Assembly: GCA_028275365.1 (NCBI GenBank)
Contig: JAPWUU010000003.1
Coordinates: 1 to 64,000, forward strand
Direction of reading: 5' to 3'
DNA from: Candidatus Caldatribacterium sp.
Lineage (GTDB): Bacteria; Atribacterota; Atribacteria; Atribacterales; Caldatribacteriaceae
DNA length: 64,000 nt
Numbering within the stretch: the stretch's first letter is position 1; every line of letters begins with the position of its first letter. A program made the translations under genes and the position numbers. Below the pieces are notes generated by a model, which was given only the letters and a program-made list of their open reading frames with translations, had not been told where the DNA came from and ran no database searches. Positions 1 to 64,000 of this stretch are shown here, one piece after another.

Positions 1-480
1 CACCTTGCTGAGCTTGAGGCGCTCCGGGCCAGGAAGGCCCAGATTTTCCGTCCTGAGGTCCCTGTGGATCGCGCCCTTCTCCCCCGGATGTTCAAGGAGG
101 GTTTTGAGGCAGAGGTATGGGAGGAGATTGGTGGTCGGTGCCTCTCCTGCGCCAACTGCACCAACGTCTGTCCTACCTGCTACTGCTTTGACGTTCGGGA
201 CGTCCCGGATGTGAACCTTGTGACCGGAAGGCGTATCAGGGTCTGGGATTCCTGTCAGAATGAGCCCTTCGCCAAAATTGCCAGTGGAGAGAGTTTCCGG
301 GCAGAGCGTTCAGACCGAAAGCGGCATCGGTTCAACCGAAAGTTTTCGTATCCTGTGAAGCGGTACAACCGGTTCTTCTGCACCGGTTGCGGGCGGTGCA
401 GTCGAGTCTGTATGGCAAAGATTGATCTGAAAGAAACCATTACCCAGCTTGCTCGGGAAACCGGATACCTCAAAGTGTGA
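1..480 (+). CDS. hydB: [NiFe] hydrogenase beta subunit, 4Fe-4S protein (5' partial)
   Basis: This is the C-terminal part of an iron-sulfur electron-transfer subunit of a cytoplasmic group 3b-type hydrogenase. The frame is open from base 1, so the true start lies upstream of the window. Two cysteine clusters are visible: the first (CLSCANCTNVCP, about residues 47-58 of the fragment) and the second (CTGCGRCSRVC near the C-terminus), each able to bind a [4Fe-4S] cluster. The family (sulfhydrogenase beta subunit) passes electrons between the flavin subunit and the small subunit. It is followed at once by the gamma, small and large subunit genes, which supports the call. A GTG at 64 is in frame, but the upstream residues still read as protein, so it is probably not the start. 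Confidence 0.85.
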   Translation, partial: HLAELEALRARKAQIFRPEVPVDRALLPRMFKEGFEAEVWEEIGGRCLSCANCTNVCPTCYCFDVRDVPDVNLVTGRRIRVWDSCQNEPFAKIASGESFRAERSDRKRHRFNRKFSYPVKRYNRFFCTGCGRCSRVCMAKIDLKETITQLARETGYLKV

Positions 481-491
481 GGGGTGGAACC

Positions 492-1328
492 GTGGAGAAA
501 CTCCTTTTGAGTCACACCGGATACGAGGTGAAAGAGGCTCGAATTCTCAGGACTTCTCGCCTCACCGAAAAGGACAAGCTCTTTGAGCTTTCCCTAATCG
601 GTGGAGAGATTCTCGATTTTGAGCCGGGGCAGTTCGTGGAGGTTTCACTCCTTGGCGTGGGTGAGGCTCCGATATCCATTTGCTCTTCGCCCACAAGGCG
701 CCAGAGCTTTGAACTCTGTGTCCGGGCGGTGGGCCGGTTGACCACTGCCTTGCACCGTCTTGAGGCGGGGGATGTGGTGGGCATCCGGGGGCCTTTTGGG
801 GTTGGATTCCCCATCACCAGGCTCATCGGGCACGACCTTTTGCTCATTGCCGGGGGTATAGGCCTTGCTCCGCTTCGCTCTCTCATCAACTACGTCATGG
901 ACAACCGACGCGATTTCGGCAGGGTGCATGTGCTTTTTGGCTGCAAAGACCCTCAGAATCTCCTCTTCCGGGATGAAATCGAACTGTGGCAGCGGCGGAT
1001 GGACGTGGGTTTCCAGTGCACGGTGGACCGTGCGGACCCTGACTGGAAGGGCAACGTGGGCATGGTGACGGCCCTTATCCCTGGGGTGGACATCAACCCA
1101 GAGGAGACCTTTGCGGTCATGGTGGGTCCCCCAGTGATGTACCGTTTCGTGATTGCCGAGCTCCTCAAGAAGGGTATTCCCGAGGACCAGATTGTTCTTT
1201 CCCTTGAGCGCCATATGAAGTGCGGCCTTGGGAAGTGCGGGCACTGTCAGATTCACGACATCTACTGCTGCCAGGATGGCCCGGTGTTCTTTTACGAGAG
1301 AATCAAGGATCTCAAAGGGGCGATATGA
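492..1328 (+). CDS. hydG: [NiFe] hydrogenase gamma subunit, FAD/NAD(P)-binding oxidoreductase
   Basis: Flavoprotein of about 278 residues related to ferredoxin reductases and to PyrK. It carries electrons between NAD(P)H and the iron-sulfur subunits of a group 3b hydrogenase (sulfhydrogenase gamma nomenclature, unrelated to the radical SAM enzyme HydG). Visible elements are an FAD-binding barrel with FEPGQFVEVS near the N-terminus, a nucleotide-binding LLIAGGIGLAPLRSL, and a C-terminal [2Fe-2S] motif (CGLGKCGHCQ then a further C before DGPVF). GTG at 492 is chosen because GAGGGG lies 7 bases upstream. An in-frame GTG at 477 that overlaps the previous stop is the alternative. The stop overlaps the start of the small subunit gene. 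Confidence 0.88.
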   Translation: MEKLLLSHTGYEVKEARILRTSRLTEKDKLFELSLIGGEILDFEPGQFVEVSLLGVGEAPISICSSPTRRQSFELCVRAVGRLTTALHRLEAGDVVGIRGPFGVGFPITRLIGHDLLLIAGGIGLAPLRSLINYVMDNRRDFGRVHVLFGCKDPQNLLFRDEIELWQRRMDVGFQCTVDRADPDWKGNVGMVTALIPGVDINPEETFAVMVGPPVMYRFVIAELLKKGIPEDQIVLSLERHMKCGLGKCGHCQIHDIYCCQDGPVFFYERIKDLKGAI

Positions 1329-2104
1329 TGAAGGCGCCAAAAGTTGCTTTTTTCGACTTCACCTGCTGCGAAGGATGTCAGCTTCAGGTGGCCAATCTCG
1401 GGGAGGAGCTCCTCGAGCTCCTCAAGTTCCTGGATCTTGTGGAATTCCGGGAAACCATGAGCGAGCGGTGGGATGGGATCTACGATATTGCCATCATCGA
1501 AGGGAGTATCACCACTCCTCATGATGTTGAACGAATCAAACGGATCCGCCAGCGCTCGAAAACACTCATTGCCTACGGGTCCTGTGCCACCATCGGCGGG
1601 GTCAACGGCATGAAGAACGCCTTTGACCTTGAGGAGATCCTCCGGTACGTCTATGGAGAAGGGGCAAGGTTTTTCACCACCCTTCCCACCCGTCCGGTGC
1701 ATGAAGTCGTTCCTGTGGAGTACTTCGTCCATGGATGCCCTGTGTACCAGCCTGAGTTCCTCGAAGTGCTCAAGTGTGCTCTCCTTGGGATTCCCTATCA
1801 CGTACCGGATGTGGCCGTTTGTGTAGAATGCAAGTTCAACGAGAACGTCTGTTTCTACGAGCGAGGTCTCACCTGTCTTGGTCCCATCACCCGGGCGGGG
1901 TGCAACTCCTGGTGCATCAACAATGGCAACATCTGCTACGGGTGCCGGGGGATGGTTTCCAACCCCAATGAGCGGGGATTCCTCGAGGTGCTTGAGCGTT
2001 ACGGTGTCCGTGTAGAGTTTCTGGTCCGACGGATGGACATGTACAACGCCTGTCGAATCCTGAAAGGAGCGGGGAAAGGGCATGGGGAAGAGCATACGCG
2101 TTGA
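1325..2104 (+). CDS. hydD: [NiFe] hydrogenase small subunit
   Basis: Small (delta) subunit of about 259 residues, holding the proximal iron-sulfur cluster next to the Ni-Fe site. The N-terminal FDFTCCEGCQLQ (C15 and C18) is the CxxC motif of the NADH-dehydrogenase 20 kDa/hydrogenase small subunit family, and GSCATIGG supplies a further ligand. Several more cysteines follow in the middle and C-terminal parts (CVECKFNENVC, CYGCRG). It lacks the Tat signal of membrane-bound hydrogenases, consistent with a cytoplasmic enzyme. ATG 1325 overlaps the previous stop (ATGA) with AAAGGGG a few bases upstream; ATG 1328 is equally possible. Confidence 0.88.
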   Translation: MMKAPKVAFFDFTCCEGCQLQVANLGEELLELLKFLDLVEFRETMSERWDGIYDIAIIEGSITTPHDVERIKRIRQRSKTLIAYGSCATIGGVNGMKNAFDLEEILRYVYGEGARFFTTLPTRPVHEVVPVEYFVHGCPVYQPEFLEVLKCALLGIPYHVPDVAVCVECKFNENVCFYERGLTCLGPITRAGCNSWCINNGNICYGCRGMVSNPNERGFLEVLERYGVRVEFLVRRMDMYNACRILKGAGKGHGEEHTR

Positions 2105-3425
2105 CGTTGAATACCTCACCCGGGTTGAGGGGCACGGGAACATCGTGGTGGACGTCCGGGACGGAACGCTCAGGGAATGTCGCCTGGAGATTATAGAATC
2201 GCCGAGATTTTTCGAGGGAATGCTCCGGGGACGGTCCATTTTCGAGGCCCAGCACATCACCTCTCGAATCTGCGGCATCTGTGCCTGTGCCCATTCCCTG
2301 GCCTCCATTCAGGCAGCGGAAGAGGCCATCGGTTTTGTGCCCAGTGAGCAGACGGTGAAGCTGCGGAAATTCCTTCTTGATATTGAAATTCTCGATAGCC
2401 ACGTCCTCCACATCTACTTCCTCGTTGCCCCGGACCTTTTTGGCGCGAAGAGTTTCGTCCCTCTTGTGGAGACCCACAACGCGGTGGTTCGGAGAGCACT
2501 ACGACTCAAGAAAACCTGCAACGATGTCTGTGATATCCTTGTGGGCCGACATGTCCACCCCATAAGCTGCACTGTGGGGGGATTCACGAAGCTTCCTCGT
2601 CCTGGGGACCTCGAGAAGATGCGTAGCCTCCTCCTTGGGATGATTCCCGACCTTGAGGCCACGGTCGACCTCGTTCGAGGATTCCGCTTTCCTGAATTCG
2701 AGCGGGAAACGGAGTACGTGGCCCTGGTGTCTGATGACGATGAGTATCCGCTCCTTATGGGGGATATCGGTTCAACTGATGGGGTCCGCCTCCCGAAGAA
2801 AGACTACAGGAAAATCACCAATGAATTCGTGGTTCCCCACTCGACGGCAAAGCATACCCACTTGAGCCGTGATTCCTACATGGTTGGAGCTCTGGCCCGT
2901 CTGAATCTGAACTACCCCAAACTCCATCCCAGAGCGAAGGAAATAGCGGACCTTTTTGGAATGCATCGAAAGGTCACGAACCCCTATCTGAATACCGTTG
3001 CCCAGCTTGTGGAGTGTTTCCACTGTCTCTACCACGCGGTGGGTATCGTGGAGGAGTTTCTCGAAAGAGGCCTCGACTACAACGAGGAGATTGTGGTAGG
3101 GCTTAACGAGAAACAGCGCATCCCGGTTCGGGCTGGAAGCGGTGTTGGGGCGGTGGAAGCACCCCGGGGAACACTCTACCACCACTACGAGGTTGACGAC
3201 CACGGCCGCATTGTGCATGCTAACTGCGTCATTCCCACTGGACAGAACCTCCGGAACATCGAGTACGATATGCGGAAGCTCGTTCCTGAAATTCTTGACC
3301 GAAGCGAAGAAGAAATCCAGCTTGCCCTTGAGATGCTCGTGCGGGCGTATGACCCCTGTATTTCCTGTTCTACCCATTTCCTCAATGTTACCTTTGTTGG
3401 ACGAGAAAATCCGAAAGGCTCTTGA
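2082..3425 (+). CDS. hydA: [NiFe] hydrogenase large (catalytic) subunit
   Basis: Catalytic subunit of 447 residues that binds the Ni-Fe(CN)2CO centre. The L1 motif RICGIC is at residues 62-67 (C64, C67) followed by H71, and the L2 motif DPCISCSTH ends at H432 (C426, C429). Fifteen residues follow H432, so the precursor should need C-terminal cleavage, which fits the protease gene immediately downstream. Gene order beta-gamma-small-large and the flavoprotein partner point to a group 3b bidirectional NADP-linked hydrogenase. ATG 2082 overlaps the small subunit gene by 23 bases; AAGGAG and GGGAAAGGG precede it. Confidence 0.92.
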   Translation: MGKSIRVDVEYLTRVEGHGNIVVDVRDGTLRECRLEIIESPRFFEGMLRGRSIFEAQHITSRICGICACAHSLASIQAAEEAIGFVPSEQTVKLRKFLLDIEILDSHVLHIYFLVAPDLFGAKSFVPLVETHNAVVRRALRLKKTCNDVCDILVGRHVHPISCTVGGFTKLPRPGDLEKMRSLLLGMIPDLEATVDLVRGFRFPEFERETEYVALVSDDDEYPLLMGDIGSTDGVRLPKKDYRKITNEFVVPHSTAKHTHLSRDSYMVGALARLNLNYPKLHPRAKEIADLFGMHRKVTNPYLNTVAQLVECFHCLYHAVGIVEEFLERGLDYNEEIVVGLNEKQRIPVRAGSGVGAVEAPRGTLYHHYEVDDHGRIVHANCVIPTGQNLRNIEYDMRKLVPEILDRSEEEIQLALEMLVRAYDPCISCSTHFLNVTFVGRENPKGS

Positions 3426-3876
3426 GCCAGCTTTCACGGGGAAAACGGTTATTGTCACTGTCGGGAACCCTCTCCGAAAAGACGATGGGGTGGGGGTGTA
3501 TATCGGGGAGAAGCTTGCCCCGGTGCTCCCTCCCTGTTTTCGCCTCATCCAGGCAGGTTTTGCTCCGGAGCGGTTCATCGACGATATTCTCAGCGAACAA
3601 CCGGCAAAGGTGATCTTCATCGACGCTGCCTCTTTTGGCGGTGTTCCGGGGGAAATCCGGGTGCTGACGGAGGAAGAAGTCGTTTCGGTCACCCTCAGTA
3701 CCCATACGTTTCCCCTCCCGGTGATTGCAAGGATTGTGGCTGATGCAACAGGGTGCGAGGTTGTCTTTGTGGGGATTCAGCCTGAGGATGTTTCCTTTGG
3801 GGAAGGATTGAGTGAAGCGGTGGAACGCGCCGCCTCTGCCATTGTGGCGTACCTTGGAGGGTTGCGTTATGCATGA
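3385..3876 (+). CDS. Hydrogenase maturation protease (HyaD/HycI family)
   Basis: Peptidase of about 163 residues that removes the C-terminal tail of the large subunit after nickel insertion. The start of the fold is recognisable in VTVGNPLRKDDGVGVYI (GNxLxxDDGxG pattern, with the acidic nickel-sensing residue) and in FIDAASFGGVPGEI; STHTFPLPV corresponds to the conserved histidine region. The frame is open far upstream inside hydA. ATG 3385 (41-base overlap) or TTG 3397 is the likely start because the conserved sequence begins just after. It overlaps the HypA-like gene at its end. Confidence 0.85.
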   Translation: MLPLLDEKIRKALEPAFTGKTVIVTVGNPLRKDDGVGVYIGEKLAPVLPPCFRLIQAGFAPERFIDDILSEQPAKVIFIDAASFGGVPGEIRVLTEEEVVSVTLSTHTFPLPVIARIVADATGCEVVFVGIQPEDVSFGEGLSEAVERAASAIVAYLGGLRYA

Positions 3877-4111
3877 ACTCCGACTGGTCCGAGAGGTTTT
3901 CGAGGATCTCCTCCGCCGGGGGGAAACGGAGGGCCTGCAAAGGATTACCCGGGTGTACCTCCGGATGGGGGAGTTCACCGAGATTGACCCGGAGGTCCTC
4001 AGGTACTTTTTTGCTGAAAAGTCCCGGGGGACCATCCTCGAGGGGGCCGAGATCATTATAGAGCACAGTCCATTGAGGGAGCTGCGTCTCCTCTCCTTTG
4101 AGGGGGAATAG
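3869..4111 (+). CDS. HypA-like nickel chaperone lacking the zinc-binding domain
   Basis: Small protein of 80 residues beginning MHELRLVREVFEDLL, which matches the nickel-binding N-terminus (M-H-E) of HypA. The family is normally about 110-120 residues with two CxxC zinc motifs in the C-terminal half. Here the sequence goes from IIIEHSPL straight to RELRLLSFEGE, which resembles the final strand of other HypA proteins, and there is no cysteine at all. The gene starts inside the protease gene and stops 5 bases before the HypC-HydE gene, leaving no room for a frameshifted zinc domain. Nickel delivery is inferred from the N-terminus and the neighbourhood. Confidence 0.7.
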   Translation: MHELRLVREVFEDLLRRGETEGLQRITRVYLRMGEFTEIDPEVLRYFFAEKSRGTILEGAEIIIEHSPLRELRLLSFEGE

Positions 4112-4116
4112 TCGCT

Positions 4117-5415
4117 TTGTGCTACGCCATTCCAGGACAGGTTGTCGCCCTTCATGGGCGGATCGCCACGGTGGAATATTTCGGTGAGCGAAGGAAGGCG
4201 TACAATGAGTTTCCCTCCCTCAGCGTGGGGGATTTTGTTTACGCCCAGGGAGGATTTGTGATCAAGGTCGTTCCACCTGAGGAGGCGCAGGAAATCCTTG
4301 CCGTCTGGAGGGAAACCTTTTTCGAGCTCCAGGAGGTGGATCTTCGTCTTGCCCGGCTTGAGGTGGAGAGGGAGGGAGTGGATCGGCGAATTCTCCGTAT
4401 CCTCGATAAGGCTCTTGAGGAACGTTCGCTCTCGAAAGAAGAACTCCTTACCCTCCTTGGTCTTCAGTCTCCAAAAGAGCAGGAATTGCTCTACAAAGTG
4501 GCCAATTTCCTCCGGAGGAAGTACCACGGCAACGCCACGTGCGTCCATGGGGTTCTCGAAATCTCGAACTTCTGCTTTCGCAATTGCGCCTACTGTGGTC
4601 TTTCGACCCACAATGGCTCTCTTTTGCGGTATCGCATGAGTGACGAAGAGATTCTTGAAGCGGTGCGTGAAGCGGTTGAGGTCTATGGGTTCCAGGCACT
4701 TGTGCTCCAGAGCGGGGAGGATCCGGGGCGTTCGGTGAGAGAACTTGCAGAGCTTGTGCGGGAAATCAAGAGGCGTCATGCCGTCCTTATCTTCATAAGC
4801 TTTGGGGAGATTGGTCTTGAGGGGCTTGAGGTGCTCTACGAAGCCGGGGCGAGGGGGATCTTGCTCCGCTTTGAGACGAGCAACGCCGGGCTTTACGAGC
4901 AACTGCATCCGGGGTACAAACTTTCACACCGCCTTGCCCATCTTGAGAGGGCCCTGGAACTCGGGTACCTTGTAGCTACGGGGGGACTCATCGGGCTTCC
5001 AGGGCAGAAGCTCTCCGACATCCTTGAGGATATTCTCCTTGCGAGGGCGCTTTCGGCAGAAATGTACAGCTTCGGACCGTTCCTGCCTCATCCGGCAACC
5101 CCCCTGGCGTTTTCTCCCCCTCCTTCCCCATCTCTTGTGCTCAACACCCTGGCGGTGGCCCGGCTTGTGGACCCTAAAAACGCCAAAGTCCTCATCACCA
5201 CAGCCTTTGAGACCCTGGATCCTCAGGCTCGCAGGATGGGCCTGCTTTCCGGGGCAAGCTCGCTGATGCTGAACGTCACACCTCTGAAGTTCCGACCATA
5301 CTACACCCTGTATCCCGGAAGGGCTCACGAGGGGGAAACCATACGGGAACAGGTTGAACAGACGATTCGCCTGCTCCGGTCTCTTGGGCGGGCGCCTATG
5401 GACCTTGGGGTTTAG
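4117..5415 (+). CDS. HypC domain fused to HydE-like radical SAM maturase
   Basis: Protein of 432 residues with two hydrogenase-maturation modules. Residues 1-60 look like HypC: MCYAIPG with Cys2, then VGDFVYAQGGFVI, where Gln44 stands at the place usually held by a histidine (VLVHxGF). After a helical linker, residues about 90-432 match HydE of the [FeFe] maturation pathway: KYHGN, the radical SAM motif CFRNCAYC (C153, C157, C160), LQSGEDP, ETSNAGLYEQLHPG, GLPGQ and GPFLPHPATPL. HypC assists Fe(CN)2CO assembly for [NiFe] enzymes, whereas HydE serves [FeFe] enzymes, so the fusion next to a [NiFe] operon is odd. TTG 4117 is the only start that puts Cys2 in place; GAGGGGG precedes it. PylB/HmdB-type relatives are the alternative for the C-terminal part. 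Confidence 0.82.
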   Translation: MCYAIPGQVVALHGRIATVEYFGERRKAYNEFPSLSVGDFVYAQGGFVIKVVPPEEAQEILAVWRETFFELQEVDLRLARLEVEREGVDRRILRILDKALEERSLSKEELLTLLGLQSPKEQELLYKVANFLRRKYHGNATCVHGVLEISNFCFRNCAYCGLSTHNGSLLRYRMSDEEILEAVREAVEVYGFQALVLQSGEDPGRSVRELAELVREIKRRHAVLIFISFGEIGLEGLEVLYEAGARGILLRFETSNAGLYEQLHPGYKLSHRLAHLERALELGYLVATGGLIGLPGQKLSDILEDILLARALSAEMYSFGPFLPHPATPLAFSPPPSPSLVLNTLAVARLVDPKNAKVLITTAFETLDPQARRMGLLSGASSLMLNVTPLKFRPYYTLYPGRAHEGETIREQVEQTIRLLRSLGRAPMDLGV

Positions 5416-8400
5416 GGATTCTGGTGTCTTTCCTCTTCGAGGATCTCGATGAAGGCTTCGACAATCCGGGGGTCAAACTGCGTGCCGCTACAGCGCCGGA
5501 GTTCCTCAATAGCCTCTTTCTTAGTCCTTGCTTTCCGGTAGGGGCGGCCGGTTACCATCACGTCGTACGCATCGCAGATGGCAATGATGCGCGAGAGGAG
5601 GGGAATGTCCTCTCCTTGAAGCCCCCGGGGATATCCGGTACCGTCAAAGCGTTCGTGGTGGAAGAGGATGTAGTTGGCGATAGAGGAGAGCTCCCAGATG
5701 GACTGGGTGATCCGGAAACCCACCTCCGGATGCTTTTTGACAATGGCCCATTCCTCCTCATCCAGAGGACCAGGTTTTTCCAGAATATTCTGGGGAATGG
5801 CAATTTTCCCGATATCGTGGAATTCGGCAAGGAGGCTCAGTTCGTCGAGTTCCCTCTGGGAGAGTCCGAGGGCCTTTCCAAGACGAAGGGCCAGCTCTCG
5901 AATGCGCTGGGAGTGCTCCTCGGTTTCCTGGGTCACCGCCCGGAGTGATGCCCGAAAGGCCTGGAGAACCTGGTTGTGGAAGCTCAGGCTTTCGGTGAGC
6001 TTGCGCTGGTACATCCAGTTCTCGGCAATACGCAGGACCTCATCAAGGGGCTGGTTCGGGTCGGTCTTGGTGCCGTAACCCAGGGAGATACTCAGCGGGA
6101 TGGACGCCACTGCTGTCTTTTTGAACTCTTCCTGAATGCTTTCCCCAAGCGCCTGGACTTCAGCACTTGAGGTACGGGGAAGGAGTACCACGAATTCGTC
6201 TCCTCCCAGACGAGCCACCACACCCCGGTCCTTGCAGACTCCTTCAAGAATGCGTGCTGCCTGGCGCAGGAACTCGTCCCCCATGGTGTGGCCAAAGGTG
6301 TCGTTCACGAGTTTCAGGCCGTTTAAGTCCCCCATGATGACGCTTAAGGGGAGGTTCTCGGGAGTGTCAAGGCGGTTCATTTCCTGCTCAAAGAACGTCC
6401 GGTTATAAAGACCCGTGAGGGTGTCGTGAAAGGTGAGGTAGCGGATGCGGTCTTCGGCGAGTTTCCGTTCCGTGAGGTCCAAAAGGAGCACAAGGAGCGC
6501 CTCTTCCTCGCGGTACCGTATGGGCGTGAGGCGAGCCAGAACCCATTTGGTTTTCTGGCCCTTTGTCGTCAGGGTGAATTCCGCCTCAAAGGGGAGCATC
6601 GCTATTCTTTCGTGCCACCGTGAAAGTAGCGCAGTACCCTCGGGGGAAATCTCTGACCAGAGTTCGTCGGTGAGCTCTGTTGCCCGGTATCCGGTGAGGG
6701 CCTCGAAGAAGGGGTTGACGTAGACCCATCCGGTGTGCGCGCGGATGAGGGTGGCCACAGGGAGGGACTCGGCAAGGGTCCGGAACTGCTCTTCGCTTTC
6801 CTGCAGCGCTCGCTGAGCCTCTTCGCGGATGGTCTCAAGGTCGATACTGTAGAGGGCAAAGGAGAGGTCCTGGGAAAGCTCGAGGAAGAGCGTTTCTTCT
6901 TCCTCGTCGTTCAGAAAGGGCAGAGGAAGGGCTACAACGATTCCCCCATAGAGGCGTTCCCCCCACCTGAGGGGGGCGACGAAAAGCCCCTCACCCGGAC
7001 GGGGAAGGGAAGAAGGAACGGTGAGATCGGTGGGAGCCATCTTTTTGACCCTGTCCTGTGGATGCCCGGGATCCTTCAGGATGCGCTCTAAGACGGTACC
7101 GAATGTGCTGAGGTGCTCCTCAGAAAATCCCAAAGCGATGACAGAAGGTTGCTCAGTGCCGAAGAGCACTACGCCCGCCCCGGTGTACCCGCACCCCTCG
7201 ACGAGTTCCCGGCATATTCCCTGGACGAGACGTTCCCGGTTTTTTTCCCGGACGATGAGCTGGTTCACGTTCCGGACGGCTTTTAGCACCCGGTTCAGGT
7301 GGAAGAGACGGGCCTCCCGACGCTTTTCTTCCGTGATATCAAGGCACACCGCAAGGCCGGCGAACCGACCCCGGTAGCGGATGGTGGAGCCGCGAACCAG
7401 GATCCAGCGTTCTTCCCCATCTTTACGGAGGATTTTGATCTCGTACTGGGCCTCCCCTTCCTCTCCGCGTTGCCTTCTGGCGACGTTTGCCCGTACCCGT
7501 TCCACAAAGTCAGGATGAACGAGGGCCTCAACAGGAAGCGTCAAAAGCTCTTCCTGGGAGTACCCCGTGATCCTTTCGGCTTCTTCGTTGCACCAGACGT
7601 AGCGGCCATCCTGGTAGATGAGGATGGCCGCCGGAGCAAGGCGGGTGAGGGTCCGGAACTTGCGTTCGCTCTCCCGCAGGGCGTCTTCGGCCTGAATTCT
7701 CTCGGTGACATCCTTCACGTACTCGATAACTCCAAGAATGGTGCCGTCTCTGTCCCGGTAAGGGTGGGCGGTGAGCTCAAGCCACCCTCTGATTGCTCCT
7801 TCTTTCGTGTAGGGGACGACGTGGGTCACCCTCTTCCCGCTCTCCATGGCGGGGATGGTGGGGCAGAAAAAGCAGGGGGAAGTGCGGCCATGGTACGCCT
7901 CGTAGCACTTTTTCCCCACGAGGGGCATTGCGTGTTCATAAAGCCGCTCCATGAAGGAGTTCACCCGGAGGATGGTGAAGTTCCGGTCAAGGACACAAAG
8001 GCCATCCTGGATACTTTCGAAGACGTCGTTCAAAAATTGCCGCTCCCGTTCCAGGGCTTCTTCTTTCAACTTGATTTCGGTAATATCCCTGGAAATCCCC
8101 ACAATGCCGGTGATTTCCCCTTTTTCGTTCCGGAGGGGGATTTTGGTGGTCAGAACCCAGCTTGTCCGGCCATCGGGCCAGGTTTCGAGTTCTACCTTCC
8201 CTACGATGGGTTCGCCAGTTTCCATGATGCGCTGCTCATCGGCGTAGGCTTCCTGGGCGTGGGGTGGAGAGAAAAAGTCAAAATCCGTTTTGCCCAGAAG
8301 GTCCTCTACTCGCTTGAGGCCAAAGTATCTTACCAGGGATTTGCTCCCTCCGATGAAGCGGCTTTGCCGGTCCTTGAAGTAGATGCGGTCCGGGGTGTAC

Positions 8401-8663
8401 TCCATGAGGAACTCAAGGAGGCGTTCCTGGGCCTTTGCCTTCTGGGTGAGGATGCGTTCCTCGAAGAAGAGGGACACGACCCCAAAAAAGAGCACGACGA
8501 TGCCCCCAAGAAGGAGCAAGAGGAAGAGGGATGGGGAAGTTTCCATGAGCCTTGCGTGGAAGAGTGTACCGGCACCAAGGAGGAGGAACCCAAAAGCCAG
8601 CGCCCCGTATCCCCGCCCTTTCCTCCCAAGAAAAGCCCTGAGCATCTCAATCACGGTTCTCAC
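5412..8663 (-). CDS. Membrane PAS/GAF sensor with GGDEF and HD-GYP domains
   Basis: Protein of 1083 residues predicted to sense signals and act on cyclic di-GMP. Two membrane segments (about 18-38 and 45-68) are followed by three PAS domains (about 78-200, 205-325, 335-455), a GAF-like domain (about 460-620), a fourth PAS (about 630-745), a GGDEF domain with intact LGGDEF (GGDEF at about 820) and an HD-GYP domain with HDIGKI (H949) and HHERFDGTGYPRG. Intact motifs in both output domains suggest a bifunctional or regulated enzyme. The second PAS contains a three-cysteine segment (CYEAYHG...CFFC). It is read convergently with the HypC-HydE gene, sharing 4 bases, and its start overlaps the end of rseC. 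Confidence 0.9.
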   Translation of the reverse strand: MRTVIEMLRAFLGRKGRGYGALAFGFLLLGAGTLFHARLMETSPSLFLLLLLGGIVVLFFGVVSLFFEERILTQKAKAQERLLEFLMEYTPDRIYFKDRQSRFIGGSKSLVRYFGLKRVEDLLGKTDFDFFSPPHAQEAYADEQRIMETGEPIVGKVELETWPDGRTSWVLTTKIPLRNEKGEITGIVGISRDITEIKLKEEALERERQFLNDVFESIQDGLCVLDRNFTILRVNSFMERLYEHAMPLVGKKCYEAYHGRTSPCFFCPTIPAMESGKRVTHVVPYTKEGAIRGWLELTAHPYRDRDGTILGVIEYVKDVTERIQAEDALRESERKFRTLTRLAPAAILIYQDGRYVWCNEEAERITGYSQEELLTLPVEALVHPDFVERVRANVARRQRGEEGEAQYEIKILRKDGEERWILVRGSTIRYRGRFAGLAVCLDITEEKRREARLFHLNRVLKAVRNVNQLIVREKNRERLVQGICRELVEGCGYTGAGVVLFGTEQPSVIALGFSEEHLSTFGTVLERILKDPGHPQDRVKKMAPTDLTVPSSLPRPGEGLFVAPLRWGERLYGGIVVALPLPFLNDEEEETLFLELSQDLSFALYSIDLETIREEAQRALQESEEQFRTLAESLPVATLIRAHTGWVYVNPFFEALTGYRATELTDELWSEISPEGTALLSRWHERIAMLPFEAEFTLTTKGQKTKWVLARLTPIRYREEEALLVLLLDLTERKLAEDRIRYLTFHDTLTGLYNRTFFEQEMNRLDTPENLPLSVIMGDLNGLKLVNDTFGHTMGDEFLRQAARILEGVCKDRGVVARLGGDEFVVLLPRTSSAEVQALGESIQEEFKKTAVASIPLSISLGYGTKTDPNQPLDEVLRIAENWMYQRKLTESLSFHNQVLQAFRASLRAVTQETEEHSQRIRELALRLGKALGLSQRELDELSLLAEFHDIGKIAIPQNILEKPGPLDEEEWAIVKKHPEVGFRITQSIWELSSIANYILFHHERFDGTGYPRGLQGEDIPLLSRIIAICDAYDVMVTGRPYRKARTKKEAIEELRRCSGTQFDPRIVEAFIEILEEERHQNP

Positions 8664-9117
8664 CCTGGGGGATTTTCCCTGGTTGCAGAGGACACTGATT
8701 GCACGTTTCAGGGTGTACGAAGGCGCTCACCCGGTACTCTATCACGAATCGTTCATTGAGCCGGCGAAGGAAGAAGAACGACCCCACCAGACTTCCAAAG
8801 AGCCCAAAAAGCGCAAGGACCTGCCGGGCAAAAAGCACAAGAAAAAGCAGGTACACGCCTAAGGCGAGGAGAATGGGGAAGAGGTACAGGAAGAAGGCAA
8901 CGGAGAGTGCTACGGTGTCCCGCACTTCGACGAAAACCGTATCCCCCGGGCAGGCGTGGACGTCGTTTCGGGCCCGCACCGTGTAGAAGTCGCTTCCAGA
9001 ATCATCGATGAGGGAGGAGCTTAGGGGGCATCTTTCCCCTCCACATCCCAGGCGCTTCTCCACATGGACCAGAGCGTATTCACCTTCAGTGCGCAGAACC
9101 TTCCCCACCTGTCTCAT
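8647..9117 (-). CDS. rseC: RseC/MucC-like integral membrane protein
   Basis: Protein of 156 residues. The N-terminal part contains a cysteine group (CGGERC) in a region like the RseC/MucC family, followed by VHACPGDTVFVEV, two membrane segments in the middle (about 72-115), and a C-terminal CNQCP motif. Family members are linked to sigma-E regulation, to the SoxR-reducing system and to Rnf-type complexes, but none of these partners is in the window, so its role here is open. ATG 9117 is preceded by AAGGGGAG. A -10/-35 pair lies directly upstream. Its end overlaps the sensor gene by 17 bases. Confidence 0.75.
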   Translation of the reverse strand: MRQVGKVLRTEGEYALVHVEKRLGCGGERCPLSSSLIDDSGSDFYTVRARNDVHACPGDTVFVEVRDTVALSVAFFLYLFPILLALGVYLLFLVLFARQVLALFGLFGSLVGSFFFLRRLNERFVIEYRVSAFVHPETCNQCPLQPGKIPQGENRD

Positions 9118-9132
9118 GGGTCTCCCCTTCCA

Positions 9133-9161
9133 TTTATATCAAAACACCTCTTCAGGGACAA
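9133..9161 (-). promoter_or_regulatory. Promoter for rseC
   Basis: On the minus strand, TTGTCC (9161-9156) and TATAAA (9138-9133) are separated by 17 bases. The -10 is followed at once by TGGAAGGGGAG, which holds the ribosome binding site for ATG 9117. The -35 falls inside the end of the alkaline phosphatase gene. Confidence 0.55.
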
Positions 9162-10443
9162 CCTGCTTCTTGAGGAGGGCTTTCAGGAGCTTGGCAATAT
9201 CCGTGTTGCTTGAGGCGTTCTGGAAAACCTGAGAACTCTCTCCCCAGGCGTACAGCGGCACAGGGCAAGCAGTGTGTCCCGTGGTGGACCAGAAAAGACC
9301 TTCTCGCTCAGCAAGTAGCCGAACCAGCCGTATCCAGAGAGCGTTGCCGTTTCCATGAACGAGGAACTCCGAAGAAGCTCTGGCAAGTTCCTCTTCAAGA
9401 CCCTGCAGGGTTTCCTCACCCCAGGTGGAGACGAAAAGCGCAAAGAGGGCTTCTTCTTTCTTGGGAGTGGTTCTGAGCTTTGCCAGAAATCGCTCGTATG
9501 AGAAGGCCTGTGGGGGAATTCTGGGGAGGGGGTTTCTCCTGAACATGAGGCCACCGGTGTCGTGGTCGGCGGTCACAAGAATCAGGGTTTCGTCTTGGTG
9601 TGCTTTCCCGAAGGAAAGGGCAACGCGGACGGCGGCTTCAAAATCCTCAACCTCAGCAAGAGACGAGGCAATGTCGTTTGCATGGTTGCACCAGTCGATG
9701 CGTCCACCCTCCACCACAAGGAAAAACCCCGAAGAATCCTGCAAGAGCTCTATGGCCTTCCGGACGGAAGAGGCAAGGCTCGGTGCAGGATCCCTCCGGT
9801 CAATGGCGAAGGTGAAGGGGAGAAGGGCAATGACCGGAAGGGAAGCAGGCTTAAGCGAGAAGAAGGCGGCAGGGTCCTGGATAACCCTGTACCCCTTCTT
9901 TCGGGCTAAAGCAAGAATCCTTTCCCGTGATGCTTCACCTGAGCTTGCGATCCCACTTCCCACAAAAAGGTCAAAGCCGGACTCCACGAGTTGCCAGGCA
10001 ATGTCGTCGTAGGATTTTCGAGACGGGACGTGGGCGTAGAAGGCCGCGGGAGTAGCGTCGTTTACGGCGACATTGGTGACGATGCCAACCCGGAGTCCCT
10101 GGTTTTTCGCCACCTGGGCAACGTTCTCAAGGAGACGACCCTGACCATCCACGCCCAGCACGCCCTGGGAAACCTTCACCCCGCAGGCGATGCTTGTGGC
10201 TGCGGAAGCTGAGTCCGGGATGCCACCCTGTGCGGTCCGGTTGTCCAGGAAAACCCGGATGGGGAAATCCGCAAAGGCAGGGATACGTCCCCTGGCTGCG
10301 GCCAAAGCCATATACAGGTCGATTTCCTCCTGGCCCAGTCCGTCAGCAATGAAAAGGAAGACGTACCGTGGCAGCGCGTCCCCCAGAGAAGGTGGAAAAA
10401 GGGCCAGGAGGAACAAGAACAGGAGAATGTACCGCCCCATCAA
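9139..10443 (-). CDS. Alkaline phosphatase (PhoA family), exported
   Basis: Phosphomonoesterase of 434 residues. An N-terminal signal peptide (MMGRYILLFLFLLALFPPSLGDA) is followed by the family motifs: FIADGLG with the metal-binding Asp, PDSASAATSIACG with the nucleophilic Ser, EGGRIDWCNHAND, TADHDTGG and TTGHTACPVPLYAWG with the metal-binding His. These place it in the PhoA-type alkaline phosphatases, likely periplasmic, releasing phosphate from esters. The first codons overlap the stop of the aldo/keto reductase gene by 4 bases, so both are probably translated from one transcript. No Pho box was recognised. Confidence 0.9.
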   Translation of the reverse strand: MMGRYILLFLFLLALFPPSLGDALPRYVFLFIADGLGQEEIDLYMALAAARGRIPAFADFPIRVFLDNRTAQGGIPDSASAATSIACGVKVSQGVLGVDGQGRLLENVAQVAKNQGLRVGIVTNVAVNDATPAAFYAHVPSRKSYDDIAWQLVESGFDLFVGSGIASSGEASRERILALARKKGYRVIQDPAAFFSLKPASLPVIALLPFTFAIDRRDPAPSLASSVRKAIELLQDSSGFFLVVEGGRIDWCNHANDIASSLAEVEDFEAAVRVALSFGKAHQDETLILVTADHDTGGLMFRRNPLPRIPPQAFSYERFLAKLRTTPKKEEALFALFVSTWGEETLQGLEEELARASSEFLVHGNGNALWIRLVRLLAEREGLFWSTTGHTACPVPLYAWGESSQVFQNASSNTDIAKLLKALLKKQVVPEEVF

Positions 10444-11240
10444 AGCCGTGAGGCCACCTTTTCTCCCCGGTCCAGACGGGCGATGGCTTTGTGCTCTTCT
10501 TGGGTGAGGGAGAAATCAAAGATTTCAAGGTTTTCCCGCTGGTGTTTCACGTCTTTCGCCTTGGGAATGGCCGCCACCATATCCTGTTCGATGAGCCAGC
10601 GGAGGACAACCTGGGAAACAGTCTTTCCGTACTTCCTGGCAATGTCCTGGAGAAGAGGATCCCCAAAGAGCCGGCCCCTGGCAAGGGGGGAATATGCGGT
10701 GAGAATGATACGGTGTTTCTGGCAGTATTCAAGGAGGGGTTTCTGGGAGAGGTAGGGGTGGTACTCCACCTGGTCGGTGAGGATGGGAAGGGTAGTCAGT
10801 GTCCTGGCTTTTTCAAGAAGAGCCACGTCGAAGTTGCTCACCCCGATGAAGCGAACCTTCCCCTCTTTGTGCAGCTTCTCCATGGCTCTGAGGCTCTCCT
10901 CAAGGGGGACGGCCTCGCTGGGCCAGTGGATGAGGTAGAGGTCAACGTAGTCGGTGCTGAGCTTTCTCAAGCTCTCCTCGCAGGAGTGGATGAGGTCCTG
11001 GAAACGCAGGTGGGTGTACCAGACTTTGGTGGTGAGGAAAATGTCCTCCCGGGGAACTCCCGAATCCCGGATGGCCCGCCCAACCTCCTTTTCGTTATCG
11101 TAGAATTCGGCGGTGTCGATGTGCCGGTATCCCAAAGAGAGCGCGCTCAAGACCGCCCGATATCCCTCTTCACCCCGCAGGTCCCAGGTGCCAAGGCCAA
11201 TAACCGGGACCTTTGCCCCATGGAGTTCGATGTACCGCAT
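10440..11240 (-). CDS. Aldo/keto reductase (2,5-diketogluconate reductase type)
   Basis: NADPH-dependent carbonyl reductase of 266 residues with a TIM-barrel fold. The catalytic tetrad is visible: Asp in RHIDTAEFYDNE, Tyr in the same segment, Lys in LTTKVWYTH and His in LYLIHWPSE. VEYHPYL and IPKAKDVKHQRENL are the usual later family signatures, the second binding NADPH. ATG 11240 is chosen because GGAGGTG lies 6 bases upstream; the frame remains open to 11273, but this adds residues unlike the family. Substrate unknown. Confidence 0.9.
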   Translation of the reverse strand: MRYIELHGAKVPVIGLGTWDLRGEEGYRAVLSALSLGYRHIDTAEFYDNEKEVGRAIRDSGVPREDIFLTTKVWYTHLRFQDLIHSCEESLRKLSTDYVDLYLIHWPSEAVPLEESLRAMEKLHKEGKVRFIGVSNFDVALLEKARTLTTLPILTDQVEYHPYLSQKPLLEYCQKHRIILTAYSPLARGRLFGDPLLQDIARKYGKTVSQVVLRWLIEQDMVAAIPKAKDVKHQRENLEIFDFSLTQEEHKAIARLDRGEKVASRL

Positions 11241-11271
11241 GGTTTCACCTCCAGAGCCGCTTCTCCCTTCC

Positions 11272-11277
11272 ATTGTA
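11272..11277 (-). promoter_or_regulatory. -10 element for the aldo/keto reductase-phosphatase pair
   Basis: TACAAT on the minus strand followed by GGAAGGGAG, about 31 bases before ATG 11240. No clear -35 is seen. It lies at the stop codon of the small upstream open frame. Confidence 0.4.
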
Positions 11278-11279
11278 CC

Positions 11280-11435
11280 TCATTTTTCTCGGCGCAGAGC
11301 AGGCTCTGGGGTATTCTCGGGAGCGTTCTCCGTCTCCCTCTGGGAGAGGGTCGGCTTTTCCTCCACAAGGGTACAGGCGATGATGGCCCGGTATTGATTC
11401 CCGCTGAGGTGGTTTTCCCGGATTCGAATGGCCAT
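11280..11435 (-). CDS. Possible small protein, 51 residues, unknown
   Basis: A short open frame starting MAIRIRENHLSGNQ and ending PALRREK. It is supported by a strong ribosome binding site (GGAAGGGAGGAAG, spacing about 4) and by lying in a gap that otherwise holds no gene. The protein is hydrophilic with one cysteine and no motif I recognise; the second half is rich in Glu, Pro and Arg. It would be read in the same direction as the aldo/keto reductase gene. Codon use gives no decision at this length. Confidence 0.45.
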   Translation of the reverse strand: MAIRIRENHLSGNQYRAIIACTLVEEKPTLSQRETENAPENTPEPALRREK

Positions 11436-11554
11436 GGTCTTCCTCCCTTCCATCCCTAATGTTCGGCAGAAGCAAAGAAAAGTTTAGGGGTGGGAATAGA
11501 AAAAAGCGGGCCGTGGTTTTTGCCTAAAAAGCCCAAAGAAGGGAGGATGTCCAG

Positions 11555-12070
11555 GTGAGTAAGATTCCCCACAAGATGACCCAGGCCAATATGGAAAATG
11601 CCTACGCCGGGGAGTCCCAGGCCCACATGCGGTACCTTATTTTCTCCGAGGTGGCGGAAAAAGAGGGAAAGCCGAACATCGCTCGCCTCTTCCGGGCCAT
11701 AGCCTATGCGGAGCAGGTCCATGCCACGAACCACTACCGGGCTTTAGGCAACATCAACGACACGGTGGCGAACCTTGACATGGCCATTGCAGGAGAAACC
11801 TTTGAGGTGGAGGAAATGTACCCGGTGTACCATGAGGTAGCGAAATTCCAGGGGGAGAAGGAATCCGAGAAAAGTACGCATTACGCCCTGGAAGCAGAGA
11901 AAATCCACGCCAGGATGTACCAGAAAGCCAAGGAAGCGGCGCTGCAGGGGAAGGATATGGAACTCGGTGTGGTGTCCATCTGTCCTGTCTGCGGCTACAC
12001 GGTGGAAGGGGAGGTCCCAGAGTTCTGCCCCATCTGTGGCACGCCTAAAGCGTCGTTCAAGAGTTTTTGA
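11555..12070 (+). CDS. rbr: Rubrerythrin
   Basis: Peroxidase of 171 residues that reduces hydrogen peroxide in anaerobes. The four-helix di-iron domain contains ENAYAGESQAHMRY, the ExxH of YAEQVHATNHYRAL, EMYPVYHEVAKFQGE and EAEKIHARMY. A C-terminal rubredoxin domain follows with CPVCG and CPICG pairs for one iron. GTG 11555 is preceded by GGGAGGAT. Superoxide reductase follows 13 bases later, so the pair converts superoxide to peroxide to water. No promoter could be assigned in 11436-11554. Confidence 0.95.
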   Translation: MSKIPHKMTQANMENAYAGESQAHMRYLIFSEVAEKEGKPNIARLFRAIAYAEQVHATNHYRALGNINDTVANLDMAIAGETFEVEEMYPVYHEVAKFQGEKESEKSTHYALEAEKIHARMYQKAKEAALQGKDMELGVVSICPVCGYTVEGEVPEFCPICGTPKASFKSF

Positions 12071-12083
12071 GGAGGTGGTGTCC

Positions 12084-12476
12084 ATGGCCTTTGAGAACCT
12101 TTTTCAGTCGGCAGACTGGAAGCAAGAAAAGCACGTCCCGGTCCTCGAGGGGCCGGAAGTGGTGAAAAAGGGGGAAGTTGCGGTCTTCCGGGTGACCGTG
12201 GGCAAGGAAATCCCCCATCCCAACACTACCGAGCATCACATCCGGTGGATTGAACTCTACTTCGCCCCTGAGGGGGAGAAATTCCCATACCAGCTGGGGA
12301 GGGTGGAGTTCACCGCTCATGGGGAGAGCGTTGCGGGGGCCAACCAGGGTCCTGCGCACACCGAACCCCAGGCGCTCTTTGCCGTGAAACTCGACCGTTC
12401 TGGGGTCCTCTACGCTACGTCGTACTGTAACATTCACGGCCTCTGGAGGAGTGAAAAAGCGATTACCATCGAGTGA
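12084..12476 (+). CDS. sorA: Superoxide reductase (neelaredoxin/desulfoferrodoxin C-domain)
   Basis: Iron protein of 130 residues that reduces superoxide to hydrogen peroxide without making oxygen. The single-domain (class II) form is present, with no N-terminal desulforedoxin domain. Ligands of the Fe(His)4(Cys) site are visible in KHVPV, HPNTTEHHI and SYCNIHGLW. ATG 12084 has GGAGGTGG seven bases upstream; the open frame extends further up, but that part belongs to rbr. Electrons would normally come from rubredoxin. Confidence 0.93.
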   Translation: MAFENLFQSADWKQEKHVPVLEGPEVVKKGEVAVFRVTVGKEIPHPNTTEHHIRWIELYFAPEGEKFPYQLGRVEFTAHGESVAGANQGPAHTEPQALFAVKLDRSGVLYATSYCNIHGLWRSEKAITIE

Positions 12477-12480
12477 GGCA

Positions 12481-12504
12481 GAGCCCCGGAGCGCTCCGGG
12501 GCTC
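12481..12504. repeat. Perfect 24-base GC-rich palindrome after sorA
   Basis: The sequence GAGCCCCGGAGC is followed directly by its reverse complement, giving a 12-bp stem with little or no loop. It sits 4 bases after the sorA stop and 10 bases before the ATG of the cation transporter. There is no T run, so it is not a standard intrinsic terminator. It could be an mRNA 3' stability element, a site for a dimeric regulator, or a hairpin that affects translation of the next gene. Confidence 0.6.
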
Positions 12505-12514
12505 TGGGGTTCCC

Positions 12515-13408
12515 ATGAGCCTCAAGGAAAAGAGCTCCCACCGTACCCTGTTGCCGCTTTCTCTTGGCATTGCCCTAAACACCGGAATTTTTGTGGCTGA
12601 GGTTGTGGGAGGACTCCTCTCGGGGAGCCTGGCCCTCCTTTCGGATGCCCTGCACAATCTCGCGGATATTTTTTCCCTTTTCACCGCTTTTTTCGCCTTG
12701 CGTCTTGCCTTGCGGGCTCGAACGCCCGGGAAAACTTATGGTTACCGGAGAGCGGAGATTCTTGCGGCGTTTGTGAACACACTGCTCCTTTTTGGGGTAG
12801 CAGCGTATCTTGTGCGGGAAGCTACGGAACGTTTCTTTCGTCCTTCACCTCTCCGGCTTGAGGTGGCGCTTCTCGTGGCCGTTGTGGGGCTTCTGGGAAA
12901 CTTTGGCTCTGCCGTTCTTCTCTTTTCCTCTTCCCGAGAGAGCCTCAGCATCCGAAGCGCCTTTGTGCACCTTGTGGCTGATACCCTTTCCTCCTGCGCA
13001 GTGGTTTTGGGGGTTGGGATGGCAAGGTCCCTGGGGTGGACATGGCTTGACGCCCTCGTGGGCTTGGGGGTAGTGGTCTTTGTTCTGCGGGAGGCCTTTC
13101 CGCTTTTCTGGAGAACCATCCATATCCTCATGCAGGGGACTCCACCACACATCCAACCGGAGGCTCTCAAAAAACGTCTTGAAGCCATTGCAGGAGTGGA
13201 GAACGTCCACCACCTCCACCTCTGGTCGCTGAACGAAAGAGAACACTACGCAGAATTCCACGTGGTGACGACCTGCGCAACCTTGCAGGAGGTGGATGTG
13301 CTTCGGCGGGAAATCGCTGCAATCCTCTGGAAAGAGTTCGGCATCCACCACAGCACCATCCAGTTTGAGTGCCAATCGTGCGGCGGGGACCTCATTGTTC
13401 AGGAGTGA
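12515..13408 (+). CDS. Cation diffusion facilitator (zinc/divalent metal efflux)
   Basis: Membrane antiporter of 297 residues, CzcD/ZitB-like. Six membrane segments occupy residues about 15-200; the metal-site motif SDALHNLAD (HxxxD) lies in the second and HLVADTLSS in the fifth. A cytoplasmic C-terminal domain (about 205-297) has the usual VENVHHLHLWSL and HYAEFHVV. A terminal CQSC pair is present. ATG 12515 is chosen because the protein before it is not membrane-like; only a weak GGGG site precedes it. Probably exports Zn2+ or Fe2+, which would fit its place after the iron proteins. Confidence 0.88.
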   Translation: MSLKEKSSHRTLLPLSLGIALNTGIFVAEVVGGLLSGSLALLSDALHNLADIFSLFTAFFALRLALRARTPGKTYGYRRAEILAAFVNTLLLFGVAAYLVREATERFFRPSPLRLEVALLVAVVGLLGNFGSAVLLFSSSRESLSIRSAFVHLVADTLSSCAVVLGVGMARSLGWTWLDALVGLGVVVFVLREAFPLFWRTIHILMQGTPPHIQPEALKKRLEAIAGVENVHHLHLWSLNEREHYAEFHVVTTCATLQEVDVLRREIAAILWKEFGIHHSTIQFECQSCGGDLIVQE

Positions 13409-13610
13409 GGTGCTCGGTTTCCTGCAGAATCTTCTGTACCTCCTCTTCTGTGGTTCGGAGTTTCTGTCGCAAGAACTGACAAAGAAACGAAGCCCGCCTC
13501 ACCTTTTCCACAAGGAGGTCAATATCGACCATGCCGTCCTCGAGCTCCTGAACGATGGCCTGGAGTTCTGCCAGGGCCTCCCGATAGGTAAGGTTCTCAG
13601 AAGGACCCAC
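13392..13610 (-). CDS. xseB: Exodeoxyribonuclease VII small subunit
   Basis: Helical protein of 72 residues (LTYREALAELQAIVQELEDG, then DLLVEKVRRA) matching XseB, which partners XseA in degrading single-stranded DNA. Length and the start pattern YREALxELxxIVxxLE are typical. Its start overlaps the 3' end of xseA by 14 bases, and its end overlaps the convergent cation transporter gene by 17 bases. Confidence 0.9.
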   Translation of the reverse strand: MGPSENLTYREALAELQAIVQELEDGMVDIDLLVEKVRRASFLCQFLRQKLRTTEEEVQKILQETEHLTPEQ

Positions 13611-14907
13611 GGGTTGTCACCTCGCTTTGTATCCATCCATCACAGAACCTCGTCTCTACAACATCTCCAGGGGCGCACTCCTTTGCGCTCTTCATAATTT
13701 TCCCCTGCCGTAAGGTCAGGGTGTACCCTCGTCTGAGGGTATTGTGAGGGTCAAGAAGCGCCACAGCCCGGGTGATTTGCTCTAAAGAAGCGGTGTGGGT
13801 GAGAAACGTCGCCTTCAAAGCGTCACCCAGCTTCTGCCAGATTCCCGAAAACGCGTTGTCGTTTTTCTCTAAGGTACGACGTGCGCACTCTTTAAGCCTC
13901 CATCGAAGCTGCATGGTCGTTTCCTGCACACCCTCAAGAGCATTCCGGCTGCGTCGCTCAAGATGTGCAGAAAGCTCCGTAAGAGTAATTTTCTGGTCCT
14001 GGAGAAGACGCGTCACAGTGCCTTTGAGCGCAAGGTACGCCGTAAGGACGAGTTCGTCAAACGCTCGCATGCGTTCGATGAGGAAATCCGCGACGGCTGT
14101 TGGGGTTTTCAGAGAGTGGTACGCCACGGCATCAAGGATGGTTTCGTCTCTCTGGTGCCCAATGCCCACAAGAACAGGAAGAGGAAAAGTAGCAATGGCC
14201 TTCCCCAGGGTGTAGCTATCAAACCAGTGAAGGTCTGACTGAGCTCCGCCGCCCCGGAGGATGACGAGTACATCGAAGTCTCTGGCCCGCCTGCGGACTT
14301 CCTCAAGGGCCGAAAGGAAGGTGAGTTCGGTTTCTTCTCCCTGAACGAAAACAGGGAAGAGTTCAACCTGGAACCGGAAGCCGTAGGGGTTTTCCTGGAG
14401 GTGGGCAAGGAAGTCCCCGAAGCCTGCGGCATGAGGAGAGGAAAGAACAGCCAGGCGCTGGGGGATAAGGGGAAAGGGGAGGGAACGATTCCTCTCCAGA
14501 TACCCTTCCTGGGCGAGACGAGAGAGCACTTCCTTTTTGTGGCGCATCATTGCTCCCAGGGAATACTGGGGGTCAATGTCCCGGATGTCCAGGGAGAGAC
14601 CGTACACCGGGTGGAAACGAACCCTGACAAGGGCGAGAATTTCCATGCCTTTTGCCAGGGTTCTGCCGGTCACGGCGGAGAACGAGGAGAGCACCGAGGA
14701 GAAAGAGGCCCAAATGGTTCCCCTCACCCGAGCCCGGAGTTCCTGATTGTGCTTTTCCACAAGCTCCAGGTAACAGTGACCAGTCTGATCAAACCGAAGG
14801 TCGGCGATTTCTGCCACAACCCAGAGAGGGGCAGCAAAACACGCTTCCAGGGTTTCGCCAATCATCTCCAGAAGCTCTGAGAGCGAGAAAACCATACCCC
14901 GTTCCAT
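13597..14907 (-). CDS. xseA: Exodeoxyribonuclease VII large subunit
   Basis: Catalytic subunit of about 436 residues. The N-terminal OB-fold ([35 protein letters not shown]) binds single-stranded DNA; the nuclease core includes [31 protein letters not shown] and [16 protein letters not shown] long helical segment follows before the C-terminal RRGYTLT. ATG 14907 is chosen because GGGGGGAG precedes it and the family homology begins there; the upstream extension to 15024 runs through the promoter. Confidence 0.93.
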
Positions 14908-14924
14908 GCGTACTCCCCCCTTCC

Positions 14925-14933
14925 ATTGTACCA
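14925..14933 (-). promoter_or_regulatory. Extended -10 promoter for xseAB
   Basis: TGGTACAAT on the minus strand is a TGN-extended -10 directly followed by GGAAGGGGGGAG, which contains the xseA ribosome binding site. No good -35 is seen. It is divergent from the TATACT element for bTHX 44 bases away. Confidence 0.5.
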
Positions 14934-14976
14934 GAAGGGGAGGAACATTCCTCTTCTCGATAGGAGAATCCTCCGG

Positions 14977-14982
14977 TATACT
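14977..14982 (+). promoter_or_regulatory. -10 element for bTHX
   Basis: TATACT lies 34 bases before the ATG of the small ribosomal protein gene. The -35 region is weak. AAAGGAGG at about 15000-15006 is the ribosome binding site. Confidence 0.4.
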
Positions 14983-15016
14983 AAAGGAAAAAACCACCAA
15001 AGGAGGTTGCGTGGAC

Positions 15017-15121
15017 ATGGGCAAAGGCGATCACCGGACACGGCGGGGGAAAATCTTCATGGGGACCTATGGGAAGGTACGGCCTCGGAAGAGGAAAAAG
15101 AAAGAGAAGGAGGCCGCCTGA
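15017..15121 (+). CDS. 30S ribosomal protein bTHX
   Basis: Very basic 34-residue peptide starting [14 protein letters not shown] and continuing [14 protein letters not shown]. It matches the small 30S protein Thx known from Thermus (GKGDRRTRRGKIW...GTYGKYRPRKKK), which sits in the head of the 30S subunit and helps stabilise rRNA packing. The tail is a few residues longer (KEKEAA). AGGAGG lies 10 bases before ATG 15017; the in-frame GTG at 15011 is also possible but adds residues not in the family. It has its own -10 element upstream. Confidence 0.9.
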
Positions 15122-15125
15122 AGAG

Positions 15126-15134
15126 TGGTATAAT
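15126..15134 (+). promoter_or_regulatory. Extended -10 promoter for the lipoprotein gene
   Basis: TGGTATAAT is a perfect TGN-extended -10, only a few bases after the bTHX stop and followed by GGGGGG. The start codon is 34 bases downstream. Confidence 0.6.
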
Positions 15135-15168
15135 GGGGGGGTATCTTGAAAGGAAAGGGGAGCAGGCA

Positions 15169-15939
15169 ATGCGACTTCAAGAGGTTGTGGTGGGGGCTCT
15201 TCTTGTGACTCTGGTTCTGGGGATTTTTGGGTGTGGTCCTTCCGGTGGACCGGCAACTTCCCCCTCTCCAGGACCAGGACAGACCCAGGCGCCGGAAATT
15301 CTCAAGGCGGAGATCGTGGGGGTACGGGTGCTCTCAAGCGGTGATGCTGTGCAACCCAACCAGAACGTCGTTTTTACCGGTCGTGGACCGGCCAACGTCC
15401 AGATTCGGGTGTACCAGGGAGGGAATCTCCTGGACACTACTTCAACCAGTGCTTCAGGAGAGTTCACCTTTACCTGGAATTCGGGATCCACGGAAGGGAC
15501 GTTTCTCCTTGAGTTTGCCGCCAAGGACCCGGTGCTTGTGGAAAGCCCCAGGATTTCCTTCACCCTGGTGGTTGATGGCACCCCACCTGAGCTGTCCAGC
15601 GTCACCGCCCGGGCCAGTACTCCTTCTGGTGGTACCCCACCCAGGGTTACCGTGGTCTTCAGCGAACCCATTGTGGTGAATGACATGGTCCTTTTCACCC
15701 TTCCTCTGGGAGGGTTCTGGACGGTGAGCGTCACCGGGTCGTCGGTGTTCATTCCCACGAGCATCCAGCTTGCCACTGACAGAAAAACCGTGACCATCAC
15801 TGGGAATGCTGTTTCGCAACTTGTTGCCGGGGATAGCGTTATCGTGGGTTTTGCCCCTGCGGGTCCACTTGTGGTGACCGATGAGGCGGGGAACGCCTGC
15901 GTGAGCCCAACAGTAGTTTCGGGTACGGTTGCGCCGTGA
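15169..15939 (+). CDS. Predicted lipoprotein with Ig-like domains
   Basis: Protein of 256 residues with an N-terminal hydrophobic stretch (VVVGALLVTLVLGIFGC) ending in a likely lipidated cysteine, then a Gly/Pro/Ser-rich linker. Two beta-rich modules follow. The first (about 40-130) resembles a bacterial Ig-like fold with NVQIRVYQGG and GEFTFTWNSG. The second (about 138-256) resembles the SbsA-type Ig domain, with DGTPPELSS, VVFSEPIVV, DRKTVTITG and VVTDEAGNAC. Likely a surface or periplasmic structural or binding protein; function unknown. AAAGGGGAG precedes ATG 15169. Confidence 0.7.
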   Translation: MRLQEVVVGALLVTLVLGIFGCGPSGGPATSPSPGPGQTQAPEILKAEIVGVRVLSSGDAVQPNQNVVFTGRGPANVQIRVYQGGNLLDTTSTSASGEFTFTWNSGSTEGTFLLEFAAKDPVLVESPRISFTLVVDGTPPELSSVTARASTPSGGTPPRVTVVFSEPIVVNDMVLFTLPLGGFWTVSVTGSSVFIPTSIQLATDRKTVTITGNAVSQLVAGDSVIVGFAPAGPLVVTDEAGNACVSPTVVSGTVAP

Positions 15940-15945
15940 CTTTCT

Positions 15946-15965
15946 GGGGAGGTGTTGACCTCCCC
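15946..15965. terminator. Stem-loop between two convergent genes
   Basis: GGGGAGGT, a four-base loop and ACCTCCCC form an 8-bp GC-rich hairpin exactly between the lipoprotein stop and the stop of the minus-strand small gene. There is no clear T run on either side, so intrinsic termination is uncertain, but its position suits a shared bidirectional transcript end. Confidence 0.45.
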
Positions 15966-16199
15966 TCAGCGTTGCTGTCTCCATTCTCCACGCACGCAAC
16001 GGCAAAAACCGTGGAAGTTGGCGCACACCCCGCCCATAAGGGAAAAGAGACCCCAGAAAAGCGGGCGGGTGAGAATATGGGAGAGGACGGGGCGAGAAAA
16101 GGGGAGAAGGTACACCCCCCAGGTGATGAGCAAGCACCCCAGAACAATGCAGGCATGGCCAAAAAGAAGGAGAGCTACCCGGTTTTTTGCCGCACCCAC
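15966..16199 (-). CDS. Small Cys-rich membrane protein, 77 residues, unknown
   Basis: A start GTG at 16199 has AAAAGGAGGG about 9 bases upstream, and the frame runs for 77 residues. Two hydrophobic segments are seen: about 8-30 (VALLLFGHACIVLGCLLITW) and about 44-62 (LFWGLFSLMGGVCANF). A basic, cysteine-containing tail (HGFCRCVRGEW) follows. I do not recognise a family. Five cysteines in 77 residues is high for this genome. The open frame extends further upstream, but only as antisense to the permease. A TACAAT element lies upstream. Confidence 0.55.
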   Translation of the reverse strand: MGAAKNRVALLLFGHACIVLGCLLITWGVYLLPFSRPVLSHILTRPLFWGLFSLMGGVCANFHGFCRCVRGEWRQQR

Positions 16200-16225
16200 A
16201 GGACTTTTCCCTCCTTTTTGCCAGT

Positions 16226-16231
16226 ATTGTA
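16226..16231 (-). promoter_or_regulatory. Possible -10 for the small membrane protein gene
   Basis: TACAAT on the minus strand, 27 bases before GTG 16199, with the ribosome binding site between. No -35 was identified. Confidence 0.35.
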
Positions 16232-16259
16232 GGGGAAAGGAAGGAGGGAAGGAAGACTG

Positions 16260-17516
16260 GTGAGGGGGAACTTCCGGTGGAACCAGGAAGTGCTTGCAGG
16301 AGTTGCCCTCTTTTTGGGGATTTCCCCGCTTCTCTTTATGATTGCAGGGCTTCTTGAGGGTGCAGGAGTACCCTCCCCTCTTTTTGCGGTGATCCTTGTG
16401 TCTGCTTTTGGAACACTCTGCTTCAGCCTCGTCATGGATCTCCCTTTTGTGGTGATTCCGGGACTCAATCTTGTGGCGTTCTACCTTGTCCTGTGTGGGG
16501 AACTGCGGCTTCCCTGGAGAGTGGCCCTGGGGACATTTTTTCTTGGAAGCCTTGTGGCGTTTCTTTTTGCTTCCATTCCGGGATGGAACCGTTTCTTCCA
16601 CAGGCTCTCACCCAACTTTCGCTTTGCCCTTTCGGGAAGCCTTGGTCTTCTGCTCCTTTTCCGGGGGCTTCTGGAATCGAGGATTCTCGTTCCCCAAGAG
16701 TCCGGGTGGTTCGGGTTTGGGGACCTTGCCCATCCCCGGGTCCTGGCGGTGTTCCTCGGCCTTTTCGTGGTCTCAGCGGGATACGGTATCCGCCTGAAAG
16801 GGGCTACGTGCTTTGGAGTGCTCGCTGCGCTGGGTTTTTCTCTGTGGAGGGGTTTGTGGTCCTTTGGGATGAGGGGAAATCCTCCTGCACTTTCTCCCTC
16901 CCTGCTGTTTGCCCTGGATATTCCCAGAGCACTGCAGTATGGGACTGTCGGCCTTGCCGGTGTGGTTTCCGTGTTCGTCTTTTTTGAGACCTTTGGGTCT
17001 TTGGGTGGGTACCTCATGCGTTTGAGTACCCTCGGAGTGCAGGGGAGTGTTACCAAGTTCTCCCGGGGGCTTTTCCTGGGTACCCTGATGGCCGTTTTCG
17101 GGATCCTCTTTGGGGTTCCCGGGCTTTTTCCGGCGCCAGAGAGCGTCATCGGGATAGCGGAACGGGGACGACGAGGGCTTGCTGGAGTGGTGTGCGGGGT
17201 TTTACTCCTTCTGAGCCTTTTCGCAGTGCCGTATTGTTCCGGTCTTCCCTCCTTCTTTGCCGCTCCCGCCCTTTTTCTTGGGGGAATTTTCGCCCTGGAA
17301 CCCTTAAGTCGCGTGGATTTTGTGGATGCGTCTGAGGGTATTCCTGCCGCTTTGCTCCTTGGAATGACTCTGGGAACTTTGTCTTTTGCAGGAGGAATGG
17401 CCTTTGGGATTCTGGGCCTTGCTCTCCTTGGACTTTCTCTGAAAAGGGGCCGGGGGATACATCCAGCGGTGTACCTCCTCTCGGCAGTGATGCTCTGGTG
17501 GCTTCTTGTCCGGTGA
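16260..17516 (+). CDS. NCS2-type permease (AzgA/guanine-hypoxanthine permease-like)
   Basis: Membrane protein of 418 residues with about 11-13 hydrophobic segments. NQEVLAGVALFLGIS near the start and the sequence around LPFVVIPGLNLVAFY correspond to the AzgA-type substrate region, and ESVIGIAERGRRGLAGVVCG corresponds to the ESxxGIAxGGRTGLT segment. These place it in the nucleobase:cation symporter-2 family, AzgA branch, but it is divergent (PGLNLVAF instead of PGMGLNAFF), so the transported purine is uncertain. GTG 16260 has purine-rich GGAGGGAAGGAAG upstream. The ornithine-type decarboxylase gene follows from its own promoter. Confidence 0.75.
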   Translation: MRGNFRWNQEVLAGVALFLGISPLLFMIAGLLEGAGVPSPLFAVILVSAFGTLCFSLVMDLPFVVIPGLNLVAFYLVLCGELRLPWRVALGTFFLGSLVAFLFASIPGWNRFFHRLSPNFRFALSGSLGLLLLFRGLLESRILVPQESGWFGFGDLAHPRVLAVFLGLFVVSAGYGIRLKGATCFGVLAALGFSLWRGLWSFGMRGNPPALSPSLLFALDIPRALQYGTVGLAGVVSVFVFFETFGSLGGYLMRLSTLGVQGSVTKFSRGLFLGTLMAVFGILFGVPGLFPAPESVIGIAERGRRGLAGVVCGVLLLLSLFAVPYCSGLPSFFAAPALFLGGIFALEPLSRVDFVDASEGIPAALLLGMTLGTLSFAGGMAFGILGLALLGLSLKRGRGIHPAVYLLSAVMLWWLLVR

Positions 17517-17544
17517 GAGCTGGGAAGAAATTCGCAGGAGTGTA

Positions 17545-17573
17545 TTGCAAAGGGGGTGGGAAATGACTATACT
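17545..17573 (+). promoter_or_regulatory. Promoter for the decarboxylase gene
   Basis: TTGCAA (17545-17550) and TATACT (17568-17573) with a 17-base spacer. The predicted start of transcription near 17580 rules out the in-frame ATG at 17576 as a start codon. Confidence 0.65.
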
Positions 17574-17626
17574 TCATGCGGACCTCGCAGAGAGGTACTT
17601 CCTGGGAATCGGGTGACTGTGCATAC

Positions 17627-18781
17627 ATGGGAAAGCGATTGCGGGTTCTCGAAGAGCGGGCATTTCCACTGGGCGAAGAGCGGATTGAAGAGCTGACCAG
17701 CCAGTTTGGTACCCCTCTCCTCATTCTTTTGAGGGAACGCATTGTCAGGAACTACCGGGCATTTCAGCGTTTCCTCCCGGGGGTGGAGGTTTTCTACGCG
17801 GTGAAAGCGAACCCTCACCCTTCGGTGGTTGGCCTTCTGGCCTCTTTGGGTTCTTCTTTCGATGTGGCCTCGCAACAGGAAATTGCCCTGGTAATGAGTT
17901 TTGGTGTTGCTCCGGAGCGGATGATTTTCGCTAACACCGTTAAGCGCCGGGAGGGTATTCTCTACGCCCGGAGGGTTGGGGTTTCTCTCATGACGTACGA
18001 CAACGAAGAGGAGCTGAAAAAGATTCAGCGGTACTACCCCGAGGCGAAACTCGTTCTTCGCCTGAAAACCCCTTCCAATGGGAGTCGCATCGACCTCTCG
18101 TACAAGTTCGGTGCCGAGCCGGAGGAGGCCCTGGAGCTCCTTTTGAGGGCTCAGGACATGGGGCTTGCCCCCGTGGGTCTGAGCTTCCATGTGGGGTCGC
18201 CCTGCCACAATCCTAAAACGTACGCCACGGCACTCCATATTGTGGAGGAAGTCCTTTTGAAGGCCCAGGCACGGGGTCTTTTCCTTACCCTCATCGATAT
18301 CGGTGGAGGATTCCCCCTCTCCACCTATGCGAGTGAAGGAGGACCTGCAAGTCTTGAGATTGTGAGTGAAGTGGTGTATCCACTTCTTGAACCTTTCCTC
18401 TCCCGGGGTTTCCGGGTTATTGCAGAACCAGGCCGGAGCATTGTGGGGAATGCGGGAATACTCGTCACTCGGGTGATCGGGAAAGCGGTGCGTTCAGGGA
18501 GAATCTGGTACTACCTGGATGATGGGCTTTACGGAACCTTTTCGGCCATTCCCTTTGATAAGGCTCGCTTTTCCTTCTATGCTCTGAAGGAGAGTGACCA
18601 GGAAGTCCTCTGCACCCTTGCCGGACCAACCTGTGATTCGCTGGATGTTGTGGCCGAGGACGTTGTGCTTCCTCCTCTTGAGGTTGACGACCTCGTGGTG
18701 GTCCCGGATATCGGAGCGTACTCCTGGGCTTCGGCAACGACGTTCAATGGTTTCGACAAGCCCCAGGTGGTCATGGTGTAG
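17627..18781 (+). CDS. Ornithine/lysine-type decarboxylase (fold III, PLP)
   Basis: PLP enzyme of about 384 residues of the alanine-racemase-fold decarboxylases, making putrescine or cadaverine. The PLP lysine is K60 in FYAVKANPHP; FDVASQQE, SFHVGSPC, DIGGGFP and EPGRSIV are phosphate- and substrate-site motifs; the catalytic Cys-Asp is in GPTCDSLD. The GPTCDS form and DIGAYSWASATTFNGF favour ornithine/lysine decarboxylase over diaminopimelate decarboxylase, which has GPxCES. ATG 17627 is chosen relative to the promoter; its ribosome binding site is weak. Confidence 0.88.
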   Translation: MGKRLRVLEERAFPLGEERIEELTSQFGTPLLILLRERIVRNYRAFQRFLPGVEVFYAVKANPHPSVVGLLASLGSSFDVASQQEIALVMSFGVAPERMIFANTVKRREGILYARRVGVSLMTYDNEEELKKIQRYYPEAKLVLRLKTPSNGSRIDLSYKFGAEPEEALELLLRAQDMGLAPVGLSFHVGSPCHNPKTYATALHIVEEVLLKAQARGLFLTLIDIGGGFPLSTYASEGGPASLEIVSEVVYPLLEPFLSRGFRVIAEPGRSIVGNAGILVTRVIGKAVRSGRIWYYLDDGLYGTFSAIPFDKARFSFYALKESDQEVLCTLAGPTCDSLDVVAEDVVLPPLEVDDLVVVPDIGAYSWASATTFNGFDKPQVVMV

Positions 18782-18783
18782 TG

Positions 18784-18792
18784 TGCTATAAT
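18784..18792 (+). promoter_or_regulatory. Extended -10 promoter for the suf gene cluster
   Basis: TGCTATAAT, a TGN-extended -10, starts 3 bases after the decarboxylase stop. It is followed by GGGAAGGGGGG, which serves as the sufC ribosome binding site 18 bases before ATG 18811. Confidence 0.6.
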
Positions 18793-18810
18793 GGGAAGGG
18801 GGGCAAAGGC

Positions 18811-19542
18811 ATGCTCTACATCGAGCAGCTTAAGGTGGCCGTTGGCGATACTCTGATTCTCGATGGCGTGAACCTCGAGATCCAGGAAGGAGAAGTTCAT
18901 GTCCTCCTTGGTCCCAATGGAGCGGGGAAGACGACGCTCCTCATGGCCATTATGGGGATGCCGGGGTACAGGATTGTTGGAGGACGAATCTTCTTCCAGG
19001 GGAAGGACATCACAAATCTCGATGTAGAAGAGCGAGCCAGAATGGGTATTGGCATGGCCTTTCAGAAAGTACCCACCATAAGCGGCATTACGCTTCGAAC
19101 GCTTGGTCGCCTGGTGCTTGAAAAGCGAGGCTTGACCGATGCCCTCGAAGAGACGGCATCGCGGGTGAACTGCCTCTATCTCCTTGATCGGGAGGTGGGT
19201 AAGGGCTTTTCCGGTGGGGAGATGAAGAGGGCCGAGCTTTTCCAGCTCCTTCTGCAGCGCCCCCTCTTCTCCATGGTGGACGAGCCGGAATCGGGGGTTG
19301 ACCTGGACAGCATTGCCCTCGTGGGTCAGGCTCTCCGAGAACTCTTTGAGCGGGATCAGGTGCGGACGAAAAAACGGTCTGGTCTCATCATCACCCACAC
19401 GGGGTATATTCTTGAGTACCTCAATGCCGATCGGGGGCACGTGCTCATGAACGGCCGAATTGTTTGCAGTGGCAATCCCCGTGACCTTTTCGCCGACATC
19501 AGGGAACGAGGGTACCAGGAATGTGCGAGGTGCGAGCGATGA
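18811..19542 (+). CDS. sufC: Fe-S cluster assembly ATPase SufC
   Basis: ABC-type ATPase of 243 residues powering iron-sulfur scaffold assembly. Walker A LGPNGAGKTT, Q-loop AFQKVPTISG, the signature FSGGEMKRAE and Walker B SMVDEPESGVDLD are intact; ESGVDLD is characteristic of SufC. It begins a two-gene sufCB unit without sufD, sufS, sufU or sufE, the minimal arrangement known from archaea and deep-branching anaerobes. Its stop overlaps the sufB start (ATGA). Confidence 0.95.
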   Translation: MLYIEQLKVAVGDTLILDGVNLEIQEGEVHVLLGPNGAGKTTLLMAIMGMPGYRIVGGRIFFQGKDITNLDVEERARMGIGMAFQKVPTISGITLRTLGRLVLEKRGLTDALEETASRVNCLYLLDREVGKGFSGGEMKRAELFQLLLQRPLFSMVDEPESGVDLDSIALVGQALRELFERDQVRTKKRSGLIITHTGYILEYLNADRGHVLMNGRIVCSGNPRDLFADIRERGYQECARCER

Positions 19543-20783
19543 AGGTTCAGGAAGAGTACCTGCGAGACCTGAGGGAACGCGCGGAGAAGGCGCTTACGAA
19601 GAAAGCCCCTCTGGGACCGGATATCGATCTCTCTCAGTTCTACCTCTGTTCCCCCCGGGAACGGGTTGAGGATGTCCGGGAGATTGAGGACCAGCTGAAA
19701 GAGGCAGCGCTCTACGCGGGGGTGGAGCTTGAGGGAGAGAAGGCTGCTACGTACCTTCAGGTGGACCGCTCAGCAGTGTACGAGCGGGTGCAACGGGCGT
19801 TTCAGGGCAAGCTTGAGATCATGAGCTCTCAGGAGGCTCTGCAGAAGTACCCGGAACTTTTCGAATACTGGTGGGGTCTTGTTCCCGTTGATGCCGACAA
19901 ATACACGGCCTTTGCCGAGCTCTGCCCGACAGAGGGATACTTCATTAGGGTGTTCGCCCACACAAAAGTGGAGATCCCTCTTCAGGCTTGCCTTTTGATG
20001 TCAGAGAGGGCACGGGTGCAGAGTGTCCACAACATCGTCATCCTTGAAGAAGGAGCTGAGGCGAATCTCATCACTGGGTGTGCCTCGGTACGGGGAAACG
20101 AGAGTGGGGTCCATATCGGGGTGAGCGAGTTCTACCTTGGAGATAATGCCCGTCTCACCTTCACCATGGTGCACAACTGGGGAGAGGCATTCCACGTCCG
20201 TCCCCGAACCGCGGCAAGACTGGGGAAGAATGCTTTTTTCAGCAGTACCTATGTGCTTTTGAAACCTCTGGCTTCCATTCAGGCTTTCCCCCAGGTTTTC
20301 CTCGAGGGCGAGGGAGCGCAGGCAACGTTTCAGAATATCGTCTTTGCCAAGGGGAACTCCTATATTGATCTTGGGTCCACCCTCCTTCTGAAGAACCGGG
20401 GTTGTCGGGGAAGCTCTATTTCCCGGGTGTGTGCAACGGACGAAGCGCAGGTTTTCGCTCGTGGCCGGCTCATTGCGTACCACGATGAGGTTCAGGCTCA
20501 CCTGGAGTGCAAGGGTATGCTCTTTTCTCCCAGAGCCCAGATTGTCTCTGTGCCGGAGCTTGAGGTGCATGGAGCTCCCAGAGCCCGGCTGTCCCACGAG
20601 GCAGCGGTGGGTCCTTTTGAAGAGGAAGCAGTGAATTACCTCAGGGCGAGGGGACTGAAGAGGGAAGAGGCTCTGTCGCTACTTACCCAGGGTTTTCTGA
20701 ACCTTGATCTTCCCGGTCTTCCCGAGGCGCTTCGACGGTACATCGAGGAAATCATCCGGGTGACATCCCGGGATGTCTTATAG
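19539..20783 (+). CDS. sufB: Fe-S cluster assembly scaffold SufB/SufBD-like
   Basis: Scaffold protein of 414 residues with the right-handed beta-helix of SufB/SufD. Recognisable parts are VILEEGAEANLITGCAS, SSISRVCATDEAQVFARGRLIAYHDEVQAHLECKG (in pieces), VPELEVHGAPRARLSHEAAVG and the C-terminal helical FLNLDLPGLPEALRRYIEEI. The cysteine in LECKGML corresponds to the scaffold cysteine and the HE of LSHEAAVG to the SufD-side histidine, so a homodimer could supply both halves. It is shorter than E. coli SufB, like the archaeal forms. ATG 19539 overlaps the sufC stop. Confidence 0.92.
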   Translation: MKVQEEYLRDLRERAEKALTKKAPLGPDIDLSQFYLCSPRERVEDVREIEDQLKEAALYAGVELEGEKAATYLQVDRSAVYERVQRAFQGKLEIMSSQEALQKYPELFEYWWGLVPVDADKYTAFAELCPTEGYFIRVFAHTKVEIPLQACLLMSERARVQSVHNIVILEEGAEANLITGCASVRGNESGVHIGVSEFYLGDNARLTFTMVHNWGEAFHVRPRTAARLGKNAFFSSTYVLLKPLASIQAFPQVFLEGEGAQATFQNIVFAKGNSYIDLGSTLLLKNRGCRGSSISRVCATDEAQVFARGRLIAYHDEVQAHLECKGMLFSPRAQIVSVPELEVHGAPRARLSHEAAVGPFEEEAVNYLRARGLKREEALSLLTQGFLNLDLPGLPEALRRYIEEIIRVTSRDVL

Positions 20784-20795
20784 GGGTGCAGGTGT

Positions 20796-21029
20796 TTGGC
20801 GGTTCAGGCGTATATCCTTATCCAGGTCCAGGCTGGAAAGGCTCAGGGAATCAAAAAGGAACTGAGTCAGCTTCCGTACTTCCTCCGGGTTGACCGTATC
20901 ATGGGACCTTTCGACCTTATTGCCCTTGTGGAAGTAGAGAGCAACCGGGAAATTGGGGAGGTTGTGCTCAAGGAAATTCAATCTATGAACGGGGTCAAAA
21001 GGACCCTGACGTGCCCGGTTATTCCCTGA
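20796..21029 (+). CDS. Stand-alone Lrp/AsnC ligand-binding (RAM) domain protein
   Basis: Protein of 77 residues with the beta-alpha-beta-beta-alpha-beta pattern of the RAM domain of Lrp/AsnC regulators (AYILIQVQAGKA, VDRIMGPFDLIALVEV, KEIQSMNGVKRTLTCPVI) but no helix-turn-helix. Such single-domain proteins form ring assemblies and may sense amino acids or modulate other regulators. It starts with TTG 20796 preceded by AGGGG. The LexA-like gene starts 5 bases after its stop, suggesting co-translation. Confidence 0.82.
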   Translation: MAVQAYILIQVQAGKAQGIKKELSQLPYFLRVDRIMGPFDLIALVEVESNREIGEVVLKEIQSMNGVKRTLTCPVIP

Positions 21030-21034
21030 AGGCC

Positions 21035-21610
21035 ATGAAACCGAAAGGTCCTATCTCTCCCCGGGAAGAGGAAATTCTGTCCTTCATCACCCGTTACTGT
21101 CAGGAGCGGGGGTATCCTCCTACGGTTCGGGAGATTGGGAAGGCAGTGGGGTTGCAATCATCGTGCAGCGTCCATTACCACCTCCGGAAGCTCGAGGCCA
21201 AGGGTTTCATCCGTCGAAAACCGGCAAAGCCCCGGGCTATTGAGCTGGTCTCCTCAAGCGAAGAGAGTCTCCCTTCAGAAGAGATTGTCTTTGTGCCTCT
21301 TCTTCGCGGAGTAACCCAGGGTCGGGAGGGAGTGTGTCTTGAATTCACCCGTGCCTTTTTCCCCTTCCCCAGGCATTTCGTCGGCGAGGGGGAGTATTTC
21401 GTCTTTCGGGTACAGAATGGGGCGTTCAGCCGCTGGCATATCCTCGAGGGGGATTATCTTCTTGTGGAGCGGGGAGAGACTTTTGGGGATGGAGCGCTGC
21501 TTTTCCTTGTGAGTCAGGGGAGGGTGTTCCTGGAGCGGGACGACCTTTGGGAGGGAGAAGGTTCGGGGAGCGTCATCGGGAGAGTCGTTGGGGTGTGGCG
21601 AAAGCTCTAA
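21035..21610 (+). CDS. LexA-like repressor without autoprotease residues
   Basis: Protein of 191 residues. Residues 1-72 are a LexA winged helix: ISPREEEILSFI, RGYPPTVREIGKAVGL, VHYHLRKLEAKGFIRR. Residues about 83-191 align with the S24 peptidase part (VPLLRGV, VFRVQNGAF, ILEGDYLLVE, IGRVVGVWRKL), but the catalytic positions differ. The cleavage Ala-Gly is Gln95-Gly96, the Ser of GDSM is Ala130, and the Lys of TVKR is Phe165. RecA-stimulated self-cleavage is therefore unlikely. A comparable loss is known in Synechocystis LexA, which acts in redox and hydrogenase regulation. ATG 21035 fits the family start. Confidence 0.85.
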   Translation: MKPKGPISPREEEILSFITRYCQERGYPPTVREIGKAVGLQSSCSVHYHLRKLEAKGFIRRKPAKPRAIELVSSSEESLPSEEIVFVPLLRGVTQGREGVCLEFTRAFFPFPRHFVGEGEYFVFRVQNGAFSRWHILEGDYLLVERGETFGDGALLFLVSQGRVFLERDDLWEGEGSGSVIGRVVGVWRKL

Positions 21611-21624
21611 GGGGGTGATGGGTT

Positions 21625-22044
21625 CTGGTCGTCACGGAAGAGCTACGGGTAGAGACGAAAGGCCATACCGATATCGTTCCGCTGACGGAAGAGGTGGCGA
21701 AAGTCCTTGAGCGGTCCGGTCTTCGTGTGGGGATTCTCTGCCTTTTCGTTCCCGGAACAACGGCAACTCTCACGACGACCGAGTTCGAGCCAGGACTCGT
21801 CAAGGACATCAGGGATTTCTGGGAGCGGGTTGCGCCGGCTTCCCATTTTTACGAGCATAACGCCCGCTGGCAGGATGGAAACGGGTATGCCCATGTGCGG
21901 GCTCAGTCTTCTGGTCCGTCTCTTGTCTTGCCCTTTGTGAACGGAAAGCTCCTTCTTGGGACATGGCAGGACATCGTCCTTGTGGACTTCGACAACCGTC
22001 CCCGCCTGCGAACCATCATCATCCAGATTGTGGGGGAACCCTGA
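21625..22044 (+). CDS. yjbQ: YjbQ/UPF0047 family protein, apparent CTG start
   Basis: Protein of about 139 residues in the UPF0047 family, whose E. coli member has weak thiamine-phosphate synthase activity. Family signatures are ETKGHTDIVPLTEEV, CLFVPGTTATLTTTE, DGNGYAHVRAQSSGPS and LGTWQDIVLVDFDNRPR. The frame upstream of GTG 21694 encodes the conserved N-terminal strand (TEELRVETKGH) and is closed by TGA 21616-21618. The only usable start that keeps this strand is CTG 21625, which has GGGGGTG 7 bases upstream. The end overlaps the dehydrogenase ATG. Confidence 0.82.
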   Translation: MVVTEELRVETKGHTDIVPLTEEVAKVLERSGLRVGILCLFVPGTTATLTTTEFEPGLVKDIRDFWERVAPASHFYEHNARWQDGNGYAHVRAQSSGPSLVLPFVNGKLLLGTWQDIVLVDFDNRPRLRTIIIQIVGEP

Positions 22045-23192
22045 TGGAGGAGTCCTTTGTTTTTCGCTTGCCCCAGGAGATTTACTTTGGCCCAGGTGAG
22101 GGGAGACGGGTTGGAGAGCATCTTGGGCGTTTTGGGAAACGTCCCCTTGTGGTTGTGGGGCAACGTTTTGCCCGGGAATCAGGAATCCTCGAGGACGTCC
22201 TCGGCTCCCTGGCCAGACACGGTCTTGAGGCGGTAGTCTTCAGCGGAGTCCCTCCCGAGCCCACCCTTGAGGTGGTCGATGAGGGGATAAGGATGGCAAG
22301 AGAAGCCCGCTGTGACAGTGTTGTGGCTCTGGGAGGGGGGAGCGTCCTGGACTGTGGCAAGGCCATTGCGGGAGTTCTGCCGAACGGGGAAAGTGTTGTC
22401 CCTTACTTTGAAGGGGCGCCTCTTGCTCGTCCTGGGCTTCCCTGGATTGCCTTGCCCACCACTGCGGGAACAGGTTCGGAAATGACCAACAACGCCGTTC
22501 TGACCGATGCCACGAGAAAACTCAAAAAGAGTCTGCGAAGCCCTTTTCTGGTTGCCCGGGTGGCCATCATCGACCCTACCTTCACCCATTCCCTTTCCCC
22601 CTATCACACTGCGGCAAGTGGGGTTGATGCGCTGGTTCAGGCTATCGAGGCCTACACGAGCCCCCGGGCAAACGTCGTGACCGATGTGCTTGCTCTTGAA
22701 GCCATGCGTCTTCTCTGGGAGTACCTGCCCCAGGCGGTCCGAGAGGGGGAGAATGCCTTTTTCCGGAAACAGGTGGCCAAGGGCAGCATGCTGAGTGCCA
22801 TGGCTTTTGCCAATGCCTCCTCCGGGGCCTGTCATGGTCTCGCCCACATGGTGGGACCGGAATTTGCCATTCCCCATGGGGAGGCCTGTGGTCTGCTCCT
22901 GCCTCCAGTCATTCGCTTCAACAAGGAAGTGCTTAAGGAAAGGTATCGGGATGTCGCCCTTTGTGTGGGTCTTCAGGGCGGCGAACGCGAGGATTGGGGA
23001 GAGCTTCTTGCACGGGCCTTTGAGGACTTTGTGCGGGGGGTGGGACTTCGGACGAGGCTGCGGGATTTCGGTGTTCCTCGTGAAGCCCTGGGCGGGGTGG
23101 TGCGGGAGGAACGCATTGGACGGAGCATCCTTGAGAATCCCCGTCCGATGGCTCCGGAAGACCTTCGAACGCTCCTTGAGGAGGTATGGTGA
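22044..23192 (+). CDS. Iron-containing alcohol dehydrogenase
   Basis: Group III (Fe-dependent) dehydrogenase of 382 residues. NAD(P)-binding elements SVVALGGGSVLDCGKAIA and LPTTAGTGSEMT lie in the N-terminal half. Metal ligands are Asp in ASGVDALVQAIEAY and the histidines of GACHGLAHMVG and AIPHGEACG. Likely interconverts an alcohol and an aldehyde or ketone; substrate unknown. ATG 22044 overlaps the yjbQ stop (TGATG). Confidence 0.92.
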   Translation: MEESFVFRLPQEIYFGPGEGRRVGEHLGRFGKRPLVVVGQRFARESGILEDVLGSLARHGLEAVVFSGVPPEPTLEVVDEGIRMAREARCDSVVALGGGSVLDCGKAIAGVLPNGESVVPYFEGAPLARPGLPWIALPTTAGTGSEMTNNAVLTDATRKLKKSLRSPFLVARVAIIDPTFTHSLSPYHTAASGVDALVQAIEAYTSPRANVVTDVLALEAMRLLWEYLPQAVREGENAFFRKQVAKGSMLSAMAFANASSGACHGLAHMVGPEFAIPHGEACGLLLPPVIRFNKEVLKERYRDVALCVGLQGGEREDWGELLARAFEDFVRGVGLRTRLRDFGVPREALGGVVREERIGRSILENPRPMAPEDLRTLLEEVW

Positions 23193-23536
23193 GGAGGGAG
23201 AGTGTGGAGATCGTCCACGAAAGAGATAGGACTTTTCGCGAAGGTGACTGGGGCATCAAGTACCTTTTTCGGGGACCCCATCTGGACTGTGGCGTGGTGT
23301 ACTTGAAGCCAGGAACCAGCATGGGTGCCCATTACCACCGGGAAGTCGAGGAAACCTTCTTTATCCTTGAGGGTCGGGGCATCCTCAGGGTCAATGGCCA
23401 GGACGTTCCTGTTGCAGCGGGCATGGCCCTTCGAGTGGAACCGGGGGAGCGACATGACCTTCTGGCTCTGGATGTGCCTTTGCGGGGGATTTTCGTGAAG
23501 GTTCCGTATCTTCCGGAGGATAAGGTATCGTGTTAG
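23186..23536 (+). CDS. Cupin domain protein
   Basis: Single-domain beta-barrel protein of 115 residues. The two cupin motifs are YLKPGTSMGAHYHREVEETFFILEG (in part: HYH and the Glu of EVEE as metal ligands) and MALRVEPGERHDLLA with the last histidine. Such small cupins bind a metal and may be sugar isomerases or sensors; no specific function can be assigned. It overlaps the dehydrogenase stop and the following radical SAM start, so it belongs to this transcript. Confidence 0.85.
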   Translation: MVRRESVEIVHERDRTFREGDWGIKYLFRGPHLDCGVVYLKPGTSMGAHYHREVEETFFILEGRGILRVNGQDVPVAAGMALRVEPGERHDLLALDVPLRGIFVKVPYLPEDKVSC

Positions 23537-24402
23537 CCCGGGAGATCCTGCAGGAGCTCTCCGAGCGCCTGAAATCCTGTTCCCTCTGCCCCAGGCGGTG
23601 TGGTGTTGACCGCACGAAGGGAGAGCGGGGATTCTGTGGTGGTGGGATGCTTCCCCGGGTGGCGAGTTTTCATCCCCACTTTGGGGAAGAGGAAATCCTC
23701 AGCGGGTACCGGGGTTCGGGAACTATTTTCTTTTCGGGATGCAATATGGCCTGTGTGTACTGCCAGAACTACACGATCAGCCATTTTCGCGAAGGGATTG
23801 AGGTCACTTCCCTTGGCCTTGCCGCTATGATGCGGTCTCTGGAACGGCAGGGATGCCACAACATCAATCTCGTCACGCCAACGCACTTTGTTCCGCAGAT
23901 TTTCGAAGCCGTTGACCGTGCTCGCCAGGAAGGTCTCCGTATCCCTATTGTCTATAACACCAGTGGTTACGAGGACCCCGAGATCCTCCGGCTTCTGCGG
24001 GGCTTTGTGGACATCTATCTTCCCGACATGCGGTACGCAAAAGAAGAGAGTGCAATACGGTATTCCCAGGCACCCCGTTACCCTGAAGTGTGCCGGGAAG
24101 CCATCCGGGAGATGTTCCTGCAGGTGGGCAACGTGGTGCTCGATGCAGAAGGTATCGCGCGTCAGGGGCTTATCGTCCGCATTCTCATCATCCCTTCCCT
24201 TGAGGAAGAGGCTAAAGAAAATCTCCGTTTCCTTGCCACGGAGATCTCCCGGGACGTTTTCGTTACCCTTCTTCGGCAGTACCGCCCTCTCTACCGGGCG
24301 CAGGACTTTCCAGAGATTGCCCACCTTGTGAGTGACCGGACCTACCGGGAAGTTCTGGAGTATGGCAGGTCCCTGGGGCTTCGTAACTTCATTCTCCAGT
24401 AG
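23530..24402 (+). CDS. Radical SAM protein (pyruvate formate-lyase activase-like)
   Basis: Radical SAM enzyme of 290 residues. An N-terminal zinc-like cysteine group (CSLCPRRCGVDR, then GFCG) precedes the SAM cluster motif CNMACVYCQN (CxxxCxxC) and NLVTPTHFVPQI. The arrangement matches the uncharacterised PflA-related family with CPRxC at the N-terminus; no glycyl radical enzyme partner is present in the window. GTG 23530 lies inside the cupin stop region with GGAGGATAAGG upstream. Confidence 0.85.
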   Translation: MLAREILQELSERLKSCSLCPRRCGVDRTKGERGFCGGGMLPRVASFHPHFGEEEILSGYRGSGTIFFSGCNMACVYCQNYTISHFREGIEVTSLGLAAMMRSLERQGCHNINLVTPTHFVPQIFEAVDRARQEGLRIPIVYNTSGYEDPEILRLLRGFVDIYLPDMRYAKEESAIRYSQAPRYPEVCREAIREMFLQVGNVVLDAEGIARQGLIVRILIIPSLEEEAKENLRFLATEISRDVFVTLLRQYRPLYRAQDFPEIAHLVSDRTYREVLEYGRSLGLRNFILQ

Positions 24403-24418
24403 AAGGGAGGATGGGAAC

Positions 24419-24940
24419 GTGAAGGAAGCCATCCTGGAAGTGGCGCGACTCATGGTGATTGCAGCGAAAACGGCACCGAAGGCAGTGGGAAAGGATTTTG
24501 TGACCGTGACCATTCTTGAGGGAGAAGCAGTGCAGAAGCTCGGAGAGGCCATGATCCGGTACGGGGAGGAAAGTGGAATCCGGGGGTTTATTCGTGACGG
24601 GAAAAACGTCCTTGACTCCCAGGCAGTGGTGCTTGTGGGCTTGAAGGATGCTCAACCTGCAGGGCTCAACTGTGGGGCCTGTGGCTTGGAACGGTGTGTG
24701 GATCTTGTTCCCAAGGAACAGAGGGAATTCAAGGGACCTCAATGCGTTATGCGACTTCTGGACCTGGGGATTGCCCTTGGGTCGGCGGTGAAGGTGGCCT
24801 CCCTTTTGAACGTGGACAACCGTATCATGTACCGTATTGGTGTTGTGGCAAGACGGGAGGGGTTGGTGTCCGATGACGTGGTCATGGGCATTCCCCTTTC
24901 GGCGTGGGGGAAGAACATCTATTTTGACCGGAAAGAATAA
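24419..24940 (+). CDS. DUF2148 ferredoxin-domain protein
   Basis: Protein of 173 residues containing the DUF2148 pattern: ILEVARLMVIAAKTAPKAVG at the N-terminus, VLVGLKDAQPAGLNCGACG, CVDLVP and a later conserved cysteine (PQCVMRLLDLGIALGSAV). The CGACGLERC motif may bind an iron-sulfur cluster. These proteins often stand near radical SAM or nitroreductase genes in anaerobes; the function is not known. GTG 24419 has AGGGAGGAT upstream. Confidence 0.82.
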   Translation: MKEAILEVARLMVIAAKTAPKAVGKDFVTVTILEGEAVQKLGEAMIRYGEESGIRGFIRDGKNVLDSQAVVLVGLKDAQPAGLNCGACGLERCVDLVPKEQREFKGPQCVMRLLDLGIALGSAVKVASLLNVDNRIMYRIGVVARREGLVSDDVVMGIPLSAWGKNIYFDRKE

Positions 24941-24951
24941 GGGGTGGGGAT

Positions 24952-25773
24952 ATGCAGTTTGGATTACGCATCCAGGATATCATTGGCCTTGTCCTTGCTG
25001 TGCTCATTGTGGCCATCCTCATCAGTATTGTGCTCATCCTCCGGGAGAATGCCCGGGAACGGAGGCTCTGGCGGGAAGAGGAGTACGAGGAAGAGGAACC
25101 GGAAAAACCGCGCTTGCGGCGAGCAGTAGCTTCCCGAAAAGAGGAAGAGCCCGAACGCGTTTTGAGGAAGCCACGTTTTGCTGCTCAGCGTGAAGCACAG
25201 AGAGAAGAGGAGGTGGCAGAAAGCGTTGAACCCCTGGAGTCTCAGGAGACGGTTGAGACTGTCCCTTTGGAAGAAATCCGGAGCGAGGAACCAAAGGAAG
25301 AGCCCAGGCAGGTTGTGCTTGAGCGGGCACTGCGAAAGCTCGAGGATCTGGGTCTGGATTTTGGGGCATTGAAGCCGGTCTTTGGTGAGGATGCCATTCA
25401 CTTTTCGCCTCTTTTGTGGGAGGTGAAAGAGGAGGTAAAATCGGGCAGGGAACTCGGCGACATTGTGATCCACACCGTTTTTCGGAGTCTTCCCGGGTAC
25501 TCTGCCGATGAAATCGTCGAGCGGTACCGTTCCGGGGACGTCTCGGTAGTCGAGAAGCTCGAAGCCCGGGTGAAGACCAGGGATGGTCGGAATTACCTCA
25601 TCGCCACAATGAGTCTTGCCCACTTTCAGGTTCCGGAACTCGACCGTCATTTCCGCCAGGGGAATCTCCGGGAGGACGAGTACGAACTCCTGAAGGCGTT
25701 GAAGTTTGTGGACCGGGCGACTAAAAAGGACTTTGCCCGAATGGTCTATGCTCGAATCATGGACGAAGACTGA
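24952..25773 (+). CDS. Membrane-anchored acidic protein, unknown
   Basis: Protein of 273 residues. One N-terminal membrane helix (about 9-31, IIGLVLAVLIVAILISIVLIL) is followed by a highly charged Glu/Arg-rich region (about 35-120) likely to be extended or coiled. A folded C-terminal domain of about 150 residues follows (RKLEDLGLDFGALKPVFGED, VYARIMDED at the end). I recognise no family. The layout, with a short periplasmic side, a single helix and a large cytoplasmic part, resembles EzrA- or scaffolding-type proteins only in a general way. It is followed by another single-helix coiled-coil gene. Confidence 0.75.
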   Translation: MQFGLRIQDIIGLVLAVLIVAILISIVLILRENARERRLWREEEYEEEEPEKPRLRRAVASRKEEEPERVLRKPRFAAQREAQREEEVAESVEPLESQETVETVPLEEIRSEEPKEEPRQVVLERALRKLEDLGLDFGALKPVFGEDAIHFSPLLWEVKEEVKSGRELGDIVIHTVFRSLPGYSADEIVERYRSGDVSVVEKLEARVKTRDGRNYLIATMSLAHFQVPELDRHFRQGNLREDEYELLKALKFVDRATKKDFARMVYARIMDED

Positions 25774-25776
25774 AAC

Positions 25777-25938
25777 GTGAGGCACCCCGTTCCGTCTCAA
25801 TTCTCTTTCCGGCGTCGGAAAGGACGAAACTGGTGTATTCTGGTCTTCGTCCTTTTGTGTGGTCTTCTCCTCCTCTTCCTCCTCCTTGGTCTCCTTCTTC
25901 CTCCTTCTGACGTGTTTTTCCCCCTGAGTGTGCTATAA
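25777..25938 (+). CDS. Possible 53-residue single-helix membrane peptide
   Basis: An open frame from GTG 25777, 3 bases after the previous stop. It gives a basic N-terminus (FRRRKGRNW) followed by a long Leu-rich hydrophobic segment (residues about 19-41) and a short tail. Its TAA stop lies inside the TATAAT promoter element of the next gene. No convincing ribosome binding site is present, and the hydrophobic part comes from a CTT/CTC pyrimidine tract, so chance is possible. Confidence 0.3.
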   Translation: MRHPVPSQFSFRRRKGRNWCILVFVLLCGLLLLFLLLGLLLPPSDVFFPLSVL

Positions 25939-25939
25939 T
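25931..25939 (+). promoter_or_regulatory. Extended -10 promoter for the coiled-coil gene
   Basis: TGCTATAAT, identical in its core to the sufC promoter (GTGTGCTATAAT), 34 bases before ATG 25974. No -35 is evident in the upstream pyrimidine-rich stretch. Confidence 0.6.
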
Positions 25940-25973
25940 TCAAGGGAAGCCCGAGAACGGAGGGGGTGTCACC

Positions 25974-28472
25974 TTGAAGAACTGGCTTGCCCTTATTATC
26001 GCTTTTCTTGCTCTTGGCGTCTCGCTGGTTGTGATTGTTTCGTTGACCGGTGTTTCTCGAGACGTCCGGAATATCGCTGGGAGAATGGTGGCAGTGGAAA
26101 AAGGTCTGGAAGAAACTCGTGCAGTTCCCCAGAGTATGGCCGAGATGGGGCAGAGGATTGCCGACCTTGAGGGACAGCTCAAAATGGTGAAAGGCCTTGA
26201 AGAGGAAATTCGTGCCCTCTCTGCTACCCTGGCCGAGAAAAGCCAAACTCTTGAGGATCTCTCCCGGGCAAGAAAAGCCATGGAATCCTCTCTGGCTCGT
26301 TTTGAGGAGAATCTGAACGCGTGGACTACAAAAGTCACGACCCTTGAAGAGACGGCGAAAAAACTGGAGGTTCTTCAGGAGTCTCTGAGGAATCTGGAGC
26401 AGAGTATTGCCGCTTTGAGTATTGATGAGCGCTTCTCCGCGCTTCTTCAGTACTTTGAGGGGAAGGTTCGAGAGCTTAAGCAGACGGTAGCGGACCTTTC
26501 GGGGAGGCTGGAAACCTCTGCAGCGCTCTCTCAGGAGGTGGAAGAGCTCAGGAGCACCCTTGTATCCACTCAGGGTGATGTCCAGCGCCTCCAGGGAGAA
26601 ATGCGTGAGCTCCTTGAGGAGAAGACCAGAACGCTTCAGGAGGATGTGGGAAAGGCGATAATCGCTCTTGAAGAGAAAGTTCGTGCTATGGAGCAGAGTA
26701 TTGCCGCTTTGAGTGTTGATGAGCGCTTCTCCGCGCTTCTTCAGTACTTCGAGGGGAAAATTCAGGAAGTGCGGGATGCCCTTTTTACGCTTCAGCAAGA
26801 GGTGACTGCCTGGAAAGAAAAGACGGTTCCCCTTGAGGTTTTTGAAAAGGCGCTGCAGACCCTTGAGGAGAAGTTCCAGTCTCTGGAGCAAGAGTTCACC
26901 GAGTACGAGAAAAAGACCGAGGAGAGCATGGGGAATCTTCGCGAGCTGCTTGGAGAGGTTCAGATCGCCCAGGAGGACTACGGCAGGAGGCTTGAGGAAA
27001 GCCTCCTGACCTTCTCACAGAAAATCACCGCTCTCGAAAAGGAACTCCAGGGTCTCTCGCAGTCGGTGGCGTCTTTTGGGGGAGACTTCGAGAAAGTCCA
27101 GGTGACATTCCAGGAATTCTCCCAGAGACTCAGTAATCTCCAGGAGAAACTCTTGGGTTTTGAGAGTGGTATGGATACCTGGAAAGAAACCACCCTGCAG
27201 TCTCTCCGGAAGGAAGTCGAGGCGTTGGCTGCTGCCTTACCTTCGCCTCAGGATCTCGAGGAAGTCCGTGCCGAAGTCGTCACGCTCCTTGAGGAGCGCG
27301 AGTCTCTCAGGGCACGTTTCCAGGAACTTGCAGCAGAGCAGGCGAATATCGTTCAGGAACTGGAGGGGAAAGGGAAAGATATTCTCGCTTTAAAGGAGAA
27401 AATCGCCACGCTCTCGGAGAAAGAAGAGGTGGCAAATCTGAGAGCTCAGCTTGCAATGCTTTTGGATGTCCAGAGTAATCTCGAGAACGCTCTCAAGAAG
27501 ACCGAAGAAAACATACGAGCTCTTGAGGCATCTTTGCAAGCGAAGGATGAGGAAGTTGCCAGGACTCTTGAGAAGCTCTTTGCTCAAGTTCAGGACCTCT
27601 CCCAGAGCCTGGAGTCTTTTGGACGACGTCTTGAAGAAGTTCACGCGCAGGGACAGGCGCTTTCCCCGGTTCGGGAAGACCTTGTCGAGATTCAGAAGAC
27701 CCTTGAGCTTCTCGATGCTCGTCTTGCGGAAATCGAAAAGTTCAGTAAAGAGATGCTCAGAGAAGACCTGAAAACCAGGGTTAAAGCCATAGAGGGTGAA
27801 ATTGCGACCCTGCAGGGGGAACTGGGGAAGGTTGCCGAAGAGTCACGAGCCTCCATTCCAGAGTTGCAAACCATCCGAAGTCTTCTTGAAAACCTTGAGA
27901 AGAACAAGGCCTCTCTTGAGGAACGTATCGAAGAACTCTACAGTCTCCTTGAGAGTGGCAAAAAGCGCGAGGAAATCGAGAAGGATATTGAATCGTTGCT
28001 CAGGGAAAAGGACACTCTGCAAGAAGAAATCAAACGTCTTGCTCAGGAGCGAATGGACCTTGAAGGAGAGCTTGGTCGCAGAAAAGAGGAGCTTGCCCGT
28101 ATTGACCGGGAACTTGAGGTTTTGCGGGCTCAGGAGGGTTCGGCAGAACGCATCCAGGAGCTTGAGCGAGAGCGAGAGGAGGCAGAAAAAGCAATCGACA
28201 GGCTCCAGCAAGAGCTCAAAGACAAAGAAGACCAGATTGAGGCTCTGCAGCGGAGGAATGAGGAGTTGTCTGCTCAGCTTGAGGAGGCGAAAAAGTTCAC
28301 CTCGTACGTCATCTTGCCCTGGGACAGCCTCTGGAAGATTGCTCGTCGATACTACCGGGATGGTCGAAAGTGGAGAATTATCTGGGAAGCCAACCGGGAG
28401 AAGATTCCCGATCCCGAGAAGCTCCAGCCTTATGTCGAGATCCGCATTCCTCGCGTTCCTGAGAATTCCTAA
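25974..28472 (+). CDS. Long coiled-coil protein with N-terminal membrane helix and C-terminal LysM-like domain
   Basis: Protein of 832 residues. One N-terminal membrane helix (about 4-26) is followed by almost 750 residues of heptad-like Leu/Glu/Lys-rich sequence, then a C-terminal LysM-like domain (about 780-828: YVILPWDSLWKIARRYYRDG, then IIWEANREKIPDPEKLQPYVEIRIP) that could bind peptidoglycan. An exported, membrane-anchored rod spanning the periplasm to the cell wall is a reasonable model. Two near-identical segments (from residues 142 and 240) show an internal duplication. AGGGGGTGTC precedes the ATG, and the gene has its own promoter. Confidence 0.8.
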   Translation: MKNWLALIIAFLALGVSLVVIVSLTGVSRDVRNIAGRMVAVEKGLEETRAVPQSMAEMGQRIADLEGQLKMVKGLEEEIRALSATLAEKSQTLEDLSRARKAMESSLARFEENLNAWTTKVTTLEETAKKLEVLQESLRNLEQSIAALSIDERFSALLQYFEGKVRELKQTVADLSGRLETSAALSQEVEELRSTLVSTQGDVQRLQGEMRELLEEKTRTLQEDVGKAIIALEEKVRAMEQSIAALSVDERFSALLQYFEGKIQEVRDALFTLQQEVTAWKEKTVPLEVFEKALQTLEEKFQSLEQEFTEYEKKTEESMGNLRELLGEVQIAQEDYGRRLEESLLTFSQKITALEKELQGLSQSVASFGGDFEKVQVTFQEFSQRLSNLQEKLLGFESGMDTWKETTLQSLRKEVEALAAALPSPQDLEEVRAEVVTLLEERESLRARFQELAAEQANIVQELEGKGKDILALKEKIATLSEKEEVANLRAQLAMLLDVQSNLENALKKTEENIRALEASLQAKDEEVARTLEKLFAQVQDLSQSLESFGRRLEEVHAQGQALSPVREDLVEIQKTLELLDARLAEIEKFSKEMLREDLKTRVKAIEGEIATLQGELGKVAEESRASIPELQTIRSLLENLEKNKASLEERIEELYSLLESGKKREEIEKDIESLLREKDTLQEEIKRLAQERMDLEGELGRRKEELARIDRELEVLRAQEGSAERIQELEREREEAEKAIDRLQQELKDKEDQIEALQRRNEELSAQLEEAKKFTSYVILPWDSLWKIARRYYRDGRKWRIIWEANREKIPDPEKLQPYVEIRIPRVPENS
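26397..26758 (+). repeat. Two 68-bp near-identical direct repeats inside the coiled-coil gene
   Basis: Copies at 26397-26464 and 26691-26758 differ at two positions only. They encode EQSIAALS(I/V)DERFSALLQYFEGK. The start-to-start distance is 294 bases, that is 98 codons or exactly 14 heptads, so the duplication keeps the coiled-coil register. Confidence 0.9.
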
Positions 28473-28502
28473 GGAAAGGGGCGAACCAAAGGGGGAGTGT
28501 CT

Positions 28503-29018
28503 ATGGACCTTTCTGAAGTCATTGCCACGCGCAGGAGCATTCGAAAGTTTCGAGCAGAAGATGTTGCCGACGAAGATGTGAAGGAAGTTCTCGAGGCGGC
28601 TCGTCTTGCGCCCTCGGCTAACAATCTGCAACCGTGGAAATTCATCGTGGTGCGGAACGAGAAAAAACGCCGCCTCATCGCGCAGGCCTGCTTTGGACAG
28701 GAATTCATTGGAGAAGCCCCAGTGGTGATTGTGGCCTGTGCCACGGGAAGAGGCGGGTGCATTGGGGGGTATATGGAGAGCTGGCCCGTTGACGTGGCCA
28801 TCGCGATGACGCATCTTGTGCTTGCGGCCTGGGCAAAAGGGCTGGGTACCTGCTGGATTGGGGCCTTTGACGAGGATCGCATCAAGGAAATCTGTCAGAT
28901 TCCTCCTGAGGTTCGGGTCGTTGCCGTGACTCCTCTGGGGTATCCGGTGAAAATCCCCCAGGCGACGACTCGCCGGCCTCTCGAGAAGATTTACTGTGAA
29001 GACGTCTTTGTCGAGTGA
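28503..29018 (+). CDS. Nitroreductase family protein
   Basis: FMN oxidoreductase of about 171 residues. The FMN-binding start is clear (VIATRRSIRKF, LAPSANNLQPWKFIVV), followed by VDVAIAMTHLVLAAWAKGLGTCWIGAFDE and VAVTPLGYPVKIP. It is a short, single-domain member; the physiological substrate is unknown and could be a quinone, flavin or nitro compound. ATG 28503 has AAAGGGGGAG 5 bases upstream; an in-frame GTG at 28497 is less likely. Confidence 0.9.
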   Translation: MDLSEVIATRRSIRKFRAEDVADEDVKEVLEAARLAPSANNLQPWKFIVVRNEKKRRLIAQACFGQEFIGEAPVVIVACATGRGGCIGGYMESWPVDVAIAMTHLVLAAWAKGLGTCWIGAFDEDRIKEICQIPPEVRVVAVTPLGYPVKIPQATTRRPLEKIYCEDVFVE

Positions 29019-29030
29019 TGGTGATGGATT

Positions 29031-29258
29031 TTGGGTGTGCTGCACCTTGAGATTGATGATATCGTGACCCTGAAGAAGACCCATCCCTGTGGAAGCCAGA
29101 AGTGGCGCATTGTGCGCCTTGGGGTGGATATTGGCATAAAGTGTCTGGGTTGCGGGCGCTTTGTGATGATTCCCCGGAGAAAGCTCGAGGGGAAGATCAG
29201 GGAGATTTACCGCCAGGGCCGCTGTCTCAAGCCGAAAGAGTGCATCATCGAGGTGTGA
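29031..29258 (+). CDS. DUF951 family protein (YyzM-like)
   Basis: Small protein of about 75 residues with the DUF951 pattern: VTLKKTHPCGSQKWRIVRLGVDIGIKC in pieces, LGCGRFVMIPRRKLEGKI. Three conserved cysteines (PCG, KCLGCG) may bind zinc. In Firmicutes the homologue lies beside ychF and rpsF, as it does here beside ychF, hinting at a translation-linked role. TTG 29031 or GTG 29037 is the start; neither has a strong ribosome binding site. Confidence 0.85.
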   Translation: MGVLHLEIDDIVTLKKTHPCGSQKWRIVRLGVDIGIKCLGCGRFVMIPRRKLEGKIREIYRQGRCLKPKECIIEV

Positions 29259-29259
29259 G

Positions 29260-30357
29260 ATGGGGCTTCAGGTTGGGATTGTTGGGCTCCCGAATTCGGG
29301 GAAAACGACGCTCTTCAACCTCCTCACGGGGGGTCATGCAGAGGTTGCGGGACACCCTTTTTCCACCGTTTCCCCCAACCGGGGTGTGGTGGCGGTTCCT
29401 GACAGGCGGCTCGAAGTGCTGACCCGTCTTCTCCATCCGCCCCAGGTCATTCCAGCGACCATAGAGTTCGTTGACGTGGCGGGGCTTGTGGAGGGAGCAA
29501 GCAAAGGAGAAGGACTGGGGAACCAATTCCTCAGCCATATACGGGCAGTGGATGCCGTAGTCGAGGTGCTCCGTTTCTTTCAAGACAGAAGCGTTCCCCA
29601 CGTCGCGGGGGATATCGACCCGCTTCGAGACCGGGATATCGTGGATACGGAACTCCTTCTCGCGGATCTCGAGGTTGTGGAACGACGCCTTGAAAAGCTC
29701 CGGGAACTTTCGCGGAAAACGAAGGATGAGCGCCTGAGAGAAGAGAAAGAGGTCCTGGAACAGTGCTTTACGGCGCTTTCTCAGGGTATTCCCGTGCGGG
29801 CAGTGGATTTCCCGCCTGGTGCGCGGGAAATCTTAAAGCCCTATCAGCTGATCACGGCCAAGCCCCTGCTTTATGTGGCCAATCTCGATGAAGAGGAGTC
29901 CTCCCGTCGCCTTTTCGAAGAGGTGCGAAAGCGTTTCGAAGAGGAAGGGCTTCCGCTCCTCCCGGTCTGGGCCAAACTCGAGGCAGAGCTTTCCGAGCTT
30001 GAAGAAGAAGAGCGAGAAGCCTTTCTTTTAGCATTTGGCATTCCTGGTCCGGGGTTTGTCCGTCTTGTAGAGGAAGCGTACCGGCTGCTCGGTCTCATCA
30101 CCTTTTACACGTATGGTGAGAAAGAACTCCGGGCACGGGAGCTCCCTCGGGGTACCAGGGCTCCCCAGGCTGCCGGGAAGGTCCACACGGACATGGAGCG
30201 GGGATTCATCAGGGCCGAGGTTGTTCATTTTGAGGACCTCGTGGCCTGTGGGTCTTTCGAGCGGGCCCGTCAGGAAGGACGTATCCGCCTGGAAGGGAGA
30301 GAATACGAGATTCAGGATGGGGATATCGTGTATTTCCGGTTCACTTCCCCTCGCTGA
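29260..30357 (+). CDS. ychF: Ribosome-associated ATPase/GTPase YchF
   Basis: Obg-like P-loop protein of 365 residues. GLPNSGKTTLFN (G1), FSTVSPNRG (G2), FVDVAGLVEGASKGEGLGNQFLSHIRAVDA (G3 region) and VANLDEEE (G4 with the NxxE-type change that makes YchF prefer ATP) are visible. A helical hairpin lies in the middle and a TGS domain in the last 80 residues (ITFYTYGEKELRA, MERGFIRAEVVHFEDLVACGS). It begins 1 base after the DUF951 stop and ends overlapping the convergent radical SAM gene. Confidence 0.95.
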   Translation: MGLQVGIVGLPNSGKTTLFNLLTGGHAEVAGHPFSTVSPNRGVVAVPDRRLEVLTRLLHPPQVIPATIEFVDVAGLVEGASKGEGLGNQFLSHIRAVDAVVEVLRFFQDRSVPHVAGDIDPLRDRDIVDTELLLADLEVVERRLEKLRELSRKTKDERLREEKEVLEQCFTALSQGIPVRAVDFPPGAREILKPYQLITAKPLLYVANLDEEESSRRLFEEVRKRFEEEGLPLLPVWAKLEAELSELEEEEREAFLLAFGIPGPGFVRLVEEAYRLLGLITFYTYGEKELRARELPRGTRAPQAAGKVHTDMERGFIRAEVVHFEDLVACGSFERARQEGRIRLEGREYEIQDGDIVYFRFTSPR

Positions 30358-31552
30358 GGTGGAATTCCCGGGCCATCCGTTCCTGGGTTTGCCACTGTCC
30401 TCTGAGCTTCCCCTCCTGGGCGAGTTTCCCCAGGAATTGCCTCATCCATCGAGGAATAGGGGTACCGGTTTTCTCTCCCCAGGGAGTTCCGGGAAGGGGC
30501 AAAAACGTGTGAGCGTGAACAATGGCCCCAAGACGAACGAGCTTCTCAATGAACTCTGCAGTGATGCGGAGGTCTTCCTCGGTCTCTTCGGGGCATCCGA
30601 AAATGAAGTCCACGTAAACCTGAAATCCCAAGCGGATGCTCGTCTCGCACGCTGAGAGAACGTCTTCAGGGGTATGCCCCCGCCCCATGAGGTTCAGAAG
30701 TCTCTGACTTCCTGACTGTGCTCCGATGACAATGCTCCGGTTGTCTGCGTACTGACGGACAAGGTGCAGGATTTCTTCCGAGACGAACTCCGGGCGAACT
30801 TCGGATGGGAAGGAACCGAAGAATATTCTCCCCTTTCGGCCGAGGAGTTCGCGAAGGCCTCTGAGAAGGTTTTCCAGGGCTTTGATATTTGGCCTTCGCC
30901 CATCCGGGGACCCATAGGCAAAGGCATTGGGGGTCACGAAGCGAAGGTCGATTCTCTCGCGTTGGCGCATCATACCGCGGACATGCTCAAGAATGGACTC
31001 AAGGCTTCGGTGCCGCATGGTTCGCCCAAAAATACGGGGGGTCTGGCAGAAGGCACACCCGAACGGGCATCCCCGACTGATTTCGATTGGCCCCAGGAAT
31101 CCCAGGTAGTACGGGAAAGAGGGAAAGCGTTCAAGGTGCGCCCTCTCACCCCTTATAGTCTGGGGCAGGGAAGGGAGGATACCCTCAAGGAACGCCTGAA
31201 CAATGGTGAGAAAGGCTATTTCTCCTTCTCCCTGAACGAGGAAGGTACTCCAGGGGGCAAAGTCCTGGGGGAGGGCTGTCGCGTGGGGACCACCACAGCA
31301 GGTGAAGACGTTAGGATAGCGCAGGAAATCCTGTAGAAGACGCTGGCGACGGTCTTTTTCGGGTGTCATGCTGGAGAGAACAAAAAGGGACACCCCGGAC
31401 TGGCGCAGAGCAAAAGCGAGTATTTCTTCCTCGGTAGTGCACAGTACCACACGTACTCTGGACCACAAGGGAGAAGAGGACAACGCTCCCAGAAGGGCGT
31501 TGATGCTCAGCCTGTTTTTGGGGCTGTAGAGAAACACCAGCGTTTTCTCCAT
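30341..31552 (-). CDS. B12-binding domain/radical SAM protein (MJ1487-like)
   Basis: Protein of about 403 residues with an N-terminal cobalamin-binding-like Rossmann domain (about 1-130: SLFVLSSMT, VFTCCGGPHATALP, FLVQGEGE) and a radical SAM core with ISRGCPFGCAFCQTPRIFG (CxxxCxxC). The C-terminal half has GAQSGSQRLLNLMGRGH and FIFGCPEETEEDL, typical of the MiaB/HemN-like branch. Its length and layout resemble the TIGR04013-type family of unknown role. ATG 31552 (or GTG 31555) stands only 9 bases after a TACAAT element, so the mRNA may be leaderless. Confidence 0.8.
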   Translation of the reverse strand: MEKTLVFLYSPKNRLSINALLGALSSSPLWSRVRVVLCTTEEEILAFALRQSGVSLFVLSSMTPEKDRRQRLLQDFLRYPNVFTCCGGPHATALPQDFAPWSTFLVQGEGEIAFLTIVQAFLEGILPSLPQTIRGERAHLERFPSFPYYLGFLGPIEISRGCPFGCAFCQTPRIFGRTMRHRSLESILEHVRGMMRQRERIDLRFVTPNAFAYGSPDGRRPNIKALENLLRGLRELLGRKGRIFFGSFPSEVRPEFVSEEILHLVRQYADNRSIVIGAQSGSQRLLNLMGRGHTPEDVLSACETSIRLGFQVYVDFIFGCPEETEEDLRITAEFIEKLVRLGAIVHAHTFLPLPGTPWGEKTGTPIPRWMRQFLGKLAQEGKLRGQWQTQERMAREFHLSEGK

Positions 31553-31561
31553 CACACCCTT

Positions 31562-31589
31562 ATTGTAAATCCCAGGAAGGGGAAAGCAA
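31562..31589 (-). promoter_or_regulatory. Promoter of the B12/radical SAM gene
   Basis: On the minus strand, TTGCTT (31589-31584) and TACAAT (31567-31562) have a 16-base spacer. Nine bases separate the -10 from ATG 31552, leaving at most a few bases of leader. Confidence 0.5.
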
Positions 31590-31605
31590 AGGCTTTTCGA
31601 AGTTA

Positions 31606-31614
31606 TGGTACAAT
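31606..31614 (+). promoter_or_regulatory. Extended -10 promoter for malic enzyme
   Basis: TGGTACAAT followed by GGGG, 38 bases before GTG 31653. It lies across the apparent in-frame ATG at 31605, which is therefore not a start. Confidence 0.55.
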
Positions 31615-31652
31615 GGGGCAGAATCGGGAGAGCAAAGGAGGACGGAGCATTC

Positions 31653-32993
31653 GTGGAAAGGAAGAGCGAGAGGGAGCTCCGGCGACCTTTTGAGGAATCT
31701 CTTCGTCTCCATGCCTTTTATCGGGGGAAAATCGAAACGCACCTGAAGTGTCCGGTGAGGAGCTACGAGGACTTCGCCCTCTGGTACACCCCGGGGGTAG
31801 CCGAGGTCTGCCGCCACATTGAGCGGAACCCCGGTCTCTCCTTTACTTATACGAGCCGCTGGAATACCGTGGCCGTGGTTTCCGACGGTTCACGGGTGCT
31901 CGGTCTTGGGAACATTGGTCCTGAAGCTGCTCTACCCGTTATGGAAGGTAAGGCGCTGCTTTTCCGTTACCTCGGAGGCGTAGATGCCGTTCCTCTGTGT
32001 CTGCGAGTTCCGAACCCTGATGCGCTGGTAGAAGCAGTGAAGATGCTCGAGCCAAGTTTTGGCGGGGTGAACCTTGAGGACATTGCTCAGCCTGCGTGCT
32101 TTTCCATTCTTGAGAGACTTCAGGAAGAACTGGAGATCCCGGTGTGGCACGATGACCAGCAGGGCACGGCTCTGGTAGTGCTTGCAGGGCTTTTGGGAGC
32201 TCTCGATGTCGTGGGGAAGAAAAGGGAGGATATCCGGGTTGCTCTTATTGGAGCAGGAGCATCCAATCTCCGCATTGCTTCACTCCTGATGAAAGCAGGG
32301 ATACGGGGGGAGAATATCGTCCTCTGTGACACAAAGGGTATCCTCCATCGAGATCGGGAGGATCTTGCAAAAACCAATCCCTGGAAGTGGCAGTTTTGTC
32401 TTGTGACCAACGGGGAGAACCTCAAAGGAGGGAAAAAAGAGGCCATCGAGGGTCGAGATGTGCTTATTGCGCTTTCGAGCCCTGGTCCTGGGGTCATCGA
32501 ACCCGAGTGGATTTCCCGGATGAACAGGGACCCAGTGGTTTTTGCCTGTGCGAATCCTGTGCCAGAGATCTGGCCCTGGGAGGCTAAGGAACACGGGGCG
32601 AGAATTGTGGCTACCGGACGGTCGGATTTCCCGAACCAGATCAACAACTCTCTTGGTTTTCCAGGTCTTTTCCGGGGTGTTCTGAGCGTCCAGGCCCGAA
32701 AGATTACCGACGAGATGTGTCTTGCTGCCGCTTTTGCACTGTACCATTTTGCGAAGAGGCGAGGTCTCCACGAGGAGTACATTATTCCGACCATGGACGA
32801 TTGGGAGGTTTACGTGGAAGAGGCTAAAGCTGTGGCCTCTGTTGCGGTGGAGCAGGGTCTTGCCCGCAGACCACGCTGTCCTGAAGAAGTGGAAGAAGAA
32901 GCCCGGAATCTCATTCTCCGGGCCCGGAAGATGGTGACTGAGGGGGTTCAAAACGGGACCATTCCTCTCCCCCCTGAAGGTGAGGGTGCGTGA
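31653..32993 (+). CDS. Malate dehydrogenase (oxaloacetate-decarboxylating), malic enzyme
   Basis: Malic enzyme of about 446 residues that decarboxylates malate to pyruvate with NAD(P). ALWYTPGVAEVC holds the catalytic tyrosine; WNTVAVVSDGSRVLGLGNIGPEAALPVMEGK is in pieces the family signature; VWHDDQQGTALV carries metal ligands; ALIGAGASNLRIA is the nucleotide fold. GTG 31653 has AAAGGAGGA about 11 bases upstream. It is directly coupled (GTGA) to fumarase, so the unit interconverts fumarate, malate and pyruvate. Confidence 0.93.
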   Translation: MERKSERELRRPFEESLRLHAFYRGKIETHLKCPVRSYEDFALWYTPGVAEVCRHIERNPGLSFTYTSRWNTVAVVSDGSRVLGLGNIGPEAALPVMEGKALLFRYLGGVDAVPLCLRVPNPDALVEAVKMLEPSFGGVNLEDIAQPACFSILERLQEELEIPVWHDDQQGTALVVLAGLLGALDVVGKKREDIRVALIGAGASNLRIASLLMKAGIRGENIVLCDTKGILHRDREDLAKTNPWKWQFCLVTNGENLKGGKKEAIEGRDVLIALSSPGPGVIEPEWISRMNRDPVVFACANPVPEIWPWEAKEHGARIVATGRSDFPNQINNSLGFPGLFRGVLSVQARKITDEMCLAAAFALYHFAKRRGLHEEYIIPTMDDWEVYVEEAKAVASVAVEQGLARRPRCPEEVEEEARNLILRARKMVTEGVQNGTIPLPPEGEGA

Positions 32994-33832
32994 AGGAAAT
33001 CTGGGTTTTCGACATCGTTGAAAAAGTGAAAAACGCCCTTTTGGAGATCAATATACGAAGCGATGCTGCACTTCGCCAGAAGATGCTCGATGCCCTGGTG
33101 GCAGAGGAGAGCGAAGCAGGGAGGGAGATGCTGACGCAGATTCTCGAGAACTACGTGGTGGCCGAGGAACGGAGGCTCCCGCTCTGCCAGGATACGGGAA
33201 TGGTCATGGCCGAAGTCCGGGTGGGAAGCGAAGTCTCCATTCGTGGGGGAAACTTGCGGCAGGCCCTTGATGAAGCCATCCGATTGGCTTACCGGGAAGG
33301 GTATTTCCGGAAATCCATTATTGCTGATCCCTTCTTTGGGAAAAACACCCAGGACAATACTCCGGGAGTGTATTTCTTCGAGTGGGTGGAGGGGAATTGC
33401 CTTGAAATCGACCTCCTGGTAAAGGGAGGGGGATGCGACAACATCACCACTTTGGGGATGCTTGAACCGGGGAGCACTCCTGATGACGTGGAACGGTTCA
33501 TCCTGCGGGAACTCGACAGAAAAGCCGCCCTGGCCTGCCCACCGCTTGTGGTGGGTGTGGGTATTGGTGGGAACGGGGCTTATGCCCTCTTTTTGGCCTC
33601 CCGGGCTCTGAGCCGTCCTCTGGGGTCTTTGCATCCAGACCCCCGGTATCGGGAGTTAGAAAAGAAGTGGTGTGAGGATATTAATCGCCTGGGCATCGGT
33701 CCTCAGGGGGTAGGAGGAAGAGTAACCTGTCTTGAAGTTCGCATCGAGACCTATCCCTGCCATATTGCCAGTTTTCCCGTGGGACTGGTGTGCAGCTGTC
33801 ATGTTTTCCGCAGGAAAACCCTGAGATGGTGA
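32990..33832 (+). CDS. Fumarate hydratase class I, alpha subunit
   Basis: Subunit of 280 residues of the oxygen-sensitive [4Fe-4S] fumarase or tartrate dehydratase. Cluster-type cysteines are in LCQDTGMV (C66), LACPPLVVGVGIGG and VCSCHVFRR. A noticeable change is KGGGCDN at 146-151, where relatives usually have GGGSEN. The two-gene alpha/beta form is typical of archaea and anaerobic bacteria. GTG 32990 overlaps the malic enzyme stop. Confidence 0.9.
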   Translation: MKEIWVFDIVEKVKNALLEINIRSDAALRQKMLDALVAEESEAGREMLTQILENYVVAEERRLPLCQDTGMVMAEVRVGSEVSIRGGNLRQALDEAIRLAYREGYFRKSIIADPFFGKNTQDNTPGVYFFEWVEGNCLEIDLLVKGGGCDNITTLGMLEPGSTPDDVERFILRELDRKAALACPPLVVGVGIGGNGAYALFLASRALSRPLGSLHPDPRYRELEKKWCEDINRLGIGPQGVGGRVTCLEVRIETYPCHIASFPVGLVCSCHVFRRKTLRW

Positions 33833-34434
33833 GGAACATGACGGGGCGAGAATTCATCCTGAAAACTCCCCTGGGTGTTGAGGACATTCTGGCACTTCGT
33901 GTTGGCGATCGGGTTTTCTTAAGCGGAGAACTCTACGTTGCCCGGGATGCAACCCACCGAAGGATGCTCAGCGAGGTTGCTCAGGGCAAAGAGCTTCCCT
34001 TTCCCATTCATGGAGCTGTTCTCTACTATGCTGGACCCACACCACCGCCACCCCATGAGCCCGTGGGGTCCATCGGACCAACAACAAGCCGACGGATGGA
34101 TCCCTATCTTGCGTTCTTCCTCGAGCGGGGTTTGCGGGCTACTATCGGGAAGGGTGAACGGGGAGAAGAGGTGAAGCAGCTCCTCGAGAAATACAAGGCA
34201 GTGTACTTCATCGCCTGTGGTGGTGCCGGGGCCTATCTCTCGACCTTTGTGGTGTCCCAGGAAGTTCTGGCCTACGAGGACCTGGGTGCTCAGGCACTGT
34301 TTCGCCTTCTGGTGAAGGACTTCCCCCTCATGGTGGCCTATGATGCCTTTGGTGGTGACCTCTTTGAGGAGGGGAAGATCCGGTACCGGCGGATTCTCCT
34401 GTACCACCGGGAAAATTCGAATAGGGGGGAATGA
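33826..34434 (+). CDS. Fumarate hydratase class I, beta subunit
   Basis: Subunit of about 202 residues. FILKTPLGVEDILALRVGDRVFLSGELYVARDATHRRM is, in pieces, the start of the family; GAVLYYAGPTPPPP, GPTTSRRMDPY, and YKAVYFIACGGAGAYLS are the substrate-site motifs. It overlaps the alpha gene at ATG 33826 and the following protease gene at its stop (ATGA). Together with alpha it interconverts fumarate and malate. Confidence 0.92.
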   Translation: MVRNMTGREFILKTPLGVEDILALRVGDRVFLSGELYVARDATHRRMLSEVAQGKELPFPIHGAVLYYAGPTPPPPHEPVGSIGPTTSRRMDPYLAFFLERGLRATIGKGERGEEVKQLLEKYKAVYFIACGGAGAYLSTFVVSQEVLAYEDLGAQALFRLLVKDFPLMVAYDAFGGDLFEEGKIRYRRILLYHRENSNRGE

Positions 34435-35279
34435 GTATGTTCTGGGAAATCCTTTTTCTCATCCTCTTTCTCAGCGTGTACTTTCCAGCGCTTCAGCAGA
34501 GAATTCTCGAACAGCGAAGGATCATAATGCTACGGGAATTCGAGAGAAAACGTCGCTCACGGGTCATCGTGCTCATCCACCGTCAGGAATCGGTGAGTTT
34601 CTTAGGCCTTCCCATTGCCCGCTATATCAGCATTGAGGACTCAGAACGAGTGCTTCGGGCTATCCGCATGACACCTCCCGACATGCCTATCGACCTCATC
34701 CTCCACACCCCTGGAGGACTGGTGCTCGCTGCTGAACAGATTGCCTGGGCCATCAAACGGCATCCTGCGAAGGTCACGGTTTTTGTTCCCCACTATGCCA
34801 TGTCTGGAGGAACGCTTATTGCCCTTGCGGCAGACGAAATCGTTATGGATCCCAACGCCGTTCTGGGCCCTGTGGACCCCCAGATCACCACGGCCCGTGG
34901 ACAGTATCCCGCGGCGTCAATCCTTCGGGCGCTTGAGGAACCCAACCCGAATCGGGATGACGAGACGCTCATTCTCGGTGATATTGCCCGAAAAGCTATC
35001 CGTCAGGTGTACCAGGTGGTCTTTGACCTTGTACGGGACAAAATGTCCGAAGAGCGGGCCAGGGAACTTGCCCAGGTGCTTTCTGAGGGGCGGTGGACTC
35101 ATGATTTCCCCATCACTCCTGAGATAGCGAAGAGTCTGGGTCTTCCGGTGCAGGAGGGCCTTCCAGAGGAAATCTACGAACTCATGGAGCTCTACCCGCA
35201 GCCACCCCAGCAACGCCCCACGGTTGAATACGTTCCTCTACCCTACCGGCCGTACCGCCGACCGACAGCTAAGGAGTGA
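34431..35279 (+). CDS. ClpP-class membrane serine protease (SDH family)
   Basis: Protein of 282 residues with one N-terminal membrane helix (about 4-20) and a ClpP/crotonase-fold domain. IDLILHTPGGLVLAAEQIA and VFVPHYAMSGGTLIALAADEIVMD are characteristic of the SppA/SDH ('serine dehydrogenase proteinase') family, with the catalytic serine in AMSGGT. Likely a membrane-bound peptidase or signal-peptide degrading enzyme. The tail is Pro-rich. ATG 34431 overlaps the fumarase stop. Confidence 0.87.
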   Translation: MSMFWEILFLILFLSVYFPALQQRILEQRRIIMLREFERKRRSRVIVLIHRQESVSFLGLPIARYISIEDSERVLRAIRMTPPDMPIDLILHTPGGLVLAAEQIAWAIKRHPAKVTVFVPHYAMSGGTLIALAADEIVMDPNAVLGPVDPQITTARGQYPAASILRALEEPNPNRDDETLILGDIARKAIRQVYQVVFDLVRDKMSEERARELAQVLSEGRWTHDFPITPEIAKSLGLPVQEGLPEEIYELMELYPQPPQQRPTVEYVPLPYRPYRRPTAKE

Positions 35280-35292
35280 AAGGAGTGCATCT

Positions 35293-37437
35293 ATGGGGAA
35301 GAAGCTCATCATTACGGAAAAACCCAGCGTGGCACGGGATATCGCCAGGGCGCTGGGGAAATTCACGGACCACAAGGAGTACCTTGAAAATGCAGAGTAC
35401 ATCATTACCTGGGCGGTGGGACACCTCGTTGGTCTTGCCGAGCCCGAAGACTACGACGACCGTTTCAGGAAATGGGATCTCGAGCTTTTGCCCATTATCC
35501 CGGAGGTTTTTAAGCTGAAGCCTCTGGAGAAGACGGAAAAGCGCCTTGAGGTTATCAGGATGCTCTCCGAAAGAGAAGACACTGATGCGCTGGTGAATGC
35601 CTGTGATGCGGGACGGGAAGGGGAACTGATTTTCCGCTATATTTATGAGTTCCTCGGCCTGAAAAAGCCGGTGTTTCGTCTCTGGCTCTCTTCGATGACG
35701 AAAGAGGCGATTCAGGAGGCCTTTGCGCGGCTTAAGCCGGCTTCAGAATATGAGCTCCTTGCTCAGGCGGCCAAGTGTCGTTCTGAAGGAGACTGGCTCG
35801 TGGGCATCAACGGAAGCCGGGCTTTCACAAGTCGTTACAAGATCCTGCTTTCCGTTGGAAGGGTCCAGACGCCAACCCTGGCCATCCTGGTCCATCGGGA
35901 GCAGGAGATTCAGAACTTCCGTCCCACCCCCTACTTTGAAGTCTTTGCCCGTTTCCAGTATGGGGACCTCACGTATGTGGGGAAGTGGCGGGGAGGTGAG
36001 GATGACCGTCTTTTCGACAAAGGCGAGGCAGAAAAAGTTGTGGCTGGGGTTTTGGGGAAGCGGGGGAGAGTTGAGGAGTTCTCTGAGCACAGAACCCAGG
36101 AAGCCCATCCCTTGCTGTACGACCTCACCGAACTCCAGCGGGATGCTAACAAGCTCTTCGGGTATCCGGCGCAAAGAACCCTTGATATTGCCCAGAGGCT
36201 CTATGAACATTACAAGCTCATCACGTATCCCCGGACGGATTCCCGTTACCTCTCCGAAGACCTTCTGGGTCAGGTGGAAAGAAGCGTTGCCATGCTTGCC
36301 CGGTGCGGGTTCGCCGAGTTTGCGAGAGATCTTCCGCTCCGGGAGGCCCTCAAAGACCGGCGTGTTTTTGACCGGAGCAAGGTCACGGATCACCACGCCA
36401 TCATTCCTACGGGAGAGGAAATCCGCTGGGAAGTGCTGAAGGAGGGGGAGCGGAAGGTTCTGGACCTCATCGTGCGCCGCTTCCTGGCGGTTTTCTATCC
36501 TTCGGCGATCTGGGTGCACCGGACAATCAGGACCAGAGTGGAGGGGGAAATCTTCCTGAGCAAGGCCAGGGTTCTCGCCGAACCGGGGTGGCGTGTGCTT
36601 TATCCCAGGGAAGAGGAAGAGTTTCTCCCCGTTGTCCCCCGGGGGGAAGAGGTGGATGTTGTGGAGGTCTGGATCGAAGACAAGGAGACCAAGGCACCTC
36701 CAAGGTACACCGAGGCTTCGCTTCTTGCGGCCATGGAAGGGGCTGGGCGTTTTGTTGAGGACGAGGAACTTCGGGAAATACTGAAGGAGAGTGGCATTGG
36801 AACGCCGGCAACCCGGGCGGCCATTATCGAACGTCTCATCGAGGTCGGGTACGTGGAGCGGGAGGGGAAAACCCTCATTCCCACTCCCAAGGGCATGGAG
36901 CTTGTGAGTCTTGTGGAGAGCATCCCTATTCCGGAACTTGCTTCGCCTCAGCTCACGGGTGAGTGGGAGAAGAAGCTCAATCTCATCCAGAAAGGGCAGT
37001 TCACCCGAGAGCTCTTCATGGAGGGTATTAAGCATTTGACCCGGGAAATTGTTGCTAAGGTCAAGGCCCAGAACCTGGAAGATGTTCGGGAAGCAAAGAG
37101 CCGCATGGTGGCCTCAAGGTATCCTCTGGGTTCCTGTCCGCTCTGCGGTGCTCCGGTGTACGAGGGTAAAGTTGCTTTCAACTGTTCCCGGTGGAAAGAG
37201 GGCTGTCCTTTCACGGTGTGGAAGACCATTTCGGGGAAGAAAATCTCCCGCCAGCAGGTCCAGAAACTCTTGGCAAGCGGTCGAACGGACAGGCTTTCGG
37301 GCTTCCGTTCCCGAAAAGGGAAAAAGTTCTCCGCAGTACTTGTTCTTTCCGAAGACGGCAAGGTAGAATTTGCGTTTCCTCATGTGCCCTCTAAAGTACG
37401 GACCGAAAGAGACGATGGCGAGGATAAGGGAGATTGA
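35293..37437 (+). CDS. topB: DNA topoisomerase III
   Basis: Type IA topoisomerase of 714 residues. The TOPRIM domain is at the start (LIITEKPSVARDIARALG, NACDAGREGELIFRYIYE), followed by SVGRVQTPTLAILV and the active-site tyrosine Y312 in ITYPRTDSRYL. GIGTPATRAAIIERLIEVGYVER is also typical. A C-terminal segment with CPLCG and further cysteines (NCSRWKEGCPFTVW) resembles a topoisomerase zinc ribbon. AGGAGTG is 6 bases before ATG 35293. The 3' end overlaps the promoter of murA. Confidence 0.93.
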   Translation: MGKKLIITEKPSVARDIARALGKFTDHKEYLENAEYIITWAVGHLVGLAEPEDYDDRFRKWDLELLPIIPEVFKLKPLEKTEKRLEVIRMLSEREDTDALVNACDAGREGELIFRYIYEFLGLKKPVFRLWLSSMTKEAIQEAFARLKPASEYELLAQAAKCRSEGDWLVGINGSRAFTSRYKILLSVGRVQTPTLAILVHREQEIQNFRPTPYFEVFARFQYGDLTYVGKWRGGEDDRLFDKGEAEKVVAGVLGKRGRVEEFSEHRTQEAHPLLYDLTELQRDANKLFGYPAQRTLDIAQRLYEHYKLITYPRTDSRYLSEDLLGQVERSVAMLARCGFAEFARDLPLREALKDRRVFDRSKVTDHHAIIPTGEEIRWEVLKEGERKVLDLIVRRFLAVFYPSAIWVHRTIRTRVEGEIFLSKARVLAEPGWRVLYPREEEEFLPVVPRGEEVDVVEVWIEDKETKAPPRYTEASLLAAMEGAGRFVEDEELREILKESGIGTPATRAAIIERLIEVGYVEREGKTLIPTPKGMELVSLVESIPIPELASPQLTGEWEKKLNLIQKGQFTRELFMEGIKHLTREIVAKVKAQNLEDVREAKSRMVASRYPLGSCPLCGAPVYEGKVAFNCSRWKEGCPFTVWKTISGKKISRQQVQKLLASGRTDRLSGFRSRKGKKFSAVLVLSEDGKVEFAFPHVPSKVRTERDDGEDKGD

Positions 37438-37438
37438 G

Positions 37439-37444
37439 TATAAT
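37439..37444 (+). promoter_or_regulatory. -10 element directly before murA
   Basis: TATAAT, 2 bases after the topB stop and 10 bases before ATG 37455. The expected transcript would begin at or just before the start codon. A weak -35 (TGGCGA, 37416-37421) has a 17-base spacer. Confidence 0.45.
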
Positions 37445-37454
37445 TAGCGTGGAT

Positions 37455-38744
37455 ATGGACGAGCAAAAAGACCAGACCGAAGTGAGAGAGTACTTTCGTA
37501 TTTGTGGTCTTCAGCCTCTTAGGGGGAGCGTAACCGTTGGGGGTTCGAAGAACGCGGCATTGCCTATCCTTGCTGCAACGCTTTTGAGCAGCACTCCCTC
37601 TGTTATTCACAACGTCCCGGATCTCCTTGATGTTCGCACCATGGTGATGGTTCTCGAGAGTCTTGGGGCCGGTATTGAGCGCATCGGAAAACATTCCTAC
37701 CGCATTTTCCCAGCCACCATTTCTCGCTTCGAGCCTCCTTATGAGCTCATCCGGAAAATGCGGGCATCGTTTCTCGTCACCGGACCCCTGATTTCCCGAC
37801 TGGGCAGGGCGCAGGTTCCGCTCCCTGGGGGATGCGCCATTGGGTCTCGTCCCATTGACCTGCACCTTAAGGGATTTGCCCACCTTGGAGTGGACGTTTC
37901 CATGCGTTCCGGGTACATCGAGGCATGGGCTCAGAAGCTCCATGGGGGTGAGGTGTACTTTGATTTTCCAAGCGTCGGAGCCACAGAGAACGTGATGATG
38001 CTTGCGGCAACCATTGAGGACGAGACAGTTATCACCAATGCTGCCCGGGAACCTGAGGTGGTGGACCTTGCCCGCTTTCTTACGTTGATGGGAGCTTCCA
38101 TCGAGGGAGCGGGAACGGACACCATCGTTATCCGGGGGAAAAAGGACCTTTGGGGGTGCGAGTACACCATTATGAACGACCGTATCGAGGCCGGAACGTT
38201 CTGCGTCGCTGCTGCTATTACCCGGGGGGACGTTACGGTGCATGGCGTGGAAACCTCTCTTCTCCGGTCTGTTCTCACAAAGCTTGAGGAAGTCGGTGCG
38301 CAGGTTGAGAAGGTCGGCGAAGACGCTGTTCGGGTAGCGATGCGTGAACGTCCCAGACCCACGAATATTAAGACCATGCCCTATCCGGGTTTTCCGACGG
38401 ACATGCAGGCGCAGTTCATGTCGCTTTTGTGCCTTGCCGATGGGGTGAGCGTCATCACCGAAACGGTTTTTGAGAGCCGCTTTGCCCATGTTGGGGAACT
38501 GGAACGCATGGGAGCGAAGGTTCAGGTAGAAGGGCGGAGTGCGGTAGTGGTGGGAGTGGAGAAGCTCACCGGTGCCCGGGTAACGGCCACAGACCTTCGG
38601 GCAGGGGCAGCTCTTGTTCTTGCAGGTCTTGCTGCGGAAGGCGTGACTGAAGTCAATGGGATTCACCATATTGACCGGGGCTATGAGGACCTCGAGGTGA
38701 AGCTCCAATCCCTGGGGGCGTTTATCGAACGAGTGCGAGGGTGA
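37455..38744 (+). CDS. murA: UDP-N-acetylglucosamine 1-carboxyvinyltransferase
   Basis: Enzyme of about 429 residues that transfers enolpyruvate to UDP-GlcNAc, the first committed step of peptidoglycan synthesis. [19 protein letters not shown], the catalytic loop [13 protein letters not shown] (the fosfomycin-sensitive Cys is present), [29 protein letters not shown] and [12 protein letters not shown] are family motifs. The start is uncertain: ATG 37455 fits the family length but has no ribosome binding site; TTG 37434 and GTG 37449 are in frame. See the -10 element just upstream. Confidence 0.93.
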
Positions 38745-38760
38745 ACGGGAGGAATCCTGT

Positions 38761-39777
38761 ATGTGGAATAAACGATTGGGGATTGACCTCGGCACAGCAA
38801 CGACGCTCATTTACCTCCATGGACGGGGGATTGTGCTCAACGAGCCTTCGGTTGTGGCCATTGCCAAGGACTCCAATCAGATTCTTGCGGTGGGGAAAGA
38901 AGCCTGGGAGATGATTGGGAAGACCCCGGAACATATCGTGGCCCACCGTCCCCTGCGCGATGGGGTGATCAGCGATTACGAGATCACCCGGAAGATGTTA
39001 GCCTATTTCATCCAGCGGGTGTGTGGGCGAAGCCTTTTCAAGCCCGATGTCGTGATCTGCGTTCCCTCAGGAGGCACCGAGGTTGAAAAGCGAGCAGTGC
39101 TCGACGCAGCGTACCACGCAGGAGCCCGTAAGGCGTACCTCATTGAGGAGCCCATGGCAGCGGCTCTGGGGGCCGGCCTCGATATCACGGGCCCTTCAGG
39201 GAATATGGTGATTGATATTGGAGGAGGGACCACGGACGTCGCTGTGCTCTCCCTGGGGGGGGTTGTGGTCAGCCAGTCCGTGCGGGTGGCAGGGGATAAA
39301 ATGGATGAGGCCATTGCCCGTCACCTCAGGAAAAAGTTCAATCTCCTCATCGGTGAGAAGACTGCAGAGATGATTAAGATTGAGATCGGGTGGGCTGTGC
39401 CTCCTCCGGAAGATAAAGCGGTCCGTGTCAAGGGACGGGACCTTGTCTCGGGGCTTCCCAAGGAGATTCTCCTCAGTGCTTCGGAGGTCTACAAATGCCT
39501 CACTGAACCTCTCTCGTACATTGTCGAGGCGGCACGGATGGTGCTCGAGCATACACCTCCTGAGCTTGCTGCCGATATCGGGGAGAAGGGTATCTGTCTC
39601 ACCGGGGGGGGATCGCTCCTCCGGGGCATTGATGAGATGCTCGCTAAGGCTCTGGGGACCCCTGTGTACGTTGCCGAGGATCCGGTGTCCTGTGTTGCTC
39701 TCGGGGCGGGGAAGGTCCTCGATTACCTGAAGTTTCTCCGAAACGGCTTTCTCTACACCAAGGGGAGGAATACATAG
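38761..39777 (+). CDS. mreB: Rod shape-determining protein MreB
   Basis: Actin-like ATPase of 338 residues that organises lateral wall synthesis. Phosphate loops are GIDLGTATTLIYL and VIDIGGGTTDVAVLS; the adenosine region is GICLTGGGSLLRGIDEML. The membrane-binding N-terminus is short (MWNKRLG). GGGAGGAAT precedes ATG 38761. mreC and mreD are absent here; an S55-type peptidase gene follows instead. Confidence 0.95.
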   Translation: MWNKRLGIDLGTATTLIYLHGRGIVLNEPSVVAIAKDSNQILAVGKEAWEMIGKTPEHIVAHRPLRDGVISDYEITRKMLAYFIQRVCGRSLFKPDVVICVPSGGTEVEKRAVLDAAYHAGARKAYLIEEPMAAALGAGLDITGPSGNMVIDIGGGTTDVAVLSLGGVVVSQSVRVAGDKMDEAIARHLRKKFNLLIGEKTAEMIKIEIGWAVPPPEDKAVRVKGRDLVSGLPKEILLSASEVYKCLTEPLSYIVEAARMVLEHTPPELAADIGEKGICLTGGGSLLRGIDEMLAKALGTPVYVAEDPVSCVALGAGKVLDYLKFLRNGFLYTKGRNT

Positions 39778-39780
39778 CTT

Positions 39781-41364
39781 TTGTGGCGGCGTAAAGTCCT
39801 TCTCATTTTCTGGGTTCTGAGCCTGGTCCTGTGCGCTTTTCCGGTCTGGGGTGGGGAGATTGCTATCTTCCCTTTTTCGGCAATCCGTAAGGGCATGAAG
39901 GCCACCGGAAAGACGGTTCTTCTCGGAACAGAGGTGCAAGAATTTTCTCTCGAGGTCATCGATGTTGTGCAGGCGAAGGACATCACAGACAGCTACTTTG
40001 TTGTCCTTGTCACCGATGAGAAAATTCGCAGCCTGGGGGGTATCCTTGCCGGGATGAGTGGAAGCCCGGTGTACATCCGGGGGAAAATTGCAGGGGCGCT
40101 CTCTCACAGCTTCGAGACGCAGGATCACCTCGTGGGTGTTGTTACCCCCATTGAGGCCATGCTCAAAATATGGAAAGAGGAGGAAGTGCTTGCTCCCCTT
40201 GGAAAAGAGACATCAGTAGTGTTCTGTTTTGGGGTGGGCAATCGGGCGTGGTCTCGTCTGAGGGAGCGCCTTGGAGAAACGTACGCTTTGAGGAAGGTGC
40301 TTGCTTTTCCGCGTCTTTTTCCGGAGAAGTCTGAGAAGCAGGCGGCTTCTCTTGAGCCTGGGAGTGCCATAGGAGTGCAACTTGTGACCGGAGACGCGGA
40401 AATTGTGAGTGTTGGGACTCTGACCCTGCGGGATGGGGACCGATTCCTGGCGCTCGGGCATCCCTTTCTCCACCGGGGGAAAGCGCAGTATTTTCTCTCT
40501 TCGGTATACGTGAATTTCAGTCTGAAGGGAGATGAGTTCCCTTTCAAGGTGGGAACGCCCATCGAAATTGTGGGTGTGGTGGAAGAGGATCGCAGCGTCG
40601 GTATAGCAGGACGGTTTGGAGTTTTCCCGAAAACAACGGAGGTCACCATAGGGGTGAAGGAGGGGACAAGAAGGCGAGATTTCCACTTCTCGGTGGTCCA
40701 GGAAGAGGACATTCTCGTGGATTTCCTCCCTGAGCTTCTCCTTGACGCCATTGATCGGACCATCGACCGCCAATCTCCAGGGAGCGTTGATCTGAAGTTC
40801 CGAATAACGGGAGAAAATCTCAACCTCGAGGATGAGTTTTTCTGGGTCAGCGAACCGGATATCGCAACTTTTACCTCGAACACGTTTCGCCGGATACTCG
40901 AGGCATTCCTGAAAAATCCCTACCAGCCGGTAAACGTGGAGAACATTGCTCTTGAGGTTGAGGTATTTCCTGAAATCCAGCGGGGATGGATTCTCTCCTG
41001 CGATTTCCCCCGAATCGTGAAGCGGGGCGAAATTGCCGCAGGGAAGGCCACGGTGTTCCTGTATCGCCAGGGCATACGGGATGTTTCCCTCCAGGTGGCT
41101 GTGCCTTCTGACTTTGCCCCGGGTGAGGCGGAGATCGTGGTTCGGGGGAGAGGGGGGAATAGCGGGGAGTCACGGGAGGAGACATTTACCGCAGATTTTC
41201 AGGAGTACCTCAATCAGAAGCTTGACGAGCTTCGGAATGACGGTGTGGACCTTGAGATCCTCGCCAAGGGTAGTGTTCCCCAAAAGACCACCTATACCAG
41301 GACCCATGTGTTCCTTCCATTCGTGCTTGAGGGAGATGCTTCGAGCAAGGTATGGGTAAACTGA
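39781..41364 (+). CDS. SpoIVB-like S55 peptidase domain protein, exported
   Basis: Protein of 527 residues with a signal peptide (KVLLIFWVLSLVLCAFPVWG). The S55 serine motif GMSGSPVYIRGKIAGALSHSF (serine near residue 98) is very close to that of SpoIVB, and VGVVTPIEAML continues the match. A second conserved block, SVGTLTLRDGDRFLALGHPF, about 130 residues later, holds the probable catalytic histidine. No PDZ domain is seen. The C-terminal half (about 330-527) is beta-rich and unassigned. TTG 39781 is the start, with AAGGGGAGGAAT upstream. It sits between mreB and the tamB-like gene, so it may process or regulate envelope proteins. Confidence 0.78.
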   Translation: MWRRKVLLIFWVLSLVLCAFPVWGGEIAIFPFSAIRKGMKATGKTVLLGTEVQEFSLEVIDVVQAKDITDSYFVVLVTDEKIRSLGGILAGMSGSPVYIRGKIAGALSHSFETQDHLVGVVTPIEAMLKIWKEEEVLAPLGKETSVVFCFGVGNRAWSRLRERLGETYALRKVLAFPRLFPEKSEKQAASLEPGSAIGVQLVTGDAEIVSVGTLTLRDGDRFLALGHPFLHRGKAQYFLSSVYVNFSLKGDEFPFKVGTPIEIVGVVEEDRSVGIAGRFGVFPKTTEVTIGVKEGTRRRDFHFSVVQEEDILVDFLPELLLDAIDRTIDRQSPGSVDLKFRITGENLNLEDEFFWVSEPDIATFTSNTFRRILEAFLKNPYQPVNVENIALEVEVFPEIQRGWILSCDFPRIVKRGEIAAGKATVFLYRQGIRDVSLQVAVPSDFAPGEAEIVVRGRGGNSGESREETFTADFQEYLNQKLDELRNDGVDLEILAKGSVPQKTTYTRTHVFLPFVLEGDASSKVWVN

Positions 41365-44300
41365 GGAGAAAAATTTTCTGGGGGAGTATGGCGTTTTTTT
41401 TCGCTTTTCTCCTGTGGGAAGGGGGAAGGCATGGTCTTCGGCAGGTCCTTCGGGAACTCGAAGAAACCCATCGCATCGTTGTTCGCGTTGAGCGCACTGT
41501 TCCGCTCTTTCTGGGGTTTGCCCTTCGGGGGGTTCGGGTCTCGGGTGAAGGGTTCGCTTTCCAGGCTCCGGAAGTTTCGGTCCGTTTGAGCTGGAACCGG
41601 GGGATTTCTGTCGTTATTGAGGACGGTGAGTTCACTTTCTCCTCGGGTTTGCCGTGGTCTGCTCTGGAGTCCCTTCCTCCTCTCTTTGTTGAGGTTCGCA
41701 GGGCTCGCCTTAGCGGGCAGAATCTTCCTCCCTGGGATGGATGGGTGGAGAAAAGTGGTACCGTGCTCCGTTTTGGGATTGCCGCAGGCGACCTTGAGGT
41801 GAGGGGGACCGTGGAGGGAGGAAAAGCGGTTCTTGAGGGGAAGTACCGTACCCTGCCCTTTCGGGGGTCTTTTGTTCCTGCAGAGGGTCGTTTCGAAGGA
41901 GAACTTGGCGAAGGTTCCCGGAGGGTTCACCTTGAAGGTATACTCTCTCGAAAAACTCAGGGGTGGGAACTGTCTCCTCTCCAGGTAGACCAGGGAGGGC
42001 TCTTCTTTTCCGGCCGACTTTTCCGGGGAGATGACGGTCGTTTCGTGCTCTCGGGGAGAGCGCGTGTTCTGGAGGAGGATATCGACGTTTCCCTTCGAGG
42101 GAGAAATGTCCAGACCTCTTTTGAGGGGAACTTCGAGGGGAGGAGTACAACCTCCACTATTTCGGGCCGTTTCCGCGCCGATCTCTGGAATTCTTCTTTC
42201 GTTCTGGAGTTTACCCCCCAGTCGGTATGGCGGGGTGTTCGTCTTTCAGGTCGCCTCGAAGGTTCGGTGGATGATGGTCTCCGTCTCAATTTCCGCGACT
42301 TCTTTGTGTCCCCTGAAGAGGAATGCGCCCTCTTTCCTGTGCGAGGGAGTGGCAGAATCCAGGGACAGGTGGAAAGGAAGGGGGAACTGTGGCAGGGAGA
42401 GATTGCGTTTTCGAGCCCTGAGATCCTCGTCGATCGTCTGAGGCTTAAGGGGGTATCTGCACGGGTTGCCTTGGATGGGGGACGGGTAACGTTTTCAGGA
42501 TCCGGGCACATGTTTGGGGGAAATCTTGAGCTCTCCGGAAGTTATGAGTCGGGCGTGGTTCAGGCCTCAGGAAGGGTCCAAGGGGTCACCCTTGAGGGCA
42601 TTCTGGAGCAGAGTGGTGTGCCACTTTCTGGGACTTTCTCGGGGGACCTCTCCTGCACGGGGAGAGTGGGAGATTTTCGTCTTGTTCTCCGGCTCACCAA
42701 TGGGTCCTTATCCTGGCAAGGTGTGGACCTTGGCAGCATTGCGGGGGGTGAGGTTCTGCTTGAGGGGGAACGCGTGGAGGTCCGGAACCTTCTTGTAACC
42801 CGGGGTAGTGGGAAGCTCTCTGGCAATGTGACGAGGGACGCTTCAGGTATTCGGGGGAAGGGAGAATTTGCGGGGTATCCCCTTGAGGTTTCCTGGAAGG
42901 GGAAGACAGCTGGGTTCATCCTCTGGGGTTCTGTAGCCCTGGAGTGGGGGAAGGAACATTGTCTTGGGCTTTCTCTTTCGTCGCCCTCGTGGTTTTTCGA
43001 GAACCTTCAGGGTCGAGATCTCTCCATCTCTGGCGCCGTCAGGGGGAAAGAAATCACCCTGGACTGCCTGGCTCTGCAGTGGGATGGAGGGTATTTCAAC
43101 GCCCGGGGGAGGGTGGTGCTTGACCGGGAAGTGGACCTTTCTGGAGAAATCGAAAACCTCCGTCTTCCGGACAACGATTTTCGGCTCAGCGGGATGATTC
43201 ACAGGGCCCGTTTCGCCGTTTCCGGACCGTGGGAGAGGGTTTCTTGGAAGTTTGAAGGCGAAGGGTCATCCCTTCGAATCCTGAATGAGCCCCTGGGGGA
43301 GCGTGTTGTGCTGAAGTTTTCCGGAGTCCTTCCCCTTTCTTCGTTTCTTGGAGGAGAAGTTGCTCTTGCCGACATCCTGAACCCGAAAACCCTCAGCGAA
43401 GGGACCATTCTGGTGGAGAGGGCAAATCTCGCCCTTCTTGGAGGAAGCTTCCTCGCGAAGGCTGTGAAACCCGTGGATTTTTCTTTTGTGCTTGACCCTG
43501 GGGATCGCCTGTGGCGTTTCCATTCCGGCGAGGTTGTGCTCTCCTTCCCTCCTTACGGGGATTTTCAGGGAAAGGTGGAAGGGGTGTACGATGGCAGGTG
43601 TTTTGTGGTTGAGAGGCTTGAGCTTTCCGGTTCCCAGGGTGTGCACCTTTCCGGAAAGGGAATCGTGGATACCCTGGCAAGGACTCTGGACCTCCAGTGT
43701 GCCTTTGGAGGGGAACTCTCTTTCCCCTTTGAGGAATTTGTGGTTGAGCTTGGAGGATCAGGAACGCTGCACCTTTTTGGGGATTACGTATCGCCTGTTG
43801 CGGAGGGCTCGGTGACACTCCAGCGGTTTCGGGTTCTTGCTGGTGGGAGAGAATACCTTTCCCTGCAGGGTCTTCAGGGGGATCTCGCAGGGAGGAGGTG
43901 GCGGTTTTCCGGGGGGAAGGGAACGTTCCTTGGGGGAGAGCTTGTGGTGAGGGGTGAGGTTTCCCGAGAGGGCCTCATCCTTCATGGAACGGTTCAGGGG
44001 GATGGGGGCTTTCCTGGGCTTGAGGGGATATTCCAAGGACGGTGGAGTGGTGAACTCGTGGTGACAGGGAAGGAAGGGCAGTACACCCTTGAAGGGGATC
44101 TCGTGGTGCAGGAAGCTGTCCTGGATACGCGGGGAGGAAGAACCGGAGGATCTTTGCGTCTTGATTCCCTGTCTCAAGTGGTGGCAAAAATTCCTTTTCC
44201 TTTGAAACTCCGCCTTTCCTTTCAGGATACTCTCACGGTGAAGACGGATTTCTTGCAGCTTACACTCTCCGGGAACGTGCTGGTTCATCGGGAAGGTGAA

Positions 44301-44882
44301 GACCTGGTGCTCTCTGGTCGCCTGGATGTCCTTCAGGGGACGTATGACCTTATTGCCTGCAGCATCCCCCTTGAAGGATACATCGTGTTCACGGAGCTTG
44401 ACGGATTCACTCCAAGGCTTTGCCTTGAAGGCCGAAAAAGCCTCAGAGGGTATGATCTCAGCGTGCATATCGCCGGACCACTTGATGCCTACACAGTGGC
44501 CTTCTCTTCCGAGCCTCCCCTCTCGCAGGAGGAAATCCTGTCCCTGCTATTTCTGGGTGACAAGGATGCCTATGTTGCGCTCAACCGGGTGAACCTTGCG
44601 CCGGTTTTCCTGAAGATTGCTCGATTCTTGCTTGAGAAGGACTTCTCGCTGAGCCTCAAACCGCTTTTTGACGGGATCACCTTTGATCTGGGGGATTTTT
44701 CCCGGATTACTTTTGAGAAAAAGCTTGGTAGGAACGTGGCTTTCGGGTATACTCAGAACTTGAGCGATGGAGGATCAGCGGTTGAGATGAACATCGACTT
44801 TGGGAAAGAATGGTCCCTGAGGCTTGAGCGGACCGAGAGCGGTGAAACGGAGTGGATGCTCCAGTTTTCCACGAAGTTCTGA
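41352..44882 (+). CDS. TamB-like translocation/assembly or lipid-transport protein
   Basis: Protein of 1176 residues with a single N-terminal anchor (IFWGSMAFFFAFLLW) and a very long beta-rich repeat region, ending in a DUF490/TamB-type domain. The end includes YDLSVHIAGPLDAYTVAFSSEPPLSQEEILSLL and FEKKLGRNVAFGYTQNLSDGG in pieces. TamB and related AsmA-like proteins form periplasm-spanning grooves for phospholipid transfer and outer-membrane protein assembly. Its place directly before bamA agrees. It overlaps the S55 peptidase gene by 13 bases. Confidence 0.82.
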   Translation: MGKLRRKIFWGSMAFFFAFLLWEGGRHGLRQVLRELEETHRIVVRVERTVPLFLGFALRGVRVSGEGFAFQAPEVSVRLSWNRGISVVIEDGEFTFSSGLPWSALESLPPLFVEVRRARLSGQNLPPWDGWVEKSGTVLRFGIAAGDLEVRGTVEGGKAVLEGKYRTLPFRGSFVPAEGRFEGELGEGSRRVHLEGILSRKTQGWELSPLQVDQGGLFFSGRLFRGDDGRFVLSGRARVLEEDIDVSLRGRNVQTSFEGNFEGRSTTSTISGRFRADLWNSSFVLEFTPQSVWRGVRLSGRLEGSVDDGLRLNFRDFFVSPEEECALFPVRGSGRIQGQVERKGELWQGEIAFSSPEILVDRLRLKGVSARVALDGGRVTFSGSGHMFGGNLELSGSYESGVVQASGRVQGVTLEGILEQSGVPLSGTFSGDLSCTGRVGDFRLVLRLTNGSLSWQGVDLGSIAGGEVLLEGERVEVRNLLVTRGSGKLSGNVTRDASGIRGKGEFAGYPLEVSWKGKTAGFILWGSVALEWGKEHCLGLSLSSPSWFFENLQGRDLSISGAVRGKEITLDCLALQWDGGYFNARGRVVLDREVDLSGEIENLRLPDNDFRLSGMIHRARFAVSGPWERVSWKFEGEGSSLRILNEPLGERVVLKFSGVLPLSSFLGGEVALADILNPKTLSEGTILVERANLALLGGSFLAKAVKPVDFSFVLDPGDRLWRFHSGEVVLSFPPYGDFQGKVEGVYDGRCFVVERLELSGSQGVHLSGKGIVDTLARTLDLQCAFGGELSFPFEEFVVELGGSGTLHLFGDYVSPVAEGSVTLQRFRVLAGGREYLSLQGLQGDLAGRRWRFSGGKGTFLGGELVVRGEVSREGLILHGTVQGDGGFPGLEGIFQGRWSGELVVTGKEGQYTLEGDLVVQEAVLDTRGGRTGGSLRLDSLSQVVAKIPFPLKLRLSFQDTLTVKTDFLQLTLSGNVLVHREGEDLVLSGRLDVLQGTYDLIACSIPLEGYIVFTELDGFTPRLCLEGRKSLRGYDLSVHIAGPLDAYTVAFSSEPPLSQEEILSLLFLGDKDAYVALNRVNLAPVFLKIARFLLEKDFSLSLKPLFDGITFDLGDFSRITFEKKLGRNVAFGYTQNLSDGGSAVEMNIDFGKEWSLRLERTESGETEWMLQFSTKF

Positions 44883-44899
44883 AAGGGGGAGAGGAGCTG

Positions 44900-46576
44900 G
44901 TGGCCGAACGGTCTTCTTGGTGGCTTGTCGTGATCGCCGTAGCAGTGGTGATCGCCTGTGGCTTTCAGGCTTTTGCCCAGGAAGTTGCACTTCCTGTCGT
45001 TGCCGTGCGAGTGGAAGGAAATGAACACGTGCATACCCAGCTCATCCTTTCGGCCATTTCCCTGGGTCTCAAAGAGCCCTTCAATCCCCAGAAGGTTGAG
45101 CAGGACGTCAAAAGCATTTACGACCTCGGGTACTTTGCAAAGGTCTGGGTGGAAACAAAGCGTTACCCTGACGGCATTGAGGTCATTTACAAGGTCCAGG
45201 AGTTGCCAGTCATCCAGGCCATAGACATTCAGGGAAATACTGTGCTCTCCACGGAGGAGATCCGTCAGGCCATGATTGTTGCCCCCGGGCAGGTCATGAA
45301 CTGGAAGATTTTTCAGCGGGATCTTGAGCGCATCAAGGCGCTGTACAGCAACAGGGGTTTCCTCATGACTGCGGCCGAGGACATCCGTTTCGATGCATCG
45401 GGTGTCCTCCACTTCACCATCCGGGAGGGTATTGTGGAGCGGGTGGATTTTGAAGGTCTGCAGAAGACAAAGGAATACGTCCTACGGCGGGAGCTGAAGT
45501 TCACCCCTCCCGTTGTTTTTGACTTCGCTAAAATCAAAGAGAGCATGCGGGCCATCTATAACCTGGGGTTTTTTGAGGATATCAGCATGAAGCTTGAGCC
45601 GGGGAGTGACCGGGATCATGTGGTGGTCAAGGTGAAGGTTGTGGAAAAGCCCACGGGGGAAGCCGGAATCGGGGTGGGCTACAACAGCGAGAAGGGGTGG
45701 CTGGGGTTTGTCCGGTACCAGGAGTCCAACTTTGGTGGAAATGCCCAGAAACTCGAACTCCGTTACGAATTTGGAGCTCGAACCCTCTACCGTATCTCGT
45801 TTGAAGAGCCCTGGCTTTTTGGCGAACCCATTTTCTTCGGGGTTGCCCTCTATGACAGGGTGGAGAAAAAGGAACACTGGGTGGAGCAGGAGGTCGTCGG
45901 AGAGTACGAAGAGGAGCGCCTCGGGGGCCAGGTTGCCCTTGGTGGTCGTTTCGGTGACGCATGGCGCTGGCGTGTTCAGTACAAGTCGGAGGATATCACC
46001 ATCACGCCTCTCTCTGGAGAAGTGCCTAAGGCGGATGGGAAGACGAATTCCCTTACACCAACCATCGTCTATGACACTCGGGATGATGTTTTCAATCCCC
46101 ACGAGGGGTGGTACTGCACGCTTCAGGTTGAATTTGCGGGAGGATTCCTGGGAGGTGATTACGACTACACGAAGTATGTCCTCGATGCCCGGAACTACAT
46201 TAACACTGGAGAGAATTCGGTGCTGGCCCTGAGGGTCCTTGGGGGCATTGCCGATCGAGAGCTCCCGAGTTTCGAGAAGTTCTCGGTGGGTGGGGTGAAT
46301 ACCCTCCGAGGGTATGACCTTTATGAGTTCCAGGGAGACAAAATGCTTGTGGCGAACCTCGAGTATCGCTTTGAAGTGGCCAAGAATACGCAGCTTGTGG
46401 TTTTTGGAGACGCTGGCTATGCTTGGGACCTTCAAGAGCCCATCGACCTCGGGGATGTGAAGATAGGCTACGGGGTTGGGCTCCGTTTTGATACGCCCAT
46501 CGGGCCGATTCGCCTTGATTACGGTATTGGTGAAACGGGAAGCCAAACCTATGTGAGCATCGGGCAAACGTTCTGA
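44900..46576 (+). CDS. bamA: Outer-membrane protein assembly factor BamA (three POTRA domains)
   Basis: Omp85 protein of about 558 residues. A signal sequence (VIAVAVVIACGFQAFA) is followed by about three POTRA domains (residues about 34-105, 108-182, 185-260; each with the ...GNxxxxxxxI and YNLGFFEDI-like pattern) rather than the five of E. coli. A 16-strand barrel (about 270-558) follows, with GGVNTLRGYDLYEF as the VRGF/Y-type motif of barrel loop L6 and a terminal phenylalanine (SIGQTF). GTG 44900 has GGGGGAGAGGAG just upstream. Skp follows. Confidence 0.92.
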   Translation: MAERSSWWLVVIAVAVVIACGFQAFAQEVALPVVAVRVEGNEHVHTQLILSAISLGLKEPFNPQKVEQDVKSIYDLGYFAKVWVETKRYPDGIEVIYKVQELPVIQAIDIQGNTVLSTEEIRQAMIVAPGQVMNWKIFQRDLERIKALYSNRGFLMTAAEDIRFDASGVLHFTIREGIVERVDFEGLQKTKEYVLRRELKFTPPVVFDFAKIKESMRAIYNLGFFEDISMKLEPGSDRDHVVVKVKVVEKPTGEAGIGVGYNSEKGWLGFVRYQESNFGGNAQKLELRYEFGARTLYRISFEEPWLFGEPIFFGVALYDRVEKKEHWVEQEVVGEYEEERLGGQVALGGRFGDAWRWRVQYKSEDITITPLSGEVPKADGKTNSLTPTIVYDTRDDVFNPHEGWYCTLQVEFAGGFLGGDYDYTKYVLDARNYINTGENSVLALRVLGGIADRELPSFEKFSVGGVNTLRGYDLYEFQGDKMLVANLEYRFEVAKNTQLVVFGDAGYAWDLQEPIDLGDVKIGYGVGLRFDTPIGPIRLDYGIGETGSQTYVSIGQTF

Positions 46577-46600
46577 ATGTTTCAGGGAAGGAGAGTGTCC

Positions 46601-47170
46601 ATGAGGAAGTTTGCGATTTCCACAATGGTCGGAATTCTTGTGGTCCTTCTGGGGAGCACGCTGGTTGTAGCGCAGGCGCAGACCAAAAAGCCTGCTCAGG
46701 GACAAACGGGTTCTGCGCCATCCTCAGGAGTAGTGGCCATTGGGGTGGTGGATATCAACAAGATCTTCGACGCCCATCCCAATACGGCGAAGATTGCCGA
46801 ACTTGAGAAAAAGATTGCCGAGGAGTTTCAGAAGCGGCAACAGGAGCTGAACGAAAAAGGGAAAGGGAAGACTCGTGAAGAAGTCCAGAAGCTCGAAGAG
46901 GAAATGAACGCTGCCTGGGCACCGGTGCGCGATGAAATGCTGAAAGAGCGTCAGGCGCTCATCGAAGAGCGTTACAGTGACGTGATCAGCGCCATCCGGA
47001 AAGTGGCTGAATCCATGAAACTCGCCCTGGTTGTCCGCAGTACTCTGCGCATTCCGGTCAACCAGAAAGAAGTTCTGGAAATGCCCCTTGTGCTCTACGG
47101 CGGTGTGGACATTACCGATCAGGTTATTCAGGAGCTCCAGAACATTGTGGCTGCCAAGGAGAAGAAGTGA
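46601..47170 (+). CDS. OmpH/Skp-type periplasmic chaperone
   Basis: Protein of 189 residues with a signal peptide (ISTMVGILVVLLGSTLVVAQA) and a Skp-like core: IGVVDINKIFDAHPNTAKIAELEKK in pieces, a charged helical hairpin (about 70-140) and a beta end (ALVVRSTLRIP, LVLYGGVDITDQVI). Skp holds unfolded outer-membrane proteins in the periplasm. GGAAGGAGAG precedes ATG 46601. Gene order bamA-skp-lpxD matches many diderm genomes. The stop overlaps the lpxD start. Confidence 0.9.
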   Translation: MRKFAISTMVGILVVLLGSTLVVAQAQTKKPAQGQTGSAPSSGVVAIGVVDINKIFDAHPNTAKIAELEKKIAEEFQKRQQELNEKGKGKTREEVQKLEEEMNAAWAPVRDEMLKERQALIEERYSDVISAIRKVAESMKLALVVRSTLRIPVNQKEVLEMPLVLYGGVDITDQVIQELQNIVAAKEKK

Positions 47171-48198
47171 GCTTTTTCCGTCTCGGTGAACTGGCAGAAA
47201 TCATTGGGGGTCACCTTTTTGGTGACCCTGATTTTGTCGTCAGGGGTGTTCAGGAGCCTCAGAGAGCCGAAGAGGAGGACCTGATTTTCCTCTTCGACGC
47301 CCGTGCTCTTTTTGAGGTGCTCTCGTCTCGGGCAAAGGCGGTCGTTGCGGGAAGGGGATGCAAAGAGTATCTACCCGAAAAACACGTGATTGAGGTTGAC
47401 CATCCCCGGATTGCCTTTGCCCGGGTTCTTGCCCGTTTCTCTTCCCCTTTCCGCCCTCCCTCTGGTATCCATCCCCTGGCCTTTGTCCACCCCAGAGCAA
47501 GACTTGGTGTTGGGGTGTCGGTGGGGGCTTTCTCGGTTATTGAGGAAGACGCCTCCATAGGGGACAGGACGTGCATTTTCCCCCAGGTGTACATCGGGAA
47601 AGGCGTTCAAATTGGCGCTGACTGTCTCATCTATCCCCAGGTGGTTGTGCGGGAGTACTGTACCGTGGGGAACAGGGTCATCCTGCACAGCGGTGTTGTG
47701 GTGGGAGCAGACGGCTTCGGGTATGAATGGACCGGGGAGAGGTACGAGAAAATTCCCCATATCGGGACGGTGGTCATTGAGGACGACGTGGAGATTGGAG
47801 CGAACACTACTGTGGATCGGGGAACCCTTGGATGTACTCGAATTGGCCGGGGGACGAAAATCGACAACCTGGTCATGGTGGCTCACAACGTCCGTATTGG
47901 AGATCACGTCATCATCGTCGCCCAGTCGGGAATTGCTGGAAGTAGCATTCTTGAGGATGGCGTGGTAATGGGTGGGCAGGCAGGGGTAACGGACCATTGC
48001 TGGGTTGGGAAGGGAGCAAGGATTGCTGCCCGGGCAGGAGTCACGGCGAGGGTGCCACCGGGAGAGGTGGTTTCTGGATTCCCCGCTCAGGAGCACCACA
48101 AGGAACTGAGGGAACGAGCCCTGGTTCGAAAGCTTCCAAAGATGTGGCAGAAAATCGAAGAACTTGAGGAGCGTGTTCGAAAGCTCCTCAAAGAGTGA
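47167..48198 (+). CDS. lpxD: UDP-3-O-acylglucosamine N-acyltransferase
   Basis: Enzyme of 343 residues that adds the second acyl chain in lipid A synthesis. An N-terminal uridine-binding domain (about 1-95) is followed by a left-handed beta helix of hexapeptide repeats (IGDRTCIFPQVYIGKGVQIGA in pieces). The catalytic region is VVVGADGFGYEW and the ending VVSGFPAQEHH is typical. GTG 47167 overlaps the skp stop. Confidence 0.95.
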   Translation: MSFFRLGELAEIIGGHLFGDPDFVVRGVQEPQRAEEEDLIFLFDARALFEVLSSRAKAVVAGRGCKEYLPEKHVIEVDHPRIAFARVLARFSSPFRPPSGIHPLAFVHPRARLGVGVSVGAFSVIEEDASIGDRTCIFPQVYIGKGVQIGADCLIYPQVVVREYCTVGNRVILHSGVVVGADGFGYEWTGERYEKIPHIGTVVIEDDVEIGANTTVDRGTLGCTRIGRGTKIDNLVMVAHNVRIGDHVIIVAQSGIAGSSILEDGVVMGGQAGVTDHCWVGKGARIAARAGVTARVPPGEVVSGFPAQEHHKELRERALVRKLPKMWQKIEELEERVRKLLKE

Positions 48199-49034
48199 GG
48201 GTGTTTCCGTTGCAGTGCACCATCGGTTGCTCTGTGGTGGTCGAAGGACAGGGTCTCCACAGCGGAAAGGAGGTCCGGGTTACCCTTTTCCCCGGGAAGG
48301 TGAACCAGGGGATAGTCTTTCGGGTCCTTTGCGGGGAAAGAGAAGGCGTTGTCCCGGCTCTTTTCCCGTATGCAGTTTTGGGGTACCGCTCAACACTCCT
48401 CAAAAACGGAGAGATCGTCGTGGCCACGGTGGAACACCTTCTTGGAGCGTGCTGGAGTATAGGGGTGGATAACCTCGAGGTGGTGGTGGAAGGCGAAGAA
48501 CTCCCTGGAGGAGACGGCAGCGCTCTTCTCTGGCTTCAGGCCTTTGAGAGAGCCGGGATAAAGGAGCAAGAAGTTCCCCGAAAGACGTTAGTGATTGATC
48601 GGGTGTTCCACGTGCAGCAGGGTGCAGGGCATCTCTTTGCCTTTCCGGCACAGCGTTTTGTGGCCACGTATATCCTTGACTGTACGGAGAAAGGAGAGTT
48701 TCTCCAGGGTCTAACGTTCCAGGAGGGAGAGGAACCAACAGGTATCCTGAGAGCCCGGACGTTTGCCTTTCTCTGGGAAGAAGAGAAACTCAGGAAACTG
48801 GGTCTTGGGAAGGGAGTGCAGGACGAGGCAGTACTTTTAGATGTTCTGGGTGTGGGCAATAAGCCCTTCCGGTTGCCCTCTGAGGCTTGTGCTCACAAGA
48901 TCCTCGACCTCCTTGGTGATTTGATGCTCCTTGGGAAGAGAATTCAGGGGGGATTCCTGGGGTTGCGGTCGGGACACGCCCTGAATCAGGCCATGGTGAA
49001 GTTGCTTTGGGAGGCCGTGAAGGATGGGGATTGA
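48195..49034 (+). CDS. lpxC: UDP-3-O-acyl-N-acetylglucosamine deacetylase
   Basis: Zinc amidase of 279 residues, the committed step of lipid A synthesis. Zinc ligands are in VATVEHLLGACWSIGVDN (His) and AHKILDLLGDLMLLG (His and Asp); the catalytic histidine is in RSGHALNQAMV. DGSALLWLQAF and the substrate-binding EGQGLHSGKEV are present. No fabZ domain is fused and no fabZ gene lies between lpxC and lpxA. GTG 48195 overlaps the lpxD stop. Confidence 0.94.
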   Translation: MRVFPLQCTIGCSVVVEGQGLHSGKEVRVTLFPGKVNQGIVFRVLCGEREGVVPALFPYAVLGYRSTLLKNGEIVVATVEHLLGACWSIGVDNLEVVVEGEELPGGDGSALLWLQAFERAGIKEQEVPRKTLVIDRVFHVQQGAGHLFAFPAQRFVATYILDCTEKGEFLQGLTFQEGEEPTGILRARTFAFLWEEEKLRKLGLGKGVQDEAVLLDVLGVGNKPFRLPSEACAHKILDLLGDLMLLGKRIQGGFLGLRSGHALNQAMVKLLWEAVKDGD

Positions 49035-49842
49035 CAGGACGGCACGGATAGACCCGGAAGCGCAAATCGGAGCAGACGTTGAAATTGGTCCCTACGTCAT
49101 TATCCGGGGGAAGGTCCGGGTGGGGGATGGGACCAGGATTGAACCCTTTGCGGTTCTTGAGGGCAAGGTGGAGATCGGTCCTTCCTGTGTGATTGGGCAT
49201 CATGCCGTCATCGGTGCACCCCCTCAGGATGTGGCTTTCCGGGGGGAGGAGAGCGGGATCGTCATCGGTGAAGGAACCGTGCTCCGGGAGTTTGTAACGG
49301 TGCACCGGGCAACCGGCGAGGGGAAGGTCACGCACATCGGAAAGTCCTGCTTCATCATGGCGTACTGTCACATTGCCCACAACTGCTTCGTGGGTAACGG
49401 AGTAACGATGGCCAATGGAGCAAGCCTTGCCGGGTACGTCACCGTTGAGGACTGGGCGACGCTCAGCGGTTTTGTGGGAGTTCATCAGTTCGTGCGGATT
49501 GGCAAACTCGCCATGATTGGAGGGCTTTCCAAAGTCGTTATGGACATTCCTCCCTATGTGCTCGCTGACGGTCATCCGGCGAGGATTTTCGGGCTCAACA
49601 GGGTTGGCATGCGACGAAGAGGAATTCCTCAGAAGAAGCGAGAGAGTATCGCTCAGGTGTATCGTTTCCTTTTTCGCAGTGGCTTGCCCCTTCGAAGGGC
49701 TATGGAGGAGATTCGGGAAAAAGGTTTTGACCAGGAGGTGGTGGAGGAGATTCTCACTTTCCTGCTGCAAACCAGACGGGGCATCACTCGCTGGGTGAGG
49801 GAGGAGGCCTGCGACTTTGAGGATACTCCTTCTGGCTGGTGA
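49024..49842 (+). CDS. lpxA: UDP-N-acetylglucosamine O-acyltransferase
   Basis: Enzyme of 272 residues catalysing the first step of lipid A synthesis. Hexapeptide-repeat beta helix (IDPEAQIGADVEIGPYVIIRG in pieces) with the catalytic histidine region YCHIAHNCFVGNGV and SGFVGVHQFVRIG. NRVGMRRRGIP and the C-terminal helical domain are typical. ATG 49024 lies 11 bases inside the lpxC end. Confidence 0.95.
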   Translation: MGIDRTARIDPEAQIGADVEIGPYVIIRGKVRVGDGTRIEPFAVLEGKVEIGPSCVIGHHAVIGAPPQDVAFRGEESGIVIGEGTVLREFVTVHRATGEGKVTHIGKSCFIMAYCHIAHNCFVGNGVTMANGASLAGYVTVEDWATLSGFVGVHQFVRIGKLAMIGGLSKVVMDIPPYVLADGHPARIFGLNRVGMRRRGIPQKKRESIAQVYRFLFRSGLPLRRAMEEIREKGFDQEVVEEILTFLLQTRRGITRWVREEACDFEDTPSGW

Positions 49843-50605
49843 AGGAATTCTGCCGGTTCTGGTGAAGGAGGAGGCATCTCGTGCCTTTCAGGTCATCACC
49901 GTATCCTGCCGTCTTTTGCGGTTGCATCCCCGGCTTTTTCCGGAATACCTTCTGGAGCATTTCTCCCTGAGAAAGCTAGCGGAGATCCTTACGAAGGAGC
50001 AACCTTATGCAGTCTGCTGTGCAGGGAAGGTTCCCAAGGCTCACGTTTTTGCTTTTGGGGCTACGGATGCCTCCGGAGCAGAATTTTTCTCCGCGTGTCA
50101 GAGCCTTCGGGACCGGGATATTCTCGGGAAATTCCTGGAGTTTTTCCAAAAGCAACACGTGCAGGTGCTTTCCCCCGTGAATTTTCTCAGGAAGTGGATC
50201 ACCCGGGAAGGGGTATTCTGCGGGCCCCTGCCTACTGAAGAAGAATGGCATGACATCCGTTATGGTTTGAGGATTGCCCGGTTCCTGGCTGATGAGGAAA
50301 TTGGCCAGACGGTGGTGGTGAAGCGGGGAACGATTGTAGCCCTTGAAGGAGCAGAGGGTACCGATGAGACTATCCGGAGGGGATTAGCACTGGCTCGAGG
50401 AGGGGTGGTGGTGAAGGTGGCGCGAAGCAACCAGGACTTTTTCATTGACATTCCCACGGTTGGCGCTGAAACCGTTCGCCTTCTCGTTGAAGGTGGAGGA
50501 AGGGTTCTTGCCCTGGAAAGTGGCCGGACGCTTCTTGTGGACCAGGAAGAGGTTCAGGAGCTCTCGAAGCGGTCCGGGGTGACCGTCTTGGGGATTACCC
50601 TGTGA
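49817..50605 (+). CDS. lpxI: UDP-2,3-diacylglucosamine pyrophosphatase LpxI
   Basis: Hydrolase of 262 residues that releases UMP from UDP-2,3-diacylglucosamine, replacing LpxH. LAGEGILPVLV, the central GATDASG, and the catalytic segment TVVVKRGTIVALEGAEGTDETIRRG, then VVKVARSNQDFFIDIPTVG, are LpxI (DUF1009) features. TTG 49817 overlaps lpxA by 26 bases, with GGAGG about 11 bases upstream. Use of LpxI rather than LpxH is shared by alphaproteobacteria and many deep diderms. Confidence 0.92.
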   Translation: MRILLLAGEGILPVLVKEEASRAFQVITVSCRLLRLHPRLFPEYLLEHFSLRKLAEILTKEQPYAVCCAGKVPKAHVFAFGATDASGAEFFSACQSLRDRDILGKFLEFFQKQHVQVLSPVNFLRKWITREGVFCGPLPTEEEWHDIRYGLRIARFLADEEIGQTVVVKRGTIVALEGAEGTDETIRRGLALARGGVVVKVARSNQDFFIDIPTVGAETVRLLVEGGGRVLALESGRTLLVDQEEVQELSKRSGVTVLGITL

Positions 50606-51705
50606 GGAAGAGCCTTTTGCTTTCCTGTGGCGATATATCTGGGGATCTCTGGGCATCGCAGGTTATCCTTCTTCTTCGAGAACGCAGGCCAGGGGTAGAG
50701 GTTGTGGCCCTGGGAGGAGAAGAGAGCAGAAAGGCGGGTGCCCATCTCCTTGTCGATACGGTTTCCCAGTCAACGGTGGGGCTTGCAGAGGCCCTTCGGG
50801 CATTCTCTTTCTGGAAGAAAACCTGGCGTGAGGTCTCTGCGTTTTTGAGGAAAGAGAAGCCTTCGGTGCTTTTAGCCATCGATAATCCGGGTTTTAACCT
50901 CCGCCTGGTGCGCCTCTGTGCCAGGGAAAGCATACCGGTTGTGTACTTTGCCCCTCCGCAAGTATGGGCCTGGGGGAGATGGCGGGGGAAATTCCTCGCA
51001 CGGTACGCCGACCATATTCTGCATCTTTTCCCTTGGGAGGGAAAGTACTTTGCAGGAGGCAGGGCCCGTGTCAGCTGGGTGGGGCATCCTCTTGGGGCGT
51101 GGTGGGGGAAAATCCCTCAGAGAGGTCCAAATCCTCAAACCATTCTCTTTCTTCCCGGAAGCCGGCGGAACGAGGTTTTATCGTTCCTCCCCGTTTTGCG
51201 GGGGCTTCTCTCCGAATACGGCGGACGTTTCTTAAGGTACCGTCTGGTGCTTGTTGCCGCCTCTCCTTCGCTTCGTCCGCTTCTTGAGACAGGACGGACC
51301 CCTTTTCCCGTTCAGGTTGTGGACCGAAAGGATTTGTACCCGCTTTTTGAGGACACGGTGCTTGCGGTGTCGTCATCTGGAACTGTGACGCTTGAGGTTG
51401 CTTTAGGAGGTATCCCCCAGATTATTGTGTACCGGACTTCGTGGGGAACGTTTCTTCTGGGATGCCTTCTGTTTCGGGCTCCCTTCATTGGCCTTCCAAA
51501 CATCCTGCTCGGGCGGGAAATTGCCCCAGAACTCGTCCAGAGGAGGTTTACCCCCACGGAGCTTTTCAAAACCATGGAGAGGTTGCTTGCCGATTCCTCC
51601 CTGCCCGGGAAGGCGAAAGGGTGGGCCGAAGAGATCGCCGTTCAACTCGGGGACGGGCGGACTTTTGATCACGTTGCCGAAGTGGTGTCGCGGTACCTTG
51701 AATAG
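50602..51705 (+). CDS. lpxB: Lipid-A-disaccharide synthase
   Basis: Glycosyltransferase family 19 enzyme of 367 residues that joins two acylated glucosamines. CGDISGDLWASQVI, VVYFAPPQVWAWG, FLPGSRRNEV and VSSSGTVTLEVALGGIPQIIVYRT are the family motifs. GTG 50602 overlaps the lpxI stop. A related but more divergent gene follows directly. Confidence 0.93.
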   Translation: MRKSLLLSCGDISGDLWASQVILLLRERRPGVEVVALGGEESRKAGAHLLVDTVSQSTVGLAEALRAFSFWKKTWREVSAFLRKEKPSVLLAIDNPGFNLRLVRLCARESIPVVYFAPPQVWAWGRWRGKFLARYADHILHLFPWEGKYFAGGRARVSWVGHPLGAWWGKIPQRGPNPQTILFLPGSRRNEVLSFLPVLRGLLSEYGGRFLRYRLVLVAASPSLRPLLETGRTPFPVQVVDRKDLYPLFEDTVLAVSSSGTVTLEVALGGIPQIIVYRTSWGTFLLGCLLFRAPFIGLPNILLGREIAPELVQRRFTPTELFKTMERLLADSSLPGKAKGWAEEIAVQLGDGRTFDHVAEVVSRYLE

Positions 51706-52807
51706 GCCACTCCTCCTTGTCACTGTGAATAGCCCTGGAGAGGTTGCCTTCTGGCTTTCCCCTTTCCTTGAGGAACTGGAGAAAATCGTTGTCCCTCCTC
51801 GTGTCTGGGTTTTCACCCCTCCATGTCAGTTCCGCTCTGGGAAAGAAGAAGTGGTGATTCAGGATCTTCCTCTGGTTGAGAGGGTTTTCAACCCCCAAGA
51901 GACAGTGTGGTTCTGCTTTGGAGGGGATCGGGTTGCCTTTCCACCCCGGGGTCTTGTGCTTTTCCTTGGAGGGGACCTCTTCTACGCGCGCCTTCTCAAA
52001 TTCCGGAGTCGTTACCCTCTCTGGGTGTACGATGGGTATCCTCGTCGGTCCCCTGGTGTTGACGTCTACCTTGCTCGTTTCCAGGAGGATTTCCACCGGG
52101 CGTCCTTCGTGAAGAAGTTTTTTGTTGGGGATCTCCTGCGGTCCTTTGTAGAACGTTCTGTGGGGACTCTGACTCTGCCTCCAGGATTCCCACGTTTCCT
52201 CTTCCTTCCGGGGAGTCGCTCCTTCGCTTACCAGTATCTTGTGCCCTTCTTCCTCCGTTGCGCAGAGGCTCTCTCCCTCTTCTTCCCGCAAGGCCTCTTC
52301 CTTGTGGCCTTTCCCTCCTACTATACTCCTGGGGATGTCCCCTTCTTTCAGGAGCTCTCAGAACGTTTCCTCCCCTTTTTTGGCGAAACCTCAAGCCTCA
52401 TTGCCGCCTCGGACCTGGTCTTTATGGTTCCTGGATCGAGTAACCTCGAAGTGCTATACCGGAAGAGACGGGGTCTTGTCCTTGTACCCTTCTTTCAGGA
52501 AGCGGCAAGCAGGGTTCCGGTGATGGGTGCTGGAGAGTTCTTGGGGAGAATGCCCCTTTGGGGTAAAATAGTAAAGCGGTGGATTCTGAGGAGAATGATT
52601 CGTTCTTCAAGATTCCTGAGCTTGCCGAACCAAATCCTGAGGAAAGCGGTGTTTCCGGAGCTTCGGGGAGAGATTACCATAGAGAGAGTTCTCCAGGAAA
52701 CCCTTCGGCTCCTTGGGCAGGAGGCACCGGATTTTCCGGAAGAGCTCTTTCCATCCCAAGCGGTGGAGAAACTCGTGGGACTCGTTGTGGAGGAGCTCTA
52801 TGGCTGA
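51698..52807 (+). CDS. Divergent LpxB-like glycosyltransferase paralogue
   Basis: Protein of about 369 residues, beginning at TTG 51698 (MNRPLLLVTVNSPGEVAFW) within the lpxB end. It keeps LpxB landmarks at matching places: NSPGEVAFWL for CGDxSGD, FLFLPGSRSFAY for LPGSRxxE, and VPGSSNLEVLYRKRRGLVLVPF for the SGTxTLE donor loop. It lacks the PPQVWAWG motif, so the catalytic role is uncertain. It may modify the lipid A precursor, act as a structural partner of LpxB, or perform another glycosyl transfer. msbA overlaps its stop. Confidence 0.75.
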   Translation: MNRPLLLVTVNSPGEVAFWLSPFLEELEKIVVPPRVWVFTPPCQFRSGKEEVVIQDLPLVERVFNPQETVWFCFGGDRVAFPPRGLVLFLGGDLFYARLLKFRSRYPLWVYDGYPRRSPGVDVYLARFQEDFHRASFVKKFFVGDLLRSFVERSVGTLTLPPGFPRFLFLPGSRSFAYQYLVPFFLRCAEALSLFFPQGLFLVAFPSYYTPGDVPFFQELSERFLPFFGETSSLIAASDLVFMVPGSSNLEVLYRKRRGLVLVPFFQEAASRVPVMGAGEFLGRMPLWGKIVKRWILRRMIRSSRFLSLPNQILRKAVFPELRGEITIERVLQETLRLLGQEAPDFPEELFPSQAVEKLVGLVVEELYG

Positions 52808-54545
52808 ACGTCAAAGGCATCTTGTGAGGCTTTTTCATTACCTTGTGCCGTACTGGAGGTACATCCTTGGTGCTCTGCTTTTGGCGTTTCTTGGTGCCTT
52901 GCTGAACCTTGCCCTACCCTGGCTTGTGGAGAAAACCATCGACCGGGCCCTCCTTGAGAAGGATCTGCGACTTTTAGTGTTCATCGCCCTGGGGATTGTG
53001 GGGATTTTCTTCGTCAAAGGTGTAGCATCCTATGTCCAGAGCTTCTGGGTTTCCCTTGCCGGCTTTCGAGTTATCACCCGGCTCCGCTCCGAGCTCTACC
53101 AACACCTGCACCATCTCTCCGTGGCCTTTTTTCAGGAGAACCCACCGGGGGAGATCATCTCCCGGATGACCAGTGATATTGCCGTTTTGCAGAATTTTTT
53201 CTCCAGCGCCCTTGTGACGATGCTCATGGACCTTTTGCTCTTTTTGGGTTCTGTAGTGTTCCTCTTTTTCATCCACTGGAAACTGGCACTGCTCTCGGTT
53301 GTCGTTTTCCCTCTGGTCGGTCTTTGCGTGGATATTCTGGGGAAGCGCATCCGGGGGTTTTCCCACCTTCTCCAAAGTAGGGTGGCTGCTCTGACCTCCC
53401 TTGTGGAGCGGACGGTGACGGGCATCAAGGTCATTCAGTCCTACGTCAGCGGTCACTACGAGGTGGAGAAGTTCGAGCGGGAAAATGAAATGAACTTCTA
53501 CCTTGCCATGAAGCAGGCAAAAGCCAGAGCACTCTTCAATCCCCTCGTTGAACTTGTGGCTTCCTGTGGTGTTACAGCGGTCATCTGGTACGGAGGACGT
53601 GAGGTTATCAGGGGCTTCCTCACCCCCGGGCAGCTCATCGCCTTTTTGGGATATCTCGTTATCGCTTCTTCTCCCCTCTCTCGCTTCTCTTCAGGTTTCC
53701 AGCTTTTCCAGCAGGGTCTCGCTTCGCTAGAGCGGATTTTTGAATTCCTTGACACCGCACCTTTTGTTGCCGAGGATGACGAGGGCGTGGAACTCCGGGA
53801 GTTCAGAGAGCGCATTTCTTTCCGCAACGTTTCTTTCTCCTACAAAGGCGAGAAGATTCTCAAGAACTTTTCTCTGGACATCTGCAAGGGGGAAAGAGTG
53901 GGCATTGTCGGCCCAAGTGGCGCCGGGAAAACCACCATCATCAACCTCCTTCTGCGTTTCTACGACCCTGATGAGGGTTGCATTGAGATCGACGGGATAG
54001 ATATACGGAAAATTAAGCTCTCATCACTCCGGAGCCTCATCGGTGTGGTGCTTCAGGATGCGCTGGTTCTCGGGGGGACGGTTCGGGAGAATATCCTTTA
54101 CGGGAATCTCAATGCTTCTGAGGAGGATATCCAGAAGGCTTCCCGAAAAGCCCGAGCCCATGAGTTCATCATGCAGCTTGAGCACGGATACGATACCGAC
54201 GTGGGGGAAGGAGGATGCCGCTTATCGGGGGGTCAGAGGCAGCGAATCGCTATTGCCCGGGCCTTCCTCAAAAATTCCCCCATCCTGGTTTTCGATGAAG
54301 CAACGTCGAATCTCGATCCTGAGTCGGAGCGGTACATTCTTGAGACCATCGCTCAGATTGAGGAGGACAAAACCGTCATCATTGTTGCGCACTCCCTGCG
54401 GATGGTGAAAGACCTGGACCGCATTGTCCTTATCGCCGATGGGGAGGTCCAGGGGGAGGGGACTCACGAAGCACTTCTCCAGTCTCATCCGCTCTATCAG
54501 GCGCTCTTTGGATTCGAAGACAGAGCGTTGAGGGAAGCCCGATAG
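52800..54545 (+). CDS. msbA: Lipid A export ABC transporter MsbA-like
   Basis: Half-transporter of 581 residues: six membrane segments in the first 310 residues and an ATPase domain after about 335. Walker A GPSGAGKTT, Q-loop VLQDALVLGGTV, signature LSGGQRQR, Walker B ILVFDEATSNLD and the switch histidine (IIVAHSLRM) are intact. Its place at the end of the lpx run supports lipid A-core flipping across the inner membrane. ATG 52800 has GGAGGAGC 4 bases upstream. The 3' end overlaps the convergent DUF4416 gene. Confidence 0.9.
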   Translation: MAERQRHLVRLFHYLVPYWRYILGALLLAFLGALLNLALPWLVEKTIDRALLEKDLRLLVFIALGIVGIFFVKGVASYVQSFWVSLAGFRVITRLRSELYQHLHHLSVAFFQENPPGEIISRMTSDIAVLQNFFSSALVTMLMDLLLFLGSVVFLFFIHWKLALLSVVVFPLVGLCVDILGKRIRGFSHLLQSRVAALTSLVERTVTGIKVIQSYVSGHYEVEKFERENEMNFYLAMKQAKARALFNPLVELVASCGVTAVIWYGGREVIRGFLTPGQLIAFLGYLVIASSPLSRFSSGFQLFQQGLASLERIFEFLDTAPFVAEDDEGVELREFRERISFRNVSFSYKGEKILKNFSLDICKGERVGIVGPSGAGKTTIINLLLRFYDPDEGCIEIDGIDIRKIKLSSLRSLIGVVLQDALVLGGTVRENILYGNLNASEEDIQKASRKARAHEFIMQLEHGYDTDVGEGGCRLSGGQRQRIAIARAFLKNSPILVFDEATSNLDPESERYILETIAQIEEDKTVIIVAHSLRMVKDLDRIVLIADGEVQGEGTHEALLQSHPLYQALFGFEDRALREAR

Positions 54546-55051
54546 AGCTCGCGGATCTTCCGCAAGACTGGTCGGTAAGCTTCGCTCTGGTAGTCGGGGT
54601 ACGTGTAGGGGAAAGGACGGAAGTCACCCTTCTCCCATTTGATGGTGGCCTCAGCGTAAATACCTCGCCCAATGTACACCCGGTGGGAGAAGTTTTTGGT
54701 CGTGGCGAGGACAATCTTCCCCCCGTCGAAGTACCCGGGGTCGAGGTTGATACGACGGGGGTGCGTAGCATCTGCTGTGGATTTTTCAAGCTCGTTGGTG
54801 AAAAGCTTGACTTCAGGGAGAATTCCAGGATCCACAAGTTCCCGGAAAACAAGGAAAACCCGAAGGAGCCGTTCCCCAATGTCGCGATAGTAGTCAGTGT
54901 ACGTAAAGGGAATGGGATCGCTCTGCCATTCAATGTCCCCAAGGCGTTCGGTCAAGCGAGGGAGAAGGTGCACGAGCACCTTGGGGTCTTCGTAGAGCGT
55001 GGCGATGAAAAGCTTTACCGGTTGAGGAGGTCGTACTTCGCCCACAGCCAT
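54497..55051 (-). CDS. DUF4416 family protein
   Basis: Protein of about 184 residues with the pattern KLFIATLYEDPKVLVHLLPRLTERLGDIEW, YTDYYRDIGERLLRVFLVFRELVDPG and RRINLDPGYFDGGKIVLAT (each only in part here), which matches the uncharacterised DUF4416 family. ATG 55051 is chosen because the next upstream ATG (55063) lies in a TATAAT element. Only 10 bases separate that -10 from the start, and just GGAAGTGG stands between, so the mRNA may be leaderless or nearly so. Function unknown. Confidence 0.8.
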   Translation of the reverse strand: MAVGEVRPPQPVKLFIATLYEDPKVLVHLLPRLTERLGDIEWQSDPIPFTYTDYYRDIGERLLRVFLVFRELVDPGILPEVKLFTNELEKSTADATHPRRINLDPGYFDGGKIVLATTKNFSHRVYIGRGIYAEATIKWEKGDFRPFPYTYPDYQSEAYRPVLRKIRELYRASLNALSSNPKSA

Positions 55052-55061
55052 CACCACTTCC

Positions 55062-55089
55062 ATTATACCTGAGAGAGAATCTGGTACAA
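55062..55089 (-). promoter_or_regulatory. Promoter of the DUF4416 gene
   Basis: On the minus strand, TTGTAC (55089-55084) and TATAAT (55067-55062) have a 16-base spacer. The -35 overlaps the -10 of the divergent ferritin-like gene promoter. Confidence 0.55.
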
Positions 55090-55090
55090 T
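55082..55090 (+). promoter_or_regulatory. Extended -10 promoter of the ferritin-like operon
   Basis: TGGTACAAT on the plus strand, 28 bases before GTG 55119. Its -35 region coincides with the -10 of the divergent DUF4416 promoter, so the two cannot easily be occupied together. Confidence 0.5.
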
Positions 55091-55118
55091 AGGAAACACA
55101 CGAGAGGAGGTGGTACCG

Positions 55119-55601
55119 GTGGCATTTCGGTTTGCCCCTTCGGAGGTTCTCAGCATGGCTGTAGAGCTTGAGCGAAAAGGCATAGCCTTCTACGAGCACC
55201 TGAAATCCAGAGCAACCCGGGAGGATGGGAAAAGGATGTTCCAGTTCCTCGCCGATGAGGAACGACAGCACCTTGAGACCTTCACCAGGCTCCTTGAGGA
55301 GACGGGAGAGACCGTTGTCGATGTGAATGGCGAGGTCTCCCAGTACCTGGGGTCCATTGTGGAGACTGGAGTGCTTTCCAGGGTTCTCAAGGAGGAAGTT
55401 TCGGTGGAAAAGATGGGTTTTTCCGAGGCCCTTGGCCTTGGCATTCAGGTGGAAAAAGAGAGCATTCTTTTCTACCAGGGGTTTTTGCCCTTTGTCCCCC
55501 GGGAGAAACAAGGCTGGGTTGAGGAGGTCATTGCCGAGGAGAAACGGCACTTCCTTCGTCTGGTAAAACTTAAGGAGGAACTTACCGGGGAGGCAGTATA
55601 G
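55119..55601 (+). CDS. Ferritin-like/rubrerythrin-domain protein without rubredoxin
   Basis: Helical protein of about 160 residues. Di-iron ligands are arranged as VELERKGIAFYEHL, ADEERQHLETF (ExxH), QVEKESILFYQ and EEKRHFLRL (ExxH), as in the erythrin and rubrerythrin core. There is no C-terminal rubredoxin domain. Likely handles iron or peroxide. GTG 55119 has GAGGAGG 8 bases upstream; GTG 55110 overlaps that site and is unlikely. The PfpI-peroxiredoxin fusion follows 2 bases later. Confidence 0.83.
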   Translation: MAFRFAPSEVLSMAVELERKGIAFYEHLKSRATREDGKRMFQFLADEERQHLETFTRLLEETGETVVDVNGEVSQYLGSIVETGVLSRVLKEEVSVEKMGFSEALGLGIQVEKESILFYQGFLPFVPREKQGWVEEVIAEEKRHFLRLVKLKEELTGEAV

Positions 55602-55603
55602 CC

Positions 55604-56572
55604 ATGGTCCATCGACGCATCGTTATCCTTGTGGAGAATCAGTACCAGGAACTGGAGCTCTGGTATCCCCTCTTGCGGCTTCGGGAAGAAGGGGTGGAAG
55701 CAAAGCTTGTGGGGCCTGGAATTGAGGAAACCTTCCTTGGGCGTCATGGTTTTCCCGCCAAGGCCGAGATGGTCACTTCTTCCGTGTCCCCGAAGGACTT
55801 CGACGGCATCATCATTCCTGGAGGGTTTGCTCCTGATTACCTTCGTCGGCTTCCGGTGGTCACGAACCTGGTGCGGGAGATGTACCAACAGGGAAAACTG
55901 ATTGGAGCGCTTTCCCGAGGGCCCTGGGTCCTCATCTCGGCGGACATCGTCCGGGGAAAAAGGATTGCCGGGCTCATCTCGCTTCGGGACGACATCAATA
56001 ATGCCGGCGGGGAATTTGTTGACGCACCAGTGGTGGTGGACGGGAACATTATCACCGCTCGTGGGCCGAATGAACTTCCTCTCTTTATGCGTGAGGTCCT
56101 GGCTTTTCTCTGGCGGAGCCGGCCCCGCCTGAACGAGCCCCATCCCGATGGGTGGCTTATCGATGGGACAGGAAACATGCTCTCCCTCGCCCAGCTCCTT
56201 CGGGGGAAACCGGCTTTAGTGCTCTTTTTTGATTCCGGTTTTAGCCCCCGGGGGATGACTTTCCTCCCCCGGTACAACGGGTTGGCGGAAAGGGTGGAGA
56301 GGAAAGGAGGGCTCTTTATAGGTATCAGCACCGAGAGCATCTTTACCCACCAGGAGCTCCAGCGCCGTCTCCAGCTTGCTTTTCCTCTTTATAGCGACGT
56401 CTTTCTCGAGGTCACCAAGGCCTTTGGGGTTCTTGGGGCCAGTGGCCTTGCGGAGTGGGCGGTGATGCTCATCGATGCGCATGGTGTGCTCCGCTTTGCG
56501 GAGCGTTGTCCCGGAGGAGATGTTGAAAGCCTCCCCGGTTTTCAGCGGAAATTTGAAAGCCTTTTTGGATAG
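55604..56572 (+). CDS. PfpI/DJ-1 domain fused to peroxiredoxin-like domain, both without catalytic cysteine
   Basis: Protein of 322 residues. Residues about 4-172 match the DJ-1/PfpI family (IVILVENQYQELELWYPLLRL, FDGIIIPGG), but the nucleophile elbow reads ALSRGPW (S104-R105), where active relatives have AxCHGP. Residues about 185-322 look like an AhpC/Prx thioredoxin fold (LAQLLRGKPALVLFFDSGFSPRGMTFL in pieces), but the site of the peroxidatic Cys (FTPVCT) is SPRGMT. The only cysteine is C302 near the C-terminus. A structural, regulatory or different catalytic role is therefore likely. It stands between a ferritin-like gene and a disulfide oxidoreductase gene. Confidence 0.82.
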   Translation: MVHRRIVILVENQYQELELWYPLLRLREEGVEAKLVGPGIEETFLGRHGFPAKAEMVTSSVSPKDFDGIIIPGGFAPDYLRRLPVVTNLVREMYQQGKLIGALSRGPWVLISADIVRGKRIAGLISLRDDINNAGGEFVDAPVVVDGNIITARGPNELPLFMREVLAFLWRSRPRLNEPHPDGWLIDGTGNMLSLAQLLRGKPALVLFFDSGFSPRGMTFLPRYNGLAERVERKGGLFIGISTESIFTHQELQRRLQLAFPLYSDVFLEVTKAFGVLGASGLAEWAVMLIDAHGVLRFAERCPGGDVESLPGFQRKFESLFG

Positions 56573-56584
56573 GAGGGAGAGCAC

Positions 56585-57229
56585 ATGGCATTGCTTGAGG
56601 ACAAGGATCGCAGGACGCTTGAGACGTACCTTGCGGAGCACCTTCTTCACCCGGTCACGCTCCGCTTCTTCACGCAGGAGCTTGAGTGCGAGACATGCCG
56701 CGAGGTGCGGATGCTCCTTGAGGAAGTTGTTCGTCTCTCACCGCTTCTGCGCCTTGAAGTGCACAACTTTGTTCTGGATCGGGAAGTTGCAGCCGCTTTC
56801 CGTATTGACAAGATCCCGGCATTCACCGTTGAAGGGGAGAGGGATTACGGTATTCGGTTCTTCGGTATTCCTTCGGGTTACGAGTTTTCAGGGTTTATCG
56901 AAACCCTGGTCTTTGTCTCACAGAGAACTACAGACCTCTCGGAAGACACCAAGGCCTTCCTGAAGGCACTGACGAAGGACGTCACCCTTCAGGTGTTTGT
57001 GACGCCAACCTGTCCTTTCTGCCCTCAGGCAGTTGTCCTGGCTCACAAAATGGCCTTCGAGAGCGATCGGGTTTCCTCCAGCATGGTGGAAATTCTCGAG
57101 TTTCCTCACCTGGCATACCGCTACGGCGTACGAGCGGTTCCGAAAATCATCCTGAACGAAACCGTTGCCTTAGAGGGGGCCGTCCCGGAGGCTTTTCTGG
57201 TGCAGAAAATCATAGAAGTTGCATCGTAA
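56585..57229 (+). CDS. Protein disulfide oxidoreductase (two thioredoxin folds)
   Basis: Glutaredoxin-like protein of 214 residues made of two thioredoxin-fold halves, each with a CxxC site: C35-E-T-C38 in the N-terminal half and C143-P-F-C146 in the C-terminal half. IPAFTV and VPKIIL are the cis-proline loops. This PDO arrangement is characteristic of hyperthermophilic archaea and thermophilic bacteria, where it forms or shuffles intracellular disulfides, and it can also reduce peroxiredoxins. GGAGGGAGAG precedes the ATG. Confidence 0.9.
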   Translation: MALLEDKDRRTLETYLAEHLLHPVTLRFFTQELECETCREVRMLLEEVVRLSPLLRLEVHNFVLDREVAAAFRIDKIPAFTVEGERDYGIRFFGIPSGYEFSGFIETLVFVSQRTTDLSEDTKAFLKALTKDVTLQVFVTPTCPFCPQAVVLAHKMAFESDRVSSSMVEILEFPHLAYRYGVRAVPKIILNETVALEGAVPEAFLVQKIIEVAS

Positions 57230-57242
57230 AGGGGGTTTCTCT

Positions 57243-58292
57243 ATGGGACAAACGATGAAAGCCGCGGTGATGAAGGGTATACGGCATATCGAGATCGAAG
57301 AGCTTCCCATTCCTATTCCGAAGGAAGGGGAGGTTCTCGTTCGCATCCGGAGTGTCGGGGTGTGCGGTTCGGATGTTCACTACTTTGTGGAGGGTCGTAT
57401 CGGCGATTTCGTGGTCCAGCCCCCGTTCATCCTGGGTCATGAGTGTTCGGGAGAGGTTGTGGAAGTGGGGAAAGGAGTAACGCATCTTAAGCCTGGGGAC
57501 CGGGTGACCATGGAGCCGGGTATTCCCTGTGGTAAGTGCGATTTTTGCCGCCAGGGGAGGTATAACCTCTGTCCCGAGGTGGTTTTTTGGGCCACACCAC
57601 CGGTGAACGGGACTTTCTGTGAGTACGTCGTGCACTCCGCGAACTTCACCTATCCTGTAGACTCCTCGGTGGGTTTCGAGGAGGCGGCGCTTGTGGAGCC
57701 CCTGGCGGTGGGTATGTATGCCGTGCATCGGGCACAGGCAAAGCCTGGGGATGTGGCACTTGTTCTCGGAAGTGGCCCGATTGGTCTTGTGACTTTACAG
57801 GCGTTGCTCTCAAGAGGCGTTACCGAGATTATCGCGGTGGACGTTGTGGAGAAACGGCTTGAGAAGGCCCGGGAACTCGGAGCGCGACTCGTCCTGAATG
57901 CCGCAAAAGAAAATGTGGAAGAGGAGGTTCGTGCCTTTACCCGGGGAAGGGGAGCTGATCTTGTTTTTGAAACTGCTGGGAGCGTTCAGACGGCACAGCT
58001 TTCCGTGGAAGTGGCCAGACGGGGTGGCAAAGTTGTCCTTGTGGGTTTGCCCTCAAAAACGCATTTCGATTTTGGCGTCATCAGGATTCTCGATAAAGAG
58101 CTCGATATCCTGGGGGTTTTCCGGTACGCCAACATGTACAAAGGCTGTGTGGACCTTCTCAACGCCCGTCGGGTGAATCTCGCAACGCTCATCACCCATC
58201 GCTTTCCTCTGGAGAAGACTCAGGAGGCTCTGCTTTTCGCCCATGAGCACAAGGCCGAATCCATCAAGGTTGTGGTGAACGTTGGGGGTTGA
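57243..58292 (+). CDS. Zinc-dependent polyol/sorbitol-type dehydrogenase (MDR family)
   Basis: Medium-chain dehydrogenase of 349 residues. Catalytic zinc ligands are in VGVCGSDVHYF and LGHECSGEVVEV; the structural zinc lobe is present (CGKCDFCRQGRYNLC); the NAD fold has LVLGSGPIGLVTLQALL. Sequence context (GSDVHYFxxGRIG, PVNGTFCEYVVH) matches sorbitol/xylitol dehydrogenases. The true substrate is unknown. ATG 57243 has AAAGGGGG 6 bases upstream; GTG 57219 is an upstream in-frame alternative without family support. Confidence 0.9.
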   Translation: MGQTMKAAVMKGIRHIEIEELPIPIPKEGEVLVRIRSVGVCGSDVHYFVEGRIGDFVVQPPFILGHECSGEVVEVGKGVTHLKPGDRVTMEPGIPCGKCDFCRQGRYNLCPEVVFWATPPVNGTFCEYVVHSANFTYPVDSSVGFEEAALVEPLAVGMYAVHRAQAKPGDVALVLGSGPIGLVTLQALLSRGVTEIIAVDVVEKRLEKARELGARLVLNAAKENVEEEVRAFTRGRGADLVFETAGSVQTAQLSVEVARRGGKVVLVGLPSKTHFDFGVIRILDKELDILGVFRYANMYKGCVDLLNARRVNLATLITHRFPLEKTQEALLFAHEHKAESIKVVVNVGG

Positions 58293-58302
58293 CAGGTAGG
58301 GT

Positions 58303-58308
58303 ATAATA
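58303..58308 (+). promoter_or_regulatory. -10 element of the thiamine operon
   Basis: TATAAT followed by AGGG, about 22 bases before the riboswitch begins. A TTGACA sits only 7 bases upstream and cannot be its -35; no -35 at the right distance is clear. Confidence 0.5.
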
Positions 58309-58329
58309 GGGAAAAAGTGAAGAACAAAA

Positions 58330-58424
58330 ACCGGGGGAGCTCCATAACGCGGGGCTGAGAGGAGAGCGCAAGCTCTCGACCCTTTGAACCTGATCTGGGT
58401 AATGCCAGCGGAGGGAGTTGGTGA
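58330..58424 (+). ncRNA. TPP riboswitch (THI element)
   Basis: The conserved TPP-binding sequences are present: GGGGCTGAGAG in the first arm (CTGAGA at 58355-58360), a P3 hairpin GAGAGC-GCAA-GCTCTC with a GNRA tetraloop (58362-58377), ACCCTTTGAACCTGATCTGG, and AATGCCAGCG followed by GAGGGAG. It lies between a -10 element and thiW, with an intrinsic terminator after it. Binding of thiamine pyrophosphate should promote termination and switch the salvage operon off. Confidence 0.97.
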
Positions 58425-58430
58425 ATTTTG

Positions 58431-58464
58431 AGCCACTTGCCGACCTGGCAAGTGGCTTTTTTTT
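58431..58464 (+). terminator. Riboswitch-controlled intrinsic terminator
   Basis: AGCCACTTGCC and GGCAAGTGGCT form an 11-bp stem with a 5-base loop, followed by a run of 8 T. It ends immediately before the thiW ribosome binding site (GGAGGTGGGG), so it is the expression platform of the TPP riboswitch. Confidence 0.95.
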
Positions 58465-58477
58465 GGAGGTGGGGAAC

Positions 58478-58990
58478 ATGCAGGGAGGACATTTGCGAAA
58501 ACTCCTGTATGCGGGACTTTTTGCCGCTTTGGCTGTTGTGGCGTCAGGTTTCCATGTTCCTGTTGGTCCTGCGAAGGTCTTCCCTTTCCAGCACGCCATT
58601 AACGTCCTGGCAGGCATCACCATCGGGCCCTGGTACGGGGCACTGGCAGCGGGAATAGCCGGGATCATTCGCATACTCCTTGGAACGGGGACGGTTTTCG
58701 CCCTCCCGGGAGGTATTCCCGGAGCCCTTGTGGTTGGTCTCGTATATCGCCTCTGGCGCAGAGATATTGCAGGGTTTTTCGAGCCCATAGGAACGGGAAT
58801 TGTTGGTGCTTTTCTCAGCGCGTACCTGGTGGCTCCGCTTGTGGGGAAGACGGGGACGCTTCTCTTTTTCCAGGCCGCTTTCTTTGCGAGCAGTATTCCG
58901 GGAAGCATTCTGGGCGTTGTAGTTCTCCGGGTTCTGCGAAGAACTGTCCACGACGCACTCTTTTGTGAGGAGGTTTCAAAGCGATGCTAA
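58478..58990 (+). CDS. thiW: ECF transporter S component ThiW (thiazole precursor uptake)
   Basis: Small membrane protein of 170 residues with about five to six hydrophobic segments. HVPVGPAKVFPFQHAINVLAGITIGPWYGALAAG is, in pieces, the ThiW signature, close to other ECF S components. It likely binds hydroxyethylthiazole for uptake with a shared ECF energising module encoded elsewhere. The position directly after the TPP riboswitch supports the call. ATG 58478 has GGAGGTGGGG 4 bases upstream. Its stop overlaps the cytX start. Confidence 0.92.
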   Translation: MQGGHLRKLLYAGLFAALAVVASGFHVPVGPAKVFPFQHAINVLAGITIGPWYGALAAGIAGIIRILLGTGTVFALPGGIPGALVVGLVYRLWRRDIAGFFEPIGTGIVGAFLSAYLVAPLVGKTGTLLFFQAAFFASSIPGSILGVVVLRVLRRTVHDALFCEEVSKRC

Positions 58991-60231
58991 ACGATGTGCA
59001 ACCCATCCCCAGGGAACAACGGCACCTCTTGGGGTTTGACCTCTTCCTCCTCTGGGCCGGAGCAGCCGTGGCGATATCGGAAGTCTGGGCGGGAGGCATT
59101 CTCGCCCCCTTGGGTTTTGTGGGTGGAATGCTGGCTATCCTTCTGGGGCATGTGGTGGGGAATACACCTTTCGCCCTTGGAGGAATCCTGGGGAGTGAAC
59201 TTGGGGTTCCTGCCATGGTCTCGGTGCGGCTTGCCTTCGGGAAGTGGGGATCGTATCTGGCGTCTTTCCTCAACATTCTTCAGCTCATCGGCTGGACTGC
59301 CATTATGGTGATGATCTGTGCCCGGGCGGGAGACGAGATTCTCCGAGCGCTCTTTGGGTTTTCCTCCCCCCGGCTTTTGCTCTTCGTTGCTGGTCTCGTG
59401 AGCACGTTCTGGGCCTTTCTTGAAACCCCCTGGTGGAAGTGGATGGAACGTGTAGCCGTGATTGCCCTGGCCGGGCTTTCCGGAGTTATGACGTTCGTGG
59501 CATTGCGGCAGGTTTCCCTTGGTGAACTCTTGCGACTCCAGGGGGAAGGGTCTTTACCCTGGGGAGCAGGGTTTGACCTGGTAGTGGCTATGCCGATTTC
59601 CTGGCTCCCCCTTGTGGCCGACTACACCCGCTTTGCCCGCAACACCCGGGGGGCTTTCTGGGGTACCTGGTGGGGGTATTTTGTGGCGAGTTCCTGGATG
59701 TACGCTGTGGGACTTGTGAGTGCTCTGACCACGGGACGGACCGACCCTCTCCCGGCTATGGTGGTGCTTGGTCTTGGTTCTGTAGCATTTGCGATTGTGC
59801 TCTTTTCCACCTTCACCACAACGTTTCTCGACATTTACTCGGCTGCGGTGTCTCTGCTCAACGTACTCCCTCGCCTTCGGCAGAAAGTAACGGTAGTCCT
59901 TTTCGGGGTGCTGGGGACACTTCTCGCCCTTGTCTTCCCCATGGAACGGTATGAGAGTTTCCTCTTTCTCATTGGTGCGGTATTCATCCCCCTTTTTGGC
60001 GTTGTCCTTGTGGATTACTTCGTGATCCGCAGACAGAAGGTACAACCCGAAGAACTCTACGACAGGTGTCCACCGATTGTCTGGGAGGCTCTGGTCTCCT
60101 GGATTCTGGGCGTGGGGGTTTATGCCCTTTTCCTGAAGGTTTTCCCCGGTTTCGGTGCCTCTGTTCCGAGCTTTCTTGCTGCAGGAGGGCTCTACTGGGC
60201 CTGGCGGAGGAGGAAAGGTACATGGAGTTAG
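58984..60231 (+). CDS. cytX: NCS1 permease CytX (hydroxymethylpyrimidine uptake)
   Basis: Membrane protein of 415 residues with about 12 hydrophobic segments in the cytosine/purine permease family. LLWAGAAVAISEVWAGG, LGHVVGNTPFALGGILG and PISWLPLVADYTRFARN are characteristic; members beside thi genes under TPP riboswitches are called CytX and are predicted to import the pyrimidine moiety of thiamine. It overlaps both neighbours by a few bases. Confidence 0.9.
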   Translation: MLNDVQPIPREQRHLLGFDLFLLWAGAAVAISEVWAGGILAPLGFVGGMLAILLGHVVGNTPFALGGILGSELGVPAMVSVRLAFGKWGSYLASFLNILQLIGWTAIMVMICARAGDEILRALFGFSSPRLLLFVAGLVSTFWAFLETPWWKWMERVAVIALAGLSGVMTFVALRQVSLGELLRLQGEGSLPWGAGFDLVVAMPISWLPLVADYTRFARNTRGAFWGTWWGYFVASSWMYAVGLVSALTTGRTDPLPAMVVLGLGSVAFAIVLFSTFTTTFLDIYSAAVSLLNVLPRLRQKVTVVLFGVLGTLLALVFPMERYESFLFLIGAVFIPLFGVVLVDYFVIRRQKVQPEELYDRCPPIVWEALVSWILGVGVYALFLKVFPGFGASVPSFLAAGGLYWAWRRRKGTWS

Positions 60232-61028
60232 GAGGAAGATGTGCGGAGATCCTGGCACGGATTCGCCAGAGGCGGCCTCTGGTGCACCATATCACCAATA
60301 TCGTTGTGGCCAATGACAACGCGAACACGATGCTCGCTTTGGGAGCTTTACCGGTCATGGCTTACGCCCGGGAAGAAGTCGAGGAGATGGTTACAAGCGC
60401 AGAGGCACTGGTACTGAACCTCGGGACTCCTACAGAAAGCGTCATCGAGAGCGCACTCCTTGCGGGGAAGAGGGCTAATGCCCTGGGTATCCCTGTTATC
60501 CTCGACCCGGTAGGGGCGGGAGCCACACGCTTCCGAAAGGAGGCCTCGCTTCTTCTCCTTGACCGCGTTCGTGTGACCATTGTGCGGGCAAACGCCGCTG
60601 AGGCATGCGCTCTCCTTGGTTGTCCCTCCCACGAGCGGGGAGTGGAGTCCGAAGGAGAGGCGGAGAACCGAGCATTTCTGGCCCGGGAAATAGCCTTGAG
60701 ATTTGGGGTCACCGCAGCGATTACTGGTGCAGTGGATTACGTGAGCGATGGAGAAAGGGTTGTTGCCGTCCACAACGGCCATCCCCTGTTGACCCGGGTG
60801 ACTGGGACCGGGTGTATGGCGACCTCTCTGTGTGGGGCATTTGCGGCGGTGGAAAACGATGCGCTTTTAGCTTCACTTGGGGCTTTAGGGTTTTTGGGGG
60901 TCTGTGCAGAAAGGGCAGCTCGTGATTCCCAGGGTCCCGGGAGTTTCTGTATGCGGCTTTTCGATGTGATGTACTCACTCTCAGAAGACGATTTTGCCAG
61001 GAATCTCTCTTTTGAGGTGCTCCAGTGA
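60222..61028 (+). CDS. thiM: Hydroxyethylthiazole kinase
   Basis: Kinase of 268 residues that phosphorylates the salvaged thiazole. VHHITNIVVANDNANTMLALGA, GIPVILDPVGAGATRFR, ANAAEACALLG and the catalytic VTGTGCMATSL are family motifs. ATG 60222 lies inside the end of cytX with GGAGGAGGAAAGG upstream. Its stop overlaps the thiE start (GTGA). Confidence 0.95.
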   Translation: MELGGRCAEILARIRQRRPLVHHITNIVVANDNANTMLALGALPVMAYAREEVEEMVTSAEALVLNLGTPTESVIESALLAGKRANALGIPVILDPVGAGATRFRKEASLLLLDRVRVTIVRANAAEACALLGCPSHERGVESEGEAENRAFLAREIALRFGVTAAITGAVDYVSDGERVVAVHNGHPLLTRVTGTGCMATSLCGAFAAVENDALLASLGALGFLGVCAERAARDSQGPGSFCMRLFDVMYSLSEDDFARNLSFEVLQ

Positions 61029-61666
61029 AGGATTTCTCGCTGTACGTCATTACGGACCGAAGGATTCAAAAGCGCAAGAATCTCGAGGTGGTTGAGGAGG
61101 CCATTGCGGGAGGGGCTTCCGTCATACAGCTTCGGGAGAAAGAGGTTTCCACAAGAGAATTCCTCGAGGAAGCCCTGCTTCTTCGGGACTGCACACGACG
61201 CCACGGGGTCCTCTTCATCGTGAACGACCGGCTGGACATCGCCTTGGCTAGTGACGCCGACGGAGTGCATCTTGGGCCGGACGACATGCCTCTTGAATAC
61301 GCCCGGCGTATTGCTCCTCATCTCATCTTGGGGTACTCCTGTGACACTGTGGAAGAAGCGCAGCGGGCAGAGCACCTTGGAGCCCATTATCTGGGAGTGG
61401 GAACGGTCTTTCCCACAACGACAAAAAGGGACGCAGGAGCACCTATCGGTCTTGAACGTCTTCGGGAAATCAAAAAAGCCGTAAGCATTCCCGTGGTGGC
61501 CATTGGGGGCATTACTCTGGAGAACCTTGAAGCGGTCCTGGCTACAGGTGTTGATGGGGTGGCGGTGGTGTCGGCTGTGGTTGGGGCGCCCTCGGTGCGG
61601 GATGCCGCCTGTGCCTTTCGGAAGAAAATCGATGCCTTTCGGAGGCAGTACCATGGAGCTCCGTGA
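61025..61666 (+). CDS. thiE: Thiamine-phosphate synthase
   Basis: TIM-barrel enzyme of 213 residues joining HMP-PP and thiazole phosphate. LYVITDRR, ASVIQLREKEVSTREF, IVNDRLDIALASDADGVHLGPDDMP (in pieces), GVGTVFPTTTKRDAGAPIGL and VAIGGITLENL are the family motifs. GTG 61025 overlaps the thiM stop, and its own end overlaps thiL by 14 bases. Confidence 0.96.
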   Translation: MKDFSLYVITDRRIQKRKNLEVVEEAIAGGASVIQLREKEVSTREFLEEALLLRDCTRRHGVLFIVNDRLDIALASDADGVHLGPDDMPLEYARRIAPHLILGYSCDTVEEAQRAEHLGAHYLGVGTVFPTTTKRDAGAPIGLERLREIKKAVSIPVVAIGGITLENLEAVLATGVDGVAVVSAVVGAPSVRDAACAFRKKIDAFRRQYHGAP

Positions 61667-62651
61667 CCTTGGAGAATTCGGCCTGATTGCCCGTATCCGT
61701 AATGTTTTCCCCTCCACTGCTCCCTTGGGTATCGGCGATGACTGCGCCGTCCTCCCGGGGAGGGAAGGGTTCTGGCTCCTTGCAACCGTGGATAGCCAGG
61801 TTGAGGGTGTGCACTTCCGGGTGACCCTTATTCCTCCATTTTTTGTCGGCCGGCGCCTCCTTGTGGCGAACCTCAGCGATATTGCAGCCATGGGTGGCAT
61901 TCCCCGGCATGCCCTGCTCTCCTTTGCCCTTCGAGAGGATACCCCCTTTGCCTGGCTCAACGAAGTCCTTCAGGGTGTTCGGGAGGAAGCCTCCCGGCAT
62001 GGGGTCGAGGTGGTCGGAGGAAATCTTGCCCGGACTGATGGGCCAGCAGTGCTTGACCTTGTGCTCCTTGGGGAAGTGGAGCGGGATCGACCGCTCCTCT
62101 TGCGGGGCAACGCCCGCCCGGGAGACTGGATTTTTGTCACCGGGTACCCTGGAGAGGCGAAAGCAGGGCTTATCCTTGCAGAGAGAAAGATGCTCAAGGA
62201 GCAATACCGCGGTCTCTGGCAACGGTTCTTTGCCGCTTCACCCCGCCTTGACGTTGGGAGGTTTCTTGGGGCGCTCGGAGAGCGGATTGCCCTCATTGAC
62301 GTCTCTGATGGTGTACTCCAGGATCTTGGGCATATTCTTGAAGAGAGCCACGTAGGGGCCATTCTCTACGAGGACGCGCTTCCTATATCGCCCCTTCTTG
62401 CTCAGTTCTGTGAAGAGGAGGGTTGTGATCCCCGGGAATTTGTCCTCCGGGGAGGCGAGGATTTCGAGCTCCTTTTCACCGTTCCTCCCCACCGGGGAGA
62501 GGAAATTCAGGAGGAAATTCCCCAGAGGTTTGGTCTTCCAGTCCACCGGGTGGGAGAAATCGTTCAGGGGACGGGCGTGTATTTGAGGAGGGAGGACGCC
62601 CTCATTCCCCTTGTTCTCCGGGGTTTCAATCATTTCAGCAGGAAGGAGTAA
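61653..62651 (+). CDS. thiL: Thiamine-monophosphate kinase
   Basis: Kinase of 332 residues that makes thiamine pyrophosphate, the cofactor and the riboswitch ligand. GEFGLIARI, PLGIGDDCAVL, ATVDSQVEGVHF, VANLSDIAAMGG, LIDVSDGVLQDLGHI and LRGGEDFELLFTV are conserved, including the acidic metal site. ATG 61653 has GGAGGCAG upstream. Confidence 0.95.
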   Translation: MELRDLGEFGLIARIRNVFPSTAPLGIGDDCAVLPGREGFWLLATVDSQVEGVHFRVTLIPPFFVGRRLLVANLSDIAAMGGIPRHALLSFALREDTPFAWLNEVLQGVREEASRHGVEVVGGNLARTDGPAVLDLVLLGEVERDRPLLLRGNARPGDWIFVTGYPGEAKAGLILAERKMLKEQYRGLWQRFFAASPRLDVGRFLGALGERIALIDVSDGVLQDLGHILEESHVGAILYEDALPISPLLAQFCEEEGCDPREFVLRGGEDFELLFTVPPHRGEEIQEEIPQRFGLPVHRVGEIVQGTGVYLRREDALIPLVLRGFNHFSRKE

Positions 62652-62657
62652 GGGAAC

Positions 62658-63485
62658 ATGCGACGAGTGCTGACCATTGCTGGGTCCGATTCGGGTGGAG
62701 GGGCGGGCATTCAGGCCGATTTGAAAACCTTCTGTGCCTTTGGCGTCTATGGAATGACCGCTATTACCGCTGTGACGGCTCAAAACACAAAAGGAGTGGA
62801 CGCCATTTTTCCCCTGCCTCCATCGATGGTCGCGCGACAAATCGCAAGCGTTATGGAGGACATCGGAGTCGATGCAGCGAAAACCGGCATGCTCTTTAGT
62901 GAGGACATCATCAGAGCCGTGGTGCAGGCGCTCTGTAAGTGGCCTGTTGAGTACCTCGTGGTGGACCCCGTCATGGTGGCCAAAAGTAAAGTGATGCTCC
63001 TTGAAGAGAGAGCCGTCCAGGCACTGGTTCAGGAGCTCCTTCCTCTTGCTCATGTGGTTACGCCGAATCTCGAAGAGGCCTCAGTGCTTGCTGGATTCCC
63101 GGTGCAGAGCCTCAGGGATATGGAAGATGCCGCCCGGCGTATCAGGGAAAAAGGCCCGCGGTACGTCCTCGTTAAGGGAGGGCATCTTCCGGGGAACGAG
63201 GTTACCGATGTGCTCTTTGACGGGAAGGATTTCACGTACTTTTCGGGCCCTCGCATTGAGACTCCCAATACCCACGGCACAGGATGCACGTACTCGGCTG
63301 CTATCTGTGCACTCCTTGCTCTTGGGTACACGATGAAAGAGGCTGTTGCCGAGGCCAGGCGGTATATGGAACTCGTGATTGCCCATGCCCTGCCCCTTGG
63401 GGGAGGATTTGGTCCCACGAATCACCTCGCTCCGCTTTTTCTTCGGGCCGGTCTCGACCCTCAGGAAGGTGGGCGGTACTGGTGA
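62658..63485 (+). CDS. thiD: Hydroxymethylpyrimidine/phosphomethylpyrimidine kinase
   Basis: Kinase of 275 residues that phosphorylates HMP twice. LTIAGSDSGGGAGIQADLKTF, GVYGMTAITAVTAQNT, VDPVMVAKS, VTPNLEEASVLAG and TPNTHGTGCTYSAAI are the family motifs. It completes a salvage set (thiM, thiD, thiE, thiL) in one operon; no thiC, thiG, thiS, thiF or thiH is seen in the window. Its stop overlaps the DUF72 start (GTGA). Confidence 0.96.
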   Translation: MRRVLTIAGSDSGGGAGIQADLKTFCAFGVYGMTAITAVTAQNTKGVDAIFPLPPSMVARQIASVMEDIGVDAAKTGMLFSEDIIRAVVQALCKWPVEYLVVDPVMVAKSKVMLLEERAVQALVQELLPLAHVVTPNLEEASVLAGFPVQSLRDMEDAARRIREKGPRYVLVKGGHLPGNEVTDVLFDGKDFTYFSGPRIETPNTHGTGCTYSAAICALLALGYTMKEAVAEARRYMELVIAHALPLGGGFGPTNHLAPLFLRAGLDPQEGGRYW

Positions 63486-64000
63486 CCGTTCGCATCGGGA
63501 CCTCAGGGTGGATATACGATCACTGGAAAGGTGTGGTGTATCCCGAGAATCTCCCCAAAAGGGCATGGCTCGCTTTCTACGCCACCCTTTTTGATACCGT
63601 GGAAATCAATGCTTCCTTCTACCACCTCCCTAAGGAAACAGCCTTCACAAGGTGGTATACGGAGACTCCACCCTCGTTCCTCTTTGCAGTGAAGGCCAGC
63701 CGGTACATCACCCACGTGAAGAAGCTCAGGGACGTCGAGGAGCCCCTTGTACAGTTCTTCCGGCGGGTTGAGCTTCTTAGGGAAAAGTGTGGACCTCTCC
63801 TTTTCCAGTTTCCCCCTCGCTTCACCTTCCACAGGGAAGTTTTTGCGGCTTTTGTGGCTCACCTTGCTCCTCATTTCCGGTATGTTTTTGAATTCCGTCA
63901 CCCGAGCTTCTTCTGCGAGGAGGTGTATGACCTCCTCCACAGGCACAACATTGCCCTCTGCTTCGCCGATACTCCCTTTTTCCCCTATGCCGAGGTGGTT
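63482..64000 (+). CDS. DUF72 family protein (3' partial)
   Basis: The frame is open from GTG 63482 to the window end (173 codons). The beginning RIGTSGWIYDHWKGVVYPE, then FDTVEINASFYHLP, FAVKASRYITHVKKL, LLFQFPPRF and YVFEFRHPSFF are typical of the DUF72 (YecE-like) TIM-barrel family, usually about 240-280 residues, so roughly the last third is missing. Molecular function is unknown. GTGA overlap with thiD makes it the last visible gene of the thiamine transcript. Confidence 0.93.
   Translation, partial: MTVRIGTSGWIYDHWKGVVYPENLPKRAWLAFYATLFDTVEINASFYHLPKETAFTRWYTETPPSFLFAVKASRYITHVKKLRDVEEPLVQFFRRVELLREKCGPLLFQFPPRFTFHREVFAAFVAHLAPHFRYVFEFRHPSFFCEEVYDLLHRHNIALCFADTPFFPYAEVV

Follow-up and report, generated by a model that had tools for sequence, protein, structure and literature searches.

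The locus analysed here raises the question of what a protein might do when it joins two domains, each of which ordinarily depends on a reactive cysteine, and carries neither cysteine at the expected site. It lies in a window of 64,000 nucleotides (contig JAPWUU010000003.1, positions 1 to 64,000, forward strand) from a relative of Candidatus Caldatribacterium (Atribacterota). An earlier note, made from the letters of this window alone, had described a fusion of PfpI and peroxiredoxin domains with parallel loss of the catalytic cysteine in both halves, had proposed selection for a cysteine-independent function, and had grouped the gene with its neighbors as an oxidative-stress unit.

Domain architecture and predicted fold

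The gene, its domains, and the positions discussed below are as follows:

55604..56572, + strand: PfpI-pseudoperoxiredoxin fusion, 322 amino acids (open reading frame; Pfam; AlphaFold2)
55613..56101, + strand: DJ-1/PfpI domain, residues 4-166 (PF01965, 147 bits; Foldseek to PH1704)
55913..55918, + strand: Ser104-Arg105, replacing the nucleophilic Cys of PfpI proteins and the His that follows it (alignment to PH1704)
56135..56506, + strand: peroxiredoxin-like domain without catalytic residues, residues 178-301 (PF00578, PF08534; Foldseek)
56231..56254, + strand: former peroxidatic motif P-x3-[TS]-x2-C, now D210-SGF-S214-PR-G217 (alignment with intact peroxiredoxins of the same order)
56456..56458, + strand: Trp285, replacing the strictly conserved catalytic Arg of peroxiredoxins (same alignment)
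56507..56509, + strand: Cys302, the protein's sole cysteine, within the motif E-x-C-P-x-G-D (placed by alignment next to the former peroxiredoxin pocket)

The two-domain composition read from the letters is borne out by profile searches: the Pfam family DJ-1_PfpI (PF01965) matches residues 4-166 with 147 bits (cut-off 26.6) and AhpC-TSA (PF00578) matches residues 180-298 with 59.3 bits (cut-off 26), the Redoxin family (PF08534) also scores above its cut-off in the C-terminal half, and both the DJ-1/PfpI and the peroxiredoxin families are recovered in all 23 intact orthologues. The PfpI-subfamily model TIGR01382 is matched with 149.9 bits (cut-off 139.05). The AlphaFold2 model of the fusion has a mean pLDDT of 91.6 and a pTM of 0.87; in Foldseek searches its N-terminal half retrieves PH1704 (1g2i/6q3t; E ~1e-17, TM 0.93 on the target), and its C-terminal half retrieves Bcp4 (3hjp) and AhpE (1xvw), with TM 0.81-0.83 on the target.

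State of the two active sites

Alignment with PH1704 (PDB 1g2i) places Ser104-Arg105 of the window protein at Cys100-His101, confirming the replacement proposed in the earlier note, and the Ser-Arg pair is common to the genomes of the window's own family (hereinafter f1), being invariant in 11 of 11 sequences with synonymous codon variation. Since three codons are used for Ser104 and four for Arg105 within f1, the replacement residues are themselves maintained. The Cys-His pair that marks the PfpI subfamily is found in eight sister orthologues and is missing from the window protein, whose PfpI half has thus lost both the nucleophile and the adjoining histidine. Glu12 of PH1704 corresponds to Gln15 of the fusion. 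We rejected counting this as a third catalytic loss, because Gln also occupies this position in 8 of 14 single-domain relatives that carry Cys-His. Asp78 of the fusion, kept in f1, aligns with Glu74 of the PH1704 triad, the residue by which a second subunit completes the active site in the PfpI oligomer (PMC4156298, PMC1782040). The former pocket positions Gln15, Gly74, Phe75, and Tyr79 are invariant across all fusions.

The persistence of a serine exactly at the PfpI nucleophile position, invariant in f1 under several codons, together with the retained Asp78, is what one would expect if Ser104 were a serine nucleophile and the PfpI half still a hydrolase. However, those 11 sequences all carry Arg105 in place of the histidine base, and no serine is available to the sister lineages in which residue 104 is Gly or His. 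On these residues Ser104 is unlikely to act as a nucleophile, and we regard a hydrolase persisting by this route as very improbable. The same genome also encodes a tandem double DJ-1 protein (G000:C70:4266-5201; L002, L003), in which the N-terminal copy has Gly-Asp for Cys-His and the C-terminal copy keeps Cys-His.

For peroxiredoxins, the motif P-x3-[TS]-x2-C and an active-site Arg are stated to be invariant (PMC5719442). Alignment with intact peroxiredoxins of the same order superimposes the FTPVCT motif on F213-S-P-R-G217-M of the fusion, such that the first Pro of the longer motif is Asp210, its Thr is Ser214, and the peroxidatic Cys is Gly217; the reading of SPRGMT as the altered form of an FTPVCT-type motif therefore stands. 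Met218 was considered as a stand-in for the missing cysteine and was rejected, as the alignment gives Gly217. Position 217 is Cys in none of the 24 fusion copies, and the position of the catalytic Arg is Trp in 22 of the 23 intact orthologues and Thr in one. The window protein has the fold and homology of a peroxiredoxin and has neither the peroxidatic-Cys motif nor the Arg, and this half is predicted to be devoid of peroxiredoxin chemistry. Another locus of this genome (L155, G000:C73) codes for a canonical cysteine peroxiredoxin that has FTPVCTTE and retains the catalytic Arg, so that the cell need not rely on the fusion for peroxidase activity; the L155 locus also has a second reading frame, ferritin-like in appearance. 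Judged by the active-site features that define the two families, the window protein would thus be functional neither as a PfpI nor as a peroxiredoxin.

Phyletic distribution and order of the losses

The window's fusion is 95% identical to the copy of C. saccharofermentans and 93% identical to that of C. californiense, and four genomes of its genus carry a copy. When the same two-domain architecture was sought among homologues, it was found in 24 of the 25 genomes of one Atribacterota order, the lone exception being a genome that is 75% complete, and nowhere else in the genomes searched: none was seen in about 266 genomes outside the order (291 searched, including 50 Atribacterota), a set that covers 25 Atribacterota genomes from outside the order. 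Likewise, no match covering 80% of the query was recovered among 72,556 plasmids; a further scan of about 85,000 species relied on exact 8-residue patterns, which detect close relatives only. Where other genomes showed a long PfpI reading frame, it proved to be upstream read-through rather than a peroxiredoxin fusion, with the exception of a PfpI-ferritin fusion (L142). The 24 copies include one that is broken or misassembled (G019); a denominator of 23 denotes the intact copies alone. In that genome (G019:C247:4667-5435; L055, L081) the fusion gene is without about residues 43-104 and shows a frame change, reflecting either a deletion or an assembly error.

Phylogenetic analysis recovered the fusion as a single clade (support 100/100) among single-domain Cys-His relatives, and all single-domain relatives aligned retain Cys-His. 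Within the fusion clade, 11 copies (f1) have Ser-Arg as the PfpI pair, 8 (f3) have Cys-His, 2 (drawn from f2 and one f3 genus) have Gly-His, and 2 (f4) have His-His, the remaining copy being damaged. On the full-length tree these states entail at least three switches between Cys and non-Cys with four residue changes, a count that is not firm, and placing all non-Cys PfpI forms in a single group was only borderline rejected (AU test p = 0.052). As the peroxiredoxin site is dead in 24 of 24 copies, while the PfpI Cys-His is alive in 8 of 24, the peroxiredoxin site was lost first and the PfpI site later, probably more than once. The parallel loss envisaged in the earlier note is in this sense not one event.

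Selection on the two halves

Purifying selection acts on both halves. Among close pairs, the PfpI half mostly gives dN/dS values of about 0.02-0.13 and the peroxiredoxin half values of about 0.03-0.18; these figures are rough, as several dS values are close to saturation or past it and two pairs were not computable, and all of them are far below 1. We therefore rejected decay of the gene. Sequencing error was likewise rejected, given that Ser-Arg is common to 11 genomes of f1. The disrupted copy in G019 is the sort of thing that decay or error would produce, yet with 23 intact reading frames, low dN/dS in both halves, and identical residues in 11 genomes, an explanation of the family along these lines is hardly credible. 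Across families, identity to the window's fusion is 63-69% in the PfpI half and 40-48% in the peroxiredoxin half; the better conservation of the former is expected if a PfpI surface is in use.

Conserved gene neighborhood

The genes and the candidate signal that accompany the fusion in the window are:

55110..55601 (start 55110 or 55119), + strand: erythrin, a diiron protein of the ferritin-like type that resembles rubrerythrin and has no rubredoxin domain (PF02915)
56585..57229, + strand: protein disulfide oxidoreductase carrying CETC and CPFC as its two CxxC sites (TIGR02187)
57243..58292, + strand: zinc-dependent medium-chain alcohol/polyol dehydrogenase (PF08240, PF00107)
58430..58458, + strand: terminator-like hairpin of 13 pairs followed by TTTTTT, a candidate operon end (consensus match; region not enriched over shuffles)

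The erythrin gene (PF02915, 42.5 bits; cut-off 22.8) ends two bases upstream of the fusion, and its orthologue lies directly upstream in all 24 fusion genomes, with the diiron ligand positions (Glu, E..H) invariant in 24 of 24 orthologues; it had no match in the 25 Atribacterota genomes outside the order. The disulfide oxidoreductase (TIGR02187, 261.7 bits; cut-off 185) comprises two thioredoxin-like units with a CxxC each and adjoins the fusion in families f1 and f4 only, with no match anywhere in the f2 and f3 genomes at E <= 0.001. Thus, the oxidative-stress unit proposed earlier is sound as regards the reality of the ferritin-like and disulfide oxidoreductase genes and fails as regards the constancy of the latter. 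The constant partners are instead erythrin and the zinc alcohol dehydrogenase, which the earlier note had not included; the dehydrogenase gene occurs downstream of the fusion wherever the contig reaches that far, and shows several NCBIfam matches, none above cut-off. In one genome (G007) the cassette is intact although the upstream flanking genes differ. Most of the order has a divergently transcribed DUF4416 gene on the upstream side (window 54497-55183, - strand). No genome combines the disulfide oxidoreductase with a Cys-His fusion. The association this suggests between having the oxidoreductase and having lost the PfpI cysteine was left unused, as the Gly-His lineages are also without the oxidoreductase and the independent events are few.

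The second constant partner suggests a different kind of role, in which the PfpI pocket, no longer needed for catalysis, would bind a sugar or a small carbonyl compound and relay the signal, or channel the compound, to the zinc dehydrogenase of the operon. The invariance of the four pocket positions listed above is consistent with this, as is the fixation of Ser-Arg in the window's family, which is what a fixed binding role would predict. However, the fusion has no DNA-binding or signaling domain, and we hold such a binding or sensing protein to be rather unlikely.

The remaining cysteine

The proposal of a cysteine-independent function agrees with the disappearance of both catalytic cysteines, and is weakened, though not disproved, by Cys302, whose near-invariance leaves that proposal unproven. 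Cys302 is Cys in 21 of the 23 intact orthologues (11 of 11 in f1 and 10 of 12 in the others) and Trp in the remaining two, and it precedes a Pro that aligns with the pocket-lining Pro141 of AnPrx6 (PMC5719442). It could be chemically active. It could then be imagined that the thiol was in effect relocated, with Cys302, the only cysteine of the window protein, doing redox work beside the old peroxiredoxin pocket and being kept reduced by the operon's disulfide oxidoreductase, which has two CxxC sites. Against this, Cys302 is kept also in families that have no oxidoreductase, it is Trp in two orthologues, and the Arg that activates peroxiredoxin thiols is absent from the fusion, which together make a relocated thiol distinctly improbable.

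A proposed accessory role for the fusion

The catalytic cysteines are gone, the loss is both real and old, and the protein is nonetheless conserved (pairwise dN/dS mostly 0.02-0.18), which makes a non-catalytic role of the fusion likely. We put forward an accessory model on the grounds that the erythrin partner is intact, that fold and residues have been maintained, that PfpI domains fused to ferritin-like ones occur, and that large catalases carry a DJ-1-like domain at the C terminus (see below). We see the chances as evenly balanced that the fusion is a double pseudoenzyme without cysteine chemistry that serves as an accessory protein or chaperone to erythrin and perhaps to other proteins. 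Under this model, a PfpI-type domain would have joined a peroxiredoxin domain in the ancestor of one Atribacterota order; the peroxidatic Cys and the catalytic Arg of the latter would have disappeared before the order diversified; and several lineages, among them the window's family, where Cys-His became Ser-Arg, would then have lost the PfpI nucleophile. When the cell is exposed to heat and oxidative stress, the two folds of the fusion might bind, stabilize, or chaperone erythrin, perhaps along with further cell proteins; the disulfide oxidoreductase, where found, is a lineage-variable member of the operon. The narrower version, that this order-specific double pseudoenzyme is a dedicated chaperone or assembly factor of the diiron erythrin, with the stages of its conversion visible in living relatives, is offered only tentatively, as we consider it more doubtful than otherwise. 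The linkage of the erythrin and fusion genes may instead reflect shared stress regulation only. Further, the PfpI half may still be an enzyme in the eight genomes with Cys-His, going by that pair, in which case a purely structural role might not hold family-wide.

Comparison with known systems

Cysteine-less DJ-1-like domains and pseudoenzymes as such are already known. In the literature and collections covered by a limited search, there was no record of a PfpI-peroxiredoxin fusion, or of one with both sites lost, and an equally limited literature search returned nothing relevant on a Caldatribacterium peroxiredoxin or on peroxiredoxin pseudoenzymes. The N-terminal half resembles the PH1704/PfpI protease-deglycase subfamily (TIGR01382, 1g2i) in fold, at 36-37% identity, and differs from it in having Ser104-Arg105 for Cys100-His101 and a fused peroxiredoxin-like domain. 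The C-terminal half shares the fold of the Bcp/AhpE-type and 1-Cys peroxiredoxins (3hjp, 1xvw; AnPrx6), and differs in being without peroxidatic Cys or catalytic Arg; a 1-Cys peroxiredoxin with chaperone activity exists (PMC5719442).

At the level of architecture, the large catalases (E. coli HPII, N. crassa CAT-1 and CAT-3) offer a likeness in the form of a DJ-1-fold domain within an antioxidant protein. Their DJ-1-like C-terminal domain, for which no active site is predicted (PMC1782040), confers stability and chaperone activity (PMC9137513, PMC10135305); unlike the PfpI half described here, it is attached to a catalase rather than to a dead peroxiredoxin and is derived from Hsp31, not PfpI. 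A second likeness, the tie between a PfpI domain and a ferritin-like domain, is seen in the cyanobacterial-type PfpI-ferritin-like fusion 3fse (Ava_4496, Anabaena) and in L142 (G240, 1898-3058), where a Cys-His PfpI domain is joined to a ferritin-like stretch as in PDB 3fse. These proteins, in contrast to the window's locus, keep Cys-His, form a single polypeptide rather than neighboring genes, and have no peroxiredoxin domain. The fusion locus thus links a DJ-1-type domain to a ferritin-like peroxide/iron protein in thermophilic bacteria, comparable to the Anabaena fusion, and the occurrence of Cys-His, Ser-Arg, Gly-His, and His-His within one architecture provides a natural series for testing the passage from an enzyme to a structural partner.
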